DNA from: Longimicrobiales bacterium
GTDB taxonomy: Bacteria; Gemmatimonadota; Gemmatimonadetes; Longimicrobiales; Gaopeijiaceae
Direction: 5' to 3'
DNA: 64,000 bases
NCBI GenBank assembly: GCA_951828585.1
Contig: OX639991.1
Span: 310,001 to 374,000 of the forward strand
The notes under the pieces are model-generated. The model worked only from the letters and a program-made list of their open reading frames with translations. It was not told where the DNA came from and did not search any database. Within the stretch, counting starts at the first letter, position 1. The number at the start of each line of letters is the position of its first letter. Positions 1 through 64,000 of this stretch are shown piece by piece. Position numbers and translations under genes: made by a program.

Positions 1-402
1 CGCGGCCGGATCGGCGAGCGCGAGGACCAGCATGGCCGGCGCAAACAACGGATGGGGAGCGACCACAAGGACAGTCAGGGCTCCGATCAGAAACCAGGTC
101 GAAGATGCGAGCCTCCGGGCCTCACGCGGCGACGCTAGCGCGGAGAACCAGCGGAAGAAGGTGGTGTTGGCCACGCGCGACCGCAGACGGACCCAGTCCA
201 GCAACAGCGCCGCGGCCAGCGCGCCGGCCAGGGTGGCAAACGGCACCATCGAGGCCGGTCCCATCCAGTGGACGAAGGCGGCGATCCCCACGCCGCCCCC
301 CACATGAAACAGTCTGCGCCATGGTTGCACACCTTCGGTTCCCCGCACGGCGGCGGCGAATTCCGAACCCCCGGAGCGTTCCGCATCGCCGGTCACGAAC
401 AC
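1..402 (-). CDS. Dolichol/phytol/diacylglycerol kinase-like membrane protein (3' end outside window)
   Basis: The reading frame starts at a GTG at 402 preceded by a good purine-rich site (AAGGGA, 3-4 bases upstream) and runs off the left edge, so only about the first 134 residues are seen. After a short polar N-terminus comes RRLFHVGGGV, like the RK-x-FH-x-GG motif that opens the SEC59/DGK1/VTE5 family of CTP-dependent polyprenol, phytol or diacylglycerol kinases. Hydrophobic helices follow (AAFVHWMGPAS..., ATLAGALAAALLLDWV), then a loop with SPREARR and another helix pair. Members phosphorylate a lipid alcohol in the membrane. The substrate cannot be told from this part. The family call rests on the N-terminal motif and membrane pattern only. 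Confidence 0.5.
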   Translation of the reverse strand, partial: MFVTGDAERSGGSEFAAAVRGTEGVQPWRRLFHVGGGVGIAAFVHWMGPASMVPFATLAGALAAALLLDWVRLRSRVANTTFFRWFSALASPREARRLASSTWFLIGALTVLVVAPHPLFAPAMLVLALADPAA

Positions 403-479
403 AACTCCCTTCTCCCGACCGGGAGCCGGGCTCCTCGGGTGATGTAGCCACTTCCGAGCCGGAGTCGTTTCATCCGGGT

Positions 480-895
480 TGCCTGGTCCTCACGCCGACG
501 TTGCCGGCGACATGCAACTTGAGTTCGTACGCATACCGCGGATCATACACCGAGAATCGAGGGTGGCAAGCTGGAACGTTCGGCTGGACGGTGTGGACCA
601 GAGACTTTTCCTGGCGATCCTGTCCCTGCAGACCCCCTCGCTGAATCGGATCATGAGCCGCGTCACCGTGGTCGCGGATCCGCCGGTGAGCCAGGTCTTG
701 GGTACATTCTCGGTCCAAACCGGCTGCTACGTCCGGCTTTCGCACGCGCGGAAGGCTTTACAGGATTCGGCTATTCAAGGATGTTCCGGAAAGGAACGGC
801 GGATTCAAGATCTTTCGCTACTACGACGAACACCCCGAAATCGTGATCGACGAGGCGCGGTCGGCGATTGGGGAACCGCCTCGGAGGGAGCGAGC
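480..895 (+). pseudogene. Decayed fragments, possibly of a PAP2-type phosphatase
   Basis: In frame with the downstream response regulator but ahead of its real start, the translation contains VDQRLFLAILSLQTPSLNRI followed by MSRVTVVADPP. This resembles the N-terminal membrane entry of PAP2 lipid phosphatases, but no catalytic motifs follow. In another frame a short tail (KIFRYYDEHPEIVIDEAR) ends in a TGA overlapping the ATG of the response regulator. Neither piece is a complete gene. The assignment is weak and based on a short hydrophobic pattern. Confidence 0.25.
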
Positions 896-1687
896 ATGAG
901 ACCACTCCCGTCTACATCGGGCGCCGTGGCCGGCGTGGGGGCGGCGCGGGCCACAGACAGCGACGCGACCAGAATCTCTCCGCGTGTATTGGTCGTCGAG
1001 GACGAGGCCGAGATTGCCGCCCTGGTTGCCTACCAGCTGACCCGCGAGGGCTACCGGGTCGAGACGGCCCTGAGCGGCGCGGCGGCGCTGGACGCCCTGC
1101 ACCGGAACTTGCCCGACCTTCTCGTCCTCGACAGGATGCTCCCGGAGGTGTCCGGAGACGACGTGCTCAAGGCCGTGCGGACCGACCCCGCCACCCGGGC
1201 GGTGCCGGTACTGATCCTCACCGCGAAACGGGACCAGGCGGACCGGATAGACGGTCTGGAAATGGGGGCCGACGATTACCTCACGAAGCCCTTCAGCCCC
1301 CGAGAGCTCGTGCTGCGGGTGGACGCCATACTTCGCCGCGCCCAAGGCGAGTTGAAGGCCGGCACCGGCGGTGGCCGCATCCTGCACGCCGGGCCGCTCC
1401 GGGTGGACGTCGGCGCACACATCGTGACCCTGGACGACATGGAGGTCCAGCTCACTCCGACCGAATTCCGCCTCCTGCAGACACTCATGGAGCGCCGCGG
1501 CCGCACCCAGAGCCGCCATCAGCTCCTGACCGAGGCGTGGGATGTGGATCCGGCCGCGGCCAGCCGTCTGCATACCCGCACCGTGGACATGCACGTGCGG
1601 CGTTTGCGGGGCAAGCTTGGTCTCGCGGGAGAGTGGATCGAGACCGTCCGCGGTTTCGGGTACCGGTTTCAGCACCCTGTAGGATGA
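896..1687 (+). CDS. OmpR/PhoB-family response regulator
   Basis: A 263-residue two-component response regulator. Residues ~28-145 form the receiver domain, with acidic pair E35/D36, phospho-acceptor D79 (LLVLDRMLPE), T109 and K131 (LTKPFSPREL). Residues ~160-260 form the winged-helix DNA-binding domain with the usual LTPTEFRLLQTL and TVDMHVRRLRGKLG...IETVRGFGYRF blocks. I chose the ATG at 896 because GGAGGGAGCGAGC lies just upstream; the frame stays open further back, but that part reads as non-homologous remnant. The domain order and length fit PhoB-like regulators. No histidine kinase is adjacent, so its partner is elsewhere or lost, and its target genes cannot be inferred. Confidence 0.92.
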   Translation: MRPLPSTSGAVAGVGAARATDSDATRISPRVLVVEDEAEIAALVAYQLTREGYRVETALSGAAALDALHRNLPDLLVLDRMLPEVSGDDVLKAVRTDPATRAVPVLILTAKRDQADRIDGLEMGADDYLTKPFSPRELVLRVDAILRRAQGELKAGTGGGRILHAGPLRVDVGAHIVTLDDMEVQLTPTEFRLLQTLMERRGRTQSRHQLLTEAWDVDPAAASRLHTRTVDMHVRRLRGKLGLAGEWIETVRGFGYRFQHPVG

Positions 1688-1740
1688 CGGGATTGTCTGC
1701 TAGCACAATCTGCTAGCACCAACGCGCCCTCTGACCGACC

Positions 1741-4389
1741 CTACCTTTTCGACCGACGGCTTCCCCCGTTCCCCCCGATCGGGTCCCCGGCCGGCAGCTG
1801 CAGCGACGGCGTCGGCGTCGTGTTCTCGATCCGCTCCTGCCAGCGGCGAATGTCGGCCGCCACCAGGCGCTGGTGCGCTGACGCCGCCATAAGCGCCTCC
1901 AGCTGGCCCGCCAACCGGTCCAGCCGGTCCGAGAGCACCGCCCGTGCCTCGGTCATCGTGCCCGCGCTGCCCGCGTGCCGCATCATCCGGTCCACCACCG
2001 CGCGCTGGATGACGTCTTGCACGCGCGTCCGGTATTCGTCGGCCTCCGGAGGCGCGCGCCAGGTGGCCTCGACGAGGCGGTCGACCACCTCTTCCAGGTC
2101 GGGGTTGTCGTCCATGCTGCCGTACACGACCAGCCGTGCCATGCGGGCCGGGTGCAGAATCTCGCCCACCGTGAAATCGGCCGCCCCCTCGGCCACGCCC
2201 AGCGGGTCGAAGAGCTGTTCGGTGTGGCCCGGGAAGACTTCGCCCTCCTGGTGCCTGAACGCCCCCGGCGGAATCATCGCGATCACCGCCTCGGGCAGCG
2301 CCAGGAACTCCACCGTGAGCGCCGACAGGATCGTCTCGAGGGCGTCCCGCTGCTCCTCGCCCGGCACAATCGCGACCGGAACCTGGCCGTCGCCCCGCAC
2401 GGCGTAACTGTAGTCGGCCCCGCCCAGGCTCTGCGCGGCGGCGCGCAGCTGGAAGCGGTGGTGCATGTAGAGCGGCAGCAGCACGTACTCCAGGTCCGAC
2501 AGGGGACGGCCCGCGCGGATCATTTGCTCGCCGAACCCCCTCATCCCGATGTTGCGCACCCGGATCTCGTGCTTGAGGTGGTCGACCAGGTTGGCGCCGT
2601 TGTCCCAGACGCCGGCGTACGGATGGCCCGCGCCAATGAAGTTGTTGTTGGTGTGCGACATGAAGATCAGTCCGTCGCGCATGCCCTGCGCCACGATCTC
2701 CTCGAGCGCGGCGGCCTCGTCGGCCCCCTCGGGGAACTCCCGGTAGAGCCAGTTGACCGAGAGCTTGTCGTACTCTCCGATCCTCTGCACGTAGGCGTTC
2801 GACAGGTCCAGGTTCCCCGCGCCGTCGATCTCGACGTACGGGGCCGGATAGTCCATCACGCTCTCGCGGCCGTAGGTACTGGCCAGGTAGTTGTGGGGGA
2901 AGCCGATCGTGTGCCCGACCTCGTGGGCGGACAGCTGTCGCACCCGGGCAAGCGCCATCTCGACCGCGTCGGAGTTCTGCGCCACCTGGGCCAGGTACTC
3001 GAAGCCCGGGGCGGCCGACAGCGCGCACGACATCGGGTCGATCGAGGCGTCTTCCTCGCCGTCCACCGTGCCCGCGAAGGGCGACACCATGCCCTTGCCG
3101 AGCAGGTAGTCCTGCCGCAGGCGCAGGCTGCCCAGGTTCACCACCCCGCGGATGATCTCACCGGTGCGCGGATCGATGACCGTGTTGCCGTAGGAGTACC
3201 CGCGCGTCCGCCGGTGCGTCCAGTGGATCATGTTGTAACGGATGTCCTGCGGATCGATGCCCGCGGGGAGCACTTCCACCCGGTAGGCGTCGATGAATCC
3301 CGCGGCCTCGAAGGCTTCGCCCCACCACGCGGCCCCTTCGATCAACGCGCTGAGGATGGGCTCCGGCGTGCCGGGATCCACGTAGTAGACGATGGCCTAC
3401 ACGGGCTCGGATGGTTCCGGGCCGGGGTTGCGCTTCTGCAGACGGTGGCGTGCGGCCAGGCGGAGGCGCAGGTCCTCGTCGATCGGGGTGGCGTAGTCGA
3501 AGATCGTCGGTCCGTTGACTCCGACACGGGGGTCGGCGACGCGGGTCCGGTAGCCGTCGTCGGGGAGCTGGATGAAGGAGTGGTGCTGGCGCAGCGTCAC
3601 CGCACGCGGATTCACGGCCACCCCGCTCACGAGTCCGCCAGGGTTGTCGCTGGTGAAGGTCAGCATCGCCTCCACCTCGGTGTTCTCGGGAAATGACCGC
3701 GTCGCGGGCAGATGAATGGCCGAACGGGACACATCGAGGCGGAAGTTGCCCTCGCCGCGCTGCGCGATCTGACCGATTACGTTGCGCGCGTCGCGCACGA
3801 AGAAGGGGGTGGCGTCGACCAGAACCCTGTCCCCCGTGCGCGCCACGATGTCGAACCCCCAGTAGACCGAAGGCGCGAAGGCGTCCCGCACCGCCTGCAC
3901 CTCGGTCGCGTTGTCGCTGCGGGCCTGGAACTGGTAGTTGGGCTGCATGAGGAGGACGCGGGGGCCGATCTGAGTGGCCTCGAGGACGTGGGTGCCGCGT
4001 AGCTGGCCGCGGTCGATGCCGACCGGATTGGAACCCAGGCCCGAGCCCATCGAGATCTGGTAGAGGAATTCGCCCGACGTGAGGTCCATCTCCCAGTAGA
4101 GGGCTCCGGCGGCGGCGTCCCAGTAGAGGTTGAAGAAGCCCTCCATGGCGGTGGTGCCCTGGGTCCTGTCGGCGATGGTGGGGAGGGGTTGTTGGGCGGT
4201 GGCGGGGGGTGTGGCTGGAAGGGTGAAGGCGCACAGCAGCGACAGGGAGAGCGCCGTCCAGAGCCGGTGGTTGGGTCCTCCCGAGCGGCGAGGCGCCGGA
4301 CGGGCCGGGCGCTGGAAATTTCGTCCGGGAGCTGATGGGCTCGAGGACGTGGCACTACGGGTTTCCGACGTGGTGAGTGGAGCAAACAT
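1741..4389 (-). pseudogene. Secreted zinc metalloprotease (DUF5117/DUF4953 type) with one internal TAG
   Basis: Read as one frame from ATG 4389 to stop 1741 this is an 883-codon gene, the usual size of the large exported zinc-dependent metalloproteases of Gemmatimonadota and Bacteroidota. A signal peptide (LWTALSLSLLCAFTLPA) is followed by a DUF5117-like N-terminal half. The catalytic half carries HEVGHTIGFPHN (HExxHxxGxxH, around 2923) with a downstream Met-turn-like SVMDYPAPY. A single in-frame TAG at 3397-3399 interrupts it between EPSEPV and AIVYYVDPGTPEP, exactly where homologues read through. No frameshift is seen on either side. The second half has ATG 3381 but no evident leader, so it is unlikely to be exported alone. 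It may be a recent nonsense mutation, a sequencing error or, less likely, readthrough. Confidence 0.85.
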
Positions 4390-4779
4390 TGCGCTGCCTT
4401 ACCCGGACTGTGGCCGGTGTACGGGGTGATTCGGGGTCGCACGCTGAGTGGACTGCGGGCGCTGGTGCCTTGCACGCGGGAGACTGGGAGCGGTGTCGGG
4501 CCGACGCAAGGGGGGACTTGGTGGCAGGGGATTTGGTGGCAGGGGATTTGGTGGCAGACCCCTTTGAACGCGCCGCTGGTCCAGATTGCACGTTTTCGGG
4601 TCCGAACCTGTCAGTACCAGTAGAGGCGGCGATTTCAAACGGTTTCGATTCGCTCGACATCAGCCGCGAGATCCTACGGATCAGAATGAGTAGATACACA
4701 TGGCACATCCTGTACGCTTCCCGGAAGCACCCACAACGGAGAGGCCTTCCCCCAAGCCGGAGACTTGCAGCTTGAGCGC
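4390..4779. other. Intergenic stretch between protease and decayed activator
   Basis: No gene is supported here. It holds the upstream region of the minus-strand protease and a short tandem repeat at 4518-4558. Confidence 0.6.
4518..4558. repeat. 15-bp tandem repeat, 2.7 copies
   Basis: The unit TTGGTGGCAGGGGAT occurs at 4518-4532 and 4533-4547, with a partial third copy at 4548-4558. Non-coding as far as I can see; a candidate variable-number repeat. Confidence 0.8.
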
Positions 4780-5260
4780 GGCAAAAGGATCCCGCCCGGC
4801 ACCGTCCCTCTCGTCGTCGCGCCCGCGACAGTTGTCGGAGGGCACGGCCGCCTCGGAATTCTTCGGTCACAGGAAGAGAGCCTTCACCGGGGCCGACCGC
4901 ACGCACGACGGCATCATTCTTACAGCCCACCGATCCCGACCGGTAATCTTCCTGGACGACGTGGGCGAATGCCCGCCCAACGTTCAGGCGAAGCTCCTCA
5001 CGGTCCTGGACGACGGTGTCTTCCGCCCCGTCGGTTCAGACCAGATGGTGTCGGTCGGACTCCAATCCGAGCGGCGTTTCCAAACCTACGCGTCGAGCCA
5101 ACCCAGGTCGCTGGCGAAGCTCCGCGTGGATCTTCTCGAAAGGTTCAACACGGTCCTGGTGCGGATGCCGCCCAAGGAGGGTATCGTGTTGGAGATTCTG
5201 AATCGCACCCTGACCAAGCGAGTCCGACTGGAAGACTCCGGCGCTGTCCGTCCGGCTTCC
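4780..5260 (+). pseudogene. Fragment of a sigma-54-dependent activator AAA+ domain
   Basis: The plus-strand translation preserves the middle of an NtrC-type AAA+ domain: ASEFFGHRKRAFTGAD (the ELFGHEKGAFTGA loop that contacts sigma-54), VIFLDDVGECPPNVQAKLL (Walker B region), VLDDGVFRPVGSD, and a degraded sensor I/arginine-finger region (LRVDLLERFNTVLVRMPP). The Walker A loop is absent and the upstream part appears in another frame, so a frameshift lies near 4840. Downstream of PPKEG the homology stops. It is a remnant that cannot hydrolyse ATP or activate transcription. Confidence 0.75.
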
Positions 5261-5427
5261 GTCGCTCGGCGTCTCGCCACCGCCATCCCCACCACCATTG
5301 CCGGATTCCTCGTCGTGGCGGCCGTATCCGGCGCTTCCCCGGATCCAAGAGGGTACGCCGACGAGGGTGCGACTGACTCGTTATTGTCCTCGGTAGGGAT
5401 AGCGCTTGATGAGGTTCTGGCCCAGAG

Positions 5428-6015
5428 GTGCCTCGTGTGCTATCCGTGCGGAAAACGTGGCCACAGGGTAGAAGAGCGGAGCCCCGCACCCGGTCGGGGC
5501 GGTCACATGGCATTTCACTTCACGGGAAACCATGCCTGGAAGATGTCCCTGAAGTCGCGATTGCTAGCGACCGGCGCATTTGGATGGTCAAGGGGCCGAT
5601 GGACAAGTACGAAATCAGTTTGTGGAACGGGAATGAGCAGCACCTGCTGTTGCGGCGCGATACACCATGGTTTCCGGACCGGCCCAGTGACACTCCCCTT
5701 CCCCATGGCCCCGAGGACAAACCGGCTTCAGCGATCAACTATCTCGCTGCGAGCGACTCGCTCCTCTGGGTTCTGGCAACGGTGGCAGACGATAACTGGC
5801 AGGAGGCCACAAGCTATAGGGACAGCGACAGACGCTTCGACGAAATCCTGGAAGCCATAGACCTGCGCTCCAACCAAGTCGTTGGGAGCCAGCGCTTTGA
5901 CAGACCCTTCGCCAACTTCGTCGAGCCCGGAGTGGTCGGCAGGGTCGAGATTACCGGAAATGCCTCCGTCCGGTTTCGAGTGTACCGGGTTGTACGGGAG
6001 ACGGAAGGTCGGTAA
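5428..6015 (+). CDS. C-terminal fragment of a beta-propeller-type exported protein
   Basis: The frame ends with about 165 residues resembling the last blades of the 6-bladed beta-propeller proteins found elsewhere in this window (compare 13837-15153): AIASDRRIWMVKGPMDKYE, LLRRDTPWFP, AIDLRSNQVVGSQRFDRPF and a final RFRVYRVVRE strand. The N-terminal ~30 residues (Arg-rich) are unlike the family and no signal peptide or GEGPGEY motif is present, so the start at 5428 is arbitrary and the gene looks 5'-truncated. A signal-peptide-like stretch occurs in another frame near 5270-5370. Probably a pseudogene. Confidence 0.45.
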   Translation: MPRVLSVRKTWPQGRRAEPRTRSGRSHGISLHGKPCLEDVPEVAIASDRRIWMVKGPMDKYEISLWNGNEQHLLLRRDTPWFPDRPSDTPLPHGPEDKPASAINYLAASDSLLWVLATVADDNWQEATSYRDSDRRFDEILEAIDLRSNQVVGSQRFDRPFANFVEPGVVGRVEITGNASVRFRVYRVVRETEGR

Positions 6016-6098
6016 CGGCGAAGGGTTGACCGGGCGTGTCGGGCCGAGAGCCCCGGAAGCCCCACCCCACCGCCAGCATTTTTCTTGGCAGCCCCGGC

Positions 6099-7280
6099 CT
6101 ATCGCTCGCCGAGGCCATCAGTTTCGGCCACACCAACCGCCAGTTCATCGTTCTCGCCGTCATAGACGGGCGCAAGTCGGACGATGGTGCGCAGGACGTA
6201 CCGCCCGGTGGCCATCGCCCCGATCAAGGAGACCAGCGCGCCGGTGACGATCACCGCCGGGATACGGATCACCGCCGACAATCCTTCGAACCACGTCGAG
6301 ATCCACAAGACGACCACGAAGGCCAATCCAGCGTACACCAGGATAGATCGGGCCTTCTGGCCCGAGTACCTGTACTGAAACGCGATCACCACCAACGACG
6401 CCAGGAAGACGGCCATTCCCATACCGATCCCGGTCACGACCGGCCCGCCGGGAAGGGACTCCAGCTGGAAAAGCGGTAGCGTCGTGGCCAACCAGATCAC
6501 CAGGGGCGTTGTCAGGGCAGCGGTGGCCAGAACGCGGCTCGCGGCGTGTTCCCGGCCCGTGACGGGAAGCGAGGAGAGGAAGCGGAGTGAGCCATCGATC
6601 TTCTCCTGCGTCATGTTCAAGGCCAGGTTGACGGGCAGGTAAATGAGGAAAGCAGCAAACAATCCCACTATCGTGCTCGGGTTGAATTCGCCCCTGGAGA
6701 GGACCAGAATCATCACACCCGCCGCTAGCCCCCGGGCGTGAATCTGCCTGAGCGCTTCGTTGCGGGCAACCGGGTCGAGGCCAGCCGTGGGCTCGTCGAA
6801 GAGGAGCAGCCTGGCTCCCTGGCCCAGGGCCCCGCAGAGAGAAACCTTCAGGCTCTGCCCGCGAGAGAGCTCCCGGAGCCGGTAGTCCAGCTTGAGGTTG
6901 AGTGCTTCGGCCATCTCCAGCGCCTTTGTCATGTCCCAATGGGAATAGAAGTGGGAGAGGAAGTCGAAGTGCTCGCGCACCGTCATCCAACGGAGCCCCA
7001 GTAGCCGGGTTGGAACGATCGCCACGTGCTCGCGGATGGTCGGATCGACCTGGTCCCGGTTGATTCCCAAGATCCGCGCCGTACCCGCCGAAACGACGCG
7101 GTGGCCGGAGAGGATGCCGAGAAGCGTGGTCTTTCCCGCGCCGTTGGGTCCCACGAGCGCTACCGCGGCGCCCGGGTCGATCTTCAGAGTGAGCGGCCCC
7201 AGCAGGAACTTCGGATACCGAAACTCGATCGCCCGAAAGTCTACGAGCCCGGCGTCCGTCCTGACTCCAACTCTCTCCAC
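6099..7280 (-). CDS. ABC transporter ATPase fused to its permease by an internal deletion
   Basis: The N-terminal ~190 residues are an ABC ATPase with Walker A (VGPNGAGKTTLL), signature LSRGQ and Walker B plus D-loop (LLLFDEPTAGLDP). Immediately after, where the ATPase should continue to the H-loop, the frame enters a membrane protein: RGLAAGVMILVLSRGEF, then six or so helices (TIVGLFAAFLIYLPVNLAL, ALTTPLVIWLATTLPLF, GIGMGMAVFLASLVVIAF, SILVYAGLAFVVVLWI, IPAVIVTGALVSLIGAM). This is the layout expected when an in-frame deletion removes the ATPase 3' end and the permease 5' end of a two-gene operon. The start is GTG 7280 with GGGAGG six bases upstream. Without its H-loop histidine it probably cannot cycle ATP. 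The parent pair resembles YtrB-like ABC-2 exporters; no GntR gene is adjacent. Confidence 0.8.
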   Translation of the reverse strand: MERVGVRTDAGLVDFRAIEFRYPKFLLGPLTLKIDPGAAVALVGPNGAGKTTLLGILSGHRVVSAGTARILGINRDQVDPTIREHVAIVPTRLLGLRWMTVREHFDFLSHFYSHWDMTKALEMAEALNLKLDYRLRELSRGQSLKVSLCGALGQGARLLLFDEPTAGLDPVARNEALRQIHARGLAAGVMILVLSRGEFNPSTIVGLFAAFLIYLPVNLALNMTQEKIDGSLRFLSSLPVTGREHAASRVLATAALTTPLVIWLATTLPLFQLESLPGGPVVTGIGMGMAVFLASLVVIAFQYRYSGQKARSILVYAGLAFVVVLWISTWFEGLSAVIRIPAVIVTGALVSLIGAMATGRYVLRTIVRLAPVYDGENDELAVGVAETDGLGER

Positions 7281-7353
7281 TTGTGGCCTCCCAAAGGAAC
7301 AAATTAGAGAAAAATGGCGCTAGAACTTCACCTCCACAACGCGCAGTGTTGGA

Positions 7354-7387
7354 ACCCCGGCGGGCCACCTGATTGGCCCGCCGGGGT
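7354..7387. terminator. Perfect 14-bp hairpin, possible terminator
   Basis: ACCCCGGCGGGCCA (7354-7367) pairs perfectly with TGGCCCGCCGGGGT (7374-7387) around a 6-base loop. No U tract follows on either strand, so it may be a rho-assisted terminator or a pause hairpin. Confidence 0.4.
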
Positions 7388-7526
7388 CCCCCTTCAACCA
7401 ACTTGACCGAGTCAAGTGGACCATGCTTCAACTACCCGACCACGCTTCACCGGATCTCTAACTCTAACACTAACAGCCAGTTGTAGTCATCCGCACGTAG
7501 TAGTACCCCCCTGATATGGAAGGGCC

Positions 7527-7795
7527 TCTGTCAAGTTAGGTCTCGTTGTCTTTGGTGAGCCGAAGGGAGAGGTCGTCCGAGGTTCGCTTCGACGGTGAAT
7601 CCTCCTGATATACGCCGGTTAGCCGGGACCAGAGCGGCAAGAATTCGGATTCGTCGGGAGCTGGCTCGATCTACCTTGCGTGGGTCTCGGGTCCGTCGCC
7701 GGCACCGGCCACATAGGGGGGTCGAGCGTTCTCCTGCCGTGCCTTGAACGACCTCTTCCTTCAGCATTTCGCGATACAGTTCCTCGTCTATGGTC
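7527..7795 (-). ncRNA. Candidate IS1111-type guide (bridge/seek) RNA region
   Basis: Non-coding region between the transposase stop and the inverted repeat. In IS1111-type IS110 elements the target-choosing RNA is encoded here. The assignment is by position only; no structure was computed. Confidence 0.3.
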
Positions 7796-8929
7796 TCAGG
7801 CGGCTTTCCGCCCCGCTTCGTGGTCCGGCGCGCAATCCTGCATCAGCGCCCAGATGAACCCGGCCAGCTCCCGCGCCACTGCCACCGCCGCGATCTTGTT
7901 GTTCTTCCGAAATGCCAGCCGCTTGTACACCTTGTGAAGCCGGTGCTGCGCCTTCCAGCTGTGCGCGACGGCATCCGGTGGCTGGCCCTGCTGACGACGC
8001 TTGAGCACCGCGCTCAGCCGAGGCGGGAAGCGGTAGTTCCACGCCGCTTGGACCAACACATGACGCACCCGGCTGTTGCCCGCCTTCGTGATCGAGCCCT
8101 GCCGTCGGCTTCCTCCACTCGAATGTTCCGTCGGCACCAGGCCGACGTAGGCCATCAGCTTGCCCGGATGCTCGAAGCGCCGGAAGTCCCCGATCTCCGT
8201 CACGAGCACCATTGCCGCATGGGTCGAGATTCCCTTGAGGCAGCACAAGCGGCCGATCGCTTCCTTGTAGGGCGGCTCCAGCGCCAGAGCCTCGATCTGC
8301 CGGTCCAGCTCCTCGCGGCGGCCCAGCTTGTAGTCCAGCAGCGCCAGATACTCGCCGAAGGCCACCTGGTCCTCCACCTCCAGCACCCCGTCGCGCTGAA
8401 TCGCCCGCAGCCAGGCGAAGTGCTTCACCGTCCAGTTCCGGCCCTCGCGGTACACCAGATCCCGCCGCGCCAGGAACTTCAGGATGTAGTGGCGCGACTG
8501 CAGAGCCTCTCTCTGTAACGTCTCCCGGCAGCGCACCAAGTCTCGCACCCGCTCCTCACGCTCCGCCGGCACCCGGATCGTCACCAGTTCCCCCGCCCGG
8601 TACAGCCTCGCCAGATCCTCGGCATCCTTGCGGTCGTGCTTGCGGCGCTCCCCCGGCCGCCTCGGAATCAGCGACGGGGCCACGATCTCGCATTCGTGGC
8701 CCCAGCTCCGGATCTTCCGCTCCAGCACATAGCCCGCGCCGCTCGCCTCGTAGCACGCGCGAACCTCGTGCTCCCGGGCCAAGCGGTCCAGCAACCGCCT
8801 GATCCCCCGCGGATCGTGCGACAGCCGCTTCACCAGCGTCGGCTCCCGCGCTCCCTCCGGCAGCACTGCAATCATCACACTGTCCTTGTGGACATCCATC
8901 CCGACGTACACCTTGGTCCCGTTCTTCAT
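7796..8929 (-). CDS. IS110-family transposase
   Basis: A 377-residue IS110/IS1111 transposase. The N-terminal RuvC-like DEDD domain shows YVGMDVHKDS, a central YEASGAG and HDRKDAEDLA; the C-terminal Tnp_20 half has LKGISTHAAMVLVTEIGDF and KLMAYVGLVPTEHSSG...ITKAGNSRVRHVLVQAAW, including the conserved serine region. I start it at ATG 8929, with AGGAGA upstream, rather than the in-frame ATG at 8971. The protein catalyses RNA-guided recombination of its element. It looks intact. It differs from the 340-residue IS110 copies further right (34995, 38514), so it is a separate family member. Confidence 0.92.
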   Translation of the reverse strand: MKNGTKVYVGMDVHKDSVMIAVLPEGAREPTLVKRLSHDPRGIRRLLDRLAREHEVRACYEASGAGYVLERKIRSWGHECEIVAPSLIPRRPGERRKHDRKDAEDLARLYRAGELVTIRVPAEREERVRDLVRCRETLQREALQSRHYILKFLARRDLVYREGRNWTVKHFAWLRAIQRDGVLEVEDQVAFGEYLALLDYKLGRREELDRQIEALALEPPYKEAIGRLCCLKGISTHAAMVLVTEIGDFRRFEHPGKLMAYVGLVPTEHSSGGSRRQGSITKAGNSRVRHVLVQAAWNYRFPPRLSAVLKRRQQGQPPDAVAHSWKAQHRLHKVYKRLAFRKNNKIAAVAVARELAGFIWALMQDCAPDHEAGRKAA

Positions 8930-9044
8930 AGGGCCGGTCTCCTGTTCCGGTTGCGACCTCAAGCGTCGCATGTGGCTCTGGCACCTCCGCTCACCGGGGC
9001 GCTAACCCACGGTAAGCCGGCAGGGGCCGGCCCTTCCATATTTT

Positions 9045-10700
9045 CTACCCCGGCCCCTCGCTCAACTCCGGCGCCACCCGCGCCATCGTGGCCTGCTCCA
9101 GGTCGTACGCCCAGGCCAGCAAATCAGCGTCGCTCCAAAGGTCTCCGATGAAGGCGAGCACGAAAGGGGTCCCGTCGGCGTAGTAGGCGAACGGCACCGT
9201 GACGGTCGGCAGTCCGATGTCGTTGATGATGTTGCTCGGCAGCTCGGCGTGATTGTTGGGCCGGTATTCGGGGCGCTCGGGATCCTCGACGAGCGGCCGG
9301 ATGGGTTCGCCCGCCTGGGGAAAGAAGAGTCCGTCGAGTTCGTGGGCCGCGAGGACCTCGCGGAAGAGGGCGCGCATCTCCATGCGCCATGCCTGGAAGG
9401 CGTCCCCCTCCTCGGTAGCCGTGGGCGCCGCCGGATTGCGGGGTCCCCGTCCGCCGCGGAAGGTCCTCCCGGACAGCTCCTCCCACTCCTCGATGGTGTG
9501 GAAGGCCGCCTCCGGACCGAGTCCGCGCATGTAGACCAGCAGGTCGTGCGTTCCTACCGAACGCACCCGGGGACGCTCCCCGTACAGCTCGACCCACCCG
9601 CGCCCGGCGAACGGATCCTCCACCACCTCGGCCCCTTCGGCCTCGAGCACCGCGATCGCATCGGCGTACATCGCTTCGGTCTCCGCCGCCAGCGGCAGGA
9701 AGGAATCGCGCCACCCCACACCCACGAGTCCGAAGCGCCTGCCCTCGAGCGCGGTTGTGGTCAGCCCGGCCGCGTAGCCCTCCTCCGGGATGTGCCCTGT
9801 CGCGGCGTAGGTGGCCAGGTCCTCGGGCGTGGGACCCGCGATCACGTCGATGACCAGCGCCGCGTCTCGAACGGTGCGCGCCAGGGGGCCGACAACGTCG
9901 CGGTAGGTGGCATCCATGGGGAGGACCCCTTCCAGCGGGACCAGCCCGAAGGTCGGCTTGACGCCCACCAGCGCCTGGGCGGCGGCCGGGTTCTGGATCG
10001 AACCGCCGGTTTCGGTGCCGAGGCCGAGGACCGCGAAGCTGGCGTTCACCGCCGTCGCCGTGCCGCCGCTCGATCCGCCCGGCACCCGGTCGACCGCATA
10101 CGGGTTGAGGGTCTCGCCCGCGACCGAGCTGCGGGTGCGGGTGCCGTGCCCGGCGAAGTCCGGCATGTTGGTCTTGCCCAGGATGACCGCGCCGGCGGCC
10201 CGCAGGCGCTCCACGGCGGCCGCATCGTCCCCCGGAATCATGTCGACGCCTCCTGTGGCGGCGTTGAACCCGTCGAATCCCGCCGTGGTGACCAGACCCG
10301 CGTAGTCGAGGTTGTCCTTGATGACGACCGGGACACCATGCAGGGGGCCGCGGGGACCCGTCGTGAGGAGTTCCTCGTCGAGGGCGGCCGCGACGGCGAG
10401 GGCATCCGGGTTCATCGAGATGAAGGCGTTGTAGTGGTCCTCGTAGCGGGCGATGCGGTCGAGAAAGGCATGAACGAGTTCGGTGATGGTGTAGCGCGCG
10501 GCGAGGAGGTCCTGGTGGATCTGCACGGCGGTGAGTTCGACGACGTCTATTGTGTCGGCGAGGGCGCCGGGTGGAGGGAGCGGCGGCCCGGACGGGGCCA
10601 CCCCGGGATGGGATGCCGTCTGCGCGAGGATCGCGATGGCGAGGACGGGCAGGGCCAGGTGGCGTGGTAGTCGCGGGGTTCGGGGGTTTCGAGTGGACAC
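9045..10700 (-). CDS. Exported amidase (amidase signature family)
   Basis: About 551 residues of amidase-signature enzyme, which hydrolyses carboxamides with a Ser-cisSer-Lys triad. The lysine lies in VPVVIKDNLDYAG, the glycine/serine loop is VPGGSSGGTATAVNA, and the nucleophile region is LGLGTETGGSIQNPA. I chose the GTG at 10700, just ahead of a signal peptide (LALPVLAIAILAQTAS); the frame also opens further upstream at 10820, but that segment has no leader character. The C-terminus holds NNHAELPSNIINDIGLPTVT, usual for long periplasmic amidases. Substrate unknown. The IS110 element lies directly after the stop; a divergent TesB gene begins upstream. Confidence 0.87.
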   Translation of the reverse strand: MSTRNPRTPRLPRHLALPVLAIAILAQTASHPGVAPSGPPLPPPGALADTIDVVELTAVQIHQDLLAARYTITELVHAFLDRIARYEDHYNAFISMNPDALAVAAALDEELLTTGPRGPLHGVPVVIKDNLDYAGLVTTAGFDGFNAATGGVDMIPGDDAAAVERLRAAGAVILGKTNMPDFAGHGTRTRSSVAGETLNPYAVDRVPGGSSGGTATAVNASFAVLGLGTETGGSIQNPAAAQALVGVKPTFGLVPLEGVLPMDATYRDVVGPLARTVRDAALVIDVIAGPTPEDLATYAATGHIPEEGYAAGLTTTALEGRRFGLVGVGWRDSFLPLAAETEAMYADAIAVLEAEGAEVVEDPFAGRGWVELYGERPRVRSVGTHDLLVYMRGLGPEAAFHTIEEWEELSGRTFRGGRGPRNPAAPTATEEGDAFQAWRMEMRALFREVLAAHELDGLFFPQAGEPIRPLVEDPERPEYRPNNHAELPSNIINDIGLPTVTVPFAYYADGTPFVLAFIGDLWSDADLLAWAYDLEQATMARVAPELSEGPG

Positions 10701-10845
10701 GCCTTCGCGCCTTTCCAGCGGCAGGGAATCGGAGACCGGTGCAGTATAGGGAGCCGGGTAGGTGTGGAAAGGCAACCCCGCACGCGGCATCATCGCTGAC
10801 CACCACCCCATTCCACCCACCCCCCCAATGCACTATCCTCACCCC

Positions 10846-11730
10846 ATGCCCAAATCCACCGACACCCTCATCGCCCTGCTCGATCTCGAACGGCTCGAGC
10901 AGAACATCTATCGCGGCCACAACCGCGATATCGGCTCGGGGCGGATCTTCGGCGGACAGGTGCTGGCCCAGGCGCTGGTCGCGGCGCGGCACACGATCGA
11001 GCACGAGGACCGGGCGGCGCACTCGCTGCACGGCTACTTCATCCTTCAGGGCGACCTGAGCATCCCCGTGGTCTACTTCGTCGACCCCACACGCGACGGC
11101 AGGAGCTTCACGACGCGCAGGGTCAAAGCCATCCAGCACGGCCGGGCTATCTTCACCCTGTCGGCCTCGTTTCACCGGACGGAGACGAGCCTGTCGCACC
11201 AGGTCCCCATGCCCGATGTGCCCCCGCCCGAGGACCTCGCCTCCGAACTCGACGTCCTGCGGGAGCAGGCCCACCTCCTCCCCGCCCATCTGCGAACCAT
11301 CCTCACCCAGGACCGCCCCCTGGACTTCCGCCCCGTCGAACCGATCACACTGCTCGATCGCAGCTTCCGCGACCCGTTCCGCCACATCTGGATCCGTAGC
11401 GCCGGCCCCATGAGCGACAACCTCGTTCACCACCAGGCCGCGCTGGCCTACGCGTCCGACTATGGGCTGCTCTCGACCGCGCTGCAGCCGCACGGGCGCA
11501 CCGTCCGCGACGAGGACATCATGGCTGCTTCGCTGGATCACTCCATGTGGTTCCATCGTCCCTTCCGGGCGGACGACTGGCTGCTCTACTCGATCGAGAG
11601 TCCGGTCGCCCATGGCGCGAGGGGGTTCGGCAGGGGAACTTTTCATACCCGGGACGGACAGCTGGTCGCGTCGGCGGCGCAGGAGGGACTGCTTCGCACG
11701 GGCATCAGGCCCCGCGCCAACCCCCGGTGA
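10846..11730 (+). CDS. tesB: Acyl-CoA thioesterase II (TesB family)
   Basis: A 294-residue double-hotdog thioesterase that hydrolyses acyl-CoA to free fatty acid and CoA in the cytoplasm. The N-terminal hotdog has RIFGGQVLAQALVAARHT and DPTRDGRSFTTRRV; the C-terminal one has SLDHSMWFHRPFRADDWLL and GRGTFHTRDGQLVASAAQEG, matching the Asp/Thr/Gln catalytic network of TesB. The start ATG 10846 is the last of several in frame and fits the family length. Divergent from the amidase; the thioredoxin-like gene follows after 78 bases. Confidence 0.9.
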   Translation: MPKSTDTLIALLDLERLEQNIYRGHNRDIGSGRIFGGQVLAQALVAARHTIEHEDRAAHSLHGYFILQGDLSIPVVYFVDPTRDGRSFTTRRVKAIQHGRAIFTLSASFHRTETSLSHQVPMPDVPPPEDLASELDVLREQAHLLPAHLRTILTQDRPLDFRPVEPITLLDRSFRDPFRHIWIRSAGPMSDNLVHHQAALAYASDYGLLSTALQPHGRTVRDEDIMAASLDHSMWFHRPFRADDWLLYSIESPVAHGARGFGRGTFHTRDGQLVASAAQEGLLRTGIRPRANPR

Positions 11731-11808
11731 CCCTCGGGGCGGCCGTCCGGACCGCGACGACCTTGCATACCCCATCACCCCACACCAATACCAGGCACGC
11801 GTCCACCC

Positions 11809-12342
11809 ATGCGCAATCGTTTCGAGTCCGCCCTTCCCTTCCCCGACTACCTTGAGACCGTCCAGAAGAACGAAGCGCTCTGGCGAGGTGTTTACCAGCG
11901 CGCCCGCGTCCCCGACGCGGTTGTCAACGAGGCCCGCGCGCTCCCCGGCACCTGGCATCTTCTCGCGCTGAGCGAAGACTGGTGCGGGGACGCCGTGAAC
12001 ATCCTACCGGTCGTCGCCCGCTTCGCGCAGGCGCTGCCGAACGTCGAGTTGCGGGTCCTTCTCAGGGACGAGAACCTGGACATCATGGACGCGCACCTGA
12101 CCAACGGCCGCAGCCGCTCGATCCCGGTGTTCATCCTGTACGACAAGGACTTCCGGAAACGCGGCTGGTGGGGCCCGAGGCCCAGCGGGCTTCAGAAGTG
12201 GGTGATGGAGGAGGGGATGAAGATGGAATCCGAACCCCGCTACGCCGAGACGCGCAGGTTCTACGCGCGGGACAAGGGAAAGGCGATATTGGCCGAAGTG
12301 CTCGAACTGCTCCGATCAGCCGTCAATGACCAGTCAGACTAG
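11809..12342 (+). CDS. Thioredoxin-like protein
   Basis: A 177-residue cytoplasmic protein with a thioredoxin-fold segment WHLLALSEDWCGDAVNILPVVARFA. The usual CxxC is reduced to WCGD, as in the Thioredoxin_9-type family of soluble single-Cys proteins, so disulfide exchange by a CxxC mechanism is unlikely. The cis-Pro strand is RSIPVFILYD, and an elongated C-terminal helix region (GLQKWVMEEGMKMESEP...) follows. No signal peptide. The exact redox partner or role is unknown. The next gene follows at once and may be co-transcribed. Confidence 0.75.
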   Translation: MRNRFESALPFPDYLETVQKNEALWRGVYQRARVPDAVVNEARALPGTWHLLALSEDWCGDAVNILPVVARFAQALPNVELRVLLRDENLDIMDAHLTNGRSRSIPVFILYDKDFRKRGWWGPRPSGLQKWVMEEGMKMESEPRYAETRRFYARDKGKAILAEVLELLRSAVNDQSD

Positions 12343-12352
12343 TGAACCAGCC

Positions 12353-13741
12353 ATGACAAACCCGATCCGCCCATGCGTCCGCTGGGCCGCCCGCCTGTCG
12401 GTGGCGGCCCTGCTCACCCTCCCCACCGCCCCCCTCCACGCCCAGACGCGCGATTACCATCCCGAGCGCCCCTTTGGCACGCTACGCGAACAGGCCCGCA
12501 CCCAGCAGGCATGGCTGCGCGAACGGCTCGAGAAGAACCTCCCCATGCTCATGCGGAAGCACGGCGTGGACATGTGGGTCGTTACCATGCGCGAGTACAA
12601 CGAGGACCCCGTCTTCCGCGCCCTGGTGTCGCCGACCACCTTCGCCGCGCGGCGCCGCACGATCTACATCTTCCACGATCGCGGCCCGGACGAGGGGGTG
12701 GAGCGGCTGGCGTTGGGCGGCACCTCGCAAGGGGGCGTCTACGAGGCCGTGCGCGCGACCGTGCAGGCTCCCGACGGCCGCGCGGCCGAGCTCTGGGGCA
12801 AGGACCAGTGGAACCTCTTCGCGGACATGGTGCGCGAGCGCGACCCGCAGCGGATCGCGGTCAACATCTCGCACGACCACAACTTCGCCGACGGGCTCAG
12901 CGCGGGCGAATGGGAGCAGATGGAGGAGGCGCTCGGGCCGGATCTGGTGGGGCGCGTGGTGCGGGAACCGCTGCTCGCGATCGACTACCTGGCCATGCGC
13001 GTGCCCGCCATGACCCCGGTCTACCGCAAGATGCAGGCGATCGTGCACGAGATCATCGCGACGGCGTTCTCGGATGTGGTGATCGAGCCGGGCCGCACGA
13101 CCACGGCCGACGTGGTCTGGTGGATGCGGCAGCGCGTGCACGACCGGGGGCTGGGTTCGTGGTTCCAGCCGTCGGTGTCGGTGCAGCGCCGGGGCGAGTC
13201 AATGGCGGGAGTGGCCGCGCCGGTGATCGAGCGGGGGGACGTGCTCCACTGCGACTTCGGGATCGTCGCGCTGGGTCTCACGACGGATACTCAGCACATG
13301 GCCTACGTCCTCCGTGAGGGGGAGACGGAGGCGCCGGAAGGGCTCCGGAACGCGCTCGCCAACTCGAACCGCCTGCAGGACATTCTGCTCGAGGAGACGA
13401 AGGTCGGCCGCACCGGCAACGAGATCCTCGCGTCGGTGCTGGAGAAGATGAGGGCCGAGGGGCTGAACGGGACCATGTACACGCATCCCATCGGCGACCA
13501 CGGCCATGGTGCGGGGCCCTTGATCGGACTTTGGGACTACCAGACCGGCGTGCCCGGCCGCGGCGATCCCCCTGTGATCCCCAGCATGTGGTTCTCGACC
13601 GAGCTGCAGGTCACCACGCCGGTCCCCGAGTGGAACGACCAGCCGGTGCGGATGGCCCAGGAGGAAGAGGCCGAGATCACGGCCGACGGGGAGATCCGCT
13701 GGATGCTCAGGCGGCAGACGGAACTGCACCTGGTGAGATAG
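12353..13741 (+). CDS. Exported M24-family metallopeptidase (Xaa-Pro aminopeptidase-like)
   Basis: About 462 residues. A signal peptide (LSVAALLTLPTAPLHA) ends before QTRDYHPE. The N-terminal creatinase-like half includes a MRKHGVDMWVVTMREYNEDP block. The C-terminal pita-bread fold shows the metal ligands: HCDFGIVALGLTTDTQHMAY (two Asp), THPIGDHGHGAG (His), FSTELQVTTPV (Glu) and EEEAEITADGE (Glu). It probably removes N-terminal residues before proline from peptides in the periplasm. ATG 12326, overlapping the previous gene, is an alternative start; neither has a strong ribosome site. Proximity to other exported hydrolases fits a protein-scavenging lifestyle. Confidence 0.87.
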   Translation: MTNPIRPCVRWAARLSVAALLTLPTAPLHAQTRDYHPERPFGTLREQARTQQAWLRERLEKNLPMLMRKHGVDMWVVTMREYNEDPVFRALVSPTTFAARRRTIYIFHDRGPDEGVERLALGGTSQGGVYEAVRATVQAPDGRAAELWGKDQWNLFADMVRERDPQRIAVNISHDHNFADGLSAGEWEQMEEALGPDLVGRVVREPLLAIDYLAMRVPAMTPVYRKMQAIVHEIIATAFSDVVIEPGRTTTADVVWWMRQRVHDRGLGSWFQPSVSVQRRGESMAGVAAPVIERGDVLHCDFGIVALGLTTDTQHMAYVLREGETEAPEGLRNALANSNRLQDILLEETKVGRTGNEILASVLEKMRAEGLNGTMYTHPIGDHGHGAGPLIGLWDYQTGVPGRGDPPVIPSMWFSTELQVTTPVPEWNDQPVRMAQEEEAEITADGEIRWMLRRQTELHLVR

Positions 13742-13836
13742 GGCTTCGCGAGCGCGGCGGCGGGCGCGCCGCTCACGAATCGGAGGGCCCGGCAACCGTA
13801 GCCGTGGGCCATCGCCCACCACCAACTGCCGGACCG

Positions 13837-15153
13837 CTACCGCGGCACCTCGACCTCGTACACCTCGATGAACTCTTCGCCGAGTTCCCCCGTGCGGAGG
13901 ACAGCGACAAGGCTCCCTGCCACGTCCAGCAATTCGTGCCAGGCGCTTGGAATCGTGCTTTCGAGCTCGACGACGCCCCACCCGGTGATCGACCCATCTC
14001 TGATCTTCAGCAACTCCGGGCGGTAGACGGGAAGGTTCAGCATCCCCAATGGAGTTCCGTCCGATCCAAGCACCGTCCACCGACGCTCCATGTCCTCGAG
14101 CCTGGCGTAGCCTCCGATCCAGATTCCGCCATCGGCGCCCACCTTGAGCGCGCCGAAGGCCGGATAGGTGTCCCGCACCTTCGATTGTTCCAGCACTTCG
14201 CGCTGTGCCGGACGCACCGCTTCCGGGTACATGTCGAGAGCGAGTTCGAGCCAGGCTTCCTTCTCCCGGGAGGTGACTTCGCGGGGCGAATGTCCGCCAC
14301 GGATCCGCGTCAACGGTTCCGCCCCCTCGTACAGGGTCACGTCCAGTGAATCGGTCGTGGCCACGGCCGCATGGGAGCCTCGTCCCGCGTAGAGCGCGGT
14401 GGCGGCGAACCCGACCCTGATCATCCGGCCGGGCGTCACAAAGCGTTCCTTTCCGTCCCACCGGCCCAGGGTATCCACAACCGCCCCCGACTGGTCGCCG
14501 ATCACCAGAAAGAGAGGGCCCCGCTGAAACCCCAGGGGACGGAAGGGGCGCGTCTCGAGCACGGCAAGAAACTCCCCGTCCGCGAGGTGAACCAAAGGGG
14601 CGATTGCGTGGGTCATGTCGAAGCGCTGAACCCCGGTCACCCGTCCCGAAGGTTCCAGGAAGGTGAATCGCCCCAGGCCACCGTCGTACACGGAGAGGTT
14701 GCCACCCGCACCGACCCCGATCCATTCGATGTCTACGTACTCCCCCGGCCCCTCTCCCTCCCGGCCCAAGCGCTCCCGGACGCTCCCGTCCTGAGCGAGG
14801 AGGATGACCTGAGACGACCCCTTGTCCGCAATCGCGAGCGACGAATCGGGGAGGAATACGGCGCCCGCCACGTGATGGAGTTCGAGGTCCGCGGAGGTGG
14901 AATAGAGCAGCGGCCTGTTCAGTTCCGGCAGGTCGAGGGCGTTCAGATCGGAAATGCGGACGATCTTGACGCCCGCGGAATCGGTAACCGATATGGTCGG
15001 GGAATCGGCCACATCGTCGGAGCGGTCCGTCCCTTGAGAAGCCTCTCCGCACCCGAATCCCGCGATGGACAGGGTCGCAGCCATGAGACACCGAACGCCG
15101 ATGTATCCGTGCCGGGCCGCTTCTCTCAACCGATCGCACTGTAAAGACAACAT
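13837..15153 (-). CDS. 6-bladed beta-propeller lipoprotein
   Basis: A 438-residue exported protein. A hydrophobic leader with lipobox-like LSIAGFGC precedes repeated beta-propeller blades: VFLPDSSLAIADKGSSQVIL, the signature GREGEGPGEY, VGAGGNLSVYDGGLGRFTFL, LGALKVGADGGIWIGG-type strands and a final EFIEVYEVEV strand. Such NHL-like lipoproteins are abundant in Gemmatimonadota and Bacteroidota and their function is unknown. The first ATG (15153) gives a long n-region; ATG 15084 would give a short one. An AT-rich divergent intergenic region lies upstream. Related propellers lie at 32059 and 46058, with a fragment at 5428. Confidence 0.8.
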   Translation of the reverse strand: MLSLQCDRLREAARHGYIGVRCLMAATLSIAGFGCGEASQGTDRSDDVADSPTISVTDSAGVKIVRISDLNALDLPELNRPLLYSTSADLELHHVAGAVFLPDSSLAIADKGSSQVILLAQDGSVRERLGREGEGPGEYVDIEWIGVGAGGNLSVYDGGLGRFTFLEPSGRVTGVQRFDMTHAIAPLVHLADGEFLAVLETRPFRPLGFQRGPLFLVIGDQSGAVVDTLGRWDGKERFVTPGRMIRVGFAATALYAGRGSHAAVATTDSLDVTLYEGAEPLTRIRGGHSPREVTSREKEAWLELALDMYPEAVRPAQREVLEQSKVRDTYPAFGALKVGADGGIWIGGYARLEDMERRWTVLGSDGTPLGMLNLPVYRPELLKIRDGSITGWGVVELESTIPSAWHELLDVAGSLVAVLRTGELGEEFIEVYEVEVPR

Positions 15154-15372
15154 AACATTATGTCACTTATAGTATACAGTTGTACTCTCTCCAAGGCTTC
15201 GCTCCGTCGTACCGATACGTGTCGGGCACCGCTACAGTTTCGGAGCACCGTCGGCACTCGAACGAGCCCGCCCTGGCCAAGGCGCCAGACCTCAACCAGT
15301 CCCTCGCCGGTACTTTGCGCCAGAGCACCCGGCACCTTAATGTCAGTTGGTCACCCAACTCTTTTCGGCGCA

Positions 15373-16209
15373 ATGTCAAGACACCATCTCATCGCGTGCG
15401 CGGCCATCGCCTTCACCCCAGGCCTGGCAACCCCCGACCCAGCCACCTCCCAGGTCCCGCTCGGCATCCGCACCGCCAGCGGGCTCACCATCACGCCCGT
15501 CTACGAAGGCTGGTACGAAAACGCCGACGGCACCTTCAGCCTCTCCTTCGGCTACTACAACCGTAACTTCGAAGAGGTCGTCGAACTCCCGCACGGTGCA
15601 GCCAACCAAATGGAGCCCGCGGACTTCGACGGCACCCAGCCCACGCGCTTCCACCCGAGGCGGCACTGGGGCGTTTTCGCAGTCCAGGTCCCGGCCGACT
15701 TCGGTGACCAGGCGGTCGTGTGGACCATCGATTTCCGCGGCGAGCGCTATGCGATCCCGGGCACGCTTCACGCGGACTGGCAGATCGATGCGCTCGAGGG
15801 TGAAGCGGGGTCGGGCAACACGCCACCGGTTCTGTCCTTCGACGATGGTGCGACAGAGGGTGCCGGGCCTGCCGGAACCTGGGGCGGACCGATCGAAGCC
15901 AGGGCGGGGATACCCGTGGAGCTGACCGTGTGGGGCAGCGACGACGGGAGCGTCCGCATCGGGCGGCGTGCGCAGTCCGCGGTAGCCCTGAGGTGGTTCA
16001 AGCATCAGGGCCCCGGCGACGTGACCTTCGGCGAGGAAAGCGGCGAGGTGCCGATCGAGGGTGGCGCCATGACGACCATGGCCATCTTTGAAGTGCCGGG
16101 TGAATACGTGGTTCGCGTTCGCGCGAACGACTCGTCCGGCGTCTCGAGCGGGGGGCACGCCCAGTGCTGTTGGACCAACGGATTTGTGAGAGTCAACGTC
16201 ATTCACTGA
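15373..16209 (+). CDS. Exported hypothetical protein paired with a cytochrome c gene
   Basis: A 278-residue protein with an N-terminal signal (HLIACAAIAFTPGLA). I do not recognise a named family. Visible features are ITPVYEGWYENADGTFSLSF, a beta-rich body with RFHPRRHWGVFAVQVPADFG, and a C-terminal Ig-like segment (PVELTVWGSDDG...EYVVRVRANDSSG) with two adjacent Cys (QCCW). The ATG at 15373 is the one ahead of the signal peptide. The gene ends 18 bases before the cytochrome c/monooxygenase-like gene, so the two are probably one operon and may act together in the periplasm. Confidence 0.7.
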   Translation: MSRHHLIACAAIAFTPGLATPDPATSQVPLGIRTASGLTITPVYEGWYENADGTFSLSFGYYNRNFEEVVELPHGAANQMEPADFDGTQPTRFHPRRHWGVFAVQVPADFGDQAVVWTIDFRGERYAIPGTLHADWQIDALEGEAGSGNTPPVLSFDDGATEGAGPAGTWGGPIEARAGIPVELTVWGSDDGSVRIGRRAQSAVALRWFKHQGPGDVTFGEESGEVPIEGGAMTTMAIFEVPGEYVVRVRANDSSGVSSGGHAQCCWTNGFVRVNVIH

Positions 16210-16227
16210 CGCCCAGGAGGAAATCGC

Positions 16228-17604
16228 ATGCGCGGTAACAACTTCATTCGCGGACCGGCAACCATGTTCTTCGCGCTTGCGTGCGCGATCATGGCCCGTC
16301 CGGCGCTGGCGGACGCCCAGGAGGAGCTGACCTACGCCAAGCACGTGGCGCCGATCCTCCAGGAGAATTGCCAGGTCTGCCACCAGCCCGGCTCGATCGC
16401 GCCGATGTCGCTCATGACCTTCGAGGCCGTGAAGCGCTATGCGCCCAGGATTCGGGAAAAGGTGTCGCAACGGGTCATGCCCCCCTGGCACATCGACCGG
16501 TCGGTGGGTGTCCAGGAGTTCAAGAACGACCGGGGTCTGACCGACGAAGAGCTGGAAACGCTGGTCGCCTGGCTCGACGGTGACATGCCCTACGGTGACG
16601 AAGCGGACCTTCCGCCCGCGCCCGACTTTCCGGACGGCAGCGAATGGCAGTTCAAGGAGCAGTTCGGCAGACCACCGGACCTGGTCGTGAAGTCCGACCC
16701 CTACACGCTGGCCGCCAAGACCCAGGACAAGTGGTTCCGTCCCCTGACGGAGACCGGACTGACCGAGGAGCGGTGGGTCAAGGCGATCGAGATCCGTCCT
16801 TCCTGGCCGGACGGGCGCAGCGTCGTGCACCACACCCTCGCCTTCCTGGTCCAGCAGGAGGATCCGGACGAGATGAGCGAAGCGACGGCCGCGCTCGCGA
16901 CCAGCAGCCGTTCAATGGGAGGCCCCGGACTCTTCATGGAGTGGGCCGTCGGCAAGGTCGGCGAGATCTTCCCCGACGGGGCCGGCAAACTGATGCTCCC
17001 GGGGTCCAGGATCAGCTGGGAGGTGCACTATCACGCGATCGGCCGCGAGGTCGAGGACAGCTACGTCGAGCTCGGCCTCTGGTTCTATCCGAAGGACGAG
17101 GTCCCCGAGAACCGGACCCGCCTGCGGTACTTCAACGCTACCGGAGACGACCTCGACATCGCCCCCGGCAAGATCGCCGTCACCCAGGACTTCTACACCC
17201 TCAGATGGCCGGCGCGCCTGGAGAACTTCCAGCCGCACATGCACATGCGGGGCAAGGCGATGTCGATGACGGCCATCTATCCGGACGGCCGCAAGGAGAT
17301 CCTGAGCCAGGTCAGCAATTTCCAGTGGAACTGGCACGTCAACTACATCTACGCCGACCACGCGGCACCGCTCCTGCCGGCGGGGACGACCCTGGCATTC
17401 ACGGCGTGGCACGACAACACCCCCGAGAACCCCAACAACCCCGATCATACGCAGTGGGTGGGCTGGGGAGACCGCACCATCGACGAGATGGCCCACGCCT
17501 GGGTGGACGTCACCTACATCACCGAGGAGCAGTACGCGGCGGAGATTGCCAGGCGCGAGGCGCTGGCGCAGGAGCAGGAAACAAAGGAGGGTGGAAAGCG
17601 GTAG
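16228..17604 (+). CDS. Planctomycete-type cytochrome c with copper-monooxygenase-like domain
   Basis: 458 residues with a good AGGAGG ribosome site. A signal peptide ends near ALADA. The N-terminal cytochrome c domain has a single haem motif CQVCH (residues 48-52) and a likely distal Met in the APMSLMTFEAVKRY or RVMPPWH segment. The rest resembles the ascorbate-dependent copper type II monooxygenase fold: GRSVVHHTLAFLV, SWEVHYHAIGRE, LENFQPHMHMRGKAM and a NWHVNYIYADHAAPL segment supply many His. It may couple electron transfer to oxidation of a substrate in the periplasm. Substrate unknown. Domain order cytochrome-then-monooxygenase is common in Planctomycetota, Gemmatimonadota and Acidobacteriota. 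Confidence 0.82.
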   Translation: MRGNNFIRGPATMFFALACAIMARPALADAQEELTYAKHVAPILQENCQVCHQPGSIAPMSLMTFEAVKRYAPRIREKVSQRVMPPWHIDRSVGVQEFKNDRGLTDEELETLVAWLDGDMPYGDEADLPPAPDFPDGSEWQFKEQFGRPPDLVVKSDPYTLAAKTQDKWFRPLTETGLTEERWVKAIEIRPSWPDGRSVVHHTLAFLVQQEDPDEMSEATAALATSSRSMGGPGLFMEWAVGKVGEIFPDGAGKLMLPGSRISWEVHYHAIGREVEDSYVELGLWFYPKDEVPENRTRLRYFNATGDDLDIAPGKIAVTQDFYTLRWPARLENFQPHMHMRGKAMSMTAIYPDGRKEILSQVSNFQWNWHVNYIYADHAAPLLPAGTTLAFTAWHDNTPENPNNPDHTQWVGWGDRTIDEMAHAWVDVTYITEEQYAAEIARREALAQEQETKEGGKR

Positions 17605-17794
17605 TTTAACCGCGAAAGCCAGCACTGGACCGCCGCTAGCGGCACATCCGAAGCCGGTCGCCATCGATATCGAGACGACCGGCTTCGGTGCGCATGGCAG
17701 AATCGGGGCACTCGGGGCGGTCATCGGCTCGCTGGCGGGATCGCCTTGGCCTGGATTAACACGAACCGGGAAAGAACGGAGGGGATTAGCCCAG

Positions 17795-18256
17795 GTGGAG
17801 ATCGCACTGCTGACATCGGCCTTCGTGGCCTCGGTGGTCAGCGGGTTCATCCCGTTTGTGAACGCCGAGGTGGTGGTCGCAGGCGCTGCCGTGGCAGCGC
17901 CGCCCGGCTACATGATCCCGGTCATCCTTGTGTGTTCGATCGGGCAGATGCTCGCCAAGGTGGCCCTTTACGCGGGGATGCGCTGGCTGCCCGAGCGCCT
18001 GCCCGCGAAGGCGACCAAGCGCCTTGAGCGCGCATCCGAGAAGGTGAAGAAGCTGGAGCAGGCCGGACTGACGCTCGTCCTGATCAGCGCCATCGTGGGA
18101 CTGCCTCCCTTTTACCTGATCTCGCTGGCGGCCGGCGCGATGAGGATCAACCTGGCGGGCTTCATCGTGACGGGCACGGTGGGCCGGGTCATCCGGTTCG
18201 CGATCATCGCCTACGGGGCGGTGGCGGCGGGCGACGCCATCCAGGGGACGCTGTGA
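17795..18256 (+). CDS. Small VTT/SNARE-associated (DedA-like) membrane protein
   Basis: A 153-residue protein with four to five hydrophobic segments: LLTSAFVASVVSGFIPFVNAEVVVAGAA, PVILVCSIGQMLAKVALYAGM, LTLVLISAIVGLPPFYLISLAAGAM and GFIVTGTVGRVIRFAIIAYGAV. The GLPPFYLISLAAG stretch and re-entrant PFVNAE segment match the VTT domain of small YqaA/DedA relatives, thought to move or flip lipids. GTG 17795, with GGAGGGG upstream, is the best start. Its stop overlaps the GTG of the next gene (GTGA), a phospholipase-D-type enzyme, which supports a lipid-related role. Confidence 0.75.
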   Translation: MEIALLTSAFVASVVSGFIPFVNAEVVVAGAAVAAPPGYMIPVILVCSIGQMLAKVALYAGMRWLPERLPAKATKRLERASEKVKKLEQAGLTLVLISAIVGLPPFYLISLAAGAMRINLAGFIVTGTVGRVIRFAIIAYGAVAAGDAIQGTL

Positions 18257-19473
18257 GCGGCGTCGATCGCGCGGGATCCGGGACGGTCGTGGCGCGGCGG
18301 CCCCAAACCGTTGCCGACCCGGGGTTGTCCGGTCCCGGCGATGCGCGGATCACGATCCTCGTCGATTCGGCGGCCTTCCGGGAGGCGCTCCGCACCGACC
18401 TGGCCGAGGCTCGCCACTACGCATACGTCCAGACCTACTCTTTCGAGGGAGACGCGGTGGGGGAAGCCCTCACAACCGAATTTCTCTCCTCGAAGGCCTC
18501 CGACCGCAAGCTGCTCATCGACTCCTACACCCGCATCAACCAGAGCGATCAGTGGATTCCGGCGCCCGGTTTTCTTTTCAACCGGGAGTTGCGCGAGGAG
18601 GTGCGGAACACCCGGCGCCTGGTCGCCTCCCTCCGTTCCGACGGAGTCGGCGTCCGCTACGGCCGCCCCTTCGGCTTCCTGGGACACAGGATCCTGCGGC
18701 GCGACCACAAGAAACTCATCCTCTTCGACGACCGTGTCGCCTACGTGGGCGGCATCAACTTCTCCGAGCACAACTTCGATTGGCACGACTTCATGGTGCG
18801 CATCGAGGATCGCAAGGTGGCCCGCTTCCTCAGGAAGGACTTCCTTTCCTCGTGGGAGGGACGGTCCGAAAGATCCTCGCAGCGGTTCACGGGATTGGGA
18901 CTGGATCTGCACGCATTGCCGGGCAGGGGAAACCGCGAGGCCTTCGGTGGTCTCGTGGATCGCATCGAGGGGGCCGAGCGTTCGATCCAGGTGATCAGTC
19001 CCTATTTGGGGCCACCCTTTACGCGGCATCTGGCGGCCGCGGTGAATCGGGGCGTGAAGGTGCAGGTCGTCAATCCACTCGAGAACAACCTCGGCTACCT
19101 TCAGAGGTATCTGTTCGCGGAAGCGGCGCGCTTCGGCTTCGAGCTACACCTCTATGAGGACCGCATGATCCACATGAAGAGCATGCTGATCGACGACAGC
19201 GTGCTCGTCACCGGCTCTTCCAACTTCGACCTGCTGAGCTACCACGGATTCCTGGCAGAGGTCGTCGCGGTCATCCGTTCGCCCTCCGTCATCGATGCCT
19301 TCCGGCGGCGGGTGCTGGAGCCGGCGCTCGCGGGATCGCGGCACTTTGAACCGGGGGGCGTGCGCGGGTCCGGTCCAATGTCACGATTGTGGATCACCGC
19401 GGCGATGGGCGGGGCCAACCTGCTTGCCCGGGCACTCAACCCACCCGTGAAGCGAGAACCGCGTGGCCGTTGA
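18253..19473 (+). CDS. Phospholipase D-family protein (cardiolipin synthase-like)
   Basis: A 406-residue protein with two HKD motifs: DHKKLILFDDRVAYVGGIN (near residue 150) and IHMKSMLIDDSVLVTGSSNF (near residue 306). These form the paired active site of PLD-type phosphatidyltransferases. It lacks the N-terminal membrane helices of classical ClsA, resembling ClsB-like enzymes. Translation is coupled to the upstream VTT gene (overlap GTGA at 18253-18256) and its stop overlaps the next gene start at 19463. Probably makes or remodels anionic phospholipid at the inner membrane. Confidence 0.85.
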   Translation: MSGVDRAGSGTVVARRPQTVADPGLSGPGDARITILVDSAAFREALRTDLAEARHYAYVQTYSFEGDAVGEALTTEFLSSKASDRKLLIDSYTRINQSDQWIPAPGFLFNRELREEVRNTRRLVASLRSDGVGVRYGRPFGFLGHRILRRDHKKLILFDDRVAYVGGINFSEHNFDWHDFMVRIEDRKVARFLRKDFLSSWEGRSERSSQRFTGLGLDLHALPGRGNREAFGGLVDRIEGAERSIQVISPYLGPPFTRHLAAAVNRGVKVQVVNPLENNLGYLQRYLFAEAARFGFELHLYEDRMIHMKSMLIDDSVLVTGSSNFDLLSYHGFLAEVVAVIRSPSVIDAFRRRVLEPALAGSRHFEPGGVRGSGPMSRLWITAAMGGANLLARALNPPVKREPRGR

Positions 19474-21013
19474 GCGCCATGCCAGCTCACGGGGCCGCAC
19501 CATCGGCCTCTGGCTGGGGCTGACCGCTTTCCTCCTCCTGATGATCTTCCCGGTCGACCCCGGGAACGAGTCGGCCAGCCGCCTCGCCGCGGTCGCGCTG
19601 CTGATGGCGATATGGTGGGTCACCGATGCGATCCCGCTCTTCGCCACCGCGCTGCTCCCGCTGGTCCTCTACCCGCTGCTGGGCATCATGGCGGGGCGCG
19701 AAACCGCGCCGATCTACTTCAACAGCACGATCGTGCTCTTTCTCGGCGGGTTCATGATCGCGCTGACCATGGAGAAGTGGAACCTGCACCGCCGCATCGC
19801 GCTGAACATCATTCACGCGGTGGGGGGCGGGCCGGCGCGCATCGTGCTGGGGTTCATGGTCGCGGCCGCCTTCCTCTCGATGTGGATCTCGAACACCGCA
19901 ACCGCGGTGATGATGGTCCCGATCGGGCTCGCCATCGTGCTGCAGATCGAGGGCGAGGCCGGGAAGGAAGCCGCGCGCCACTTCTCGGTGGGACTCATGC
20001 TTGGGATCGCCTACGGGTGCACGGTCGGGGGACTGACCACCCTGGTGGGCACGCCGCCCAACCTCTCCTTCGTCCGCATCTTCGAGATCCTCTTCCCCGA
20101 CGCGCCGTCCATCGCCTTCGGGCAGTGGCTCATCATGGCATTGCCGGTGGGGGCGATCATGCTGGTGGCGGCCTGGTTCATGATTACGCACGTCTTCCAC
20201 CGGGCGCCGGAGGGGCTTGCCGTCGACCAGGAGGTGGTCGCCACGGAGCGCGCGCAACTGGGCGCCGTGTCGTTCGAGGAACGGGCGGTGCTGGGGGTCT
20301 TCGCGGCCACCGCGCTGCTGTGGGTCTTCCGCGTGGACCTGCAACTGGGGTTCCTCACGCTGCCGGGGTGGTCGCGCCTGCTTCCCAACCCGGGCATGAT
20401 CGACGACGGCACGGTGGCGATCACCCTCGCCTCGATCCTCTTCCTCATCCCCACGCGCAACCGTGAACAGGGCTTCACCCGCGTCATGGGGCCGGATGTG
20501 ATCCCCCGCCTGCCCTGGAACATCGTGCTGCTCTTCGGCGGCGGCTTCTCGCTGGCGGCTGGCTTCCAGGAAACCGGACTGGCGCAGATCATCGGCAGCC
20601 AGTTCGAGGCGTTCGGGAACCTGCCCGTCTTCGTGATGATCCTGCTGGTGTGCGTGGCCCTCACCTTCCTCACCGAATTCACCAGCAACACCGCCACCAC
20701 CGAGATGATCCTGCCGATCCTGGCCTCGGTGGCGGTGGTGACCGGGACGCACCCGCTGGTGCTCATGATTCCCGCCACGCTGTCGGCCTCGTGCGCCTTC
20801 ATGATGCCGGTGGCCACGCCGCCCAACGCGATCGTCTTCGGCAGCGACCGGATCACGGTGGGACAGATGGCGCGCACGGGCATCTTCCTGAACCTGCTTG
20901 GGGTCGTGGTGATCGCGACGGTGGTGTTTACGGTGGGGTTGGCGGTCTTCGACATCGATCCTTCGGTGGTGCCGGAGTGGGCGCGGTCGATCTCGGGGGG
21001 GGCGCTGGAGTAG
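19463..21013 (+). CDS. SLC13/DASS-family sodium:anion symporter
   Basis: A 516-residue membrane protein with about eleven helices. The two SNT signature loops are present: WISNTATAVMMVPIG (near residue 143) and FTSNTATTEMILPIL (near residue 407), with the following TPPNL and ATPPNAIVFG loops that bind Na+ and the carboxylate in VcINDY-type transporters. The likely substrate is a di- or tricarboxylate; sulfate is possible. GTG 19463 starts within the PLD gene, so the three genes 17795-21013 probably form one unit, though the link between lipid genes and this transporter is not obvious. Confidence 0.9.
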   Translation: MAVERHASSRGRTIGLWLGLTAFLLLMIFPVDPGNESASRLAAVALLMAIWWVTDAIPLFATALLPLVLYPLLGIMAGRETAPIYFNSTIVLFLGGFMIALTMEKWNLHRRIALNIIHAVGGGPARIVLGFMVAAAFLSMWISNTATAVMMVPIGLAIVLQIEGEAGKEAARHFSVGLMLGIAYGCTVGGLTTLVGTPPNLSFVRIFEILFPDAPSIAFGQWLIMALPVGAIMLVAAWFMITHVFHRAPEGLAVDQEVVATERAQLGAVSFEERAVLGVFAATALLWVFRVDLQLGFLTLPGWSRLLPNPGMIDDGTVAITLASILFLIPTRNREQGFTRVMGPDVIPRLPWNIVLLFGGGFSLAAGFQETGLAQIIGSQFEAFGNLPVFVMILLVCVALTFLTEFTSNTATTEMILPILASVAVVTGTHPLVLMIPATLSASCAFMMPVATPPNAIVFGSDRITVGQMARTGIFLNLLGVVVIATVVFTVGLAVFDIDPSVVPEWARSISGGALE

Positions 21014-21093
21014 CAGTCCGTATGCATCGCCGCTCGAATGCTGTGGAAATTTTGTCCGCGGGCTGCCAGGGGCCTTCATCCTTAACGGTTTGC

Positions 21094-21142
21094 TTGACAG
21101 CGAGCGGTCGGCCACCCCACTTTGTTCGGCAGCCGAACAAAG
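21094..21142 (+). promoter_or_regulatory. Candidate promoter with overlapping palindromic operator
   Basis: TTGACA at 21094-21099 could be a -35 box. About 17-20 bases on lies a perfect palindrome with arms CTTTGTTCGG (21120-21129) and CCGAACAAAG (21133-21142) split by CAG, covering the place of the -10 box and start. A half-site CCGAACAAA recurs at 21192-21200. The position suits repression, and the operon encodes its own ROK regulator (26563-27798). The pairing of regulator and site is inference. Confidence 0.5.
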
Positions 21143-21214
21143 TCGCGCGAGGTGTTCCGTTGCTCCGCAGGTCGCCGGGCTCCGGAAGTACCCGAACAAA
21201 CTCGGGATGGAAGG

Positions 21215-23725
21215 ATGACAGCGAGCATGTCAACCGGGGACCCGCAAGTCCACCGACACCGCCGGGAAGCGGGGCCTGCCAGAGTCCTTTGCGGCGAAAC
21301 AGCCGCGACAGCCGCAATGCTGCTGCTCTGCGCCGCCTGCGGGCGCGACCTCGACCTGCTCGAGCCGGCACCCTTTCCCGCCGATCCGGAGGTCTTCTAC
21401 GACGACTTCGGGCCGGGGGTTCAGTACGCCGCCTTTGCCGGTTCCATGGTGGACGCGCTCGACATCGAGTACGAGGAGGTCTACCGGGGTACGGCCGCGC
21501 TCAAGTTCACCGTCCCTTCGACGGACGATCCGTCGGGCGGGTTCGCCGGCGGAGCCTTCTTTTCCACGACTCCCCGCGATCTCACCGGCTTCGACGCACT
21601 CACCTTCTGGGCCAAGGCCACCACTGCCGCCCCCCTGAACACCGTGGGGATCGGCAACGACAACACCGGTACCTCCCGCTACCCGATCACCATGGATGGC
21701 CTCCCGCTGTCGACCCGCTGGACCAAGTACGCCGTCCCCATTCCCCTGCCCTCCAAGCTGTCGCAGGAGCGGGGCCTCTTCCAGCTCGCCGACGCCACCG
21801 AGTTCGACGTGGGCTACACGATCTATCTCGATGACGTGCAGTTCGAGCGGCTGGGGACCATCGTCAATCCGCGGCCGGCCATCAACACGGAGACGGTGTA
21901 CGGCGAGGTCGGCGGCACGCTGGTGATCCGTGGCACGCAGGTGACCTTCGACGTGAACGGCGAGGACCGGACCGTCTTTGCCTCTCCCCACTACTTCACC
22001 TTCACCTCGTCGGACAACAGCGTGGCTTCGGTGGGTCCCACCGGCGAAATCACGCTCGTGGGCACCGGCACCGCCACGGTCACCGCGGCGCTGGGGTCCA
22101 CCCAGGCGAGCGGATCCGTAACCGTGGTTGCGACCGAACCGCCGCGGGAGGCGCCGCCCACCCCGACGGTTCCCGCCGAGGATGTGATCTCGCTCTTCAG
22201 CGACGCCTACAACGACGTTCAGGTGGACACCTGGTCGGCGGAGTGGGACGTGGCCGATGTCGCCGACGTTCAGGTCGCGGGTAACACGGCCAAGAAGTAC
22301 ACCAACCTTTCCTTCGCGGGCGTCGAATTCACGTCGCAGCCCATCGACGCGCGGGGAATGACCCATCTGCACATCGACCTCTGGACGAACGATCCGTCCG
22401 CCTTCCGGATCAAGCTCGTGGACTTCGGGGCCGACGGGGTCTTCGGCGGCGACGACGACAGCGAGCACGAGGTCACGCTCGACCCGGGCTCGACACCTCC
22501 GATCGAAGCCGGAAGATGGAACGTCCTGGACATTCCGCTCTCCGCCTTCAACCGGCTCGCCGGCCGGAGTCACCTGGCCCAGATGATCATCTCGGGGGCG
22601 AGTCCCACGGTCTACCTGGACAACGTCTTCTTCTTCACGAACCGGCTCACCGGGCCCGAGGTGCCCGCCCCGACGCCCACGCACCCGCCCGCCAGCGTCG
22701 TTTCGCTCTACAGCGACGCCTACGCGGACGTCGCGGTCGACACCTGGTCGGCGGAGTGGGACCAGGCCGATGTGGAGGATGTGGAGATCGCGGGCGACGC
22801 GGTGAAGAAGTACACGAACCTGGTCTTCGCGGGAATCGAGTTCACGTCGGAGACGGTGGACGCGACCGGCATGAACCATTTCGGGATGCACATCTGGACC
22901 CCGGACGAGACCGCGGCGGCGGCGTTCAAGGTGAAGCTGGTCGACTTCGGCGCGGACGGCGCATTCGGAGGCGGCGACGACAGCGAACACGAAGTCACGA
23001 TCACGGCCGGAGAGGGGCTGGCCACTGCATCGTGGGTGCGCCTCGACCTGCCCCTGTCGGACTTCACCGGTCTTGCGGCACGCGGCAGCCTGGCCCAGCT
23101 GATCATCTCGGGCGACCCGAACACCGTGTTCGTCGACAACGTGTACTTCTTCTCGGCAAACCCGACCGCCCCGACCCGGCCCGCACCAACCCCGACCGAC
23201 GCCGCGGCCGACGTGATTTCGCTCTTCAGCGACGCGTACACGGACGTCGGCGTCGACACCTGGTCGGCGGAGTGGGACGTGGCCGACGTGGAGGACATCG
23301 CCGTCGCGGGTGACGCGGTGAAGAAGTACACCAACCTCGCCTTCGCGGGCATCGAATTCACGTCGTCGACGCTGAACGCCGCGGAAATGACGCACTTCCG
23401 GATGGACATCTGGACACCGGACGAGACGGCGGCGGCGGCGTTCAAGGTCAAGCTCGTGGACTTCGGCGCGAACGGCGTCTACGACGGGGGCGGCGACGAC
23501 AGCGAGCACGAGGTGACGATCACGGCCGCCGAAGGGCTGGCCACGGGAGCGTGGGTGCGCCTGGACCTGCCCCTTGCCGACTTCACGGGACTCGCCGCGA
23601 CCGAACACCTTGCGCAGATGATCATCTCGGGGGATCCGAACACGGTGTATGTGGACAACGTCTACTTCCGGCGACCCGCGTCCGCGGCCCCATCCATGCA
23701 AACCATCGACTCCAGCAACCAGTAA
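21215..23725 (+). CDS. Multi-module carbohydrate-binding lipoprotein (three CBM-like repeats)
   Basis: About 836 residues. The leader ends in a lipobox-like LLLCAAC, so it is probably a lipoprotein. Next comes a jelly-roll-type domain (YDDFGPGVQYAAFAGS ... YTIYLDDVQFERLG), then a Big_2-like Ig domain (SSDNSVASVGPTGEITLVGT), then three ~155-residue modules at about 22160-22650, 22680-23150 and 23190-23670. Each runs from VISLFSDAY through VDTWSAEWD, KKYTNL, GVEFTS or GIEFTS, WTPDE or WTNDP, KLVDFGADG, DDSEHE to LAQMIISG and VDNVYF. Such modules occur in laminarin-utilisation proteins of marine Bacteroidota, so beta-glucan binding is likely. Start 21215 is chosen near GGATGGAAGG; 21227 is possible. 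First gene of the operon. Confidence 0.8.
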   Translation: MTASMSTGDPQVHRHRREAGPARVLCGETAATAAMLLLCAACGRDLDLLEPAPFPADPEVFYDDFGPGVQYAAFAGSMVDALDIEYEEVYRGTAALKFTVPSTDDPSGGFAGGAFFSTTPRDLTGFDALTFWAKATTAAPLNTVGIGNDNTGTSRYPITMDGLPLSTRWTKYAVPIPLPSKLSQERGLFQLADATEFDVGYTIYLDDVQFERLGTIVNPRPAINTETVYGEVGGTLVIRGTQVTFDVNGEDRTVFASPHYFTFTSSDNSVASVGPTGEITLVGTGTATVTAALGSTQASGSVTVVATEPPREAPPTPTVPAEDVISLFSDAYNDVQVDTWSAEWDVADVADVQVAGNTAKKYTNLSFAGVEFTSQPIDARGMTHLHIDLWTNDPSAFRIKLVDFGADGVFGGDDDSEHEVTLDPGSTPPIEAGRWNVLDIPLSAFNRLAGRSHLAQMIISGASPTVYLDNVFFFTNRLTGPEVPAPTPTHPPASVVSLYSDAYADVAVDTWSAEWDQADVEDVEIAGDAVKKYTNLVFAGIEFTSETVDATGMNHFGMHIWTPDETAAAAFKVKLVDFGADGAFGGGDDSEHEVTITAGEGLATASWVRLDLPLSDFTGLAARGSLAQLIISGDPNTVFVDNVYFFSANPTAPTRPAPTPTDAAADVISLFSDAYTDVGVDTWSAEWDVADVEDIAVAGDAVKKYTNLAFAGIEFTSSTLNAAEMTHFRMDIWTPDETAAAAFKVKLVDFGANGVYDGGGDDSEHEVTITAAEGLATGAWVRLDLPLADFTGLAATEHLAQMIISGDPNTVYVDNVYFRRPASAAPSMQTIDSSNQ
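22160..23670 (+). repeat. Three tandem ~500-bp carbohydrate-binding module repeats
   Basis: Three copies of the same coding module (starts near 22160, 22680, 23190), separated by Pro/Thr-rich linkers such as PAPTPTD. Conserved DNA blocks such as ACCTGGTCGGCGGAGTGGGA recur, showing duplication within the gene. Confidence 0.85.
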
Positions 23726-23743
23726 TCCAATCGGAGAGAATCC

Positions 23744-26512
23744 ATGAATTCGCGAAGCCATCGTTCACTTCCCGTCCGGCGGTCACCGGGATCTCGCAAT
23801 CGCCGCCTCTCGTTCCCGCGATCCTTGCCCGCCGCGTCCGCTGCTCTCGTTACGTGTGCGTTGCTGGCGTGTGGTGGTGATGACCCGATGCCCCCGGAAC
23901 CGGACCCCGTGGCCACGACGGTCGAGGTGACGCCCGCGACGTCCACTCTTTCGGCCCTGGGCGAAACTGTTCAGCTGACCGCCACCGTCAGCGACCAGAA
24001 CGGCAATGTCATGTCGGGTGCGTCCGTCACCTGGTCCTCGGGGGACGTGTCGGTTGCAACGGTCAGCGCTACCGGTCTCGTCACCGCGGCGGGCAACGGC
24101 ACGGCGACGATCACCGCGACGTCCGGCAACGCGAGCGGCACCGCAACGGTTATGGTGGAGCAGGCAGCCGCCGCCATCACGGTTGCGCCCGACTCGGTGC
24201 TCCTGACCGAACTCGGGGAGACGGCGCAGCTCACGGCCGAGGTGACGGACGCGAACGGGAATGTGATCGCGAACGCTACTGTGAGCTGGTCCTCGGGGGA
24301 CGAGGCGGTCGCGACGGTCGACGCGACAGGACTGGTCACCGCGGTGGCCAACGGTTCGACAACGGTCACGGCGACAGCTGGCGACCACAGCGCGAGCGCA
24401 ACCGTGACGGTCATGGCCCAGTCCGCACCGACCGAGGGACCACCGACGCCCACCCACGCGGCCGAAGACGTGATCTCGCTCTTCAGCGGCGCCTATGACG
24501 ACGTGACGGTCGACACCTGGTCGGCGGATTGGGACCAGGCCGACGTGGAGGACGTGGACATCGCGGGCGACTCGGCCAAGAAGTACACCAACCTGGTCTT
24601 CGCGGGGATCGAGTTCACTTCCGAGACCGTGGACGCCACGAACATGACGCACCTGCGAATGGATATCTGGACACCCGACGAGACGACGATGGCGGCGTTC
24701 AGGGTGAAGCTCGTGGACTTCGGAGCGGACGGCGTCTTCGGCGGCGACGACGACACCGAGCACGAGGTCACGATTACGGCCGCCGAGGGGCTGGCCACGG
24801 AAGCGTGGGTGCAGCTGGACCTGGAACTGACGGACTTCACCAACCTCACGACGCAGGAACACCTCGCGCAGCTGATCATCTCCGGCGATCCGAACACGAT
24901 GTACGTGGACAACGTGTACCTGCGGGAAGGCGAACGGCCCGATGCGCCGACCGAGCCGGCGCCAACGCCCGCCGACTCGGCGAACCAGGTGATCTCGCTC
25001 TTCAGCGACGCCTACGACGATGTGACGGTGGACACCTGGTCGGCGGAGTGGGACGTTGCGAACCTGGAGGACGTGGAGATCGCGGGTGACGCGGTGAAGA
25101 AGTACACCGGTCTGTCGTTTGCGGGGATCGAGTTCACGTCGCAGACCGTGGACGCGGCCAACATGACGCATTTCCGGATGGACATCTGGACGCCCGACGA
25201 GACGATCGACGCGGCGTTCAAGGTGAAGCTGGTGGACTTTGGCCCCAACGGCGTATGGGACGGGGGCGGCGACGACAGCGAGCACGAGGTCACGATCACG
25301 GCCGCGGACGGGCTGGCAACCGGAGACTGGGTGCAGCTGGACCTGGCGCTTGCGGACTTCACGAACCTCACGGCGCAGGAACACCTCGCGCAGCTGATCA
25401 TCTCGGGTGATCCGAACACGGTCTACGTGGACAACGTCTACTTCCGGGGCAGCGACGCGCCCCCGCCGCCGGATGCGCCGACTGACGCCGCGCCGACGCC
25501 GGAGCACGCCGCGGATCAGGTTACCTCGCTCTTCAGCGGGGCCTACACGGACGCGACCGTGGACACCTGGTCGGCGTCGTGGGACCAGGCCGATGTGGAG
25601 GACGTGGTGATCGCGGGCGACACGGTGAAGAAGTACACGAACCTCGTCTTCGCGGGGATCGAGTTCACCTCGGCAACGATCGACGCCAGCGCCGCCACGC
25701 ACTTCCACTTCGATCTGTGGACCCCCGATCCCACGGCGGATCCGGCGGCGTTCAGGGTCAAGCTGGTGGACTTCGGAGCCGACGGCGCCTTCGGCGGAGG
25801 CGACGACACGGAGCACGAGGTCGGGCTGACCGCCAACTCGGATCCCGCCCTGGCTACCGCCCGGTGGGTCAGCTACGACCTGGCGCTGGCGGACCTCACG
25901 AACCTCACGGCCCGGGAACACCTCGCCCAGCTGATCATCTCCGGCGATCCCAACACGGTGTTCCTGGACAACATCTACTTCTACGAGGCACTCACCGAGC
26001 CGAGCGAAGCGGCACCGACCCCGACGGACTCGGCCAGCAAAGTGATCTCGTTCTTCAGCGACGCGTACACCGACGTGTCGGTCGACACCTGGTCCGCCGA
26101 CTGGGACCAGGCCGACGTGGAGGACGTGCAGATCTCGGAGAACGCCACCAAGAGGTACACCAACCTGGTCTTCGCCGGCATCGAGTTCACCTCGGCGACG
26201 GTGGACGCGACGGAGATGACCCACTTCCGCTTCGACTTCTGGACCCCGGACCCCACGGCCGACCCGGCGGCGTTCCGCGTCAAGCTGGTGGACTTCGGAG
26301 CCGACGGCGCCTTCGGGGGAGGCGACGACAGCGAGCACGAGATCACACTGACGGCGGCCTCCGACCCGCCACTCGCCTCGGGTGCGTGGGTGAGTTTCGA
26401 CGTCGCACTCTCGGACTTCACAAACCTCACGGCGAGGGAGCACCTGGCACAACTGATCATTTCCGGCGATCCCAACACGGTGTTCCTGGACAACGTGTAC
26501 CTGCGCAAGTAG
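23744..26512 (+). CDS. Multi-module carbohydrate-binding lipoprotein (two Big_2 domains, four CBM-like repeats)
   Basis: 922 residues. The signal peptide ends in lipobox ALLACGG (Cys43). Two Ig-like Big_2 domains follow (VEVTPATSTLSALGETVQLT... and ITVAPDSVLLTELGETAQLT...), which probably act as spacers lifting the binding modules from the membrane. Four copies of the ~155-residue module lie at about 24450-24925, 24965-25450, 25490-25980 and 26010-26510, joined by Pro/Thr linkers. The module core matches those of the upstream gene (WSAEWD/WSADWD, KKYTNL, GIEFTS, KLVDFGADG, AQLIISGDPNTV). It starts 18 bases after the previous stop with GGAGAGAATCC upstream. The tandem array suggests avidity for a long polysaccharide on the outer membrane or in the periplasm. 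Confidence 0.82.
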   Translation: MNSRSHRSLPVRRSPGSRNRRLSFPRSLPAASAALVTCALLACGGDDPMPPEPDPVATTVEVTPATSTLSALGETVQLTATVSDQNGNVMSGASVTWSSGDVSVATVSATGLVTAAGNGTATITATSGNASGTATVMVEQAAAAITVAPDSVLLTELGETAQLTAEVTDANGNVIANATVSWSSGDEAVATVDATGLVTAVANGSTTVTATAGDHSASATVTVMAQSAPTEGPPTPTHAAEDVISLFSGAYDDVTVDTWSADWDQADVEDVDIAGDSAKKYTNLVFAGIEFTSETVDATNMTHLRMDIWTPDETTMAAFRVKLVDFGADGVFGGDDDTEHEVTITAAEGLATEAWVQLDLELTDFTNLTTQEHLAQLIISGDPNTMYVDNVYLREGERPDAPTEPAPTPADSANQVISLFSDAYDDVTVDTWSAEWDVANLEDVEIAGDAVKKYTGLSFAGIEFTSQTVDAANMTHFRMDIWTPDETIDAAFKVKLVDFGPNGVWDGGGDDSEHEVTITAADGLATGDWVQLDLALADFTNLTAQEHLAQLIISGDPNTVYVDNVYFRGSDAPPPPDAPTDAAPTPEHAADQVTSLFSGAYTDATVDTWSASWDQADVEDVVIAGDTVKKYTNLVFAGIEFTSATIDASAATHFHFDLWTPDPTADPAAFRVKLVDFGADGAFGGGDDTEHEVGLTANSDPALATARWVSYDLALADLTNLTAREHLAQLIISGDPNTVFLDNIYFYEALTEPSEAAPTPTDSASKVISFFSDAYTDVSVDTWSADWDQADVEDVQISENATKRYTNLVFAGIEFTSATVDATEMTHFRFDFWTPDPTADPAAFRVKLVDFGADGAFGGGDDSEHEITLTAASDPPLASGAWVSFDVALSDFTNLTAREHLAQLIISGDPNTVFLDNVYLRK
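24450..26510 (+). repeat. Four tandem ~490-bp carbohydrate-binding module repeats
   Basis: Module starts near 24450, 24965, 25490 and 26010. The last two share extra residues (TPDPTADPAAF) absent from the first two, so the array probably grew by unequal duplication of neighbouring copies. Confidence 0.85.
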
Positions 26513-26562
26513 CCGCAGGAACCGGTGTCTCGTTGGAAGGCCGTGCGGTCCCCGGAAGCGCG

Positions 26563-27798
26563 ATGACGACTGCGTGGCGGGCCAAGCAGTCCCGGCCGGG
26601 TGCGGCCCGGGAGGGGGGACTGATTACTGAGGTCCTCGAGTTCGTGTGGCGGCGGAAAACGGTCTCCCGGGCCGAGATCGCGCGTCACACGGGGCGCTCC
26701 CGGTCGACCATCTCCGCGGTGGTCGGGCGGCTCCTGCCGACCGGGTTGATCGAGGAGGTGGGGAGCGGGGAGAGCCGAGGGGGACGGCGGCCCATCCTCA
26801 TGCAGTTTCGGGACCGCGCCAGCGTGATCCTCGGGGTGGACATCGGTGCTGCGCATGTCTCGGTCGCGCTGACCGACCTGCGCGGCCGCACCCTCGAGTG
26901 GCGCGAGGAGGACCATCCGGTTCAGAGCGACCCGCAGGGCACCGCCGACCTCGCGGTGAGGCTGGGCAAAGCGTGCCTCGCCACACGCGGCAACGGCGTG
27001 CCCGCGCCCATGGGGATCGGCGTGGCGGTCCCGAGTCCGGTCGACCCCGGGTCGCCGTACCGGATTCTGGAGCGCATCCTGCCTGCCTGGCACTCCTTCG
27101 ACCTGCTCGGAGTGCTGCGCGACCACTTCGAGGTACCGGTCTTCGTCGACAACGACGCCAACCTGGGCGCGCTCGCGGAGCACCACTGGGGTCAGGCGGT
27201 GGGGATCGACGACTTCGCGTATCTCAAGGTGGCGACCGGGATCGGCGCTGGGCTGATGATCGACGGAGAGATCTACCGCGGCGCCACCGGCGTAGCGGGC
27301 GAGATCGGCCATGTGGCCATCGACCCACGCGGACCCGAGTGCGTCTGCGGCAATCGCGGCTGCCTGGCGACCTTCGTTGGAACCGCGCCGCTGTTGTCAC
27401 GGATTCAGGCCCTGCTCCCCGATTATCCGCAGAGCGTCCTGAACGGCACGGTAGCCGACATCCGGGCCCTCGAGGACGCCGCGCTAGCCGACGACCCGCT
27501 CGCGCTCATGGTGGTGGACGAGGCCGCGCGCAACCTGGGCATCGTGATCGCGGCTGTCCTGAACCTCATGAACCCGGGCTCGGTCATCCTGGGCGGCAGT
27601 CTGGCCCGGCTCGGAGAGCGCCTGCTCGTCCCGCTGAGCGAGGCGGTGGCCAGCCGGACGTTGGTCGCGTCGGCGGCGGCCTCTGAAGTCCGCACCAGCG
27701 AACTTGGTCCCCGGGCCACCGCATTGGGGGCCGCCACGCACGTGCTTGCCGCCGCCCTGGCCGATCCGAGTCTCTTTCCGGGCGTACGAGCATCGTGA
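26563..27798 (+). CDS. ROK-family transcriptional regulator
   Basis: 411 residues. A winged helix-turn-helix occupies residues ~18-75 (TVSRAEIARHTGRSRSTISA). The ROK sugar-kinase-like domain follows, with VDIGAAHVSVALTDLRG (phosphate loop), VFVDNDANLGALAEHHWG, KVATGIGAGLMIDG and the zinc motif GHVAIDPRGPECVCGNRGC (residues ~248-266). Members of this NagC/XylR/Mlc group repress sugar genes until a sugar binds. It lies mid-operon, between the binding lipoproteins and the hydrolase, and its stop overlaps the GTG of the GH16 gene. It is the natural candidate for the palindrome at 21120-21142. Confidence 0.9.
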   Translation: MTTAWRAKQSRPGAAREGGLITEVLEFVWRRKTVSRAEIARHTGRSRSTISAVVGRLLPTGLIEEVGSGESRGGRRPILMQFRDRASVILGVDIGAAHVSVALTDLRGRTLEWREEDHPVQSDPQGTADLAVRLGKACLATRGNGVPAPMGIGVAVPSPVDPGSPYRILERILPAWHSFDLLGVLRDHFEVPVFVDNDANLGALAEHHWGQAVGIDDFAYLKVATGIGAGLMIDGEIYRGATGVAGEIGHVAIDPRGPECVCGNRGCLATFVGTAPLLSRIQALLPDYPQSVLNGTVADIRALEDAALADDPLALMVVDEAARNLGIVIAAVLNLMNPGSVILGGSLARLGERLLVPLSEAVASRTLVASAAASEVRTSELGPRATALGAATHVLAAALADPSLFPGVRAS

Positions 27799-28610
27799 AC
27801 TTCACCCGACCCGCCCCTGCCCTCCCCGTCCTCGCACCCCTGCTGCTCGTCCCCACGATCCTGTGCGCCTGCAACGAAGACACGGGGAACACCTGGACCG
27901 AGGTATGGAGCGACGAGTTCGACGGCGCCGCCGGACAGCTCCCCAGCGCGGCCAACTGGACCTTCGACATCGGCACCGACTGGGGCAACGCGCAGCTGGA
28001 GTACGACACCGACCGCCCCGAGAACGTCTCCCTCGACGGCAACGGCAACCTGGCCATCACGGCCAGGAGAGAGTCCTACATGGGAAGCGCCTACACCTCG
28101 GGACGCATCAAGACCCAGGGACTCTTCGACCAGGCGTACGGGCGCTTCGAGGCCCGCATCAAGCTGCCCACCGGGCAGGGGATCTGGCCCGCCTTCTGGA
28201 TGCTGGGCAACGACTTCGAGACGGTCGGGTGGCCGCAGTGCGGCGAGATCGACGTCATGGAGTACCGCGGCCAGGAGCCGAGCGTCGTGCACGGCACGAT
28301 TCACGGGCCCGGCTACACCGGCGCCGGTGGCATCTCGGGCCGCTACACCCTGTCGGTTGGCCGCTTCGACACGGACTTCCACGTCTTCGCCGTCGAGTGG
28401 ACCGAAGCGGGCATCGAGTGGTTCGTGGATGACCAAGTCTATCACCGGGTCGACCGCGACGAACCGAGCGGCGAGTGGGTCTTCGACCACCCCTTCTTCA
28501 TTCTGCTGAACGTAGCCGTGGGTGGACACTTCGTGGGCCCGCCCAACGCCTCCACGACCTTCCCGCAGGCCATGCTCATCGACTGGGTGCGCGTCTACCG
28601 CGCCGAGTGA
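27795..28610 (+). CDS. GH16 endo-beta-glucanase lipoprotein (laminarinase-like)
   Basis: 271 residues. A hydrophobic leader ends in ILCAC (lipobox, Cys26). The catalytic GH16 domain has VWSDEFDG, YTSGRIKTQGLFDQAYGRFE, GIWPAFWMLGND and the active-site motif GEIDVMEYRG with nucleophile E151, D153 and acid/base E156 (ExDxxE, the beta-bulge type of GH16_3 laminarinases). The C-terminus VGGHFVGPP...MLIDWVRVY closes the jelly roll. It should cleave internal beta-1,3 or mixed beta-1,3/1,4-glucan bonds. GTG 27795 overlaps the ROK stop (GTGA), so translation is coupled. Substrate range (laminarin, lichenin) is not fixed by sequence alone. Confidence 0.9.
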   Translation: MNFTRPAPALPVLAPLLLVPTILCACNEDTGNTWTEVWSDEFDGAAGQLPSAANWTFDIGTDWGNAQLEYDTDRPENVSLDGNGNLAITARRESYMGSAYTSGRIKTQGLFDQAYGRFEARIKLPTGQGIWPAFWMLGNDFETVGWPQCGEIDVMEYRGQEPSVVHGTIHGPGYTGAGGISGRYTLSVGRFDTDFHVFAVEWTEAGIEWFVDDQVYHRVDRDEPSGEWVFDHPFFILLNVAVGGHFVGPPNASTTFPQAMLIDWVRVYRAE

Positions 28611-28613
28611 TCC

Positions 28614-30683
28614 GTGACCCACCGGACCGCCCCCCAGGACCGCATCTCCTTCCCGCACAAGGTCGTCTACGGGATCGGCGGCTTCGTGAACAACCTTCTG
28701 GCGCAGGGCATCGGCAACATGATGGCCGTGCTGACCCTGGCGCTGGGCATGGACTTCCGGGCCGTGGGCCTGCTGGGAAGCCTGCCCCGCTTCTTCGACG
28801 CGCTGACCGATCCGCTCGTCGGCTTCGTGTCGGACAAGACGAAGTCGCGGTGGGGACGGCGGCGGCCGTTCCTCTTCGTGGGCGCGATCGCGGCGGGGAT
28901 CATCTTCGCGCTGCTCTGGCAGATGCCGGCGCCGACGCAGCTGCGGCTCAAGCTGGTCGACTACGGGGCCGACGGCGTCTACAGCGGCGAGGAAACCGGC
29001 GAGCCGGCCGGGTTGGTGGAGGGTTTGGGGGAATCGCTGAAGGGGATCGTGACGGTCGACGCGATCGACGATGTCGAGGACGAAGTCGCCATCCGTCCCC
29101 CGACGCTGTTCACTGGCGGCTGGGCAAGCGTGGACGTGCCGCTCGGCGACTTCGAGGGACTCTCCACCCGGGAGCACCTGGCGCAGATCCTCATTTCGGG
29201 TGACCTGACCGAGGTCTATGTCGACAACGTCTATCTCTACCGAAGCGACGACACGAGCCCGGCGGAGCCTTCCGGACAGGACGCCGAGGGACTCGACGCG
29301 CCCACCACCGCCGCACCGACGCCCACCGTCCCCCCCGAGGACGTCATCTCGCTCTTCAGCGGCGCCTACGAAAACGTCCCCATCCAATCCTGGTCCACCG
29401 ACTGGGACGAGGCCGAGGTGGGGGACGCCGAGGCCGGCGGGGACGAAGTCAAGCACTACACCGACCTCCGCTTCGCCGCGATCGACTTCGGCGAAACACC
29501 CGTCGACGCCCGCGGGATGACGCACGTCCACCTGGACATCTGGACCCCGGAGCCCACCGGCGAAGGCTGGAGCCAGAGCGCGTACTTCTGGTACTTCCTG
29601 ATCGGCTCGCTCGTCTTCTTCCTCGCCTACACCGTCTTCGCGACGCCGTGGGTGGCGCTCGGATACGAACTCACTCCCGACTACAACGAGCGCACCCGCC
29701 TGATGGGCGTGCAGAACTTCGTGTCGAACACCGTGTTTGTGATCGGCCCCTGGTTCCTCGTGATCGTGACCAACGCGGCCTGGTTCCGAAACCAGATGGA
29801 CGGGGCCCGGTTCCTCGCGCTGGCGATCTGCGTGACGACCATCGCGCTGGGCGTGCTGCCCGCGATCTTCCTGCGCGAGCGCGTGCTCAAGGGCCGTGGT
29901 GCGGAGGACGCAGAGGCGGACGGCCCCACCTTCGGCGAGAGCACGATCGAGTTCCTCCGCGGTCTCTGGCAGACCCTGAAGACCGGTCCCTTCCTGGTGC
30001 TCTGCGTCGCGACCTTCCTGATGTTCAACAGCTTCATCATGATCTCGCAGTTCCAGTTCTGGGTGTTCGCCTACTACGTCGCCGGCGGCAACGTGGCCGA
30101 AGGGGCGGGCCTGGCCGGCGTAGTCGGGACGCTGGGGACCGTCACCGGTTTTCTGGTGATCGCCATCGTGACCTGGCTGGGGACCCGGATCGGAAAGAAG
30201 AACGCCTTCTTCGTCTCGACGAGCATCTCGATGGTGGGCTATGCGCTGAAGTGGTTCTGCTACACCCCCGAAGCGCCCATGCTGGCGCTCCTCCCCGCCC
30301 CGTTCCTCGCCTTCGGCCTGGGCGGGCTGTTCACGCTAATGGGATCGATGATCGCGGACGTGGTCGACCTGGACGAACTCCATACCGGCGAGCGGCGCGA
30401 AGGAATGTTCGGATCGGTCTTCTGGTGGATGGTGAAGCTCGGCCAGAGCGGCGCGATCCTGGTCGGCGGGTTCCTGCTGTTCTCGACAGGGCTGGATCCG
30501 GCGCTGGGCGCGAACCAGCCGGAGGGGACGATCTTCTGGCTGCGCATTTATGATGCGTTCGTACCGCTGGTGGCGTCGGCGATCGCGATCTATGCGGTGT
30601 ATCTGTATCCGATCACGGAGGAGAGCGCGGGGGAGGTTAGGGCGGAGTTGGAGAGGCGGCGGGGGGTGGGGGTGGTGGGGTAG
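28614..30683 (+). CDS. GPH/MFS sugar:cation symporter with an inserted carbohydrate-binding module
   Basis: 689 residues, about 210 more than typical glycoside-pentoside-hexuronide symporters (MelB-like). The N-terminal helices and motif A (GFVSDKTKSRWGRRRPFLF, cytoplasmic TM2-TM3 loop) are normal. After TM3 (AIAAGIIFALLWQMP) the frame enters a binding-module sequence (residues ~107-317) and then resumes with TM4 (YFWYFLIGSLVFFLAYTVFATPWVALGYELT) and a normal C-terminal half (YDLDELHTGERREGMF-like loop at VVDLDELHTGERREGMFGS). The TM3-TM4 loop of MFS proteins faces the periplasm, so the module would sit at the transporter mouth. GTG 28614 lies three bases after the GH16 stop. It probably imports beta-gluco-oligosaccharides or glucose with Na+ or H+. 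Confidence 0.87.
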   Translation: MTHRTAPQDRISFPHKVVYGIGGFVNNLLAQGIGNMMAVLTLALGMDFRAVGLLGSLPRFFDALTDPLVGFVSDKTKSRWGRRRPFLFVGAIAAGIIFALLWQMPAPTQLRLKLVDYGADGVYSGEETGEPAGLVEGLGESLKGIVTVDAIDDVEDEVAIRPPTLFTGGWASVDVPLGDFEGLSTREHLAQILISGDLTEVYVDNVYLYRSDDTSPAEPSGQDAEGLDAPTTAAPTPTVPPEDVISLFSGAYENVPIQSWSTDWDEAEVGDAEAGGDEVKHYTDLRFAAIDFGETPVDARGMTHVHLDIWTPEPTGEGWSQSAYFWYFLIGSLVFFLAYTVFATPWVALGYELTPDYNERTRLMGVQNFVSNTVFVIGPWFLVIVTNAAWFRNQMDGARFLALAICVTTIALGVLPAIFLRERVLKGRGAEDAEADGPTFGESTIEFLRGLWQTLKTGPFLVLCVATFLMFNSFIMISQFQFWVFAYYVAGGNVAEGAGLAGVVGTLGTVTGFLVIAIVTWLGTRIGKKNAFFVSTSISMVGYALKWFCYTPEAPMLALLPAPFLAFGLGGLFTLMGSMIADVVDLDELHTGERREGMFGSVFWWMVKLGQSGAILVGGFLLFSTGLDPALGANQPEGTIFWLRIYDAFVPLVASAIAIYAVYLYPITEESAGEVRAELERRRGVGVVG
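28932..29565 (+). other. In-frame module insertion, circularly permuted, inside the symporter
   Basis: The insert begins in the middle of the module (LRLKLVDYGADGVYSG ... STREHLAQILISGDLTEVYV, the C-terminal half), passes a Pro/Thr linker (PTTAAPTPTVPPEDV), then gives the N-terminal half (ISLFSGAYENV ... QSWSTDWDEAE ... MTHVHLDIWTPEPT). That equals one repeat period cut from a tandem array in shifted phase. The two halves can together make one fold, and the ends meet the membrane at the loop between WTP and KLVD. Confidence 0.8.
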
Positions 30684-30920
30684 TGGGGGGAAGCGGAAGA
30701 AGCGGGGTTTCGTGCTGAGCAGTGTAAAGTGGAGATTACATTAAGTATATTGTGATTTACATTCGTGAGGGTGGGAAGCTTCGGCAAGAGTCGTAATCGA
30801 GGTTACGGCCAGGGGCAGCCAGATTCCGCGTGAGGGATCGCGAGATCGGCGGACCAGGTTTCGAAAGGGCTACCTTCCGGGGCGTCGTGGTTCGATGGTT
30901 TCAAGCGATCCGCGCCGACC

Positions 30921-31634
30921 TCACTTGATGATCGCGTCAGCTTGAGGCCGGAAGCCGACCACGCCCTTGTCGAGTACCGCTGGCAGCGGCGAGTGTGCCC
31001 TTAGCGTCGCAGCCAAGTCGCGGTTGATCCAGACTACGGTTTCGAGGATCTCCTGATGGGTTCGGTTGAGATTCCGGTCCCAAACGGCCTCATGGTGAGA
31101 GACGCGGTTGCGCAGGTCGCGGAGCCGATCCAAGGAGTGGAATATCTGGCTGCGTGTGCGCTTGGCTTTGGGTAGATGCGGGAATCCCCTCCTCGCCAGT
31201 TCGGGCCAGAGGCGCGGCCCTCCGGTACGGCCCTGCTCATATTGCCTCTTACACATGCTCACCCAGAAACCAAACCCCAGGACCGAGACCAGCCTCCCCT
31301 CGGTCATCGGACTCCCCCGGAGCTTGATGGTGGCTTTTGCCTGCTCGACGTTCTGACGCTCGCGATCAGCAAGGAGCGAGGGTCGAGCATCGAGCCAACA
31401 CGGAACCCTATGGAACCTGAGCGTGGTCTCATCCACGATCCTTCTGGAAACCTTGAAGAGGTGGTTCCGGACGGTGACCTCAAGGGTGTGAAGCGCCGGT
31501 TGGAGGGCACTACACAGCGCCAGGTTCCACAGATACCTGGCTACGCTGTCGACGTCGTCGGTGTCCGTGGGCAGGGCGTAGGCGCCTAGCCGTTCCGCTG
31601 AAAGAGCACTTCGAAGGCTTCTGATGGATAGCAT
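30921..31634 (-). CDS. Abi-like protein with HEPN-type motif
   Basis: A 237-residue protein of the Abi-like (abortive infection, COG4823-type) group. Diagnostic stretches are YLWNLALCSALQPALHTLEV, GRLVSVLGFGFWVSMCKRQY and DLRNRVSHHEAVWDRNL. The RNRVSH piece (near residue 176) is an RxxxxH motif as in HEPN ribonucleases, so RNA cleavage during phage stress is possible. I chose the ATG at 31634 (GGAG five bases upstream); the frame opens further back at 31745 but that part is unlike the family. No partner antitoxin is evident beside it. Defence function is by family only. Confidence 0.7.
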   Translation of the reverse strand: MLSIRSLRSALSAERLGAYALPTDTDDVDSVARYLWNLALCSALQPALHTLEVTVRNHLFKVSRRIVDETTLRFHRVPCWLDARPSLLADRERQNVEQAKATIKLRGSPMTEGRLVSVLGFGFWVSMCKRQYEQGRTGGPRLWPELARRGFPHLPKAKRTRSQIFHSLDRLRDLRNRVSHHEAVWDRNLNRTHQEILETVVWINRDLAATLRAHSPLPAVLDKGVVGFRPQADAIIK

Positions 31635-31657
31635 AGTGGCTCCAGCATAGTGGCTCC
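31630..31657. repeat. 14-bp direct duplication covering the ribosome site and start codon of the Abi-like gene
   Basis: AGCATAGTGGCTCC occurs twice back to back (31630-31643, 31644-31657). On the minus strand each copy reads GGAGCCACTATGCT, a ribosome site plus ATG; the outer ATG is in another frame and opens only a ~20-codon reading frame. Confidence 0.8.
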
Positions 31658-32058
31658 ATGTGTTGCGTGCCGGATGGGAATCGACGATACTCCTAGGGTA
31701 ATTCCTCAGACCGTCCTCTACTGCACACGCCTTCGGGCGCAGCAAGACGCTGAGGTGGGAGCCCCGAGGCGGTTTCGTCCTCGGGGCTTTCGCGTTTCAG
31801 GACGTTCCGTACAGCATCTGGACCGCGACGTTCGTTGATGGGGCGGTCCCACGAAGAATTGTTCCCGACACCCGCCCTTCCCCCTCAGTCTTGCGCGAAG
31901 TCCCTAAAATCCTAATCTTATAGTTGTTTCTCAAGTCGACGGGGCAGCGGGACACCGGGGATTGGAAGACGCTCGCCGAGAAGGCCGGCGTGGGCACCTT
32001 GGTTTCGTACGAACGCTGCCTCGGGGACGAAGCACCGAGACGAAGGCCGGAGGAAGAC
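31658..32058. other. Intergenic region between Abi-like and beta-propeller genes
   Basis: No gene is supported. It contains a strong hairpin (31760-31788). A weakly coding-looking stretch from 31924 to 32058 is in frame with the next gene but has no leader or homology. Confidence 0.5.
31760..31797 (+). terminator. Rho-independent-like terminator
   Basis: AGCCCCGAGG (31760-31769) pairs with CCTCGGGGCT (31779-31788) around a 9-base loop, followed by TTCGCGTTT. No gene is seen just upstream on the plus strand, so it may end an unannotated transcript or insulate the beta-propeller gene. Confidence 0.6.
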
Positions 32059-33273
32059 ATGAGATTCGCATACAGACCGACGGACGCCCTACGTACACCG
32101 CTGTCGAAACCGATGCTCGCCGTTTTCTGTCTGGTGCTCTGCGCCGCCTGTCGGGAGGAGCCATCGGACCCGGGGGCCACGGGTCGCGCGGAGGCCGCGG
32201 ACCTGTTCTCCGAGTGGCCAGGCGACGAGTCGTTCCGGATCGCCGCGGAACCAAGCCTGGTGGTGGGGTTGGACGATTCTCTCCCGCTGGGCTGGGTCTC
32301 CGGAGCGGTCTTCTTCGGCGACGGCGTGGCTATCGCGGATAGGATGGCGCACGAAGTCCTGATCCTGGATGCTGCGGGCCGGCTGCTTGCTCGGCAAGGC
32401 AGGAAGGGAGAGGGTCCCGGCGAGTACATGAATCTGAACGCGATCGCTCGCCACGCGGACGGACTGGTCACCTGGGACGCATACCACCTGCGAGTAACCC
32501 GGCTCGACGCGTCCGGGAGGCACATCGGGGAAACGAAACACACACTGGTCGGTCCTTATCTGATGAGCAGGATCGTTGGAGCCTTCGGAAACAGCGCGCT
32601 GCTCGAAAGCTGGGAGATGGGATTGAAGGGCGCGCCCGCCGAGCCGATGGAGACCCGGCAGACGGTGACATATGAGATCGTTCGTCTTTCTGACGGGGAG
32701 GTCGTCTTCGAGGGCACCCCTCCCGGTGAAGAGTGGTGGGCGGCGAGCGAGCTTCTCAGCAACGGCAATCTAAGCTGGGGCTGGGAATCCGTGACCTTCG
32801 GGCGGACTGCCGTCTCTGCCGTCACCGATCGCTACGCCTACCTGGCGGATACCGACTCGATCACGATCACGCGCTACGACGAGGCCGGGACCGCCGTCGT
32901 AGTCTCATTCGAGCAGCCCCGGCAGAGCGCTGAGGCAGACTGGGCGCGGTTCGTCAGAGATACCCTGCGGGCGAACCCGTTCATAAGGGAGTTTGGTCTC
33001 CGCCTGCTCGAGGACCTGCCGACCCGCCCCACCCTTCCCGCTTTTTCCGCCATGATGGGCGGCGCCGACGGCCTTCTGTGGATCCGGGAGTATCCTAACC
33101 CGCTTCAGGACCAGGTGGTCTGGGTCGGTTTCAGCGAAGCGTGGGAACGGAAGAAGCGGATCACGATGCCCGTGCGCCTGCACGTTCTGGATATTTCGGG
33201 GGACCGGGTACTCGTCCAGGCAAAGGGCGCCCATGACGAAACTCTGATCGAGGTCTACCCGATCGAGCGCTGA
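32059..33273 (+). CDS. 6-bladed beta-propeller lipoprotein
   Basis: 404 residues with a strong GGAGGAAGAC ribosome site ahead of ATG 32059. The leader ends in lipobox-like LVLCAAC. Propeller features include VSGAVFFGDGVAIADRMAHE, QGRKGEGPGEYMNLNAIAR (the family signature), repeated blade strands and a C-terminal LHVLDISGDRVLVQAKGAHD. It is a paralogue of the propellers at 13837 and 46058. It is probably surface- or periplasm-exposed; role unknown. A terminator-like hairpin lies upstream. Confidence 0.8.
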   Translation: MRFAYRPTDALRTPLSKPMLAVFCLVLCAACREEPSDPGATGRAEAADLFSEWPGDESFRIAAEPSLVVGLDDSLPLGWVSGAVFFGDGVAIADRMAHEVLILDAAGRLLARQGRKGEGPGEYMNLNAIARHADGLVTWDAYHLRVTRLDASGRHIGETKHTLVGPYLMSRIVGAFGNSALLESWEMGLKGAPAEPMETRQTVTYEIVRLSDGEVVFEGTPPGEEWWAASELLSNGNLSWGWESVTFGRTAVSAVTDRYAYLADTDSITITRYDEAGTAVVVSFEQPRQSAEADWARFVRDTLRANPFIREFGLRLLEDLPTRPTLPAFSAMMGGADGLLWIREYPNPLQDQVVWVGFSEAWERKKRITMPVRLHVLDISGDRVLVQAKGAHDETLIEVYPIER

Positions 33274-33350
33274 TCACGGTGGTGATCGTAGTAAGAGCGA
33301 AAAGGCCTGGACGGCAGTCAGAACCCGGGCGACGGTCGTCATCGAGATCA

Positions 33351-33395
33351 ATAACCATGCAAATCACGCACAGTATGTTATATTTGCATGGTTAT
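33351..33395. promoter_or_regulatory. 14-bp perfect inverted repeat spanning a start codon
   Basis: ATAACCATGCAAAT (33351-33364) and ATTTGCATGGTTAT (33382-33395) are perfect inverted repeats with a 17-base spacer. The second arm contains the ATG codons (33388, 33394) of the DUF4143 ATPase gene. It could be an autoregulatory operator or an mRNA hairpin hiding the start. Confidence 0.6.
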
Positions 33396-34647
33396 GACAA
33401 ATTCAGCAGCTGATTCCCGGGAAATGTCGGCCAGGACGCCGCCAAGTGCCCACCTCGCCCATCCGGATCGCGTACCGTTCTGTTCCGTGATTCCACGGGA
33501 GGCGAGGGCTCGCGTCGATCGCCTGTTGTCGCGCGCGCCCGCCGTGGTTCTCACCGGACCGCGCCAGGTCGGCAAGACCACGCTTGCCCTCGAGTTCGCC
33601 CGGGAACGGAACGCCGCATACCTCGACCTGGAGGATCCCCGGGATCGCACGAAGCTGGCGGACATTCACAAGTACTGCGACCACAATTCCCACCGTCTCG
33701 TCATCCTCGACGAGATCCGCAGAGTCCCCGGACTCTTCGAGCCCTTGCGGGGGATCATCGACCAGCGCCGCCGCGAGGGTCGGCGCACCGGTCACTTTCT
33801 GCTCCTCGGTTCAGCTTCGATCGATCTCCTGCGGCAGACCGGAGAGACGCTCGCAGGCCGAGTCGCGTACTGCGAGATGCAACCCCTGAACATTCGGGAA
33901 GCAGCCGGCCTGGACGCGGACGATCTCTGGCATCGCGGCGGAATGCCCGACAGCCTGCTGGCGACGAGCGACGCCGACAGCTTCGAATGGAGATTCGACT
34001 TCGTTCGCACCTACCTGGAACGCGACATCCCAGCCCTCGGCCCAAGGATTCCGGGGGAGACGCTCCGTCGCTTCTGGACCATGCTGGCCCACGATCAGGG
34101 ACAACCGTTCAACGCCGCCATCCTGGCCCGGTCGCTGGGACTCAGCGGCCGCACCGTCGGACGCTACCTCGACCTGATGGTCGACCTCCTCCTCGTGCGG
34201 CGCCTGGTGTCATGGCGACGAAACGTGGGCAAGCGCCTGGTCAAGGCCCCCAGGAGCTACCTGCGCGACAGCGGGATCTGCCACGCGCTCCTGGGAATCG
34301 AGTCGTTCGACACACTGCTCGGCCACCCGGTTGTGGGCGGCAGCTGGGAAGGGTTCGTGATCGAGAACATTCTGAGTGGCGTGCCTGCACACGCGTCGTG
34401 CTCGTACTACCGGACGGTGGGGGGGGCGGAGATCGACTTGGTGCTGGAGCTGGGGGCGGGGGAGGTGTGGGCGATCGAGATTGAGCGGAGTTCGGTTCCG
34501 AAGGTATCGCGTGGGTTTCGTATTGCTTGCGAGGATGTGAAGCCGAGCCGGAAGCTGGTGGTCCATGGTGGTAACGAGGGCTACGGGCTGGGGGGTGGGG
34601 TGGAGGGGGTGAGTTTGGGGGGGATTTGTGGGGAGTTGGTGTCTTGA
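33388..34647 (+). CDS. ATPase with DUF4143 domain (AAA_14 family)
   Basis: 419 residues. The N-terminal AAA_14 domain has Walker A LTGPRQVGKTTLALEFA (near residue 57), AYLDLEDPRDR, Walker B LVILDEIRRVPGLFEPLRG and sensor-like FLLLGSASIDLLRQTGETLAGR. The C-terminal DUF4143 domain includes FVRTYLERDIPALGPRI, ARSLGLSGRTVGRYLDLMVD and the restriction-like TVGGAEIDLVLEL with following IEIERSS. Function is unresolved; members are common, often mobile, single genes in bacteria and archaea. Start codon ATG 33388 or 33394 lies inside the inverted repeat. Confidence 0.85.
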   Translation: MVMTNSAADSREMSARTPPSAHLAHPDRVPFCSVIPREARARVDRLLSRAPAVVLTGPRQVGKTTLALEFARERNAAYLDLEDPRDRTKLADIHKYCDHNSHRLVILDEIRRVPGLFEPLRGIIDQRRREGRRTGHFLLLGSASIDLLRQTGETLAGRVAYCEMQPLNIREAAGLDADDLWHRGGMPDSLLATSDADSFEWRFDFVRTYLERDIPALGPRIPGETLRRFWTMLAHDQGQPFNAAILARSLGLSGRTVGRYLDLMVDLLLVRRLVSWRRNVGKRLVKAPRSYLRDSGICHALLGIESFDTLLGHPVVGGSWEGFVIENILSGVPAHASCSYYRTVGGAEIDLVLELGAGEVWAIEIERSSVPKVSRGFRIACEDVKPSRKLVVHGGNEGYGLGGGVEGVSLGGICGELVS

Positions 34648-34697
34648 TGGCGACCGTCCCAGCCCATCTGCTGCACCGTACGCGTTCCGAACGACTC

Positions 34698-34994
34698 GTA
34701 TGGGGACGCCCCCTGGTTGGGCAAGCCTGATTTCCGAACCGAGTCGATGGCAGTCTGGTCAGGTACTGTCGTATGTCCGGCCTCTTGATGCGGCGTATGT
34801 TGGCCGCGGGCCCGTATGGTGTTCGTGAGATCGGATCCAAATCGAGAAAGCGGGCTCGAAGCCCTCCGCCGTTTACTGGCTTTTTCCGACCCCGTCTTGT
34901 CGACCGTTTGCCCTTACCCCGTTTCGTGCGTCCTGCTGCCCACATCTCCCTGGGTAGCTTCCTTGCCTGTCGCTTCTCTCCTTTCGCGGTTCCG
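34698..34994 (-). ncRNA. Candidate guide RNA region of the split IS110
   Basis: Non-coding region after the transposase stop; it aligns closely with 38219-38513, with small differences. Positional inference from IS1111-type elements. Confidence 0.3.
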
Positions 34995-35753
34995 TCAGGC
35001 GGCAGCGCGGATCCGGTAGGTCTCCCCTCTCGTGCTCAGCGCCCAGACCACCCGCGCCGTTCTGTTGGCGAGCGCCACCGCGACCACCTTCTTCGGCTTG
35101 CGCGCCAGCATCCCGGCCAGCCACGGATCCGCGGTCTCGCCGCGCCGGGCCGCGTGCCGAATAACCGACATGGCTCCCGTGACCAGGAGCCGCCTCAGAT
35201 CTTGCTGGCCCATCTTCGATATCCTGCCGAGCCGCGGCTTGCCGCCGGTCGTGTGCTGCCGAGGTACGAGGCCCAGCCAGGCCGAGAAGTCGCGCCCGCG
35301 CCGGAAGCTCTCCATCGGCGGTGCGAAAGCCTGCAGTGCCATCGCGGTGACCGGCCCTACTCCTGGGATCGTCATCAGCCGCGCCGTCTCTTCGTTCTCC
35401 CGGGCGCTCGTCTGGAGCTCGCGGTCGAGCCGGTTGACTTTCTCATCGAGCTCATCGATCCGTCCGAGCAGCAGCCGGCCCAGTTCCACGACCGCCTCCG
35501 GCAGGCCACAGTCCCCGTCTTCCAGCACTCCGACCAACTCCCTGATCCGGGCTCTGCCCTGCGGAGCAACCACGCCGTACTCGGCCAGGTGACCCCGAAG
35601 CGCATTGATCGTCTGCGTGCGCTGGCGCACCAGCAGGTCACGCGTGCGACAGAGCATCCCCTGCGCCTGCTGTGCCTCGGTCTTGACCGCCACGAAATGC
35701 ATGGTCGGACGCTGCGCCGCCTCCGTGATCGCCTCCGCGTCCGCCGCATCGTT
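34995..35753 (-). pseudogene. IS110 transposase, C-terminal part (separated by RIT insertion)
   Basis: 252 codons from NDAADAEAITEAAQRPTMHF to the stop, containing RLMTIPGVGPVTAMALQAFA and FSAWLGLVPRQHTTGGKPRL, the C-terminal IS110 domain. Its first 88 codons lie 7.6 kb away at 43408-43671. Joined at the duplicated CTTGTG they restore a 340-residue protein like that at 38514. The frame runs back into the RIT end, but that part is not transposase. Confidence 0.9.
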
Positions 35754-35759
35754 CTTGTG

Positions 35760-35834
35760 ATATGTTGCGGCCCGGATTATGTGGCGGAGCGCCCGGACGT
35801 CCCGTGGAAGCATGAGAAGTCTCCGTGTCTCCGC
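35760..35834. repeat. RIT left terminal inverted repeat (75 bp)
   Basis: Starts ATATGTTGCGGCCCGG and ends GTGTCTCCGC; exact reverse complement of 43305-43379. Confidence 0.92.
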
Positions 35835-35851
35835 AACATAATCTCCTTCAC

Positions 35852-36847
35852 TCAGAGTGCAGCCAGGAAGGCCATCAGCCCCTTGTTGGCCTTCCACGGG
35901 CGATCCGGCCCGGGCCCGGCGGCATCGCAGAGCGCCATTGCCTTTGCCTTCATCTCCATGTCGATCTCGGCGTAGATGTTGGTGGTATCGAGGCTGGCGT
36001 GACCGAGCCAGGCGCGGATCGTGTTCAGGTCGACTCCGGCCTGGAGAAGGTGGCAGGCACTCGTGTGGCGGATCGTGTGAGGCGTGATCCTTCTTCCGGC
36101 GAGCGATGGGGCGCGGGCCGCACAGCGCTCGACGAGGCGGTAGACCCCGAACCGCGTGTAGGGCCTTTGCAGCCGGCTGAGGAATACGGCATCGCCGGCT
36201 GCCCGTCCCTGCACGAGGTTGTTGAGCACGGATTCGGTTCGCGGCCACAGCGGACACTGTCGTTGTTTTCCGCCCTTGCCATGGATGTTGACAAGCGCGT
36301 GTCCGCCGTCGCGCCGTCCGGTCTGCAGGTCTCCGGCCACGAGTCTCGTAGCTTCGGAGGCGCGCGCCCCGGTGTTGTAGAGGAACAGGAGGAGTGCGTG
36401 TTCGATCCGGCCTCTCGGCGTCCGCCGGTCCGGGACATCGAGCAGATCGTTCACCTGGGTCTTGCCGAGCCAGCCGATCGGCTGCGGTGTCGCCTTCTTC
36501 GAGGCAATGGCGCGGATGCCGGCGCTCCACTCGATGTGTACGGGATCACGGCTGGCAACGAAGCGCGCGAAGGAGCGGATCGCCGACAGCCGCTGGTTGC
36601 GGGTCTGCACGGAACAGGCGCGGTCACTTTCGAGATGGTCGAGGAACTGCCGCACGCGCCGGGCCGTAAGATCGTGCAGCGCGAGCCGGTCGACCGGCTT
36701 GCGGGTCCTGGCGCGGACGAACGGGAGAAGGAGGGCGAAGGTGTCGCGGTAGCTCTTCTGGGTGTTGCGGGCGAGGTTGCGCTCGGTGACGATGTGCTCG
36801 GCCAGGAAGCGGCGGAGCCAGGGGCCGAGGGTGCTTGGATTACTCAT
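35852..36847 (-). CDS. ritC: Tyrosine recombinase RitC
   Basis: 331 residues. N-terminal SAM-like DNA-binding domain (NLARNTQKSYRDTFALLLPF) and catalytic domain with Arg in YNTGARASEATRL, HTIRHTSACHLLQ (His-x-x-Arg), WLGHASLDTTNIYAE (His/Trp and the Tyr nucleophile). It is the third recombinase of the RIT trio; in RITs the three genes normally overlap, but here an IS21 composite separates ritC from ritB. ATG 36847 is followed normally, yet its native ribosome site upstream may be lost to the insertion. Looks catalytically intact. Confidence 0.85.
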   Translation of the reverse strand: MSNPSTLGPWLRRFLAEHIVTERNLARNTQKSYRDTFALLLPFVRARTRKPVDRLALHDLTARRVRQFLDHLESDRACSVQTRNQRLSAIRSFARFVASRDPVHIEWSAGIRAIASKKATPQPIGWLGKTQVNDLLDVPDRRTPRGRIEHALLLFLYNTGARASEATRLVAGDLQTGRRDGGHALVNIHGKGGKQRQCPLWPRTESVLNNLVQGRAAGDAVFLSRLQRPYTRFGVYRLVERCAARAPSLAGRRITPHTIRHTSACHLLQAGVDLNTIRAWLGHASLDTTNIYAEIDMEMKAKAMALCDAAGPGPDRPWKANKGLMAFLAAL

Positions 36848-36879
36848 GGTCTCCTCCGTTGACGTAGGTGTTCCGTATT

Positions 36880-36945
36880 CCGCCGATGCCGATCACCGAT
36901 TCCGCCATGCCGATCACCGATTCCGGGGCATGCCGATCACCTTGG
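36880..36945. repeat. IS21 left-end repeats
   Basis: Three inverted copies of the end unit ATGCCGATCACC with ATTCCG between them; expected IstA binding sites. Confidence 0.7.
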
Positions 36946-37319
36946 AGGAGAGCGGAGGTCCATAGGGGCGCTGGGGTCGGGTTACGGGTTTGAAGTTTAG
37001 GGGTTGGAGGGGGTAGTCGTCGAGTGTGAAGGGACCGTTGGCAGTGTGTTGCTGGGACGGCCGGCGGGCCGGTTTTTCCGGAGGGGTGTAGGTAGGGCGA
37101 AGGTCTTCGGACGGCCTCTACGGCGCTCTGGAGAGCGGTTTTGCGAGGGAACCGGGCCATTTGTCCCGGATTGGGGGGTGCGGACGGATCCGGGCCGGCC
37201 GCAACGGAACGCCCGGACGGCCGCACGGCCCGCTCAGAGCTGTCTTTCCGTCTTTTCACCCCCGATCGCAGGGAGAGACGCGCTTCCAGAGGCATGCTTG
37301 AGCCCGGTCTCTCGGCGGA

Positions 37320-38084
37320 TCAGGCGTCGCCGGGGACGGCGTCGGCTTCCTTCGTCGAGTCGTAGAGCCTTCTCATCGATCCGCCCTTGAGGGCGATGCG
37401 GTGCGCGTTGTTGAGCAGTCTGTCGAGGATGGCGTCGCCGAAGGTGGGATCGCCGACGACCTCGTGCCAGTGCTCGACGGGGACCTGGCTGGCCAGCAGC
37501 GTGCCGCGGCGGGCGTAGCGGTCGTCGAGGACCTCGAGGAGGTCGTGCCGTCCCTGTCCCGAGAGCGAAGCGAGCCCCCAGTCGTCGAGGACGAGGAGCC
37601 ACGTCCGGGCGAGCCTCTGGATGACCTTGGGATACGACCCGTCGCCGCGGGCGAGGGTGAGTTCGTCAAGCAGGCGGGAGACGCGGTAGTAGCGCGTCGA
37701 GATTCCGGCGCGGCAGGCCTGGTGGCCCAGCGCGCACGCCAAGTAGGATTTTCCCGAGCCCGTGGCACCGCTGACGAGCACGGTTTGGCCGTCCCGGATC
37801 CACTGCCCGGAGGCGAGGCGGAGCACGAGGGATTTGTCCAGTCCGCGAGGGGCCTTGAAGTTGATGTCTTCGATGGTCGCGTCGAGGTGGAGCTTGGCGT
37901 GGCCTTTCAGTCGCTGGTAGCGGCGCTGCTTCCGTTCGGTCTTCTCGCGTTCGAGGAGCAGGGAGAGGCGGTCCTCGAAGGACAGTTCGGCGATGTCGGG
38001 CATGGCGGCCTGTTCCTGGAAGGCCTCGGCCATGCCGGAGAGCCGGAGTTCGTGAAGCAGGTCGAGGGTGGGTTGGCGAAGCAT
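37320..38084 (-). CDS. istB: IS21 helper ATPase IstB
   Basis: 254 residues, AAA+ DnaC-like helper that assembles on target DNA and activates IstA. Walker A is VLVSGATGSGKSYLACALGH, Walker B LLVLDDWGLASLS, with sensor region TLLASQVPVEHWHEVVGDPT and C-terminal GGSMRRLYDST. ATG 38084 lies six bases downstream of the original istA stop at 38090, the normal IS21 arrangement. Intact. Confidence 0.92.
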   Translation of the reverse strand: MLRQPTLDLLHELRLSGMAEAFQEQAAMPDIAELSFEDRLSLLLEREKTERKQRRYQRLKGHAKLHLDATIEDINFKAPRGLDKSLVLRLASGQWIRDGQTVLVSGATGSGKSYLACALGHQACRAGISTRYYRVSRLLDELTLARGDGSYPKVIQRLARTWLLVLDDWGLASLSGQGRHDLLEVLDDRYARRGTLLASQVPVEHWHEVVGDPTFGDAILDRLLNNAHRIALKGGSMRRLYDSTKEADAVPGDA

Positions 38085-38089
38085 GATGG

Positions 38090-38218
38090 TCAGGACTCCT
38101 TTCCATTCTGGGGAGTGTAGTACCCGGGCCCGCGGATGTTGGCGTGGTGGCCGGGGAGGGAGAGCGTGTACTGCTGGTCGTCGGCCTGGTCGAGGCCGGT
38201 CGCGAGGATGGACTTGAC
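38090..38218 (-). pseudogene. istA: istA C-terminal 43 codons, cut off by IS110
   Basis: Translates as VKSILATGLDQADDQQYTLS ... GYYTPQNGKES and stop. It continues exactly from TYR-LYS-SER at 39627 if the IS110 is removed, restoring the usual YKSVKSIL junction and a ~519-residue IstA. Confidence 0.9.
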
Positions 38219-38513
38219 GTATGTGGACGCCCCGTCGTGAGCAAGCTTGATTTCCGAACCGAGTCTGTGGCAGTGTGGTCAGGTACTGTCGTATGTTCGG
38301 CCTCTTGATGCAGCGCTTGTTGGCCGCGGGCCCGTATGGTGTTCGTGAGATCGGATCCAAATCGGACTTGCGGGCTCGATGGCCCTCCGTCAAGTGCTGG
38401 TTTTTCCGATCCCGTCTTGTCGACCGTTTGCCCTTACCCCGTTCCTTGCGTCCTGCCGCCCACTGTCTCCCGGCAGCTTCCTTGCCTTTCGCTTCTCTCC
38501 TTTCTTCGCCCGC
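38219..38513 (-). ncRNA. Candidate guide RNA region of the IS110 in istA
   Basis: Non-coding region between transposase stop and element end, closely matching 34698-34994. Positional inference. Confidence 0.3.
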
Positions 38514-39536
38514 TCAGGCCGCGGCGCGAACTTCGTAGGTCTCCTTCTTCGTGGCCAGCGCCCAGACTCTCCGCGCCGTCCTGTTGGCGAGCGCCACCGC
38601 CACCAGCTTCTTCGGCTTGCGCGCCAACATCCCGGCCAGCCACGGATCCGTCGTCTCTCCGCGGCGGACCGCGTGCCGGACGACCGCCATGGCTCCCGTG
38701 ACCAGGAGCCGCCTCAGGTCTTGTTGGCCCATCTTCGATATCCTGCCGAGCCTCGGCTTGCCGCCGGTCGTGTGCTGCCGAGGCACGAGGCCCAGCCAGG
38801 CCGAGAAGTCGCGTCCCCGCCGGAAGCTCTCCATCGGCGGCGCGAAGGCCAGGATAGCCAGGGCGGTGACCGGCCCGATGCCCGGGATCGTCATCAGGCG
38901 CGCCGTCTCTTCACACTCCCGCGCGCTCGTCCGGATCTGCCGGTCGAGTCCGTCGATCTTCTCGTCGAGATCCTCGATGCGCCCGAGTAACAGCCCGCCC
39001 AGTTCGGCGACAACCTTCGGCAGCCCACAGTCCCCGTCCTCGATCACCCCGGCCAGCTGCCCGATCCGGGCCCTGCCCTGTGGAGCCACAATGCCGTATT
39101 CGGCCAGGTGGCCCCGAAGCGCGTTGATCGTCTGCGTGCGCTGGCGCACCAGCAGGTCACGCGTGTGAAAGAGCATCGCCTGCGCCTGCTGGGCCTCGCT
39201 CTTGACCGCAACGAAGTGCATGGTCGGACGCTTCGCCGCTTCCGTGATCGCCTCCGCGTCCGCCGCGTCGTTCTTATGGCGCTTGACGAACGGCTTCACG
39301 TAGATCGGTGGCACCAGCCTCACCTCGTGGCCGAGCGCACCGATCTCCCGGCCCCAGTAGTGCGCGCTGGCGCATGCCTCCATCGCCACCGTGCTTCGCG
39401 GTTGCGACGCGAGAAAGCTCAGCAGCTTCCCCCGGCTCAGCTTCCTGCGGTACGCCACCGACCCGTCCGCCTTCGCCCCGTGCACCTGAAAGCTCCGCTT
39501 TGCCAGATCGATCCCGATGATGCTAACCTCTTCCAT
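38514..39536 (-). CDS. IS110-family transposase (intact)
   Basis: 340 residues. The DEDD domain has IIGIDLAKRSFQVHG, VAMEACASAHYW and KRHKNDAADAEAITEA; the C-terminal domain has LMTIPGIGPVTALAILAF and FSAWLGLVPRQHTTGGKPRLGRISKMG. Start ATG 39536 has a GGAGGAGACATCCAC site upstream. It is a close relative of the split copy (88 + 252 codons) at 43671/35753. Confidence 0.93.
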   Translation of the reverse strand: MEEVSIIGIDLAKRSFQVHGAKADGSVAYRRKLSRGKLLSFLASQPRSTVAMEACASAHYWGREIGALGHEVRLVPPIYVKPFVKRHKNDAADAEAITEAAKRPTMHFVAVKSEAQQAQAMLFHTRDLLVRQRTQTINALRGHLAEYGIVAPQGRARIGQLAGVIEDGDCGLPKVVAELGGLLLGRIEDLDEKIDGLDRQIRTSARECEETARLMTIPGIGPVTALAILAFAPPMESFRRGRDFSAWLGLVPRQHTTGGKPRLGRISKMGQQDLRRLLVTGAMAVVRHAVRRGETTDPWLAGMLARKPKKLVAVALANRTARRVWALATKKETYEVRAAA

Positions 39537-39572
39537 GTGGATGTCTCCTCCCTCAGATGGTCGACTAATCGC

Positions 39573-41057
39573 TCAGTACCATCTTGGCACATCGCGATGC
39601 TGCCGGGAGGGGGCGTCCACCCCATCGGACTTGTAGCTCAGCGTGCCGATGTCCAGCGCGTGGCGGCAGGCGGCCTCCAGGCGCTCGGCGCCGTAGGCCC
39701 GCAGCAGTGCCTTGAGCCCGAGGCAGCTGCGGTAGCCCTGTTCGGGGTGGGGCCGGCTGTCGAGGAGTTGTTCGACGAACGCGGCCGTGTGCGATCCGGT
39801 CCTCTGTCCCCAGGCGATCAGTCGGGACGGCGTCCAACCCGCATGGGCGCGGTGCGAGGCGGGCATGTGCGACGGTTCGGTCGCGTATCCGCCCTTCCTG
39901 TGGACCCGTAGGTGCGCGGCCACCCGGCGGTACTTGTGGAAGATCTCGACGGTCTGGGCCGTGAGCCGAACGTCGACCTCGCAGCGGCCCAGCGGGTGGG
40001 GGACGCTGTAGAGCGCGTGCTCGACCTGGATGTGGTAGTCGATGTTGACCCGCGCCTTGCGCCACTCCGCGTATTCGTAGCGCTCGGCCGGAAGCGGCTT
40101 GAGCGCCGGCCGGTCGAGATCCTCGAACCAGCTGCGGCGGCTCCCATCGGTCTTGTCGAACGGCCGCTCGTTCAGCGCGGCCAGCAGCGGCGCGATGGCG
40201 TCGCGGAGTTCGCCGAGCGAGAAGAACGTATGGTTGCGCAGCGGCGCCATGACCCAGCGCTCGACGTGTTGGACTGCGGTTTCCGCCTTGGCTTTGTCCC
40301 GAGGTGCCCGGGGCCGCGCCGGCAGCACTGCGGTTCCGTAGTGGGTGGCCAGTTCCTGGTACGTCGGGTTCAAGTCCGGCTCGTAGCGGCTGGCCTTGTG
40401 GACCGCGGCCTTCTCGTTGTCCGGGATCACGAGTTCGGGCACCCCGCCCCAAAATTCGAACATCCGGACATGCGACATCGTCCAGTCCGGCAGGGACCGG
40501 CTCCGGGTCACGTCCACGAAGGTGTAGTTCGACGCGCCGAGGACACCGACGAAGACCATGACGTCCCGCGCCTCGCCGGTCTTCCGGTCCACGACTTCGA
40601 ACTTCGGGCCCGCGTAGTCCACGAACGCCTTTTCGCCCGCCCGGTACACCTGCCGCATGACCACGTCGATCCGTCCCCGCCACGCCCTGTAGCGCTCGCA
40701 GAACCAGCTGTACCCGTAGCCGTTCGGATGCGCCGCCCGGTACTCCAGCCACAACAGCTGCAGCGTCACGCCCTTGTGGCGTTGAAGCTCCCGGTGAACC
40801 TGCTCCCAGTTCGGCTCCGGCCGGGGAACCCGCGACGGTGGCAGGGGCGGGAACAGCGCCGCCTCAAGCGCGGCGTCGTCCAGCCCCTCCGGCAACGGCC
40901 AGGAGAAGCCCCCGGCGCTTGCCCGCCGCACGTAATCGCTCACCGTGCTGTTGGCGATGCCGAGCGATCTGGCGATCTCCCGGTGGCTGCGCCCGGCCTC
41001 GTACTTCAGACGCAGCACTTCTCGAATCTTCCGCATGGACAACCTCTTCTGTGACAC
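39573..41057 (-). CDS. istA: IS21 transposase IstA, 3' end replaced by IS110 sequence
   Basis: 494 residues. N-terminal helix-turn-helix (MRKIREVLRLKYEAGRSHRE, SLGIANSTVSDYVRRA), DDE catalytic core (AFVDYAGPKFEVVDRKTGEA, MFEFWGGVPELVIPDNEKAA, RDKAKAETAVQHVERWV) and C-terminal beta-barrel region. The last native codons are LSYKS; the IS110 insertion appends a 17-residue foreign tail (DGVDAPSR...RWY) in place of 43 native codons. The catalytic residues are all upstream of the break, so the protein may still work, consistent with the same arrangement being found twice in this window. Confidence 0.88.
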   Translation of the reverse strand: MSQKRLSMRKIREVLRLKYEAGRSHREIARSLGIANSTVSDYVRRASAGGFSWPLPEGLDDAALEAALFPPLPPSRVPRPEPNWEQVHRELQRHKGVTLQLLWLEYRAAHPNGYGYSWFCERYRAWRGRIDVVMRQVYRAGEKAFVDYAGPKFEVVDRKTGEARDVMVFVGVLGASNYTFVDVTRSRSLPDWTMSHVRMFEFWGGVPELVIPDNEKAAVHKASRYEPDLNPTYQELATHYGTAVLPARPRAPRDKAKAETAVQHVERWVMAPLRNHTFFSLGELRDAIAPLLAALNERPFDKTDGSRRSWFEDLDRPALKPLPAERYEYAEWRKARVNIDYHIQVEHALYSVPHPLGRCEVDVRLTAQTVEIFHKYRRVAAHLRVHRKGGYATEPSHMPASHRAHAGWTPSRLIAWGQRTGSHTAAFVEQLLDSRPHPEQGYRSCLGLKALLRAYGAERLEAACRHALDIGTLSYKSDGVDAPSRQHRDVPRWY

Positions 41058-41146
41058 CCTCTTTCTCCTCGTCTCAAGGAACCTCTGGCGAGGATGGAAG
41101 AGGGTGTCGCTACAGCAGGTTCTCCAGCGCTCCTACTCGCTCACTC

Positions 41147-41232
41147 CAAGGTGATCGGCATGCTCTGGAATCACTGATCGGCATACTCTGGAATCGGTGA
41201 TCGGCATGAAATGGAATCACTGATCGGCATGG
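41147..41232. repeat. IS21 right-end repeats
   Basis: Four copies of TGATCGGCAT, each followed by a GGAAT a few bases on, at about 22-bp spacing. Expected IstA binding sites. Confidence 0.7.
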
Positions 41233-41239
41233 GCCGGAA

Positions 41240-42169
41240 TCAGCAGGTGTCGAAGCGGACCGAAGCCTGATGCAGCAGCTCGGGCGTCATGGACAGATAG
41301 ACTTGGGTGCCGTTGAGATCGGCGTGGCCGAGCCAGGTGGCGAGCACCGGCAGCAACCGCTGGACATCGGCGCCCTGCCGGTACCAGGACTCCAGCCGGT
41401 GGACGGCCGCGGCATGGCGCAGGGAGTGAAGGCACGGAGCTCGCCGTCCGTCATTGGGAGCACCGATTCCGGCGGCTTTGAGCAACTGGGCGAACGCGCC
41501 GTGGATTGTGCTTCTGACCAGGGGCGTGCCATCCCGGTTGGCGAGGAAGGTCGAAGCCGTGCCCTTGGGCAACGGGCGCTCTGCGCGCCTGGCGGCATAG
41601 GCCCTCAGCGCATCGGCAAGTTGCGGGGCGACAGGAACGAGGCGGGCCTTGTGGAACTTGGTGTCGCGGATGGTCAGCAGCGTATCGGGCAGGTCGGCAT
41701 CGTCGAGGGTCAGGCGCTCTGCCTCTCCCAACCGCAGCCCCGCGCCGTAGAGAAGCAGGAGCAGCGCCCGCAGGGTGTCGGCACCGAGCTGGACCGAACG
41801 CTGCCGACTGGCATCGATGGCGCCGAACAGCCGCTGCAACTCGTTGCGGGAGTATACGTAAGGCGGTGCCGGCCGCGGCCGTCGCGGCTCAGCATCGCGT
41901 GCCGGCAGCGGCGAGCCGGTCGCGTAGCCGCGGCTGATCGCGTAGCGGTAGAAGCCGGCCAGGGCGCTGTGCTTGTTGGCCCGACACGCGGTGAGTGGCC
42001 CCTTGCCGGAGAGGAAGCTGAGAACATCCGCTTCAGCGATGGCGTCGCAGCCGGTGTTTCCACCGGCATGCTTGCAGAACTGATGCAGGAGGTACGCGCC
42101 AGCGACGAACTTCGCGCCATGTGCCCGGCGCCAGGCGATATAGTCGTCAACCGCATCCCGGAGACTCAT
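41240..42169 (-). CDS. ritB: Tyrosine recombinase RitB
   Basis: 309 residues. N-terminal core-binding region (AYLLHQFCKHAGGNTGCDAI), catalytic Arg in YGAGLRLGEAERLTLDD, HSLRHAAAVHRLES (His-x-x-Arg), and TWLGHADLNGTQVYLSMTPE with the Tyr nucleophile. The ATG at 42169 overlaps the ritA stop (ATGA), showing translational coupling typical of RIT trios. The IS21 composite begins almost at its stop codon, so the extreme C-terminus may be altered. Confidence 0.87.
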   Translation of the reverse strand: MSLRDAVDDYIAWRRAHGAKFVAGAYLLHQFCKHAGGNTGCDAIAEADVLSFLSGKGPLTACRANKHSALAGFYRYAISRGYATGSPLPARDAEPRRPRPAPPYVYSRNELQRLFGAIDASRQRSVQLGADTLRALLLLLYGAGLRLGEAERLTLDDADLPDTLLTIRDTKFHKARLVPVAPQLADALRAYAARRAERPLPKGTASTFLANRDGTPLVRSTIHGAFAQLLKAAGIGAPNDGRRAPCLHSLRHAAAVHRLESWYRQGADVQRLLPVLATWLGHADLNGTQVYLSMTPELLHQASVRFDTC

Positions 42170-43236
42170 GCCAGGCCCTCCAGGTCGATGTCGGCGACCT
42201 CGCGGAGGGTGCCGAGCTGCACCTTGGCGTATACCGCGGTGGACGAGATGCTGCGATGGCCGAGGTAATCGCCAACCTCCTTGAATGACACGCCCTGGTC
42301 GAGCAGGTGCTGCGCGGCAGCATGGCGCAGCGCGTGCGGACCGCGACGCTTGCCGGTGATCCCGAGGCGATCGAGGCGTCTCCTGACGACCTGTGACATC
42401 GCGCCCCGGCCCAGCGGAAGGATCGGAGCTCTCAGCGTGAGGAACAGCGTCCTGTGGGGCCGTTGGGGACGGACCTCGGTGAGGTAACGCACGATTGCCT
42501 GCCCGACGCCGCGCGAGAGCGGGTAGTGGTGTGTCCGCCCCGGCTTGGGACAGCGTACCCGCAGCGTCTCCTCGGTCCAGTCCACATCGTCGAGCCTGAG
42601 GCCGGCGACCTCGCCCGAACGCAAGCCATACGCGATCAGCACCATCAGGATGGCGCGGTCGCGCACATCGGCCGGCCGGTCGCCCTCGGAGGTTGCGAGC
42701 AGACGCAGCACCTCGTCCCGGTCGAGCCCCTTCGGAACCGTCTCGCCGGGGTGGAAGCCCCATTCGCCAAGCCAGTCAACGAAGCGATCGACCGTGCTCT
42801 GGCAACCGGAGATCGTCTCTTCGGAACACCCGCGCTCTTTACGCATCCACGCCCCGAACACCGCAACCTCGTCGGCGTGGGCGTGCCGCACCTTGCAAGG
42901 CTCTTCGAGTAGACCGGCGAAGCGCAGCCACCGCAGGGCGTGGCCGACGAAGCACCGACGTGTCTCGGGCCGCACGCGGCGGGCGAGCAACCGGCACCCA
43001 CCGCGCTGCGCCCACTGCCTGGCCACCGCCTCGATCCGGGGCATGCTGACACGCTCGGCCTCACGCAGGTCCAGAAGCCGAACCAAACTGGTTTGAGCAG
43101 CCGCGATCCTGCGCAATGTGGATGGCCGTGCCCCCGACTGCGCACTGTGCCTGAGGTAGCGCAGCCGTTCCTCAAGCAGAGGTGCGGACCAAAGATTGGC
43201 TTTGGTGCGCGGGTCGACGAACAGATCCTCGAACAT
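42166..43236 (-). CDS. ritA: Tyrosine recombinase RitA
   Basis: 356 residues. A long N-terminal region precedes the catalytic domain: Arg in IAYGLRSGEVAGLRLDDVDW, HALRHAAAQHLLDQ, YLGHRSISSTAVYAKVQ with Tyr nucleophile. AAGGAGG lies upstream of ATG 43236. First gene of the RIT trio, close to the right inverted repeat. Together the three recombinases are thought to catalyse integration and excision of the element, acting on the ends and core site. Confidence 0.87.
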   Translation of the reverse strand: MFEDLFVDPRTKANLWSAPLLEERLRYLRHSAQSGARPSTLRRIAAAQTSLVRLLDLREAERVSMPRIEAVARQWAQRGGCRLLARRVRPETRRCFVGHALRWLRFAGLLEEPCKVRHAHADEVAVFGAWMRKERGCSEETISGCQSTVDRFVDWLGEWGFHPGETVPKGLDRDEVLRLLATSEGDRPADVRDRAILMVLIAYGLRSGEVAGLRLDDVDWTEETLRVRCPKPGRTHHYPLSRGVGQAIVRYLTEVRPQRPHRTLFLTLRAPILPLGRGAMSQVVRRRLDRLGITGKRRGPHALRHAAAQHLLDQGVSFKEVGDYLGHRSISSTAVYAKVQLGTLREVADIDLEGLA

Positions 43237-43304
43237 TGATCGTGCCTCCTTGTGTCGGTGGAGACATGATCATGGCAGACGAGGGCGTGTCAGAAAATCA
43301 TGTC

Positions 43305-43379
43305 GCGGAGACACGGAGACTTCTCATGCTTCCACGGGACGTCCGGGCGCTCCGCCACATAATCCGGGCCGCAACATAT
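43305..43379. repeat. RIT right terminal inverted repeat (75 bp)
   Basis: Begins GCGGAGACACGGAG and ends GGGCCGCAACATAT; identical to the reverse complement of 35760-35834. Imperfect similarity continues inward for about a dozen bases. Confidence 0.92.
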
Positions 43380-43380
43380 A

Positions 43381-43414
43381 CCACAAGTTATGTTGAATTC
43401 AACATAACTTGTGG
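43381..43414. repeat. 34-bp perfect palindrome at the RIT right junction
   Basis: Half-site CCACAAGTTATGTTGAA is followed by its exact reverse complement. One outer arm is the IS110 target (CTTGTGG). It resembles a tyrosine recombinase core site and has no counterpart at the left junction. Confidence 0.85.
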
Positions 43415-43671
43415 CGTTTGACGAAGGGCTTCACGTAGATCGGGGGAACCAGCCGCACCTCGTGGCCGAGCGCCGCGATCTCCCGGCCCCAGTAGTGGGC
43501 GCTGGCGCACGCCTCCATCGCCACCACACAGCGCGGCCGGGCGGCGAGAAACCCCAGAAGCTTCGCCCGGCTCAGCTTCTTGCGACACGCCACCGATCCG
43601 TCGGCCTTCGCGCCGTGGACCTGGAAGCTGTTCTTTGCCAGATCGATCCCGATGACGTTAGCCTCTTCCAT
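43408..43671 (-). pseudogene. IS110 transposase, N-terminal 88 codons (separated by RIT insertion)
   Basis: From MEEANVIGIDLAKNSFQVHG to PFVKRHK, the first half of the DEDD domain. The rest is at 34995-35753. Reading on into the RIT gives only Leu-Cys-stop. Confidence 0.9.
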
Positions 43672-43759
43672 TGGACGCCTCCTCCCTCAGATGGTCGGTA
43701 AGTGCGAAGTACCATCTTGGCACATTACGATGACGTCGGGAGGGGGCGTCCATTCCATC

Positions 43760-44900
43760 ACATCTGGCTCCACGGAGACCCGCAAAACGCGGGCCAGCGG
43801 GCGGCGATCAGCCGCCCGCCCCCCGGGGCAGCCACGGGCGGTTGCCCCAGGAGCCATGATCGCGCCCTCGGCGCGGGAGCGGTCGAGGTCCTGCGGGACC
43901 GCCCGAATCATGCGTACGCACCCGCCGGGAAGACGGTTCGCGCCACTCTGGAAGTAGCGACGGCCGCTGCCCCGGAGGCCTGATCGTGCCCTCGGACGCG
44001 GGAGCCCGACGCGCCGCGTCCCAGGTCGCAGGAATCGCCATCACCTACAGTCAGGGGACCGTTGGGGGCGGTGTCAACAACCGCCGAAACGGCGATGTCC
44101 AACGGGTTCCAGGCCGTCCCGAAGGCGAGCCGGTCGCCGCCAGCGGTAGCCTCCGCCGCCGGCGTCCAACCGGTGCTCGATGTAGTCGGGGCCGGAGGTC
44201 CAGCGCCTCGTCCTGTTGCGCGCGCGGCATGACCCCGGAATTCGTGAAGCGTCATCCGAATCGCTCGGCTTGCCCGGCTTCCGAAACGCGCCCTATGGAG
44301 TGGTGACCAGGGCTGGCGAGGGACTCCCCCCCCTCGAGCCCCAACCGACCCGCGCTACAGATTATCGGGGGACACCGCCTCCCGAACCCGTTGATGGCGG
44401 TGTGCTCGTGCCTGTCGCGGACACTTCCGTGGGCTATTACGCCTCCGCGTCCCGCGACGGGGCTCGGCGGCCATTGTCTGCGAGTTCCGGGAGTTGGCGG
44501 GTAATCTGGGGCCGTAGAATCGCCCAGGATCGACGGATCTCGTGTCTCCGAGGGGTACGGGCAGGGTGCAAAACAGCGGCACGGCCAGCAAGCCGCGCCA
44601 TTGGCCGGGGGGTGATGGAGTGCCCGCCGCCCTCGCCGTGACTGACGTCCGCAGGTGCAGTCTCACGACCGTTCCGAGGCGCAAGCCAAGTCCGCGACTT
44701 CCGTGGATTGGCCGACGGGCCGCACCGCGGCTTCTTCGGTGATGTCCCATGGAGCCAAGGCAGAGGGGGGTAGGAAGGAATCAGTTTTCGGCTCCCCACT
44801 CCCCGACGAGGGGCTTGAGGAAGTTGGTGGAGCAGGTTTACGACATACCGATTGACTCCTCGGGCAGCCCCAAGAGCACGGAGCCATCATCCGAGATGCT
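43760..44900. other. 1.1-kb region without recognisable gene
   Basis: Short reading frames occur on both strands but none has a leader, ribosome site or familiar motif. Probably old, decayed sequence between mobile elements. Confidence 0.5.
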
Positions 44901-44902
44901 GA

Positions 44903-44938
44903 CCCACAGTAAGCCGGCAGGGGCCGGCCCTTCCATAT
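44903..44938. mobile_element. Solo 36-bp end of the 7514-9041-type IS110
   Basis: CCCACAGTAAGCCGGCAG followed by GGGCCGGCCCTTCCATAT matches 9006-9041 with one difference. No transposase is attached; it abuts an IS1182 remnant. Confidence 0.8.
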
Positions 44939-45530
44939 GTTGGATCTGGATGCGTTCTACGCGCCGTACGAGGGAGACGGGCGGCGGAACTCGCCGTACG
45001 ATCCGCAGATGATGGTGAAGGTGCTGGTCTACGGATACGCGACGGGCACTTTTTCGTCGCGGAAGCTGGCGACGAAACGGTGACGGACAACGCGAGCGAC
45101 CAGGGCCAGCTGGTCCCGATGGTCGACGCGGTGGCGCAGACATGTGGCGAGACGCCGGAGCAGGTCTTGGCGGACGCGGGCTATTGCAGCGAACCGAACC
45201 CGCAGGCGCTGAAGAAAGGAGCGGGGACATCGACGGCTATGTACCGCTGGCCCGTGAAGGCAAGACAGCCGCGGACCCCGATCCGAAGGAGTATCCCGCC
45301 AAGGCCCGCATGCCTGAGAAGCTGGCAAGCGACGAGGGCCGAAAACGGTTACGCACGCCGCAAATGGATGGCGGAGGCGCCCGTTGGGTGGATCGAGGAG
45401 GTGATGGGATTTCGAAGATTCAGCTTCCGGGGCCTGCGGAAGGTCGAAGCCGAGTGGACCCTCGTGTGTTCTGGCCGTTAACGTGAAGCGGCTGCATACC
45501 CTCCAGACGGCACGAGGCGGCGTTCGTTGC
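44939..45530 (+). pseudogene. IS1182-family transposase, internally deleted
   Basis: The N-terminal piece (LDLDAFYAPYEGDGRRNSPY, DPQMMVKVLVYGYATGTFSS) is joined near 45078 to a middle piece (VTDNASDQGQLVPMVDAVAQ, VLADAGYCSEPNP), with much of the catalytic core missing and a frame change. The C-terminus (WMAEAPVGWIEEVMGFRRFS) is followed by a second frameshift before LAVNVKRLHTL. Cannot encode an active enzyme. Confidence 0.82.
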
Positions 45531-46057
45531 CCCGCAACTACGCCCACCGGGGCTCCCACGGGTCTCCTGGGCCCCGATTCGGCACTGCGCCGCCCTCCTG
45601 TCCCGTCAGCGGCCCGGGTCCCCCATCCACTTACCCCCGAGTCTTTCGATCCTCCAGTGCCTTTCCCAGGTTCCCCCGTCACGTCCGTTACGCTTCTGCG
45701 GCGCAAGCTCCTAGCGTCCATGTCCTTTCGAGTCATCATGGCAAAGCGGGCTCCCCGGGGGGGTGTAGGGTGGCGTTGTGGAGTCTGCCGGACACGATGC
45801 GGGAAAGGGGACGGCACCGCAAGGGACGGAGCGGGACGGCCCCGAGGAGGAGCCCCGAATGATCCCAGACGCGGATCGACCTCCAGCAACGGCCCCGCCG
45901 TCGCGTTCCAGCAGTGTCGGCACTGGTCAAGACGCCTCTTTCGCGCGAAGTTTCGTGCGCGCAGATCGTGCAGTCCGTCAATCGGGAGGAATCGAATGAT
46001 GGCACGCACGAAACGAAGTCGGCGCAGCCGGAATTGGCCCCGCAGAGCACACAAGAG
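45531..46057. other. Non-coding stretch between IS1182 remnant and beta-propeller gene
   Basis: No supported gene on either strand. The last ~90 bases may hold the 3' untranslated region of the minus-strand beta-propeller gene. Confidence 0.5.
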
Positions 46058-47173
46058 TCAATTGCCTTCGACGGCGAGATACTGAACGGGAAAATGGAGC
46101 CCAGTTGTCTTGTCGCGACTGACCGCCAAGACGTGAAGACGACCTTGTGGATCCCTCCACGCTTGAGTCGGCCGCACGTAGAACGAAAGGTCCTTTCGTT
46201 CCATGACGCTCCCTTTGTCGTCCAAGACGATCAACTCGGAATAGAAATCCTCGGCTTCCGGGAGTAGGCCTTGTACGGTTGCCGGCAACCGGGCAATCGT
46301 CGCCAAGAAGCAACCACCTGAACCTGGGAGTGGCACGAACGAGGCCAGACTTGGATGACGCCAGCTAAACTTCCATCCACCGGATTCCAGCGGGGTCGCC
46401 ACCTCAGCAACATAGTCATAGAGGATATCAGTGTGCTTCCTCTGGTGGAGAAGCTCCGACTGTCCGAAAAGCATGAATTCGAACGGTACTCTCCGAACGT
46501 AAGCGAGCTTCCCGGCACCGGCTTCGGCAACATAACCATCGCTGTACCTCATTTGAAGGATGGGTTCCTCGAGATCCATGCGGATTTGTCCTAGGCCCCG
46601 CAGGTAATGTCCGTCCGAGCCATACACGTGTATGGCGTGATCCGACAAGGCGACGGTCCCGGCAACGACAAAGTCACCGTTATTCAGAACGAGAAAGTCC
46701 CTTCGCGAGGTGGGTGCAGGTTGCAATCGAACAGTTCGGTTCACGATACCAGTAGTATCAAACACATTAATACTTGCAGAATGATCAAGGACGGCGAATT
46801 CATTCTTCCTAGCACGCACGACAATTGGTGTCCCAAATTCACCGGGTCCTTCACCCCTCCTTCCGATCTGTCGGATGAAACCACCATCAAGACCAAGGTG
46901 TACTATAGAATTGCTCATCGCGTCGGCCACATAGATGCCAGCAGTGGGGTGCCGGGTGGCCCAAACCGCCAAGGCCATCAGTCGATCAGAGGCGGCGGTT
47001 TCAGGCGGCAAGTACCGCCATTCCTCGATCAGTTCGACCTCACCCGTAATCCCACATTCATCCAAATCCCCAAGCGATTCCCCTCCAAATGACACCGGAA
47101 ACGCGAGAACCACGGCGCCCATCGGCGTGGCCCACACCCACGATCGCGTTTTCTTCTTAGTGGTACGTGACAT
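46058..47173 (-). CDS. 6-bladed beta-propeller protein next to a small Cys-rich peptide gene
   Basis: 371 residues with AGGAGG upstream of ATG 47173. N-terminal hydrophobic leader (WVWATPMGAVVLAFPVSFGG) without a clear lipobox. Propeller signature GRRGEGPGEFGTPIVV, blades such as IYVADAMSNSIVHLGLDGGF, VFDTTGIVNRTVRL, IHVYGSDGHYLRGLGQI, and C-terminal AWRDPQGRLHVLAVSRDK. The coding strand is less GC-rich than nearby genes. It lies 53 bases downstream of the exported Cys-rich peptide gene, like the propeller-peptide pairs (NVEALA type) of Bacteroidota. Confidence 0.8.
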   Translation of the reverse strand: MSRTTKKKTRSWVWATPMGAVVLAFPVSFGGESLGDLDECGITGEVELIEEWRYLPPETAASDRLMALAVWATRHPTAGIYVADAMSNSIVHLGLDGGFIRQIGRRGEGPGEFGTPIVVRARKNEFAVLDHSASINVFDTTGIVNRTVRLQPAPTSRRDFLVLNNGDFVVAGTVALSDHAIHVYGSDGHYLRGLGQIRMDLEEPILQMRYSDGYVAEAGAGKLAYVRRVPFEFMLFGQSELLHQRKHTDILYDYVAEVATPLESGGWKFSWRHPSLASFVPLPGSGGCFLATIARLPATVQGLLPEAEDFYSELIVLDDKGSVMERKDLSFYVRPTQAWRDPQGRLHVLAVSRDKTTGLHFPVQYLAVEGN

Positions 47174-47226
47174 CGAAAAACACCTCCTGACTGAAGTTCA
47201 GAATACGTGATATCGGATTAGGCACT

Positions 47227-47487
47227 CTAGCCGTTGCCCCTAAGACGGGGGCGGGTGCGGGCGGGGGCGGTGGATGCCCACAGCAGAGCTTCCACCGCCC
47301 CCAGGCACCGCAAGGGGTTCGGACTCAAGAGCCTATCTTGCCCGGCACAGAAGATACAGGCTTCGACCGTGGGAGTGACGTCCCAACACGTCTGGCAACC
47401 TTGAGCTCGAGCCGTATCCGGCGTGATCGAACACAGCGCGAAAAGCGCCATTGACGTTGAGAGTGCTTTCAGCAAGCGCGTAAGCAT
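47227..47487 (-). CDS. Small exported Cys-rich peptide
   Basis: 86 residues, AAGGAGA seven bases upstream of the ATG. A classical signal peptide (LLKALSTSMALFALCSITPDTARA) is followed by GCQTCWDVTPTVEACIFCAG, giving CxxC and CxxC pairs plus a fifth Cys, then a basic tail. Unknown family. The gene arrangement, ahead of a beta-propeller, resembles NVEALA peptides of Bacteroidota, whose role is unknown. The C-terminal half (ALLWASTAPARTRPRLRG) may be non-native if the frame has shifted. Confidence 0.65.
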   Translation of the reverse strand: MLTRLLKALSTSMALFALCSITPDTARAQGCQTCWDVTPTVEACIFCAGQDRLLSPNPLRCLGAVEALLWASTAPARTRPRLRGNG

Positions 47488-48099
47488 GGTTCATCTCCTT
47501 GTTGATTGAACCGTGATACTGATTGACGAGCCCCAATCAAAAGCCCTCTGGACCGCCCACATCGGAAGTGAGCGATCCGGGAAGATGCATGATCAATAGG
47601 CATCCCACATTCCGCAAGGTCCCTACCCTTCAATGTTGCAAGCAAATGGGGTGGCCGATTCCGCCGCGACGCTCCAGAGGAGGTGGCGGGGTGGCAGCAG
47701 TTGCGCTGGGGTCACCGCTGAGATGGAGATTCTGTAAGGGGCCGCACCCGGAAACACTCAAGGCCCGCTCAAGTCGCCCTCTCCGCTCGCGGCAAGACCC
47801 CGCCAATCTGTGAGATTCCATTTCGAGGGTCCCTCCTTCGCCCAAGCGCTCGGCTCACAAGGGCCCTGGGCGGCCATCGCGTGGATCACATTGGCAAACC
47901 CGGCGTGATAGTCGCATCCCGTAGCTGTTTGCCCCGAAGGTTGGCGATTTGGCAGCGGGGGAGCAGCCGGGTCGGCATGGCGGCAGCCCTGACCTCGTCG
48001 TGCAGGGATTTCGCTGAAGTGCTGTAGCGCCGGTTGACTTGATCGTAGCTGGAAGGAGAGGAATGGCGCCATGGCTCCGCTTTCACGGACGGTTAGCTT
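47488..48099. other. Intergenic stretch left of IS1380
   Basis: Contains the upstream region of the peptide gene; no other gene is supported. Confidence 0.5.
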
Positions 48100-50145
48100 T
48101 TGGGGGTTGATGGTGTCTGATAGTGGTTAGCGACCCCGACGAAGCGAGCAGGCCGGAGAAGCCCGGAGAGCTTCCGCCGCCCAAGGCCTCTAACAGGATG
48201 GGCGGGTGCTCATCATCCCTCGCCCCGAAGATCTGGAACTCGGTGGAGGATGGCGAGCTTCGCCTAGCCCCAAAACAAGCGAGTTGGCCACGGGCGGCGG
48301 TTTTCGGTTGTTCGGATGGGTAAAGGGCGGACTTGGAGGTGGCATGGGGGGCGGTGTCGCGGGGTTGCAGGACGATGAACAGGGACTTCGGGGCCGGTTT
48401 TCCCGGCTGTTCCGAGGTCATTTTGGCTGCGGGCGACACCGGTCCCAGTGGAGGTGCGGCGGGGCGCGCGGGGAGGGTGGATAGGCTGCGCGGCGTCAGC
48501 CGAATCCGGTCTGGAACGCGGTCCGTTCGATCGTTCGCCATGCGCTGAACAGCCGGTCGGCCGAGGGCTGCCAGCCGATGATGCGGAGCGTCGTCTGCCG
48601 GGCCCGGCGGATGACCTGGCAGGGCAGCAGGATCATTTCGCGAACGAACGTCCTGAACTCCATGGCGACGTACTTCTTCCGGTCCGCCTTGAAGTGCATC
48701 ATCAGGGCGAACCAGCTCTTCAGGTTCCACGCCAGCGCCGCCATCACCATGTAGGCCCAGTTGCTCACCAGGTCGTAGACCGGTACCCGCATCGCGCCGA
48801 CCCCGCTCTTCAGCTGGGCCACCACGTTCTCCTGGTCGCAGCGGGCGTTGGCCAGGCGGACGACCTCGGCCGCGCTGATGTCCCTCCGGGTCGTGATGTA
48901 GAAGAAGTACCGGAGCTCGTCGATCAGGGCGTTCTCTCCCCTCATCCTGCTGATGTTCTTGCGCACGACGACCATCCGGTACGTCTCGCGGCACTTGCCC
49001 GGCCGGTATTCGTACTCGCCCACATGCTCGCAGTTCAGCCTCCTGTTCAGGTAGCCGCGCTCCCGCACGATCCGCTCCTTCACGTCCTCGCGCCTGCGCC
49101 GCGCCTTCCCCGTCCGGGAGGTGTAGCGCGGCCGGCGCTCCAGAGGCTTCCAGTCGCCCTCCTCCAGCGCCTCGGCCCGCTTCACCATCCCCGGCTGGGC
49201 GTCGTAGCCGAAGATGAAGTCCGCCTCCTCGCTCCAGCGGTCGAAGTGGGCCGTCAGCGAGAAGTCCGTGTCACCGCGCACGCACACCCGCTCGGCGTGG
49301 GGCGCCACCAGGCCGACCGCCCGGTCGATCCACTCCGCGGCGCCCGTGTGGCTGGGGACGTTGCCCGGCCGGTTCACCAAATAGAGCACCTCGCTCGTGT
49401 TGGCCAGCGAGACGATGAGCGGGTGGTAGCCCCACACCCCCTTGTAGGACATGTCCATCCCCTCCTTCTTCGTGCCCAGCGTGGGCGCCAGCGTCCCGTC
49501 CACGTCGATGTAGGCCACCGGGGCCAGCAGATCCCGGCCCCGGCCCAGCCACAGTTGCGGCCGCACCGCGTTGAAGGCCTCCTGCAGCTCGAGGACGTCC
49601 GCCTCGTCATAGCGCCGCGTGAAATCGCCCGCCGCCGTCGGGCTCGGGATCACCTCCGCCCCCAAAGCATCCATGTAGGCCGCGTTGTCGCGCAGGCTGC
49701 CCAGGTCCTCCAGCCGCGTGCCCCCGCACAGCAGGTTGTAGGGCGATGTTCAGCACATGGTCCGACTCGTGGTACGGCAGGTGCCTCTTCAGCAGCCCCA
49801 GGCGCCCGTTGATCTCGCCGGGCAGCCCGAGCTTCGACACCAGCCGCCGAACCACGCCGATGCCCCCGTAGCTCATCGCGTTGATCCGCGCCCCGATCTC
49901 ATAGCGGATCTTGCCGGACCCGAACACCGGCTTCGGCCCGGTGCCCCACCGCCTCCCTCTCGCGTGCCGCGCCTTCACCTTCCGCTTCCGCCGGGCACTG
50001 TTCCTGCGGCTCTGTCTGTGCGATATTGTCTTCACCGGAAAGGCCTCCTGGTTGCGTCCAGCGATATACGCCGGATCGTTCTAACTACAATCAGGATAAG
50101 CCTTTCCGGTACTTATTAGCAGACCCAAGGCAAGAACGTCCTTGT
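48100..50145 (-). mobile_element. IS1380-family element, type A, copy 1
   Basis: The transposase region is nearly identical to 62851-64000 on the other strand. The right end GGCAAGAACGTCCTTGT (50129-50145) matches the left end of copy 2. A weaker counterpart (GGTGTCTGATAGTGGTTAGC, 48112-48131) may be the other end, so the left border is approximate. Confidence 0.75.
48496..50035 (-). pseudogene. IS1380 transposase with a 1-base frameshift
   Basis: The gene starts at GTG 50035 (KTISHRQSRRNSARRKRK) and ends at 48496. Near 49741 an extra C (GCCCTACAACC against GCCTACAACC in copy 2) shifts the frame after SDHVLNIA. Both halves are otherwise well conserved (YIDVDGTLAPTLGTKKEG, VRGDTDFSLTAHFDRWSEEA, LRRYFFYITTR-like region), giving a DDE-type IS1380 enzyme if repaired. 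Either a recent mutation or a base-calling error in a C run. Confidence 0.88.
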
Positions 50146-50249
50146 ATTGGGACTAGTGTTATGTATCATAACTCTTTGCGCAGTGGATCGTCGTGTGGTA
50201 TCCTTCTCCCGTAGCCCTTCATGGAACCTCAATGGGAGAATGCGACGTC

Positions 50250-51338
50250 ATGGCGAATCACCACACGCGAGCGGTCCCGGAGATTGAAGACGGACAGCGG
50301 GAGGAGCTCGAACGCTGGCTGCGGCGGTCCAAGACCGGACAGGCCCTGGCGCTGCGCGCCCGGATCGTGCTGGCGTCGGCCGAGGGGGAGAGCGACATGG
50401 GCGTGGCGGCCCGGCTGGGCACGACGCGCGAAACGGTGGGCAAGTGGCGCCGGCGGTTCATCGAGAAGGGATGCGACGGGCTTCTGGACGAGCCGAGGCC
50501 GGGCGCCCCGCGCACGGTCAGCGACGCGGACGTCGAACGGGTGGTGACGATGACGCTCGAGGCGATGCCGCGGGGCGCCACGCAGTGGAGTACGCGCTCG
50601 ATGGCGAAGGCGTGCGGCATGAGTTCCGCGACGGTGAACCGGATCTGGCGGGCCTTCGGCCTGCAGCCGCACCGCATGGAGACCTTCAAGCTCTCGGCCG
50701 ACCCGCTGTTCATCGAAAAGGTGCGCGATGTCGTGGGGCTCTACATGGCCCCGCCGGAGCGGGCGGTCGTGCTCTGCGTGGACGAGAAGTCGCAGATCCA
50801 GGCGCTCGACCGCACCCAGCCGATGCTTCCGCTGCGTCCGGGGACGCCCGCCCGCCAGACCCACGACTACAAGCGCAACGGCACCACCTCGCTCTTCGCC
50901 GCCCTCGACATCGCTACCGGCGAGGTCATTGGAAAATGCTATCCGCGCCACCGGTCCGTCGAGTTCAGGAAGTTCCTCGCGGTCATCGAGAAGGCGGTGC
51001 CGAAGGAGATGGATGTCCATCTGGTCCTCGACAACTACGGCACCCACAGGACCGCGATGATCCACAAGTGGCTTCTCAGACACCCCCGCTTCCACCTGCA
51101 TTTCACCCCGACCAGCGCGTCATGGCTCAACCAGATCGAACGCTGGTTCGCCGAGATCACCAACAAGCAGATCCGGCGCGGGAGCTACCGGAGCACCCGC
51201 GAACTCGTGCAGGCCATCGAGGACTACCTGGCCGTCCACAACGAGGATCCCAAGCCCTTCGTCTGGACGAAGTCCGCGGACGACATCCTGGAATCCCTGA
51301 AGAGCTACTGCGAACGAATTACCGATGCGGAACACTAG
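50250..51338 (+). CDS. IS630-family transposase
   Basis: 362 residues. N-terminal helix-turn-helix pair ([40 protein letters not shown]) and the DDE catalytic residues in [37 protein letters not shown] and [20 protein letters not shown]. Intact. ATG 50250 follows GGGAGAATGCGACGTC; earlier in-frame ATGs (50232, 50193) are less likely. The element ends directly at an istB remnant, so it probably inserted in, or deleted part of, an older IS21. Element borders are not clear. Confidence 0.9.
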
Positions 51339-51344
51339 CACGAT

Positions 51345-51600
51345 GTCGTCGGCGATCCCACCTTCGGCGACGCCATCCTCGACCGACTCCTCAACAACGC
51401 CCCACTGCATCACCCTCAAGGGCGCCTCGATGAGCAGGCTCTACGACTCGACAAAGACCGACTCCACACCCTAAGCTCCAACCCTCAACCCCCTCGCCCA
51501 GCGCCCCTATGGACCTCCGCTCCTCCAAGATGATCGGCATGACCTGGAATCTGCGATCGGCTTGCCGGAATCGGTGGTCGGCATCGCTGGAATGGGCAGA
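51345..51600 (+). pseudogene. istB: 3' remnant of a third IS21 (istB tail plus end repeats)
   Basis: Plus-strand translation gives HDVVGDPTFGDAILDRLLNN, then after a one-base shift ITLKGASMSRLYDSTKTD and stop, the IstB C-terminus. From 51500 the IS21 end units follow (TGATCGGCAT, GGAAT, then degenerate copies to about 51600). The rest of this copy is missing. Confidence 0.8.
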
Positions 51601-51709
51601 ACAAGGGCTATCGACTGGAGCGAAATCCTGCACGACGAGGTCATGGCGCCCGCCCGCCTCGGCCGGATGCTATCGACTTAGTGCTCGGTTGCGTTACATT
51701 GGTTGGGTC

Positions 51710-52891
51710 ATGGATACCGTCTCCGTCAGAGGCTCGCCCGGATCTGGGTGGTTCACGAATTACGGATTCGCGAAGTTGGCGAGTACGTGGTTCGCTGGGC
51801 TACTCGGGCTATACGCGGTCTATGCGCTGATCGCGTTCTATGGGTTGCCGTCTCGGTTCCCAAGTGCGGACAGGGCAATCATGGTATTGGGACCCAGTAC
51901 GATAGCGTTGGCTCTTCTCGTGTCGGCCGCGACATTCGCGGCATCTGCGATGCGGTTCCACCTGCTGACGGCGAGAGATGTTGAGCGTCGACGCATCTAC
52001 TGGGCGCAACTGGGGTTGTTTGGCTTGGGAGCCTACTTGCTGGTGGCCATTGGGGCACCTTTGGTCAGATCCATGTTGCCTGGGGGTAGTGATCTCCCGG
52101 CCGAGACTTTACTGCCATTCGCCGATAGGTTGAGTAGTTTGCGGCTAGTGGTCCCGATAGCGTTTGGTGTGTTTGCCGTGCTGTCTGGGGTTGCGGGTTC
52201 TTTGCTCGGGCGAACGATCTCACGATCGGTCCTGAAGTACGCTGGGACAGTACCCTGGATGGTATGCTTCGGCTTGGTCGGTACCTTCGCGGCGTCGTTT
52301 CTCGGCGCTGCGAGTCTGGCCGCGCAGCACGGCTTCCCATCAGTGTCGATCATCATTGTCCCTCTCATTACACCCCTAATCGTGGTCGCGGCGTTGGCCC
52401 GGCGTGAAGACTCCGGTTTTCGATCACACTTTCCACTAGGCAAAGAGCCATTTGATTCGGCTCCATTGGATCCGTCCACTGTGGATGAGATCCTCTCCCG
52501 AATGATCGAAACCCGGCCCACCGAGGACTCAGGGACAGCGACCACCATTACTGTAGAAGACGATGTGGCCGACTTGATTCATAGCATCCGACGCGTGGCT
52601 GGATCACGGCCTATGATGTCCCCGGCCCAAGTATCGGACATAGTGCAACACTTGGCGACAACGGATACTGAGGGGACGCAACCGGTCGCCGAGTCTTCCC
52701 CAAAGCACCTCTCTGCAGTTCGCATGGCCGAGTTCTCCTGTGCGTCTACTTCCCTTACCGCTGGTTTCCTGGTGATTGGTTCGATGGGTGGGCTCGTGCC
52801 GAGCATCTCGTCCGCCGCTATTTCCGGGATTGTCGGCGCCGCCATCGTTTTCTTCGTCCTTCCGCAATTTGCCAATCCTACCGTTACATGA
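51710..52891 (+). CDS. Multi-pass membrane protein of unknown function
   Basis: 393 residues, not recognised. Six hydrophobic helices lie in the first 240 residues (WFAGLLGLYAVYALIAFYGL; VLGPSTIALALLVSAATFAA; AQLGLFGLGAYLLVAIGAPL; LVVPIAFGVFAVLSGVAGSL; VPWMVCFGLVGTFAASFLGA; VSIIIVPLITPLIVVAALAR). A soluble stretch of ~130 residues follows, with a seventh helix or pair near the end (LTAGFLVIGSMGGLVPSISS onwards). Base composition is visibly less GC-rich than most of the window. It sits alone between an IS21 remnant and an IS5 element, so it may be acquired cargo or a chromosomal survivor. ATG 51710 is the natural start ahead of the first helix. Confidence 0.65.
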   Translation: MDTVSVRGSPGSGWFTNYGFAKLASTWFAGLLGLYAVYALIAFYGLPSRFPSADRAIMVLGPSTIALALLVSAATFAASAMRFHLLTARDVERRRIYWAQLGLFGLGAYLLVAIGAPLVRSMLPGGSDLPAETLLPFADRLSSLRLVVPIAFGVFAVLSGVAGSLLGRTISRSVLKYAGTVPWMVCFGLVGTFAASFLGAASLAAQHGFPSVSIIIVPLITPLIVVAALARREDSGFRSHFPLGKEPFDSAPLDPSTVDEILSRMIETRPTEDSGTATTITVEDDVADLIHSIRRVAGSRPMMSPAQVSDIVQHLATTDTEGTQPVAESSPKHLSAVRMAEFSCASTSLTAGFLVIGSMGGLVPSISSAAISGIVGAAIVFFVLPQFANPTVT

Positions 52892-53025
52892 GGGCACCTC
52901 GAAAAATAACTTCTTGCGCATGTTCAGAGACAACCCGGGGAGGGTTTACAAGACGGGCTTCCGGTGCGATATTGCATAAGGTATTCTGACAGCGTGGAAC
53001 GACACCGGAGACCGGGAGAAGACAA

Positions 53026-53327
53026 GTGGCACAAGCGCGCGATGGCAGTCAACTGAGTTTTGCGGATGTGGCGGCCGAAGGCAGACGGCGGAAGCTGGGG
53101 GAGAAGCGGGGCAGGCATCTGGCGATGATCGGGGAGCTGGTCCCGTGGGAAGACTTCCGGCCCGTGCTTGAGGCGGTCTGGCGGAAGGCCGGGGACGAGC
53201 GCAAGTCCGCGGCGGGCCGCAAGCCGTGGGACGCCGTGCTGATGTTCAAGGCGATCGTCCTGGGCGCGCTGTACAATCTGTCGGACGAGGCGCTCGAGCA
53301 CGAGATGGGGGACCGGCTGACCTTCAT
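53026..53327 (+). pseudogene. IS5-family transposase, N-terminal part
   Basis: Starts MAQARDGSQLSFADVAAEGR and runs through KPWDAVLMFKAIVLGALYNL to GDRLTF, cut by the IS1380 insertion. Joined to 55103-55880 across the duplicated TTCAT it restores one frame of about 359 residues. Confidence 0.88.
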
Positions 53328-55097
53328 CCCCCCTTATTCACGAATGGCCGGGAGGCGAGGCGACGTGAGGCGGCAAGTGCTTTAGATTCAGAGTGTTAGA
53401 AGGATCGCGAGCACCTGCCAGCCATCACGTCGGGGGTGAAGATAATGGATGCGCCGTTCAGCTTCAACAGGTCGATCAGGATTGGGTCCGGCCGGGACCG
53501 GATCACGGGGGATTCGGGGGCTCTGACGGGGCGCGAGCTGCTGCGGCGCAGCAGGGTGGCGCGGTTTCTGGCGGAGGGGCTGCCGGACAAGCGGGACGGG
53601 CGCCGGATCCGGCATTCTCAGAGGCGGCTGGCGCGGACGCTTCTGCTGCTGGCGGGGCAGGGCCGCCGGGACCATGGCGACGCGACGGAGCTGCGCGACG
53701 ATCCGGCGCTGCGGCTGGCCACCGGCGACCGGGCGGGCACGGCTCCGCTGGGCGAGGGCGGGTGCCTGCCCTCGCAGCCGACGCTGTCGCGGCGGGTGGC
53801 GGCGTGGTCGGCGAAGGAGGGCGTCGAGGTGCTGCGCGAGGGGTTGCAGCGGCTGGCGGGGTGGCGGCTGAAGGCGATGGGCGGCCGGCGGCGTCCGAAG
53901 ACGCTGGTGATCGACATCGACAGCCTGCCGGTCGAGGTCCATGGGGAACAGCCGGGCAGCGCGTGGAACGGCTACTATCACCGGCGCGTGTATCATCCGA
54001 TCGTGGCGGCGGCGGGGGAGACGGGCGACATCCTGGATCTGCGGCTGCGCGAGGGGCAGGTGCACACGGCGGACGGCGGGCTGGAGTTCGTCCTCGAGGT
54101 GCTGGAGCGGGCGGAGCGGCATCTGTGCGGGAAGGCAGCGGTGCGCTTCGACGCGGGATATCCCGGCGAGCCGCTGATGGCGGCGCTGGAGGAGCGGGGC
54201 ACGCACTACGTGGCCCGGGTGCGCAACAACGCCGTGCTGAAGCGCCTGGCGCTGCCGGCCATGGACGCCGTGGTCTGGGATGCGCTGAACAACGGGGCGC
54301 CCGGCGGCGAGCCCCGCACCTGGGTTTGCGAGTCGTCCTACCGGGCCGGGTCGTGGTCCCGTTCCCGCCGGGTCGTGCAGGTCGTCGTCGAGCGGCCGGG
54401 CGAACTCATCCCGCGCTGCTTCTGGCTGCTGACCTCGATGCCGTCGGAGGAGATGTCCGGCGAGGACCTCCTGGCGCTGTACCGCAAGCGCGCCCGTGGC
54501 GGAGGGCCACCTGGGCGAGCTGATGAGCGTCGTCTCCCCGGCCCTGTCGTCCACGTCGCGCCGCAAGAGCCACTACCGGGGCAAGAAGATCGCGAAGCGC
54601 GAGAAGGGTGTGGACCCCTTCGCGTGCAACCAGGTGCGCCTGCTGCTCGCCGGCTTCGGCTACCAGATCATGCACGTCCAGCGCGCCGTGCTGGAGCGCA
54701 TGACCGGAACCGGCTGGAGCCTGCGGCGTCTCGCGGACCGCGTGCTCCGCACCCCGGCGCGCTTCACCGTATCGGGCCGCCGGATTACGATGACCATCGG
54801 AGGCGCGTCGGCGCACTGGCGCATGCTCGCCCGCGGGCTCGCGACCCTGCACGGGCCCTCCGGATAGCGCGGGCGCCGCCAGGCGCCGAACCCTTTCCCG
54901 GCCCCGGCGGCCGCAAGGACGCCGAGGTGTCTCCAAGCGCCGGAAACCGGCTCGGTTCGGTCGAACAAACTAACCTTTTCGGACTCGAAACGCCTGTTTT
55001 TTGCCCCCGGAACCGCCCCCGACCCGCCATCGGGGTTGTGAGAGGCCTCTCAGCCCCCTACCTTGCCCTCGACTCGCGAATTCATGAATAAGGCAGG
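53328..55097 (+). mobile_element. IS1380-family element, type B, inserted in the IS5 transposase
   Basis: 1770 bp flanked by a TTCAT duplication (53323-53327, 55098-55102). The ends are inverted repeats: CCCCCCTTATTCACGAAT at left, CCTGCCTTATTCATGAAT (reverse complement) at right. Size, target length and transposase fit IS1380. Confidence 0.88.
53436..54867 (+). pseudogene. IS1380-type B transposase with a 1-base frameshift
   Basis: The N-terminal two thirds read in one frame from MDAPFSFNRSIRIGSGRDRI, through SQPTLSRRVAAWS, LVIDIDSLPVEVHGEQPGSA and RFDAGYPGEPLMAALEERGT. Near 54491 an extra base (GCCCGTGGCGG) shifts the frame; the true continuation VAEGHLGELMSVVSPALSST runs to the stop at 54867. 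The end includes FACNQVRLLLAGFGYQIMHV and RITMTIGGASAHW. The core DDE residues are present, so it would be active if the extra C were an error. Confidence 0.87.
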
Positions 55098-55102
55098 TTC
55101 AT

Positions 55103-55880
55103 GCAGTTCCTGGGCCTGGGACTGGAGGACCGGATTCCGGACGCGACGACCGTGTGGCTGTACCGGGAGCGCCTGGCGAAGGCGGGGATCGTGGAGAAGC
55201 TGTTCGAGATGTTCGACGCCTTCCTACGGGAGCGGGGCTACCAGGCGATGGGGGGACAGATCATCGACGCCTCGATCGTGCCGGTGCCGACACAGCGCAA
55301 CAGCAAGGAGGAGAACGCCGAGATCAAGGCGGGCGATATTCCGGCGGGTTGGGTGGAAGGCTCCGCTAACGCTAACAAGCTGGCTCAAAAGGACTTGGAC
55401 GCACGGTGGACGAAGAGGAACGGGGTGAGCCACTACGGCTACAAGAACCACGTCTCGACGGACCGGCGCCACAAGCTGGTGCGCAGCTACGCGGTGACGG
55501 ACGCGGCCACGCACGACAGCCAGGTGATCGGGCAGGTTCTGGACCCGGACAACACGGCCACCCCAGTGTGGGCCGACAAGGCGTACCGCTCGGAGGAGAT
55601 CGAGGCGTTGTTGGAGGAGCTGGGGTACACGAGCAGGATCATGCGAAAAGGGTCGGCGACTAAGAAGCTGACCCGGCGCGAGAAGCAGGGCAACGGGACG
55701 AAGGCGAAGGTGCGGGCGCGGGTCGAGCATGTCTTCGGGTCGCAGGCGAACGACATGGGCGGAACGCTGGTGCGCAGCATCGGGGCCATGCGCGCGCGAG
55801 CCCACATCGGCCTGAAGAACCTGGCCTACAACATGCGGAGGTTCACGCACTTGGAGAGCGCGGCCTCGGCTACCGCGTAG
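55103..55880 (+). pseudogene. IS5-family transposase, C-terminal part
   Basis: From QFLGLGLEDRIPDATTVWLY through the DDE core (GGQIIDASIVPVPTQRNSKE; HYGYKNHVSTDRRHKLVRSY; VWADKAYRSEEIEALLEELG; RVRARVEHVFGSQANDMGGT). An ATG at 55101 created at the junction could start it alone, but the N-terminal domain would be missing. Confidence 0.88.
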
Positions 55881-56511
55881 CCACTCGCTTCCCGGACGGG
55901 TCCGCCGCGCTGAGTGCCGACCCCAAGGACGGTGCCGGATAAGATAAGCGGAATCGCAGCCTTCACAGTCGTCTGTTGCAAGCTTTCCGGCATAACGTTG
56001 GCGGGCAGTATTCGAACCTGTCCATTCCCCGTCTCCGACCAGCAAACCCGCGTGGCGTTACAAATCCGCATTCCGACGATTCCGATCACCCGTTCCGGCA
56101 AAACGATCACCGATTCCAGAAGATTCCGATCACCTTGGAGGAGAGCGGAGGTCCATAGGGGCGCTGGGGTCGGGTTACGGGTTTGAAGTTTAGGGGTTGG
56201 AGGGGGTAGTCGTCGAGTGTGAAGGGACCGTTGGCAGTGTGTTGCTGGGACGGCCGGCGGGCCGGTTTTCCGGAGGGGTGTAGGTAGGGCGAAGGTCTTC
56301 GGACGGCCTCTACGGCGCTCTGGAGAGCGGTTTTGCCAGGGAACCGGGCCATTTGTCCTGGATTGGGGGGGTGCGGACGGATCCGGGCCGGCCGCAACGG
56401 ACATCTGGACGGCCCCACGGCCCGCTCAGTGCTGTCTTTCCGTCTTCTCACCCCCTATCGCGGGGAGAGACGTGTTTCCAGAGGCATGCTTGAGCCCGGT
56501 CTCTCGGCGGA

Positions 56512-57276
56512 TCAGGCGTCGCCGGGGACGGCGTCGGCTTCCTTCGTCGAGTCGTAGAGCCTTCTCATCGATCCGCCCTTGAGGGTGATGCGGTGCGCGT
56601 TGTTGAGCAGTCTGTCGAGGATGGCGTCGCCGAAGGTGGGATCGCCGACGACCTCGTGCCAGTGCTCGACGGGGACCTGGCTGGCCAGCAGCGTGCCGCG
56701 GCGGGCGTAGCGGTCGTCGAGGACCTCGAGGAGGTCGTGTCGTCCCTGTCCCGAGAGCGAAGCGAGCCCCCAGTCGTCGAGGATGAGGAGCCACGTCCGG
56801 GCGAGCCTCTGGATGACCTTGGGATACGACCCGTCGCCGCGGGCGAGGGTGAGTTCGTCGAGCAGGCGGGAGACGCGGTAGTAGCGGGTCGAGATGCCGA
56901 CGCGGCAGGCCTGGTGGCCGAGCGCGCACGCCAAGTAGGACTTTCCGGATCCCGTCGCCCCGCTGACGAGTACGGTCTGGCCGTCCCGGATCCACTGCCC
57001 CGGGGCGAGGCGGAGGATGAGCGAGCGGTCCAGTCCGCGGGGGGCCTTGAAGTTGATGTCTTCGATGGTGGCGTCGAGGTGGAGCTTGGCGTGGCCTTTC
57101 AGGCGCTGGTAGCGGCGCTGCTCCCGTTCGGTCTTCTCGCGTTCGAGGAGCAGGGAGAGGCGGTCATCGAAGGACAGTTCGGCGATGTCGGGCATGGCGG
57201 CCTGTTCCTCGAAGGCCTGGGCCATGCCCGAGAGCCGGAGTTCGTGAAGCAGGTCGAGGGTGGGTTGGCGAAGCAT
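56512..57276 (-). CDS. istB: IS21 helper ATPase IstB (second copy)
   Basis: 254 residues, near-identical to 37320-38084. Walker A VLVSGATGSGKSYLACALGH, Walker B LLILDDWGLASLS, C-terminal GGSMRRLYDST. ATG 57276 follows the istA stop at 57282. Intact, although the istA in this copy is broken. Confidence 0.92.
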   Translation of the reverse strand: MLRQPTLDLLHELRLSGMAQAFEEQAAMPDIAELSFDDRLSLLLEREKTEREQRRYQRLKGHAKLHLDATIEDINFKAPRGLDRSLILRLAPGQWIRDGQTVLVSGATGSGKSYLACALGHQACRVGISTRYYRVSRLLDELTLARGDGSYPKVIQRLARTWLLILDDWGLASLSGQGRHDLLEVLDDRYARRGTLLASQVPVEHWHEVVGDPTFGDAILDRLLNNAHRITLKGGSMRRLYDSTKEADAVPGDA

Positions 57277-57281
57277 GATGG

Positions 57282-57413
57282 TCAGGACTCCTTTCCATTC
57301 TGGGGAGTGTAGTACCCGGGCCCGCGGATGTTGGCGTGGTGGCCGGGCAGGGAGAGCGTGTACTGGTGGTCGTCGCCGGCCTGGTCGAGGCCGGTCGCGA
57401 GGATGGACTTGAC
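57282..57413 (-). pseudogene. istA: istA C-terminal fragment (second copy)
   Basis: Encodes VKSILATGLDQAGDDHQYTL onwards, ending ESS-like at the stop. Upstream it is now fused to IS110 codons (KRQKN then VKSIL) after a deletion, with ISL3 inserted at that scar. Confidence 0.85.
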
Positions 57414-57424
57414 GTTCTTCTGCC

Positions 57425-59066
57425 GGGTTCTTCCCCTTTTCTGGTGGGTAGCAGGTCATGTGCGCAGGCCATCGGGGTAGAGGTCGAGGCCGCCGAGGTG
57501 GAAGAGGATGGCGTTCGCGAAGCGTTCCCGGTTGCGAAAGCCGCGGCTGCGGACCTTGACTGTCTTGATCCGGCTGTTGATGCCTTCCGCCGGTCCGTTG
57601 GTGGCGCGGAGGATGATCGCATTGACGATTCCCCACAGATGCTCCCGGATCATCCGGGCGGTTTTCAGGACCGGCTCCAGATCGCAGTCCGATGCCCACT
57701 CCAGCCACCGGTGCCATCCGGCCAGCGCCCAGGTTCTGCTCCGGTAGTTCCAGAGGTTCGCGGCCGCTTCCTTCAGCTCCCAGGCCTGGGCGGTCCGGCG
57801 GGTGCCCGCACGGAGCCTCGCGAACGCCAGCTTTTCGGCGTGCGTCTTCCGTCTGGGGCCCTTCAGCCACTGCCACTTGGTGCCCACGAGGATCCCGTTG
57901 CCCTCCTTCACCAGCGCCCGGTGCTCCGCCCGCCGGACCTTGTCCACCGCGTCGCCGAGGTGCTTGGCCACGTGGAACCGGTCGAACGCGATCTTCATCA
58001 CGGCGTCCGGGATCATCGCCAGAGTCGCCGAGATGTAGGGCCCCCACATGTCCATGCTGACGCTCTCGACAGCCTCCCGGTACTTCTCTCCCATGCCCTC
58101 GTAGAACGCCAGGAGCACGTCCTTGCCCCGTCCCGGGGCGACATGCACGACGTGGCCCGTCTCCGGATTCGACACCACGGTCACGTACTGGTGCCGGCGG
58201 CGGAACGAGGTCTCGTCCACCGAAAGGCGCCGAACCGCCTTCGTCTTGCGGCGCGCAAGTCCCCGCGCCACTGCACGTTGCATGATTCCGTCCACCGCGT
58301 TCCAGCTCAGCCGCATCCGGCTGGCGACCGCCTGTACGCTCGCCACCTTGAGCCACCGGATCACCTCCGCCTCGAACTCCATCGTGTACCTCGTGCTCCC
58401 CTCCGCCCACGGCACCTGAATCGTGACCACCCCGTGCTCCGGGCACTGGACCCGCGGGACATTGCAGACCAGAAAGGTCTTGTAGCCCCAGGCATCCAGG
58501 TTCCGCCACTCGCGGCGGCGCGTATCGTAGCCCGGGCACGCCTCGCCGCAGTGAGGACACCTCAACGGGCTCCCTCCGGTCCGTTGCAACTCCACCCGAA
58601 GTTCCTTGGGGTCCCGGGTCGGCTCCACCCTCGTGACCTTCCACTCCGGACCCAGGCCCAGAACGGCGTCCAGCCAGTCTCTTCCGGCCATGTCTGCGAG
58701 TTCCCTTCCGTCTCGTTGTGGACACCTGCCGGGAGCGAGCGCTCCGCGGCCTGACCACGCAATTTCCTCCGAGTCTCGCGATCCCGAAAGGCAACCCGCT
58801 ACTCTCCTCCCCGTTCAGCACCAGCGCCGGTGGCTTCCGCGCCCAACCAAGTCGTTGTGCGAGGAGTGGTCGAGAGGGTCACCCCGGCCGGTCGGCGGCA
58901 CGTCAGCCTTCGCCGAAGGGGATCGCCCCTCCCGTCGTCTACTACATCCTCGCTGTTCCACTCTCTCCACCCACGCTCATCCCACCGCCGCTGTTGCGAA
59001 AGCCCGCCAACCCGCCCCATAATTCGACCCTCCCCCTTGCCCGCCCACCACGACAGGGGAAGAACC
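57425..59066 (-). mobile_element. ISL3-family element
   Basis: About 1.64 kb. Terminal inverted repeats GGTTCTTCCCC (57425) and GGGGAAGAACC (ending 59066), flanked by the direct repeat TTCTGCC (57418-57424 and 59067-59073; 8 bp if the preceding C is counted), as expected for ISL3. Confidence 0.87.
57456..58691 (-). CDS. ISL3-family transposase
   Basis: 411 residues. N-terminal zinc-finger CPHCGEACPGYD and CPEHG, helix-turn-helix region (SVQAVASRMRLSWNAVDGIM), and the DDE domain: RRLSVDETSFRRRHQYVTVV, VESVSMDMWGPYISATLAMI, DRFHVAKHLGDAVDKVRRAE and TNGPAEGINSRIKTVKVRSRG. Complete, ATG 58691. Probably active. Confidence 0.93.
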   Translation of the reverse strand: MAGRDWLDAVLGLGPEWKVTRVEPTRDPKELRVELQRTGGSPLRCPHCGEACPGYDTRRREWRNLDAWGYKTFLVCNVPRVQCPEHGVVTIQVPWAEGSTRYTMEFEAEVIRWLKVASVQAVASRMRLSWNAVDGIMQRAVARGLARRKTKAVRRLSVDETSFRRRHQYVTVVSNPETGHVVHVAPGRGKDVLLAFYEGMGEKYREAVESVSMDMWGPYISATLAMIPDAVMKIAFDRFHVAKHLGDAVDKVRRAEHRALVKEGNGILVGTKWQWLKGPRRKTHAEKLAFARLRAGTRRTAQAWELKEAAANLWNYRSRTWALAGWHRWLEWASDCDLEPVLKTARMIREHLWGIVNAIILRATNGPAEGINSRIKTVKVRSRGFRNRERFANAILFHLGGLDLYPDGLRT

Positions 59067-59073
59067 TTCTGCC

Positions 59074-59329
59074 GCTTGACAAAGGGCTTCACGTAGATCG
59101 GGGGCACCAGTCTCACTTCGTGGCCGAGCGCCGCGATCTCCCGGCCCCAGTAGTGGGCGCTGGCGCACGCCTCCATCGCCACCGTGCATGGTGGCTGCGA
59201 GGCGAGAAAGCCCAGCAGCTTCCCCCGGCTCAGCTTCCTGCGGTACGCCACCGACCCGTCCGCCTTCGCCCCGTGCACCTGAAAACTCCGCTTTGCCAGA
59301 TCGATCCCGATGATGCTAACCTCTTCCAT
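59074..59329 (-). pseudogene. IS110 transposase N-terminal fragment (third copy)
   Basis: MEEVSIIGIDLAKRSFQVHG to PFVKRQK, close to the copy at 38514. The C-terminal three quarters are deleted; after RQK the frame enters the ISL3. The element end GGGGGCGTCCACCCCATC remains at 59402-59419. Confidence 0.87.
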
Positions 59330-59365
59330 GTGGATGTCTCCTCCCTCAGATGGTCGACTAATCGC

Positions 59366-60780
59366 TCAGTACCATCTTGGCACATCGCGATGCCGCCGGG
59401 AGGGGGCGTCCACCCCATCGGACTTGTAGCTCAGCGTGCCGATGTCGAGTGCGCGGCGGCAGGCGGCCTCCAGGCGCTCGGCGCCGTAGGCTCGCAGCAG
59501 TGCCTTGAGCCCGAGGCAGCTGCGGTAGCCCTGTTCGGGGTGGGGCCGGCTGTCGAGGAGTTGTTCGACGAACGCGGCCGTGTGCGATCCGGTCTTCTGT
59601 CCCCAGGCGATCAGTCGGGACGGCGTCCACCCCGCATGGGCGCGGTGCGAGGCGGGCATGTGCGACCGTTCGGTCGCGTATCCGCCTCTCCCGTGGATCC
59701 GGAGGTGCGCGGCCACCCGGCGGTACTTGTGGAAGATCTCGACGGTCTGGGCCGTGAGCCGAACGTCGACCTCGCAGCGGCCCAGCGGGTGGGGGACGCT
59801 GTAGAGCGCGTGCTCGACCTGGATGTGGTAGTCGATGTTGACCCGCGCCTTGCGCCACTCCGCGTATTCGTAGCGCTCGGCCGGAAGCGGCTTGAGCGCC
59901 GGCCGGTCGAGATCCTCGAACCAGCTGCGGCGGCTCCCATCGGTCTTGTCGAACGGCCGCTCGTTCAGCGCGGCCAGCAGCGGCGCGATGGCGTCGCGGA
60001 GTTCGCCGAGCGAGAAGAACGTATGGTTGCCCGGGGCCGCGCCGGCAGCACCGCGGTTCCGTAGTGGGTGGCCAGTTCCTGGTACGTCGGGTTCAAGTCC
60101 GGCTCGTAGCGGCTGGCCTTGTGGACCGCGGCCTTCTCGTTGTCCGGGATCACGAGTTCGGGCACCCCGCCCCAAAATTCGAACATCCGGACGTGCGACA
60201 TCGTCCAGTCCGGCAGGGACCGGCTCCGGGTCACGTCCACGAACGTGTAGTTCGAGGCGCCGAGGACACCGACGAAGACCATGGCGCCCTGCACCTCGCC
60301 GGTCTCCCGGTCCACGACCTGGAACTTCGGGCCCGCGTAGTCCACGAACGCCTTCTCGCCCGCCCGGTACACCTGCCGCATGACCACGTCGATTCGTCCC
60401 CGCCACGCCCTGTAGCGCTCGCAGAACCGGCTGTACCGGTAGCCGTTCGGGTGGGCCGTGACGTACTCCAGCCACAACAGCTGCAGCGTCACGCCCTTGT
60501 GGCGTTGAAGCTCCCGGTGAACCTGCTCCCAGTTCGGCTCGGGCCGGGGAACACGCGACGGCGGCAGGGGCGGGAACAGCGCCGCTTCCAGCGCGGCGTC
60601 GTCCAGTCCCTCCGGCAATGGCCAGGTGAAGCCGGCCGCGGCCGCCCGCCTCGCGTAGTCGCTCACCGTGCTGTTGGCAATGCCGAGCGACGTGGCGATC
60701 TCGCGGTGGCTGCGCCCAAGCTCGTGCTTCAGCCGCAGCACTTCTCGAATCTTCCGCATGGACAACCTCTTCTTTGGCAT
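59366..60780 (-). pseudogene. istA: istA (second copy) with a 70-bp deletion
   Basis: The N-terminal ~250 codons from ATG 60780 match the first istA (HELGRSHREIATSLGIANST, GVPELVIPDNEKAAVHKASR). Near 60031 a 70-bp block present in copy 1 (KAETAVQHVERWV region) is missing, at a TGC microhomology, shifting the frame. The downstream part (NHTFFSLGELRDAIAPLLAA to LSYKS) is in the other frame, then the IS110 tail. Non-functional. Confidence 0.87.
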
Positions 60781-61079
60781 CCTCTTACCCTCCTCGTCTC
60801 AGGGAACCTCTGGCGAGGATGGAAGAGGGTGCCGCTACAACAGGTTCTCCAGCGCTCCTACTCGCTCACTCCAAGGTGATCGGAATCAATCGGAATCACT
60901 GATCGGAATCCGTCGGAATGGGTGATCGGAATGAATCGGAATGGGTGATCGAAATCCGTCGGAATCCGCAACAAATGCCTCGGTCGCCGCGAAGCGGCCA
61001 TTATTCGAGGTGCCCATGAGTGGCCGGAGGCTCCCACGACTAAGTGGGGGCACGCGACCCGAGGTACCGTGGGGCCCCT

Positions 61080-61292
61080 TTACCGGCAATCCGCGTCAAC
61101 CTCACAGTCCCACCGGAAGAAGCAACAGTTCTGGCAACAATAGGGACGGTTCTCAGGGGTCTTCTTGCAACACGGGAAGTAGAAGCTGCTCGATTGCTCC
61201 TCACCCGCATTTGCCGGGCTTGGCGAGCTTGCCAGCAACAGGCCGAGATTGGTCAAGCAGGCAATCAGGATGATGACGGTTTTGGGTTTCAT
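61080..61292 (-). CDS. Small exported peptide with nine Cys
   Basis: 70 residues. Signal peptide TVIILIACLTNLGLLLASSPSPANA, then a mature part of about 41 residues with CC, CC, CC, C and C spacings (FPCCKKTPENRPYCCQNCCF, then WDCEVDADCR). Its ATG overlaps the stop of the redoxin-like gene (ATGA), so the two are translationally coupled. No homologue is known to me. It could be a disulfide-rich secreted toxin, a metal-binding peptide, or the peptide partner of the redoxin. Confidence 0.65.
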   Translation of the reverse strand: MKPKTVIILIACLTNLGLLLASSPSPANAGEEQSSSFYFPCCKKTPENRPYCCQNCCFFRWDCEVDADCR

Positions 61293-62011
61293 TGGCGGTG
61301 GTCTTCCTTCGAGGGGTTTGAAGTACGTGGATCGATTGGATTCCCAGTTGGCTTGTTCGCGTTCGTGGTGACCACAGTGCGAGGTGTGGTCGAGGTGGCG
61401 AGAAGGTGGGACATAGTGTCGCGTGGACCGGGGTCTTTGGTCCGCACTCTAGGATATTCCGAAAGCTGGAGGAAATGAGAGACCGCCGCTTCGACGTGAT
61501 CGAGCCTGCTTCCGTGGCCATGTAGACGGAGTACTCCATGGGAATCCAACACGAACACCCACGGCGTTCTCGATACCAAGGCGTACTCTCGCTGCAGCGG
61601 CGTCAACCCGGCTAGACTCAGGGTTTCAACCTCCCAGCCAAAGTAATCGACGAAGGCCAGCGCCGACGAAGGGTTGGCCAGCGTCACCGCAAGCCGCCGG
61701 ATGCGGGCATCGGTTGAACGGACCTCGTTGAAGTGGCGGGCCCAGCTGGATCCCAGAGTACGGCTGTGCAGACAGTCCGGGTGGTAGCTGTACACAACCG
61801 TAGCCAACGTCTGGTCATGATCCAGAAAGACGGTGTCCGGACGGCTAGGTTCGGTGTAACCGGTCACAAGCCGGAGGGTATCTCCCACGTCAAGCGAAGC
61901 CGGTGGACCAGATCGCAATTCGCCTGCGGGAGCGAGACCTGTCACCATCCAAATCTGCACTACGATACCACCGATCATCAAAGCCAACAACAAATCCGGC
62001 AGTCTCTTCAT
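61289..62011 (-). CDS. Redoxin-like membrane-anchored protein
   Basis: 240 residues. One N-terminal helix (LLLALMIGGIVVQIWMVTGL) anchors a thioredoxin-like domain: TLATVVYSYHPDCLHSRTLG (a single Cys at the usual CxxC position), ARIRRLAVTLANPSSALAFV, and cis-Pro-like RTPWVFVLDSHGVLRLHGHG. The C-terminal ~45 residues are polar. Lacking CxxC it is unlikely to be a standard thiol oxidoreductase. ATG 62011 overlaps the stop of the upstream ISNCY fragment by chance of insertion. It precedes the Cys-rich peptide gene with an ATGA overlap. Confidence 0.65.
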   Translation of the reverse strand: MKRLPDLLLALMIGGIVVQIWMVTGLAPAGELRSGPPASLDVGDTLRLVTGYTEPSRPDTVFLDHDQTLATVVYSYHPDCLHSRTLGSSWARHFNEVRSTDARIRRLAVTLANPSSALAFVDYFGWEVETLSLAGLTPLQREYALVSRTPWVFVLDSHGVLRLHGHGSRLDHVEAAVSHFLQLSEYPRVRTKDPGPRDTMSHLLATSTTPRTVVTTNANKPTGNPIDPRTSNPSKEDHRQ

Positions 62012-62744
62012 GCTGGTCGGCACCCGACTTCGTCTACGACGAAAGCTGCCACACTGTCGTACCCGTGGAACAATTCGCACCTTCCGTCTTCGTATTCGTG
62101 GATTCTGTAGTGCTTTCCCAGACGCAGGTCGGGGCACCCTAACCTTCCGATGTCCAGTTGCTTGCCCTCGCACAGTATACGGTTTCCGTCGCAGACTCGG
62201 ACTTCATGCTTCAGGCAAGACACCAGTTCCATCGCCGTCGCTTGGAGCTTTGGGCCGAGTGCAACGAACGCATCGGATGGATCACTGGGCTTGGCAGCCC
62301 GGAACTCGTTGAACATCGCCCAGAACCGGGCCAAGTAGTCATTGGCCGGTTCGATTTCGGTAATCCCTTCCCGATCCAGCTCCAGTGGGAGACGACCGAG
62401 TAGGGTCCTGAAGAGCCGCGCACTTCGCATCCGGACCCGCAGTTCCGGCCGCGCCACCTCAATGCCCACCTCCGACATCGCTCGTTTTACCTGAGGCTTC
62501 ACGCGCCCTCCAAAAGCTGTTTCCCGGGCGCTGAGGCGACCGGGGAGGGCGAGACCACAGCTGAGTCTCCCAAAGAGACCTCTCTCCAGTGTCTCTCTGA
62601 TTCCCGCGAAGATGGACCAGATCCCACGCTCCTCCACGAAGGACCCGGAGTGTATTCGGCCTGTGGCATCGTCCACAAGCAACAAGAGGTCCCAATGGTG
62701 ACCCGTCGCCCATTCGTTCCGCGAGGCAACTAGGCCCAAAACAA
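62008..62744 (-). pseudogene. ISNCY-family transposase, C-terminal part
   Basis: About 244 codons with the DDE-type pattern HHWDLLLLVDDATGRIHSGS, RSARLFRTLLGRLPLELDRE, and C-terminal LRLGKHYRIHEYEDGRCELF, as in ISNCY (integrase-core) transposases. The N-terminal domain is gone; the 5' side meets the IS1380 element at about 62741. The first ATG in frame is not a native start. Confidence 0.65.
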
Positions 62745-64000
62745 GGACGTTCTTGCCCAGGGTCTGTTAATAGTTACCGGAAAGGCTTATCCTGATTGTA
62801 GTTAGAACGATCCGGCGTATATCGCTGGACGCAACCAGGAGGCCTTTCCGGTGAAGACAATATCGCACAGACAGAGCCGCAGGAACAGTGCCCGGCGGAA
62901 GCGGAAGGTGAAGGCGCGGCACGCGAGAGGGAGGCGGTGGGGCACCGGGCCGAAGCCGGTGTTCGGGTCCGGCAAGATCCGCTATGAGATCGGGGCGCGG
63001 ATCAACGCGATGAGCTACGGGGGCATCGGCGTGGTTCGGCGGCTGGTGTCGAAGCTCGGGCTGCCCGGCGAGATCAACGGGCGCCTGGGGCTGCTGAAGC
63101 GGCACCTGCCGTACCACGAGTCGGACCACGTGCTGAACATCGCCTACAACCTGCTGTGCGGGGGCACGCGGCTGGAGGACCTGGGCAGCCTGCGCGACAA
63201 CGCGGCCTACATGGACGCTCTGGGCGCGGAGGTGATCCCGAGCCCGACGGCGGCGGGCGATTTCACGCGGCGCTATGACGAGGCGGACGTCCTCGAGCTT
63301 CAGGAGGCCTTCAACGCGGTGCGGCCGCAACTGTGGCTGGGCCGGGGCCGGGATCTGCTGGCCCCGGTGGCCTACATCGACGTGGACGGGACGCTGGCGC
63401 CCACGCTGGGCACGAAGAAGGAGGGGATGGACATGTCCTACAAGGGGGTGTGGGGCTACCACCCGCTCATCGTCTCGCTGGCCAACACGGGCGAGGTGCT
63501 CTATTTGGTGAACCGGCCGGGCAACGTCCCCAGCCACACGGGCGCCGCGGAGTGGATCGACCGGGCGGTCGGCCTGGTGGCGCCCCACGCCGAGCGGGTG
63601 TGCGTGCGCGGCGACACGGACTTCTCGCTGACGGCCCACTTCGACCGCTGGAGCGAGGAGGCGGACTTCATCTTCGGCTACGACGCCCAGCCGGGGATGG
63701 TGAAGCGGGCCGAGGCGCTGGAGGAGGGCGACTGGAAGCCTCTGGAGCGCCGGCCGCGCTACACCTCCCGGACGGGGAAGGCGCGGCGCAGGCGCGAGGA
63801 CGTGAAGGAGCGGATCGTGCGGGAGCGCGGCTACCTGAACAGGAGGCTGAACTGCGAGCATGTGGGCGAGTACGAATACCGGCCGGGCAAGTGCCGCGAG
63901 ACGTACCGGATGGTCGTCGTGCGCAAGAACATCAGCAGGATGAGGGGAGAGAACGCCCTGATCGACGAGCTCCGGTACTTCTTCTACATCACGACCCGGA
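62741..64000 (+). mobile_element. IS1380-family element, type A, copy 2 (runs off the window)
   Basis: The left end ACAAGGACGTTCTTGCC at 62741 matches the reverse complement of the end of copy 1 (50129-50145). The shared sequence continues through the promoter region and transposase. Confidence 0.85.
62851..64000 (+). CDS. IS1380-type A transposase (3' end outside window)
   Basis: GTG start with AGGAGG nine bases upstream. 383 codons are visible and uninterrupted. Catalytic features are YIDVDGTLAPTLGTKKEGMD, VRGDTDFSLTAHFDRWSEEA and, near the edge, ENALIDELRYFFYITTR. It reads GCCTACAACC where copy 1 has an extra C, so this copy is in frame and probably the active one. Confidence 0.92.
   Translation, partial: MKTISHRQSRRNSARRKRKVKARHARGRRWGTGPKPVFGSGKIRYEIGARINAMSYGGIGVVRRLVSKLGLPGEINGRLGLLKRHLPYHESDHVLNIAYNLLCGGTRLEDLGSLRDNAAYMDALGAEVIPSPTAAGDFTRRYDEADVLELQEAFNAVRPQLWLGRGRDLLAPVAYIDVDGTLAPTLGTKKEGMDMSYKGVWGYHPLIVSLANTGEVLYLVNRPGNVPSHTGAAEWIDRAVGLVAPHAERVCVRGDTDFSLTAHFDRWSEEADFIFGYDAQPGMVKRAEALEEGDWKPLERRPRYTSRTGKARRRREDVKERIVRERGYLNRRLNCEHVGEYEYRPGKCRETYRMVVVRKNISRMRGENALIDELRYFFYITTR

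What the first reader, a model, noticed from the sequence alone, without database searches (positions are those of the whole stretch)
28932..29565. Sugar symporter with a circularly permuted glycan-binding module in its periplasmic TM3-TM4 loop
Sequence: the GPH-type symporter is split after TM3 (LLWQMP) by about 210 residues that are homologous, half by half, to the tandem modules of the two upstream lipoproteins, but in the order C-half, linker, N-half. This is one array period in shifted phase, so both module edges meet the membrane at a loop between WTP and KLVD. Known: motif A marks the TM2-TM3 loop as cytoplasmic, so the next loop is periplasmic. Inference: the transporter has a built-in substrate-capture domain derived from its own operon. 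I know of no described MFS sugar transporter of this design.
Basis: partly seen in the sequence, partly recalled or inferred. Interest (0 to 1): 0.9.

Follow-up and report, generated by a model that had tools for sequence, protein, structure and literature searches.

The report
Sugar transporter with built-in permuted CBM-like domain
An ion-driven sugar importer of uncultured marine bacteria carries, in one of its outward-facing loops, a whole carbohydrate-binding-type domain copied in circularly permuted form from neighbouring genes, apparently giving the transporter its own built-in receptor, an arrangement I could not find described.

Summary
The 689-aa GPH symporter (28614-30683) is interrupted by residues 106-317. 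These match, in swapped order, one period of the modules in the two upstream proteins (106-210 on module 89-170; 229-316 on module 2-89). It is not an assembly chimera: 20 other Gemmatimonadota genomes (17 of the window's family, one of them fragmentary, and three Palauibacter) carry the insert at the same site. Empty-site orthologues sit in the same module-ROK-GH16-GPH operon in related families. The insert-bearing transporters form one clade (100/99), hence one gain, and the insert is under purifying selection (omega about 0.32). AlphaFold gives an intact MelB/MFSD2A-like fold plus an all-beta insert whose module strands run 5-9 then 1-4. The free module resembles CBM30/CBM11. Charge pattern and MelB topology put the insert in the periplasm. 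Most likely it is a tethered receptor for beta-glucan oligosaccharides at the transporter mouth; that function is inferred, and docking of the operon's glucanase or lipoproteins is the main rival. All inserts also gained a segment of about 25 residues, usually an amphipathic helix, absent from free modules. MFS ectodomains (PepT, SV2) and CBM-bearing transporters (Wzt) are known; this combination was not found in the literature searched.

The parts
28614..30683 (+). GPH-family (MFS_2) cation:sugar symporter with insert, 689 aa
   Evidence: PF13347 E 2.3e-59 in two blocks; model matches MFSD2A and MelB
28863..28916 (+). TM3 (residues 84-101), directly before the insert
   Evidence: AlphaFold helix 84-101
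28929..29564 (+). Insert, residues 106-317: one circularly permuted CBM30/CBM11-like module
28929..29243 (+). C-half of module (module strands 5-9), residues 106-210
   Evidence: blastp to module 89-170, 42% id
28974..29078 (+). Region holding the extra segment of about 25 residues found only in inserts (residues 121-155), with predicted helix 134-145; low pLDDT
29244..29297 (+). Former inter-module linker, now internal (residues 211-228), low confidence, variable length
29298..29564 (+). N-half of module (module strands 1-4), residues 229-317
   Evidence: blastp to module 2-89, 52% id
29574..29672 (+). TM4 (residues 321-353), directly after the insert; helix IV lines the sugar cavity in MelB
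   Evidence: MelB paper PMC8329300
27795..28610 (+). GH16 enzyme, closest solved relatives beta-1,3-glucanases and laminarinases; lipobox-like N-terminus
   Evidence: PF00722; 3atg 3e-78, laminarinase 3azx 3e-71
26590..27798 (+). ROK-family regulator (start uncertain)
   Evidence: PF00480 8e-53
23744..26512 (+). Putative lipoprotein: two Big_2 domains and four modules
21215..23725 (+). Putative lipoprotein: N-terminal region and three modules (start uncertain)

Best explanation
It is a GPH (MelB/MFSD2A-fold) cation symporter whose periplasmic TM3-TM4 loop holds one complete CBM30/CBM11-like beta-sandwich module. The module is circularly permuted, most simply because a stretch running from the second half of one module to the first half of the next was copied from the operon's module array into the loop. 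Shown: architecture, homology, permutation at the strand 4-5 loop, a single old gain, purifying selection. Shown indirectly (charge pattern, fold family): periplasmic side. Inferred: the GH16 enzyme cuts beta-1,3-glucan, the array proteins hold the glycan, and the module tethered beside helix IV binds released oligosaccharides and raises their concentration at the symporter's outward-open vestibule, doing for a secondary transporter what a solute-binding domain does for an ABC importer. The extra helix may dock the module on the membrane or the transporter.
For: PF13347 intact around the insert. Permutation and homology. AlphaFold insert strands in order 5-9, 1-4 of the free module, flanked by TM3 and TM4. 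Module fold closest to CBM30 and CBM11, including CBM11 complexes with beta-1,3-1,4-glucan; a related module protein passes Pfam's CBM30 cut-off. One clade, one gain. Insert omega median 0.32 against 0.21 for the membrane part. Most module-invariant residues kept. Insert 9 K+R, 44 D+E; other outer loops 0-1 K+R, inner loops 2-6. Conserved operon with a beta-1,3-glucanase-like GH16 in filled and empty loci.
Against: No binding or transport data. The invariant D-T (module 31-32) is lost in all inserts and H115 in most, so the ancestral ligand site may be altered. Insert evolves somewhat faster than the membrane part. Empty-site orthologues work in the same operon without it, so it is not essential to the pathway. 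Placement relative to the vestibule was not measured.
Confidence: 0.5

Rival explanations
1. Docking platform: the insert binds another protein of the operon (GH16 or the array lipoproteins, perhaps module to module) and holds hydrolysis next to uptake, rather than binding sugar itself.
For: Precedent: PepT1/PepT2 ectodomains bind trypsin and can be removed without appreciable loss of transport (PMC4597091). Insert is strongly acidic, homologous to neighbours in the operon, and always found with them. Part of the module's conserved surface (D31, T32) has changed.
Against: Fold is that of carbohydrate-binding modules and the conserved Trp and acidic residues are mostly kept. No sign of module-module contact was tested.
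Confidence: 0.25
2. Gate or sensor: the domain caps the vestibule or couples periplasmic sugar to the conformational state of the symporter through helix IV.
For: Fused directly to TM3 and TM4 by short junctions; helix IV contacts sugar in MelB (PMC8329300); a new conserved helix could contact the transporter.
Against: Insert relation to the membrane domain is unknown; the extra helix has low pLDDT.
Confidence: 0.15
3. Tolerated passenger without a specific function.
For: Loops of membrane proteins tolerate insertions; empty orthologues exist.
Against: Never lost in the clade seen here, open and under purifying selection over about 20 species and at least one transfer to another family.
Confidence: 0.08
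4. Assembly chimera.
For: None found.
Against: Insert at the same site in 20 further genomes from separate assemblies, one of chromosome level.
Confidence: 0.01

Closest known systems
GPH symporters (MelB, PF13347/TIGR00792) and the related MFSD2A
   Same: Same fold and family; cation-coupling segment and motif A region aligned
   Different: No known member has a folded domain in the TM3-TM4 loop
CBM30 / CBM11 carbohydrate-binding modules
   Same: Fold of the free module; one related protein passes the Pfam CBM30 cut-off
   Different: Remote (TM about 0.6, 12-16% identity); circularly permuted here and placed inside a transporter
PepT1/PepT2 ectodomain and SV2 luminal domain (MFS)
   Same: Folded beta domain inserted into an outward-facing MFS loop
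   Different: Other loop, other fold, other MFS family, animal proteins; PepT domain recruits a protease
Wzt carbohydrate-binding domain of O-antigen ABC exporters
   Same: Carbohydrate-binding domain built into a transporter protein
   Different: ABC exporter, cytoplasmic, C-terminal, recognises polymer caps
Fused solute-binding domains of ABC importers; LacS with C-terminal IIA domain (from memory)
   Same: Receptor tethered to the transporter (former); GPH symporter with an extra domain (latter)
   Different: Other transporter class, or a cytoplasmic regulatory domain at the C-terminus

Membership tests
GPH symporter family (PF13347) | Pfam MFS_2 profile over its cut-off | tested here: met
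   201.5 bits against cut-off 27
GPH symporter family (PF13347) | NCBIfam TIGR00792 (gph) over its cut-off | tested here: not met
   153 bits, E 9.8e-45, cut-off 231; the insert splits the match, but GPH-like remains the safest wording at subfamily level
GPH symporter family (PF13347) | MelB-like 12-helix MFS fold | tested here: met
   Foldseek MFSD2A TMt 0.85, MelB 0.74
GPH symporter family (PF13347) | Cation-coupled sugar transport | not testable with these tools
   needs transport assays
Carbohydrate-binding module (CBM30/CBM11-like) | Beta-sandwich fold similar to CBM30/CBM11 | tested here: met
   Free module: 2c24, 1v0a, TM about 0.62, E about 1e-5
Carbohydrate-binding module (CBM30/CBM11-like) | Sequence profile match above curated cut-off | tested here: inconclusive
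   CBM30 37.3 bits over cut-off 27 for one related module protein; window proteins and the aligned modules do not reach it
Carbohydrate-binding module (CBM30/CBM11-like) | Binds carbohydrate | not testable with these tools
   needs binding assays
Circular permutation of the operon module | Both halves present once, in swapped order, cut within one loop, old termini joined by a linker | tested here: met

The most novel reading that the evidence does not exclude
A secondary (ion-driven) sugar symporter that acquired its own covalently tethered glycan receptor, made from its operon's glycan-binding array by a shifted-phase copy, so that the two domain edges meet the membrane as a ready-made loop. 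As far as I know it would be the first solute-binding-domain-like function built into an MFS symporter.
Probability: 0.42. Interest if true: 0.8.

Novelty: new variant of a known kind. Interest (0 to 1): 0.66.

Why it matters
Ion-driven symporters are thought to take substrate directly from solution, while binding-protein help is typical of ABC, TRAP and tripartite systems. A symporter with a tethered glycan module would blur that line. It also shows how a tandem array can seed a domain insertion: any one-period fragment of an array has neighbouring ends, so a shifted-phase copy is a circular permutant that fits into a loop. Empty and filled orthologues in the same operon make both ideas directly testable.

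Tried and rejected
Chimera or frameshift: rejected by homologues. Half-domains that pair with other proteins: disfavoured, all module strands are present in one insert. Recent copy within this genome: rejected, identity to the local modules is only about 40-55% and the inserts form their own clade, so the donor module cannot be named. Solved homologue of the module by sequence: none. Relative in IMG/VR viral contigs: none. A 2024 paper on laminarin-binding CBMs that I recalled is not held, so whether this module already has a CBM number is open. Literature searches for MFS or GPH transporters with CBM-type inserts gave nothing relevant. Viral structure library: only ordinary MFS proteins among good matches.

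Full report
OBSERVATION. The window lies at 310001-374000 of a single-contig 4.47 Mb genome. The ORF 28614-30683 encodes 689 residues. PF13347 (MFS_2, the GPH family) covers it in two blocks, profile 2-90 before and 90-427 after residues 106-317, so no transporter sequence is missing. blastp of the protein against one canonical module from the upstream protein gives two hits in swapped order, 106-210 on module 89-170 and 229-316 on module 2-89. Against the array itself, residues 110-315 align in one piece across a module border. Shuffled inserts never exceed 26 bits against 155 observed.

REALITY. Insert-bearing transporters are found in named assemblies L005-L019 and, in the whole-genome set, in the window's family in genera g1, g4, g5 and g14 and in three Palauibacter genomes of another family: 21 genomes counting this one, with one fragmentary case (G026). 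The typical junctions are LLWQMPAPTQ and DIWTPEPTGEGWSQSAYFWYF. Orthologues at 56-62% identity have an empty site, such as LLWQLPEGKTESFYFWYF. Both kinds sit in the same gene order: module protein(s), ROK regulator, GH16, GPH. In genus g1, every genome in which the orthologous transporter was found complete has the insert; the others lack the transporter altogether. A Melioribacteraceae locus (L020) has ROK-GH16-GPH with an empty site and a module protein nearby, so the operon type appears older than the insert.

ORIGIN. On a tree of the transporter without insert columns, insert-bearing sequences are one clade (100/99) and one change suffices. The root is set by one long-branched outgroup, but MelB, MFSD2A and all other GPHs seen lack the insert, so gain is the sensible direction. 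De-permuted inserts also form one clade apart from 37 modules, with the same deepest forks as the transporter tree. This indicates one gain followed by common descent; the nesting of the Palauibacter copies inside the g1 clade suggests a later transfer of the operon. The donor module cannot be identified. A fragment running from mid-module to the next mid-module explains the permutation without any separate step (inference).

SELECTION. Median omega over 197 pairs is 0.32 for the insert, 0.26 for its C-half, 0.33 for its N-half and 0.21 for the membrane part. The pairs are not independent, but the values do not suggest free drift. Most near-invariant module positions persist, while D31-T32 are replaced in all inserts.

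STRUCTURE. AlphaFold with 31 aligned sequences gives pLDDT 80.8 and pTM 0.80. Helices TM3 84-101 and TM4 321-353 flank beta strands 110-116, 157-160, 171-176, 189-196, 200-209, then 244-248, 268-274, 277-283, 287-291, 304-310. The free module (pLDDT 95.2) has strands 17-21, 39-47, 50-64, 77-83, 92-99, 113-120, 131-136, 149-156, 161-169. So the insert runs 5-9 then 1-4, with the long third strand split in two, and the new ends lie in the loop between strands 4 and 5. The whole model matches MFSD2A and MelB. The module matches CBM30 and CBM11 best; two of the CBM11 entries are complexes with beta-1,3-1,4-glucan. A related module protein passes Pfam's CBM30 cut-off. Insert placement relative to the membrane was not measured.

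TOPOLOGY. MelB has both termini in the cytoplasm and its sugar pocket opens to a periplasmic vestibule lined among others by helix IV (PMC8329300), so the TM3-TM4 loop is periplasmic. The charge pattern agrees: inner loops and termini 2-6 K+R, other outer loops 0-1, the insert 9 K+R and 44 D+E; the maximum 19-residue hydropathy in the insert is 0.9.

A NEW PIECE. Between strands 5 and 6 the inserts have about 25 more residues than the free modules, with a predicted helix in this protein, for example LVEGLGESLKGIVT. The segment is more amphipathic than 95% of its shuffles in 14 of 21 sequences, though pLDDT is low. A docking helix for the transporter or membrane surface is the natural guess.

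FUNCTION. The GH16 is closest to beta-1,3-glucanases and laminarinases, which makes beta-1,3-glucan oligosaccharides the likely cargo. The best account is a tethered receptor that presents oligosaccharide to the symporter (0.5). Recruitment of the hydrolase or lipoproteins, as PepT ectodomains recruit trypsin (PMC4597091), is the main rival (0.25). Nothing here measures binding or transport.

NOVELTY. Ectodomains in MFS proteins (SV2 papers) and carbohydrate-binding domains on transporters (Wzt, PMC9445017) are both known. No description of a GPH or other sugar MFS protein with such an insert was found in the open-access library, which does not prove absence. I rate it a new variant of a known kind, of high interest for transport biology and domain evolution.

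Noticed in passing
L020:9453-10856: Melioribacteraceae (Ignavibacteriota) protein with modules of the same family, near a ROK-GH16-GPH cluster with an empty insertion site; the module family extends beyond Gemmatimonadota.
   Followed up: partly
L009, L010, L015 (G178, G121, G129): Only 3 of 17 Palauibacter-genus genomes carry the insert-bearing transporter, nested in the clade of the window's genus: probable horizontal transfer of the whole operon.
   Followed up: partly
G016 and G017 (L008/L014; L016/L007): Two distinct insert-bearing transporters within one MAG each (recent paralogues or strain mixture).
   Followed up: no
L019:7998-10059: Reading frame of the insert-bearing transporter is broken near its C-terminal half (647-aa and 231-aa frames), a frameshift or assembly error.
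   Followed up: no
window 19463-21013: DASS-type transporter (Na_sulph_symp) gene just upstream of the operon is kept next to it in many insert-bearing loci (L005-L007, L011-L014, L017, L018).
   Followed up: no
window 21362-22135: N-terminal region of the first module protein, by its look a further beta-sandwich-type domain unlike the modules; no Pfam name.
   Followed up: no
window 34995-36847 and 7796-8971: By their look, transposase frames (IS110-like) and a tyrosine recombinase frame on the minus strand; not checked against a family library.
   Followed up: no
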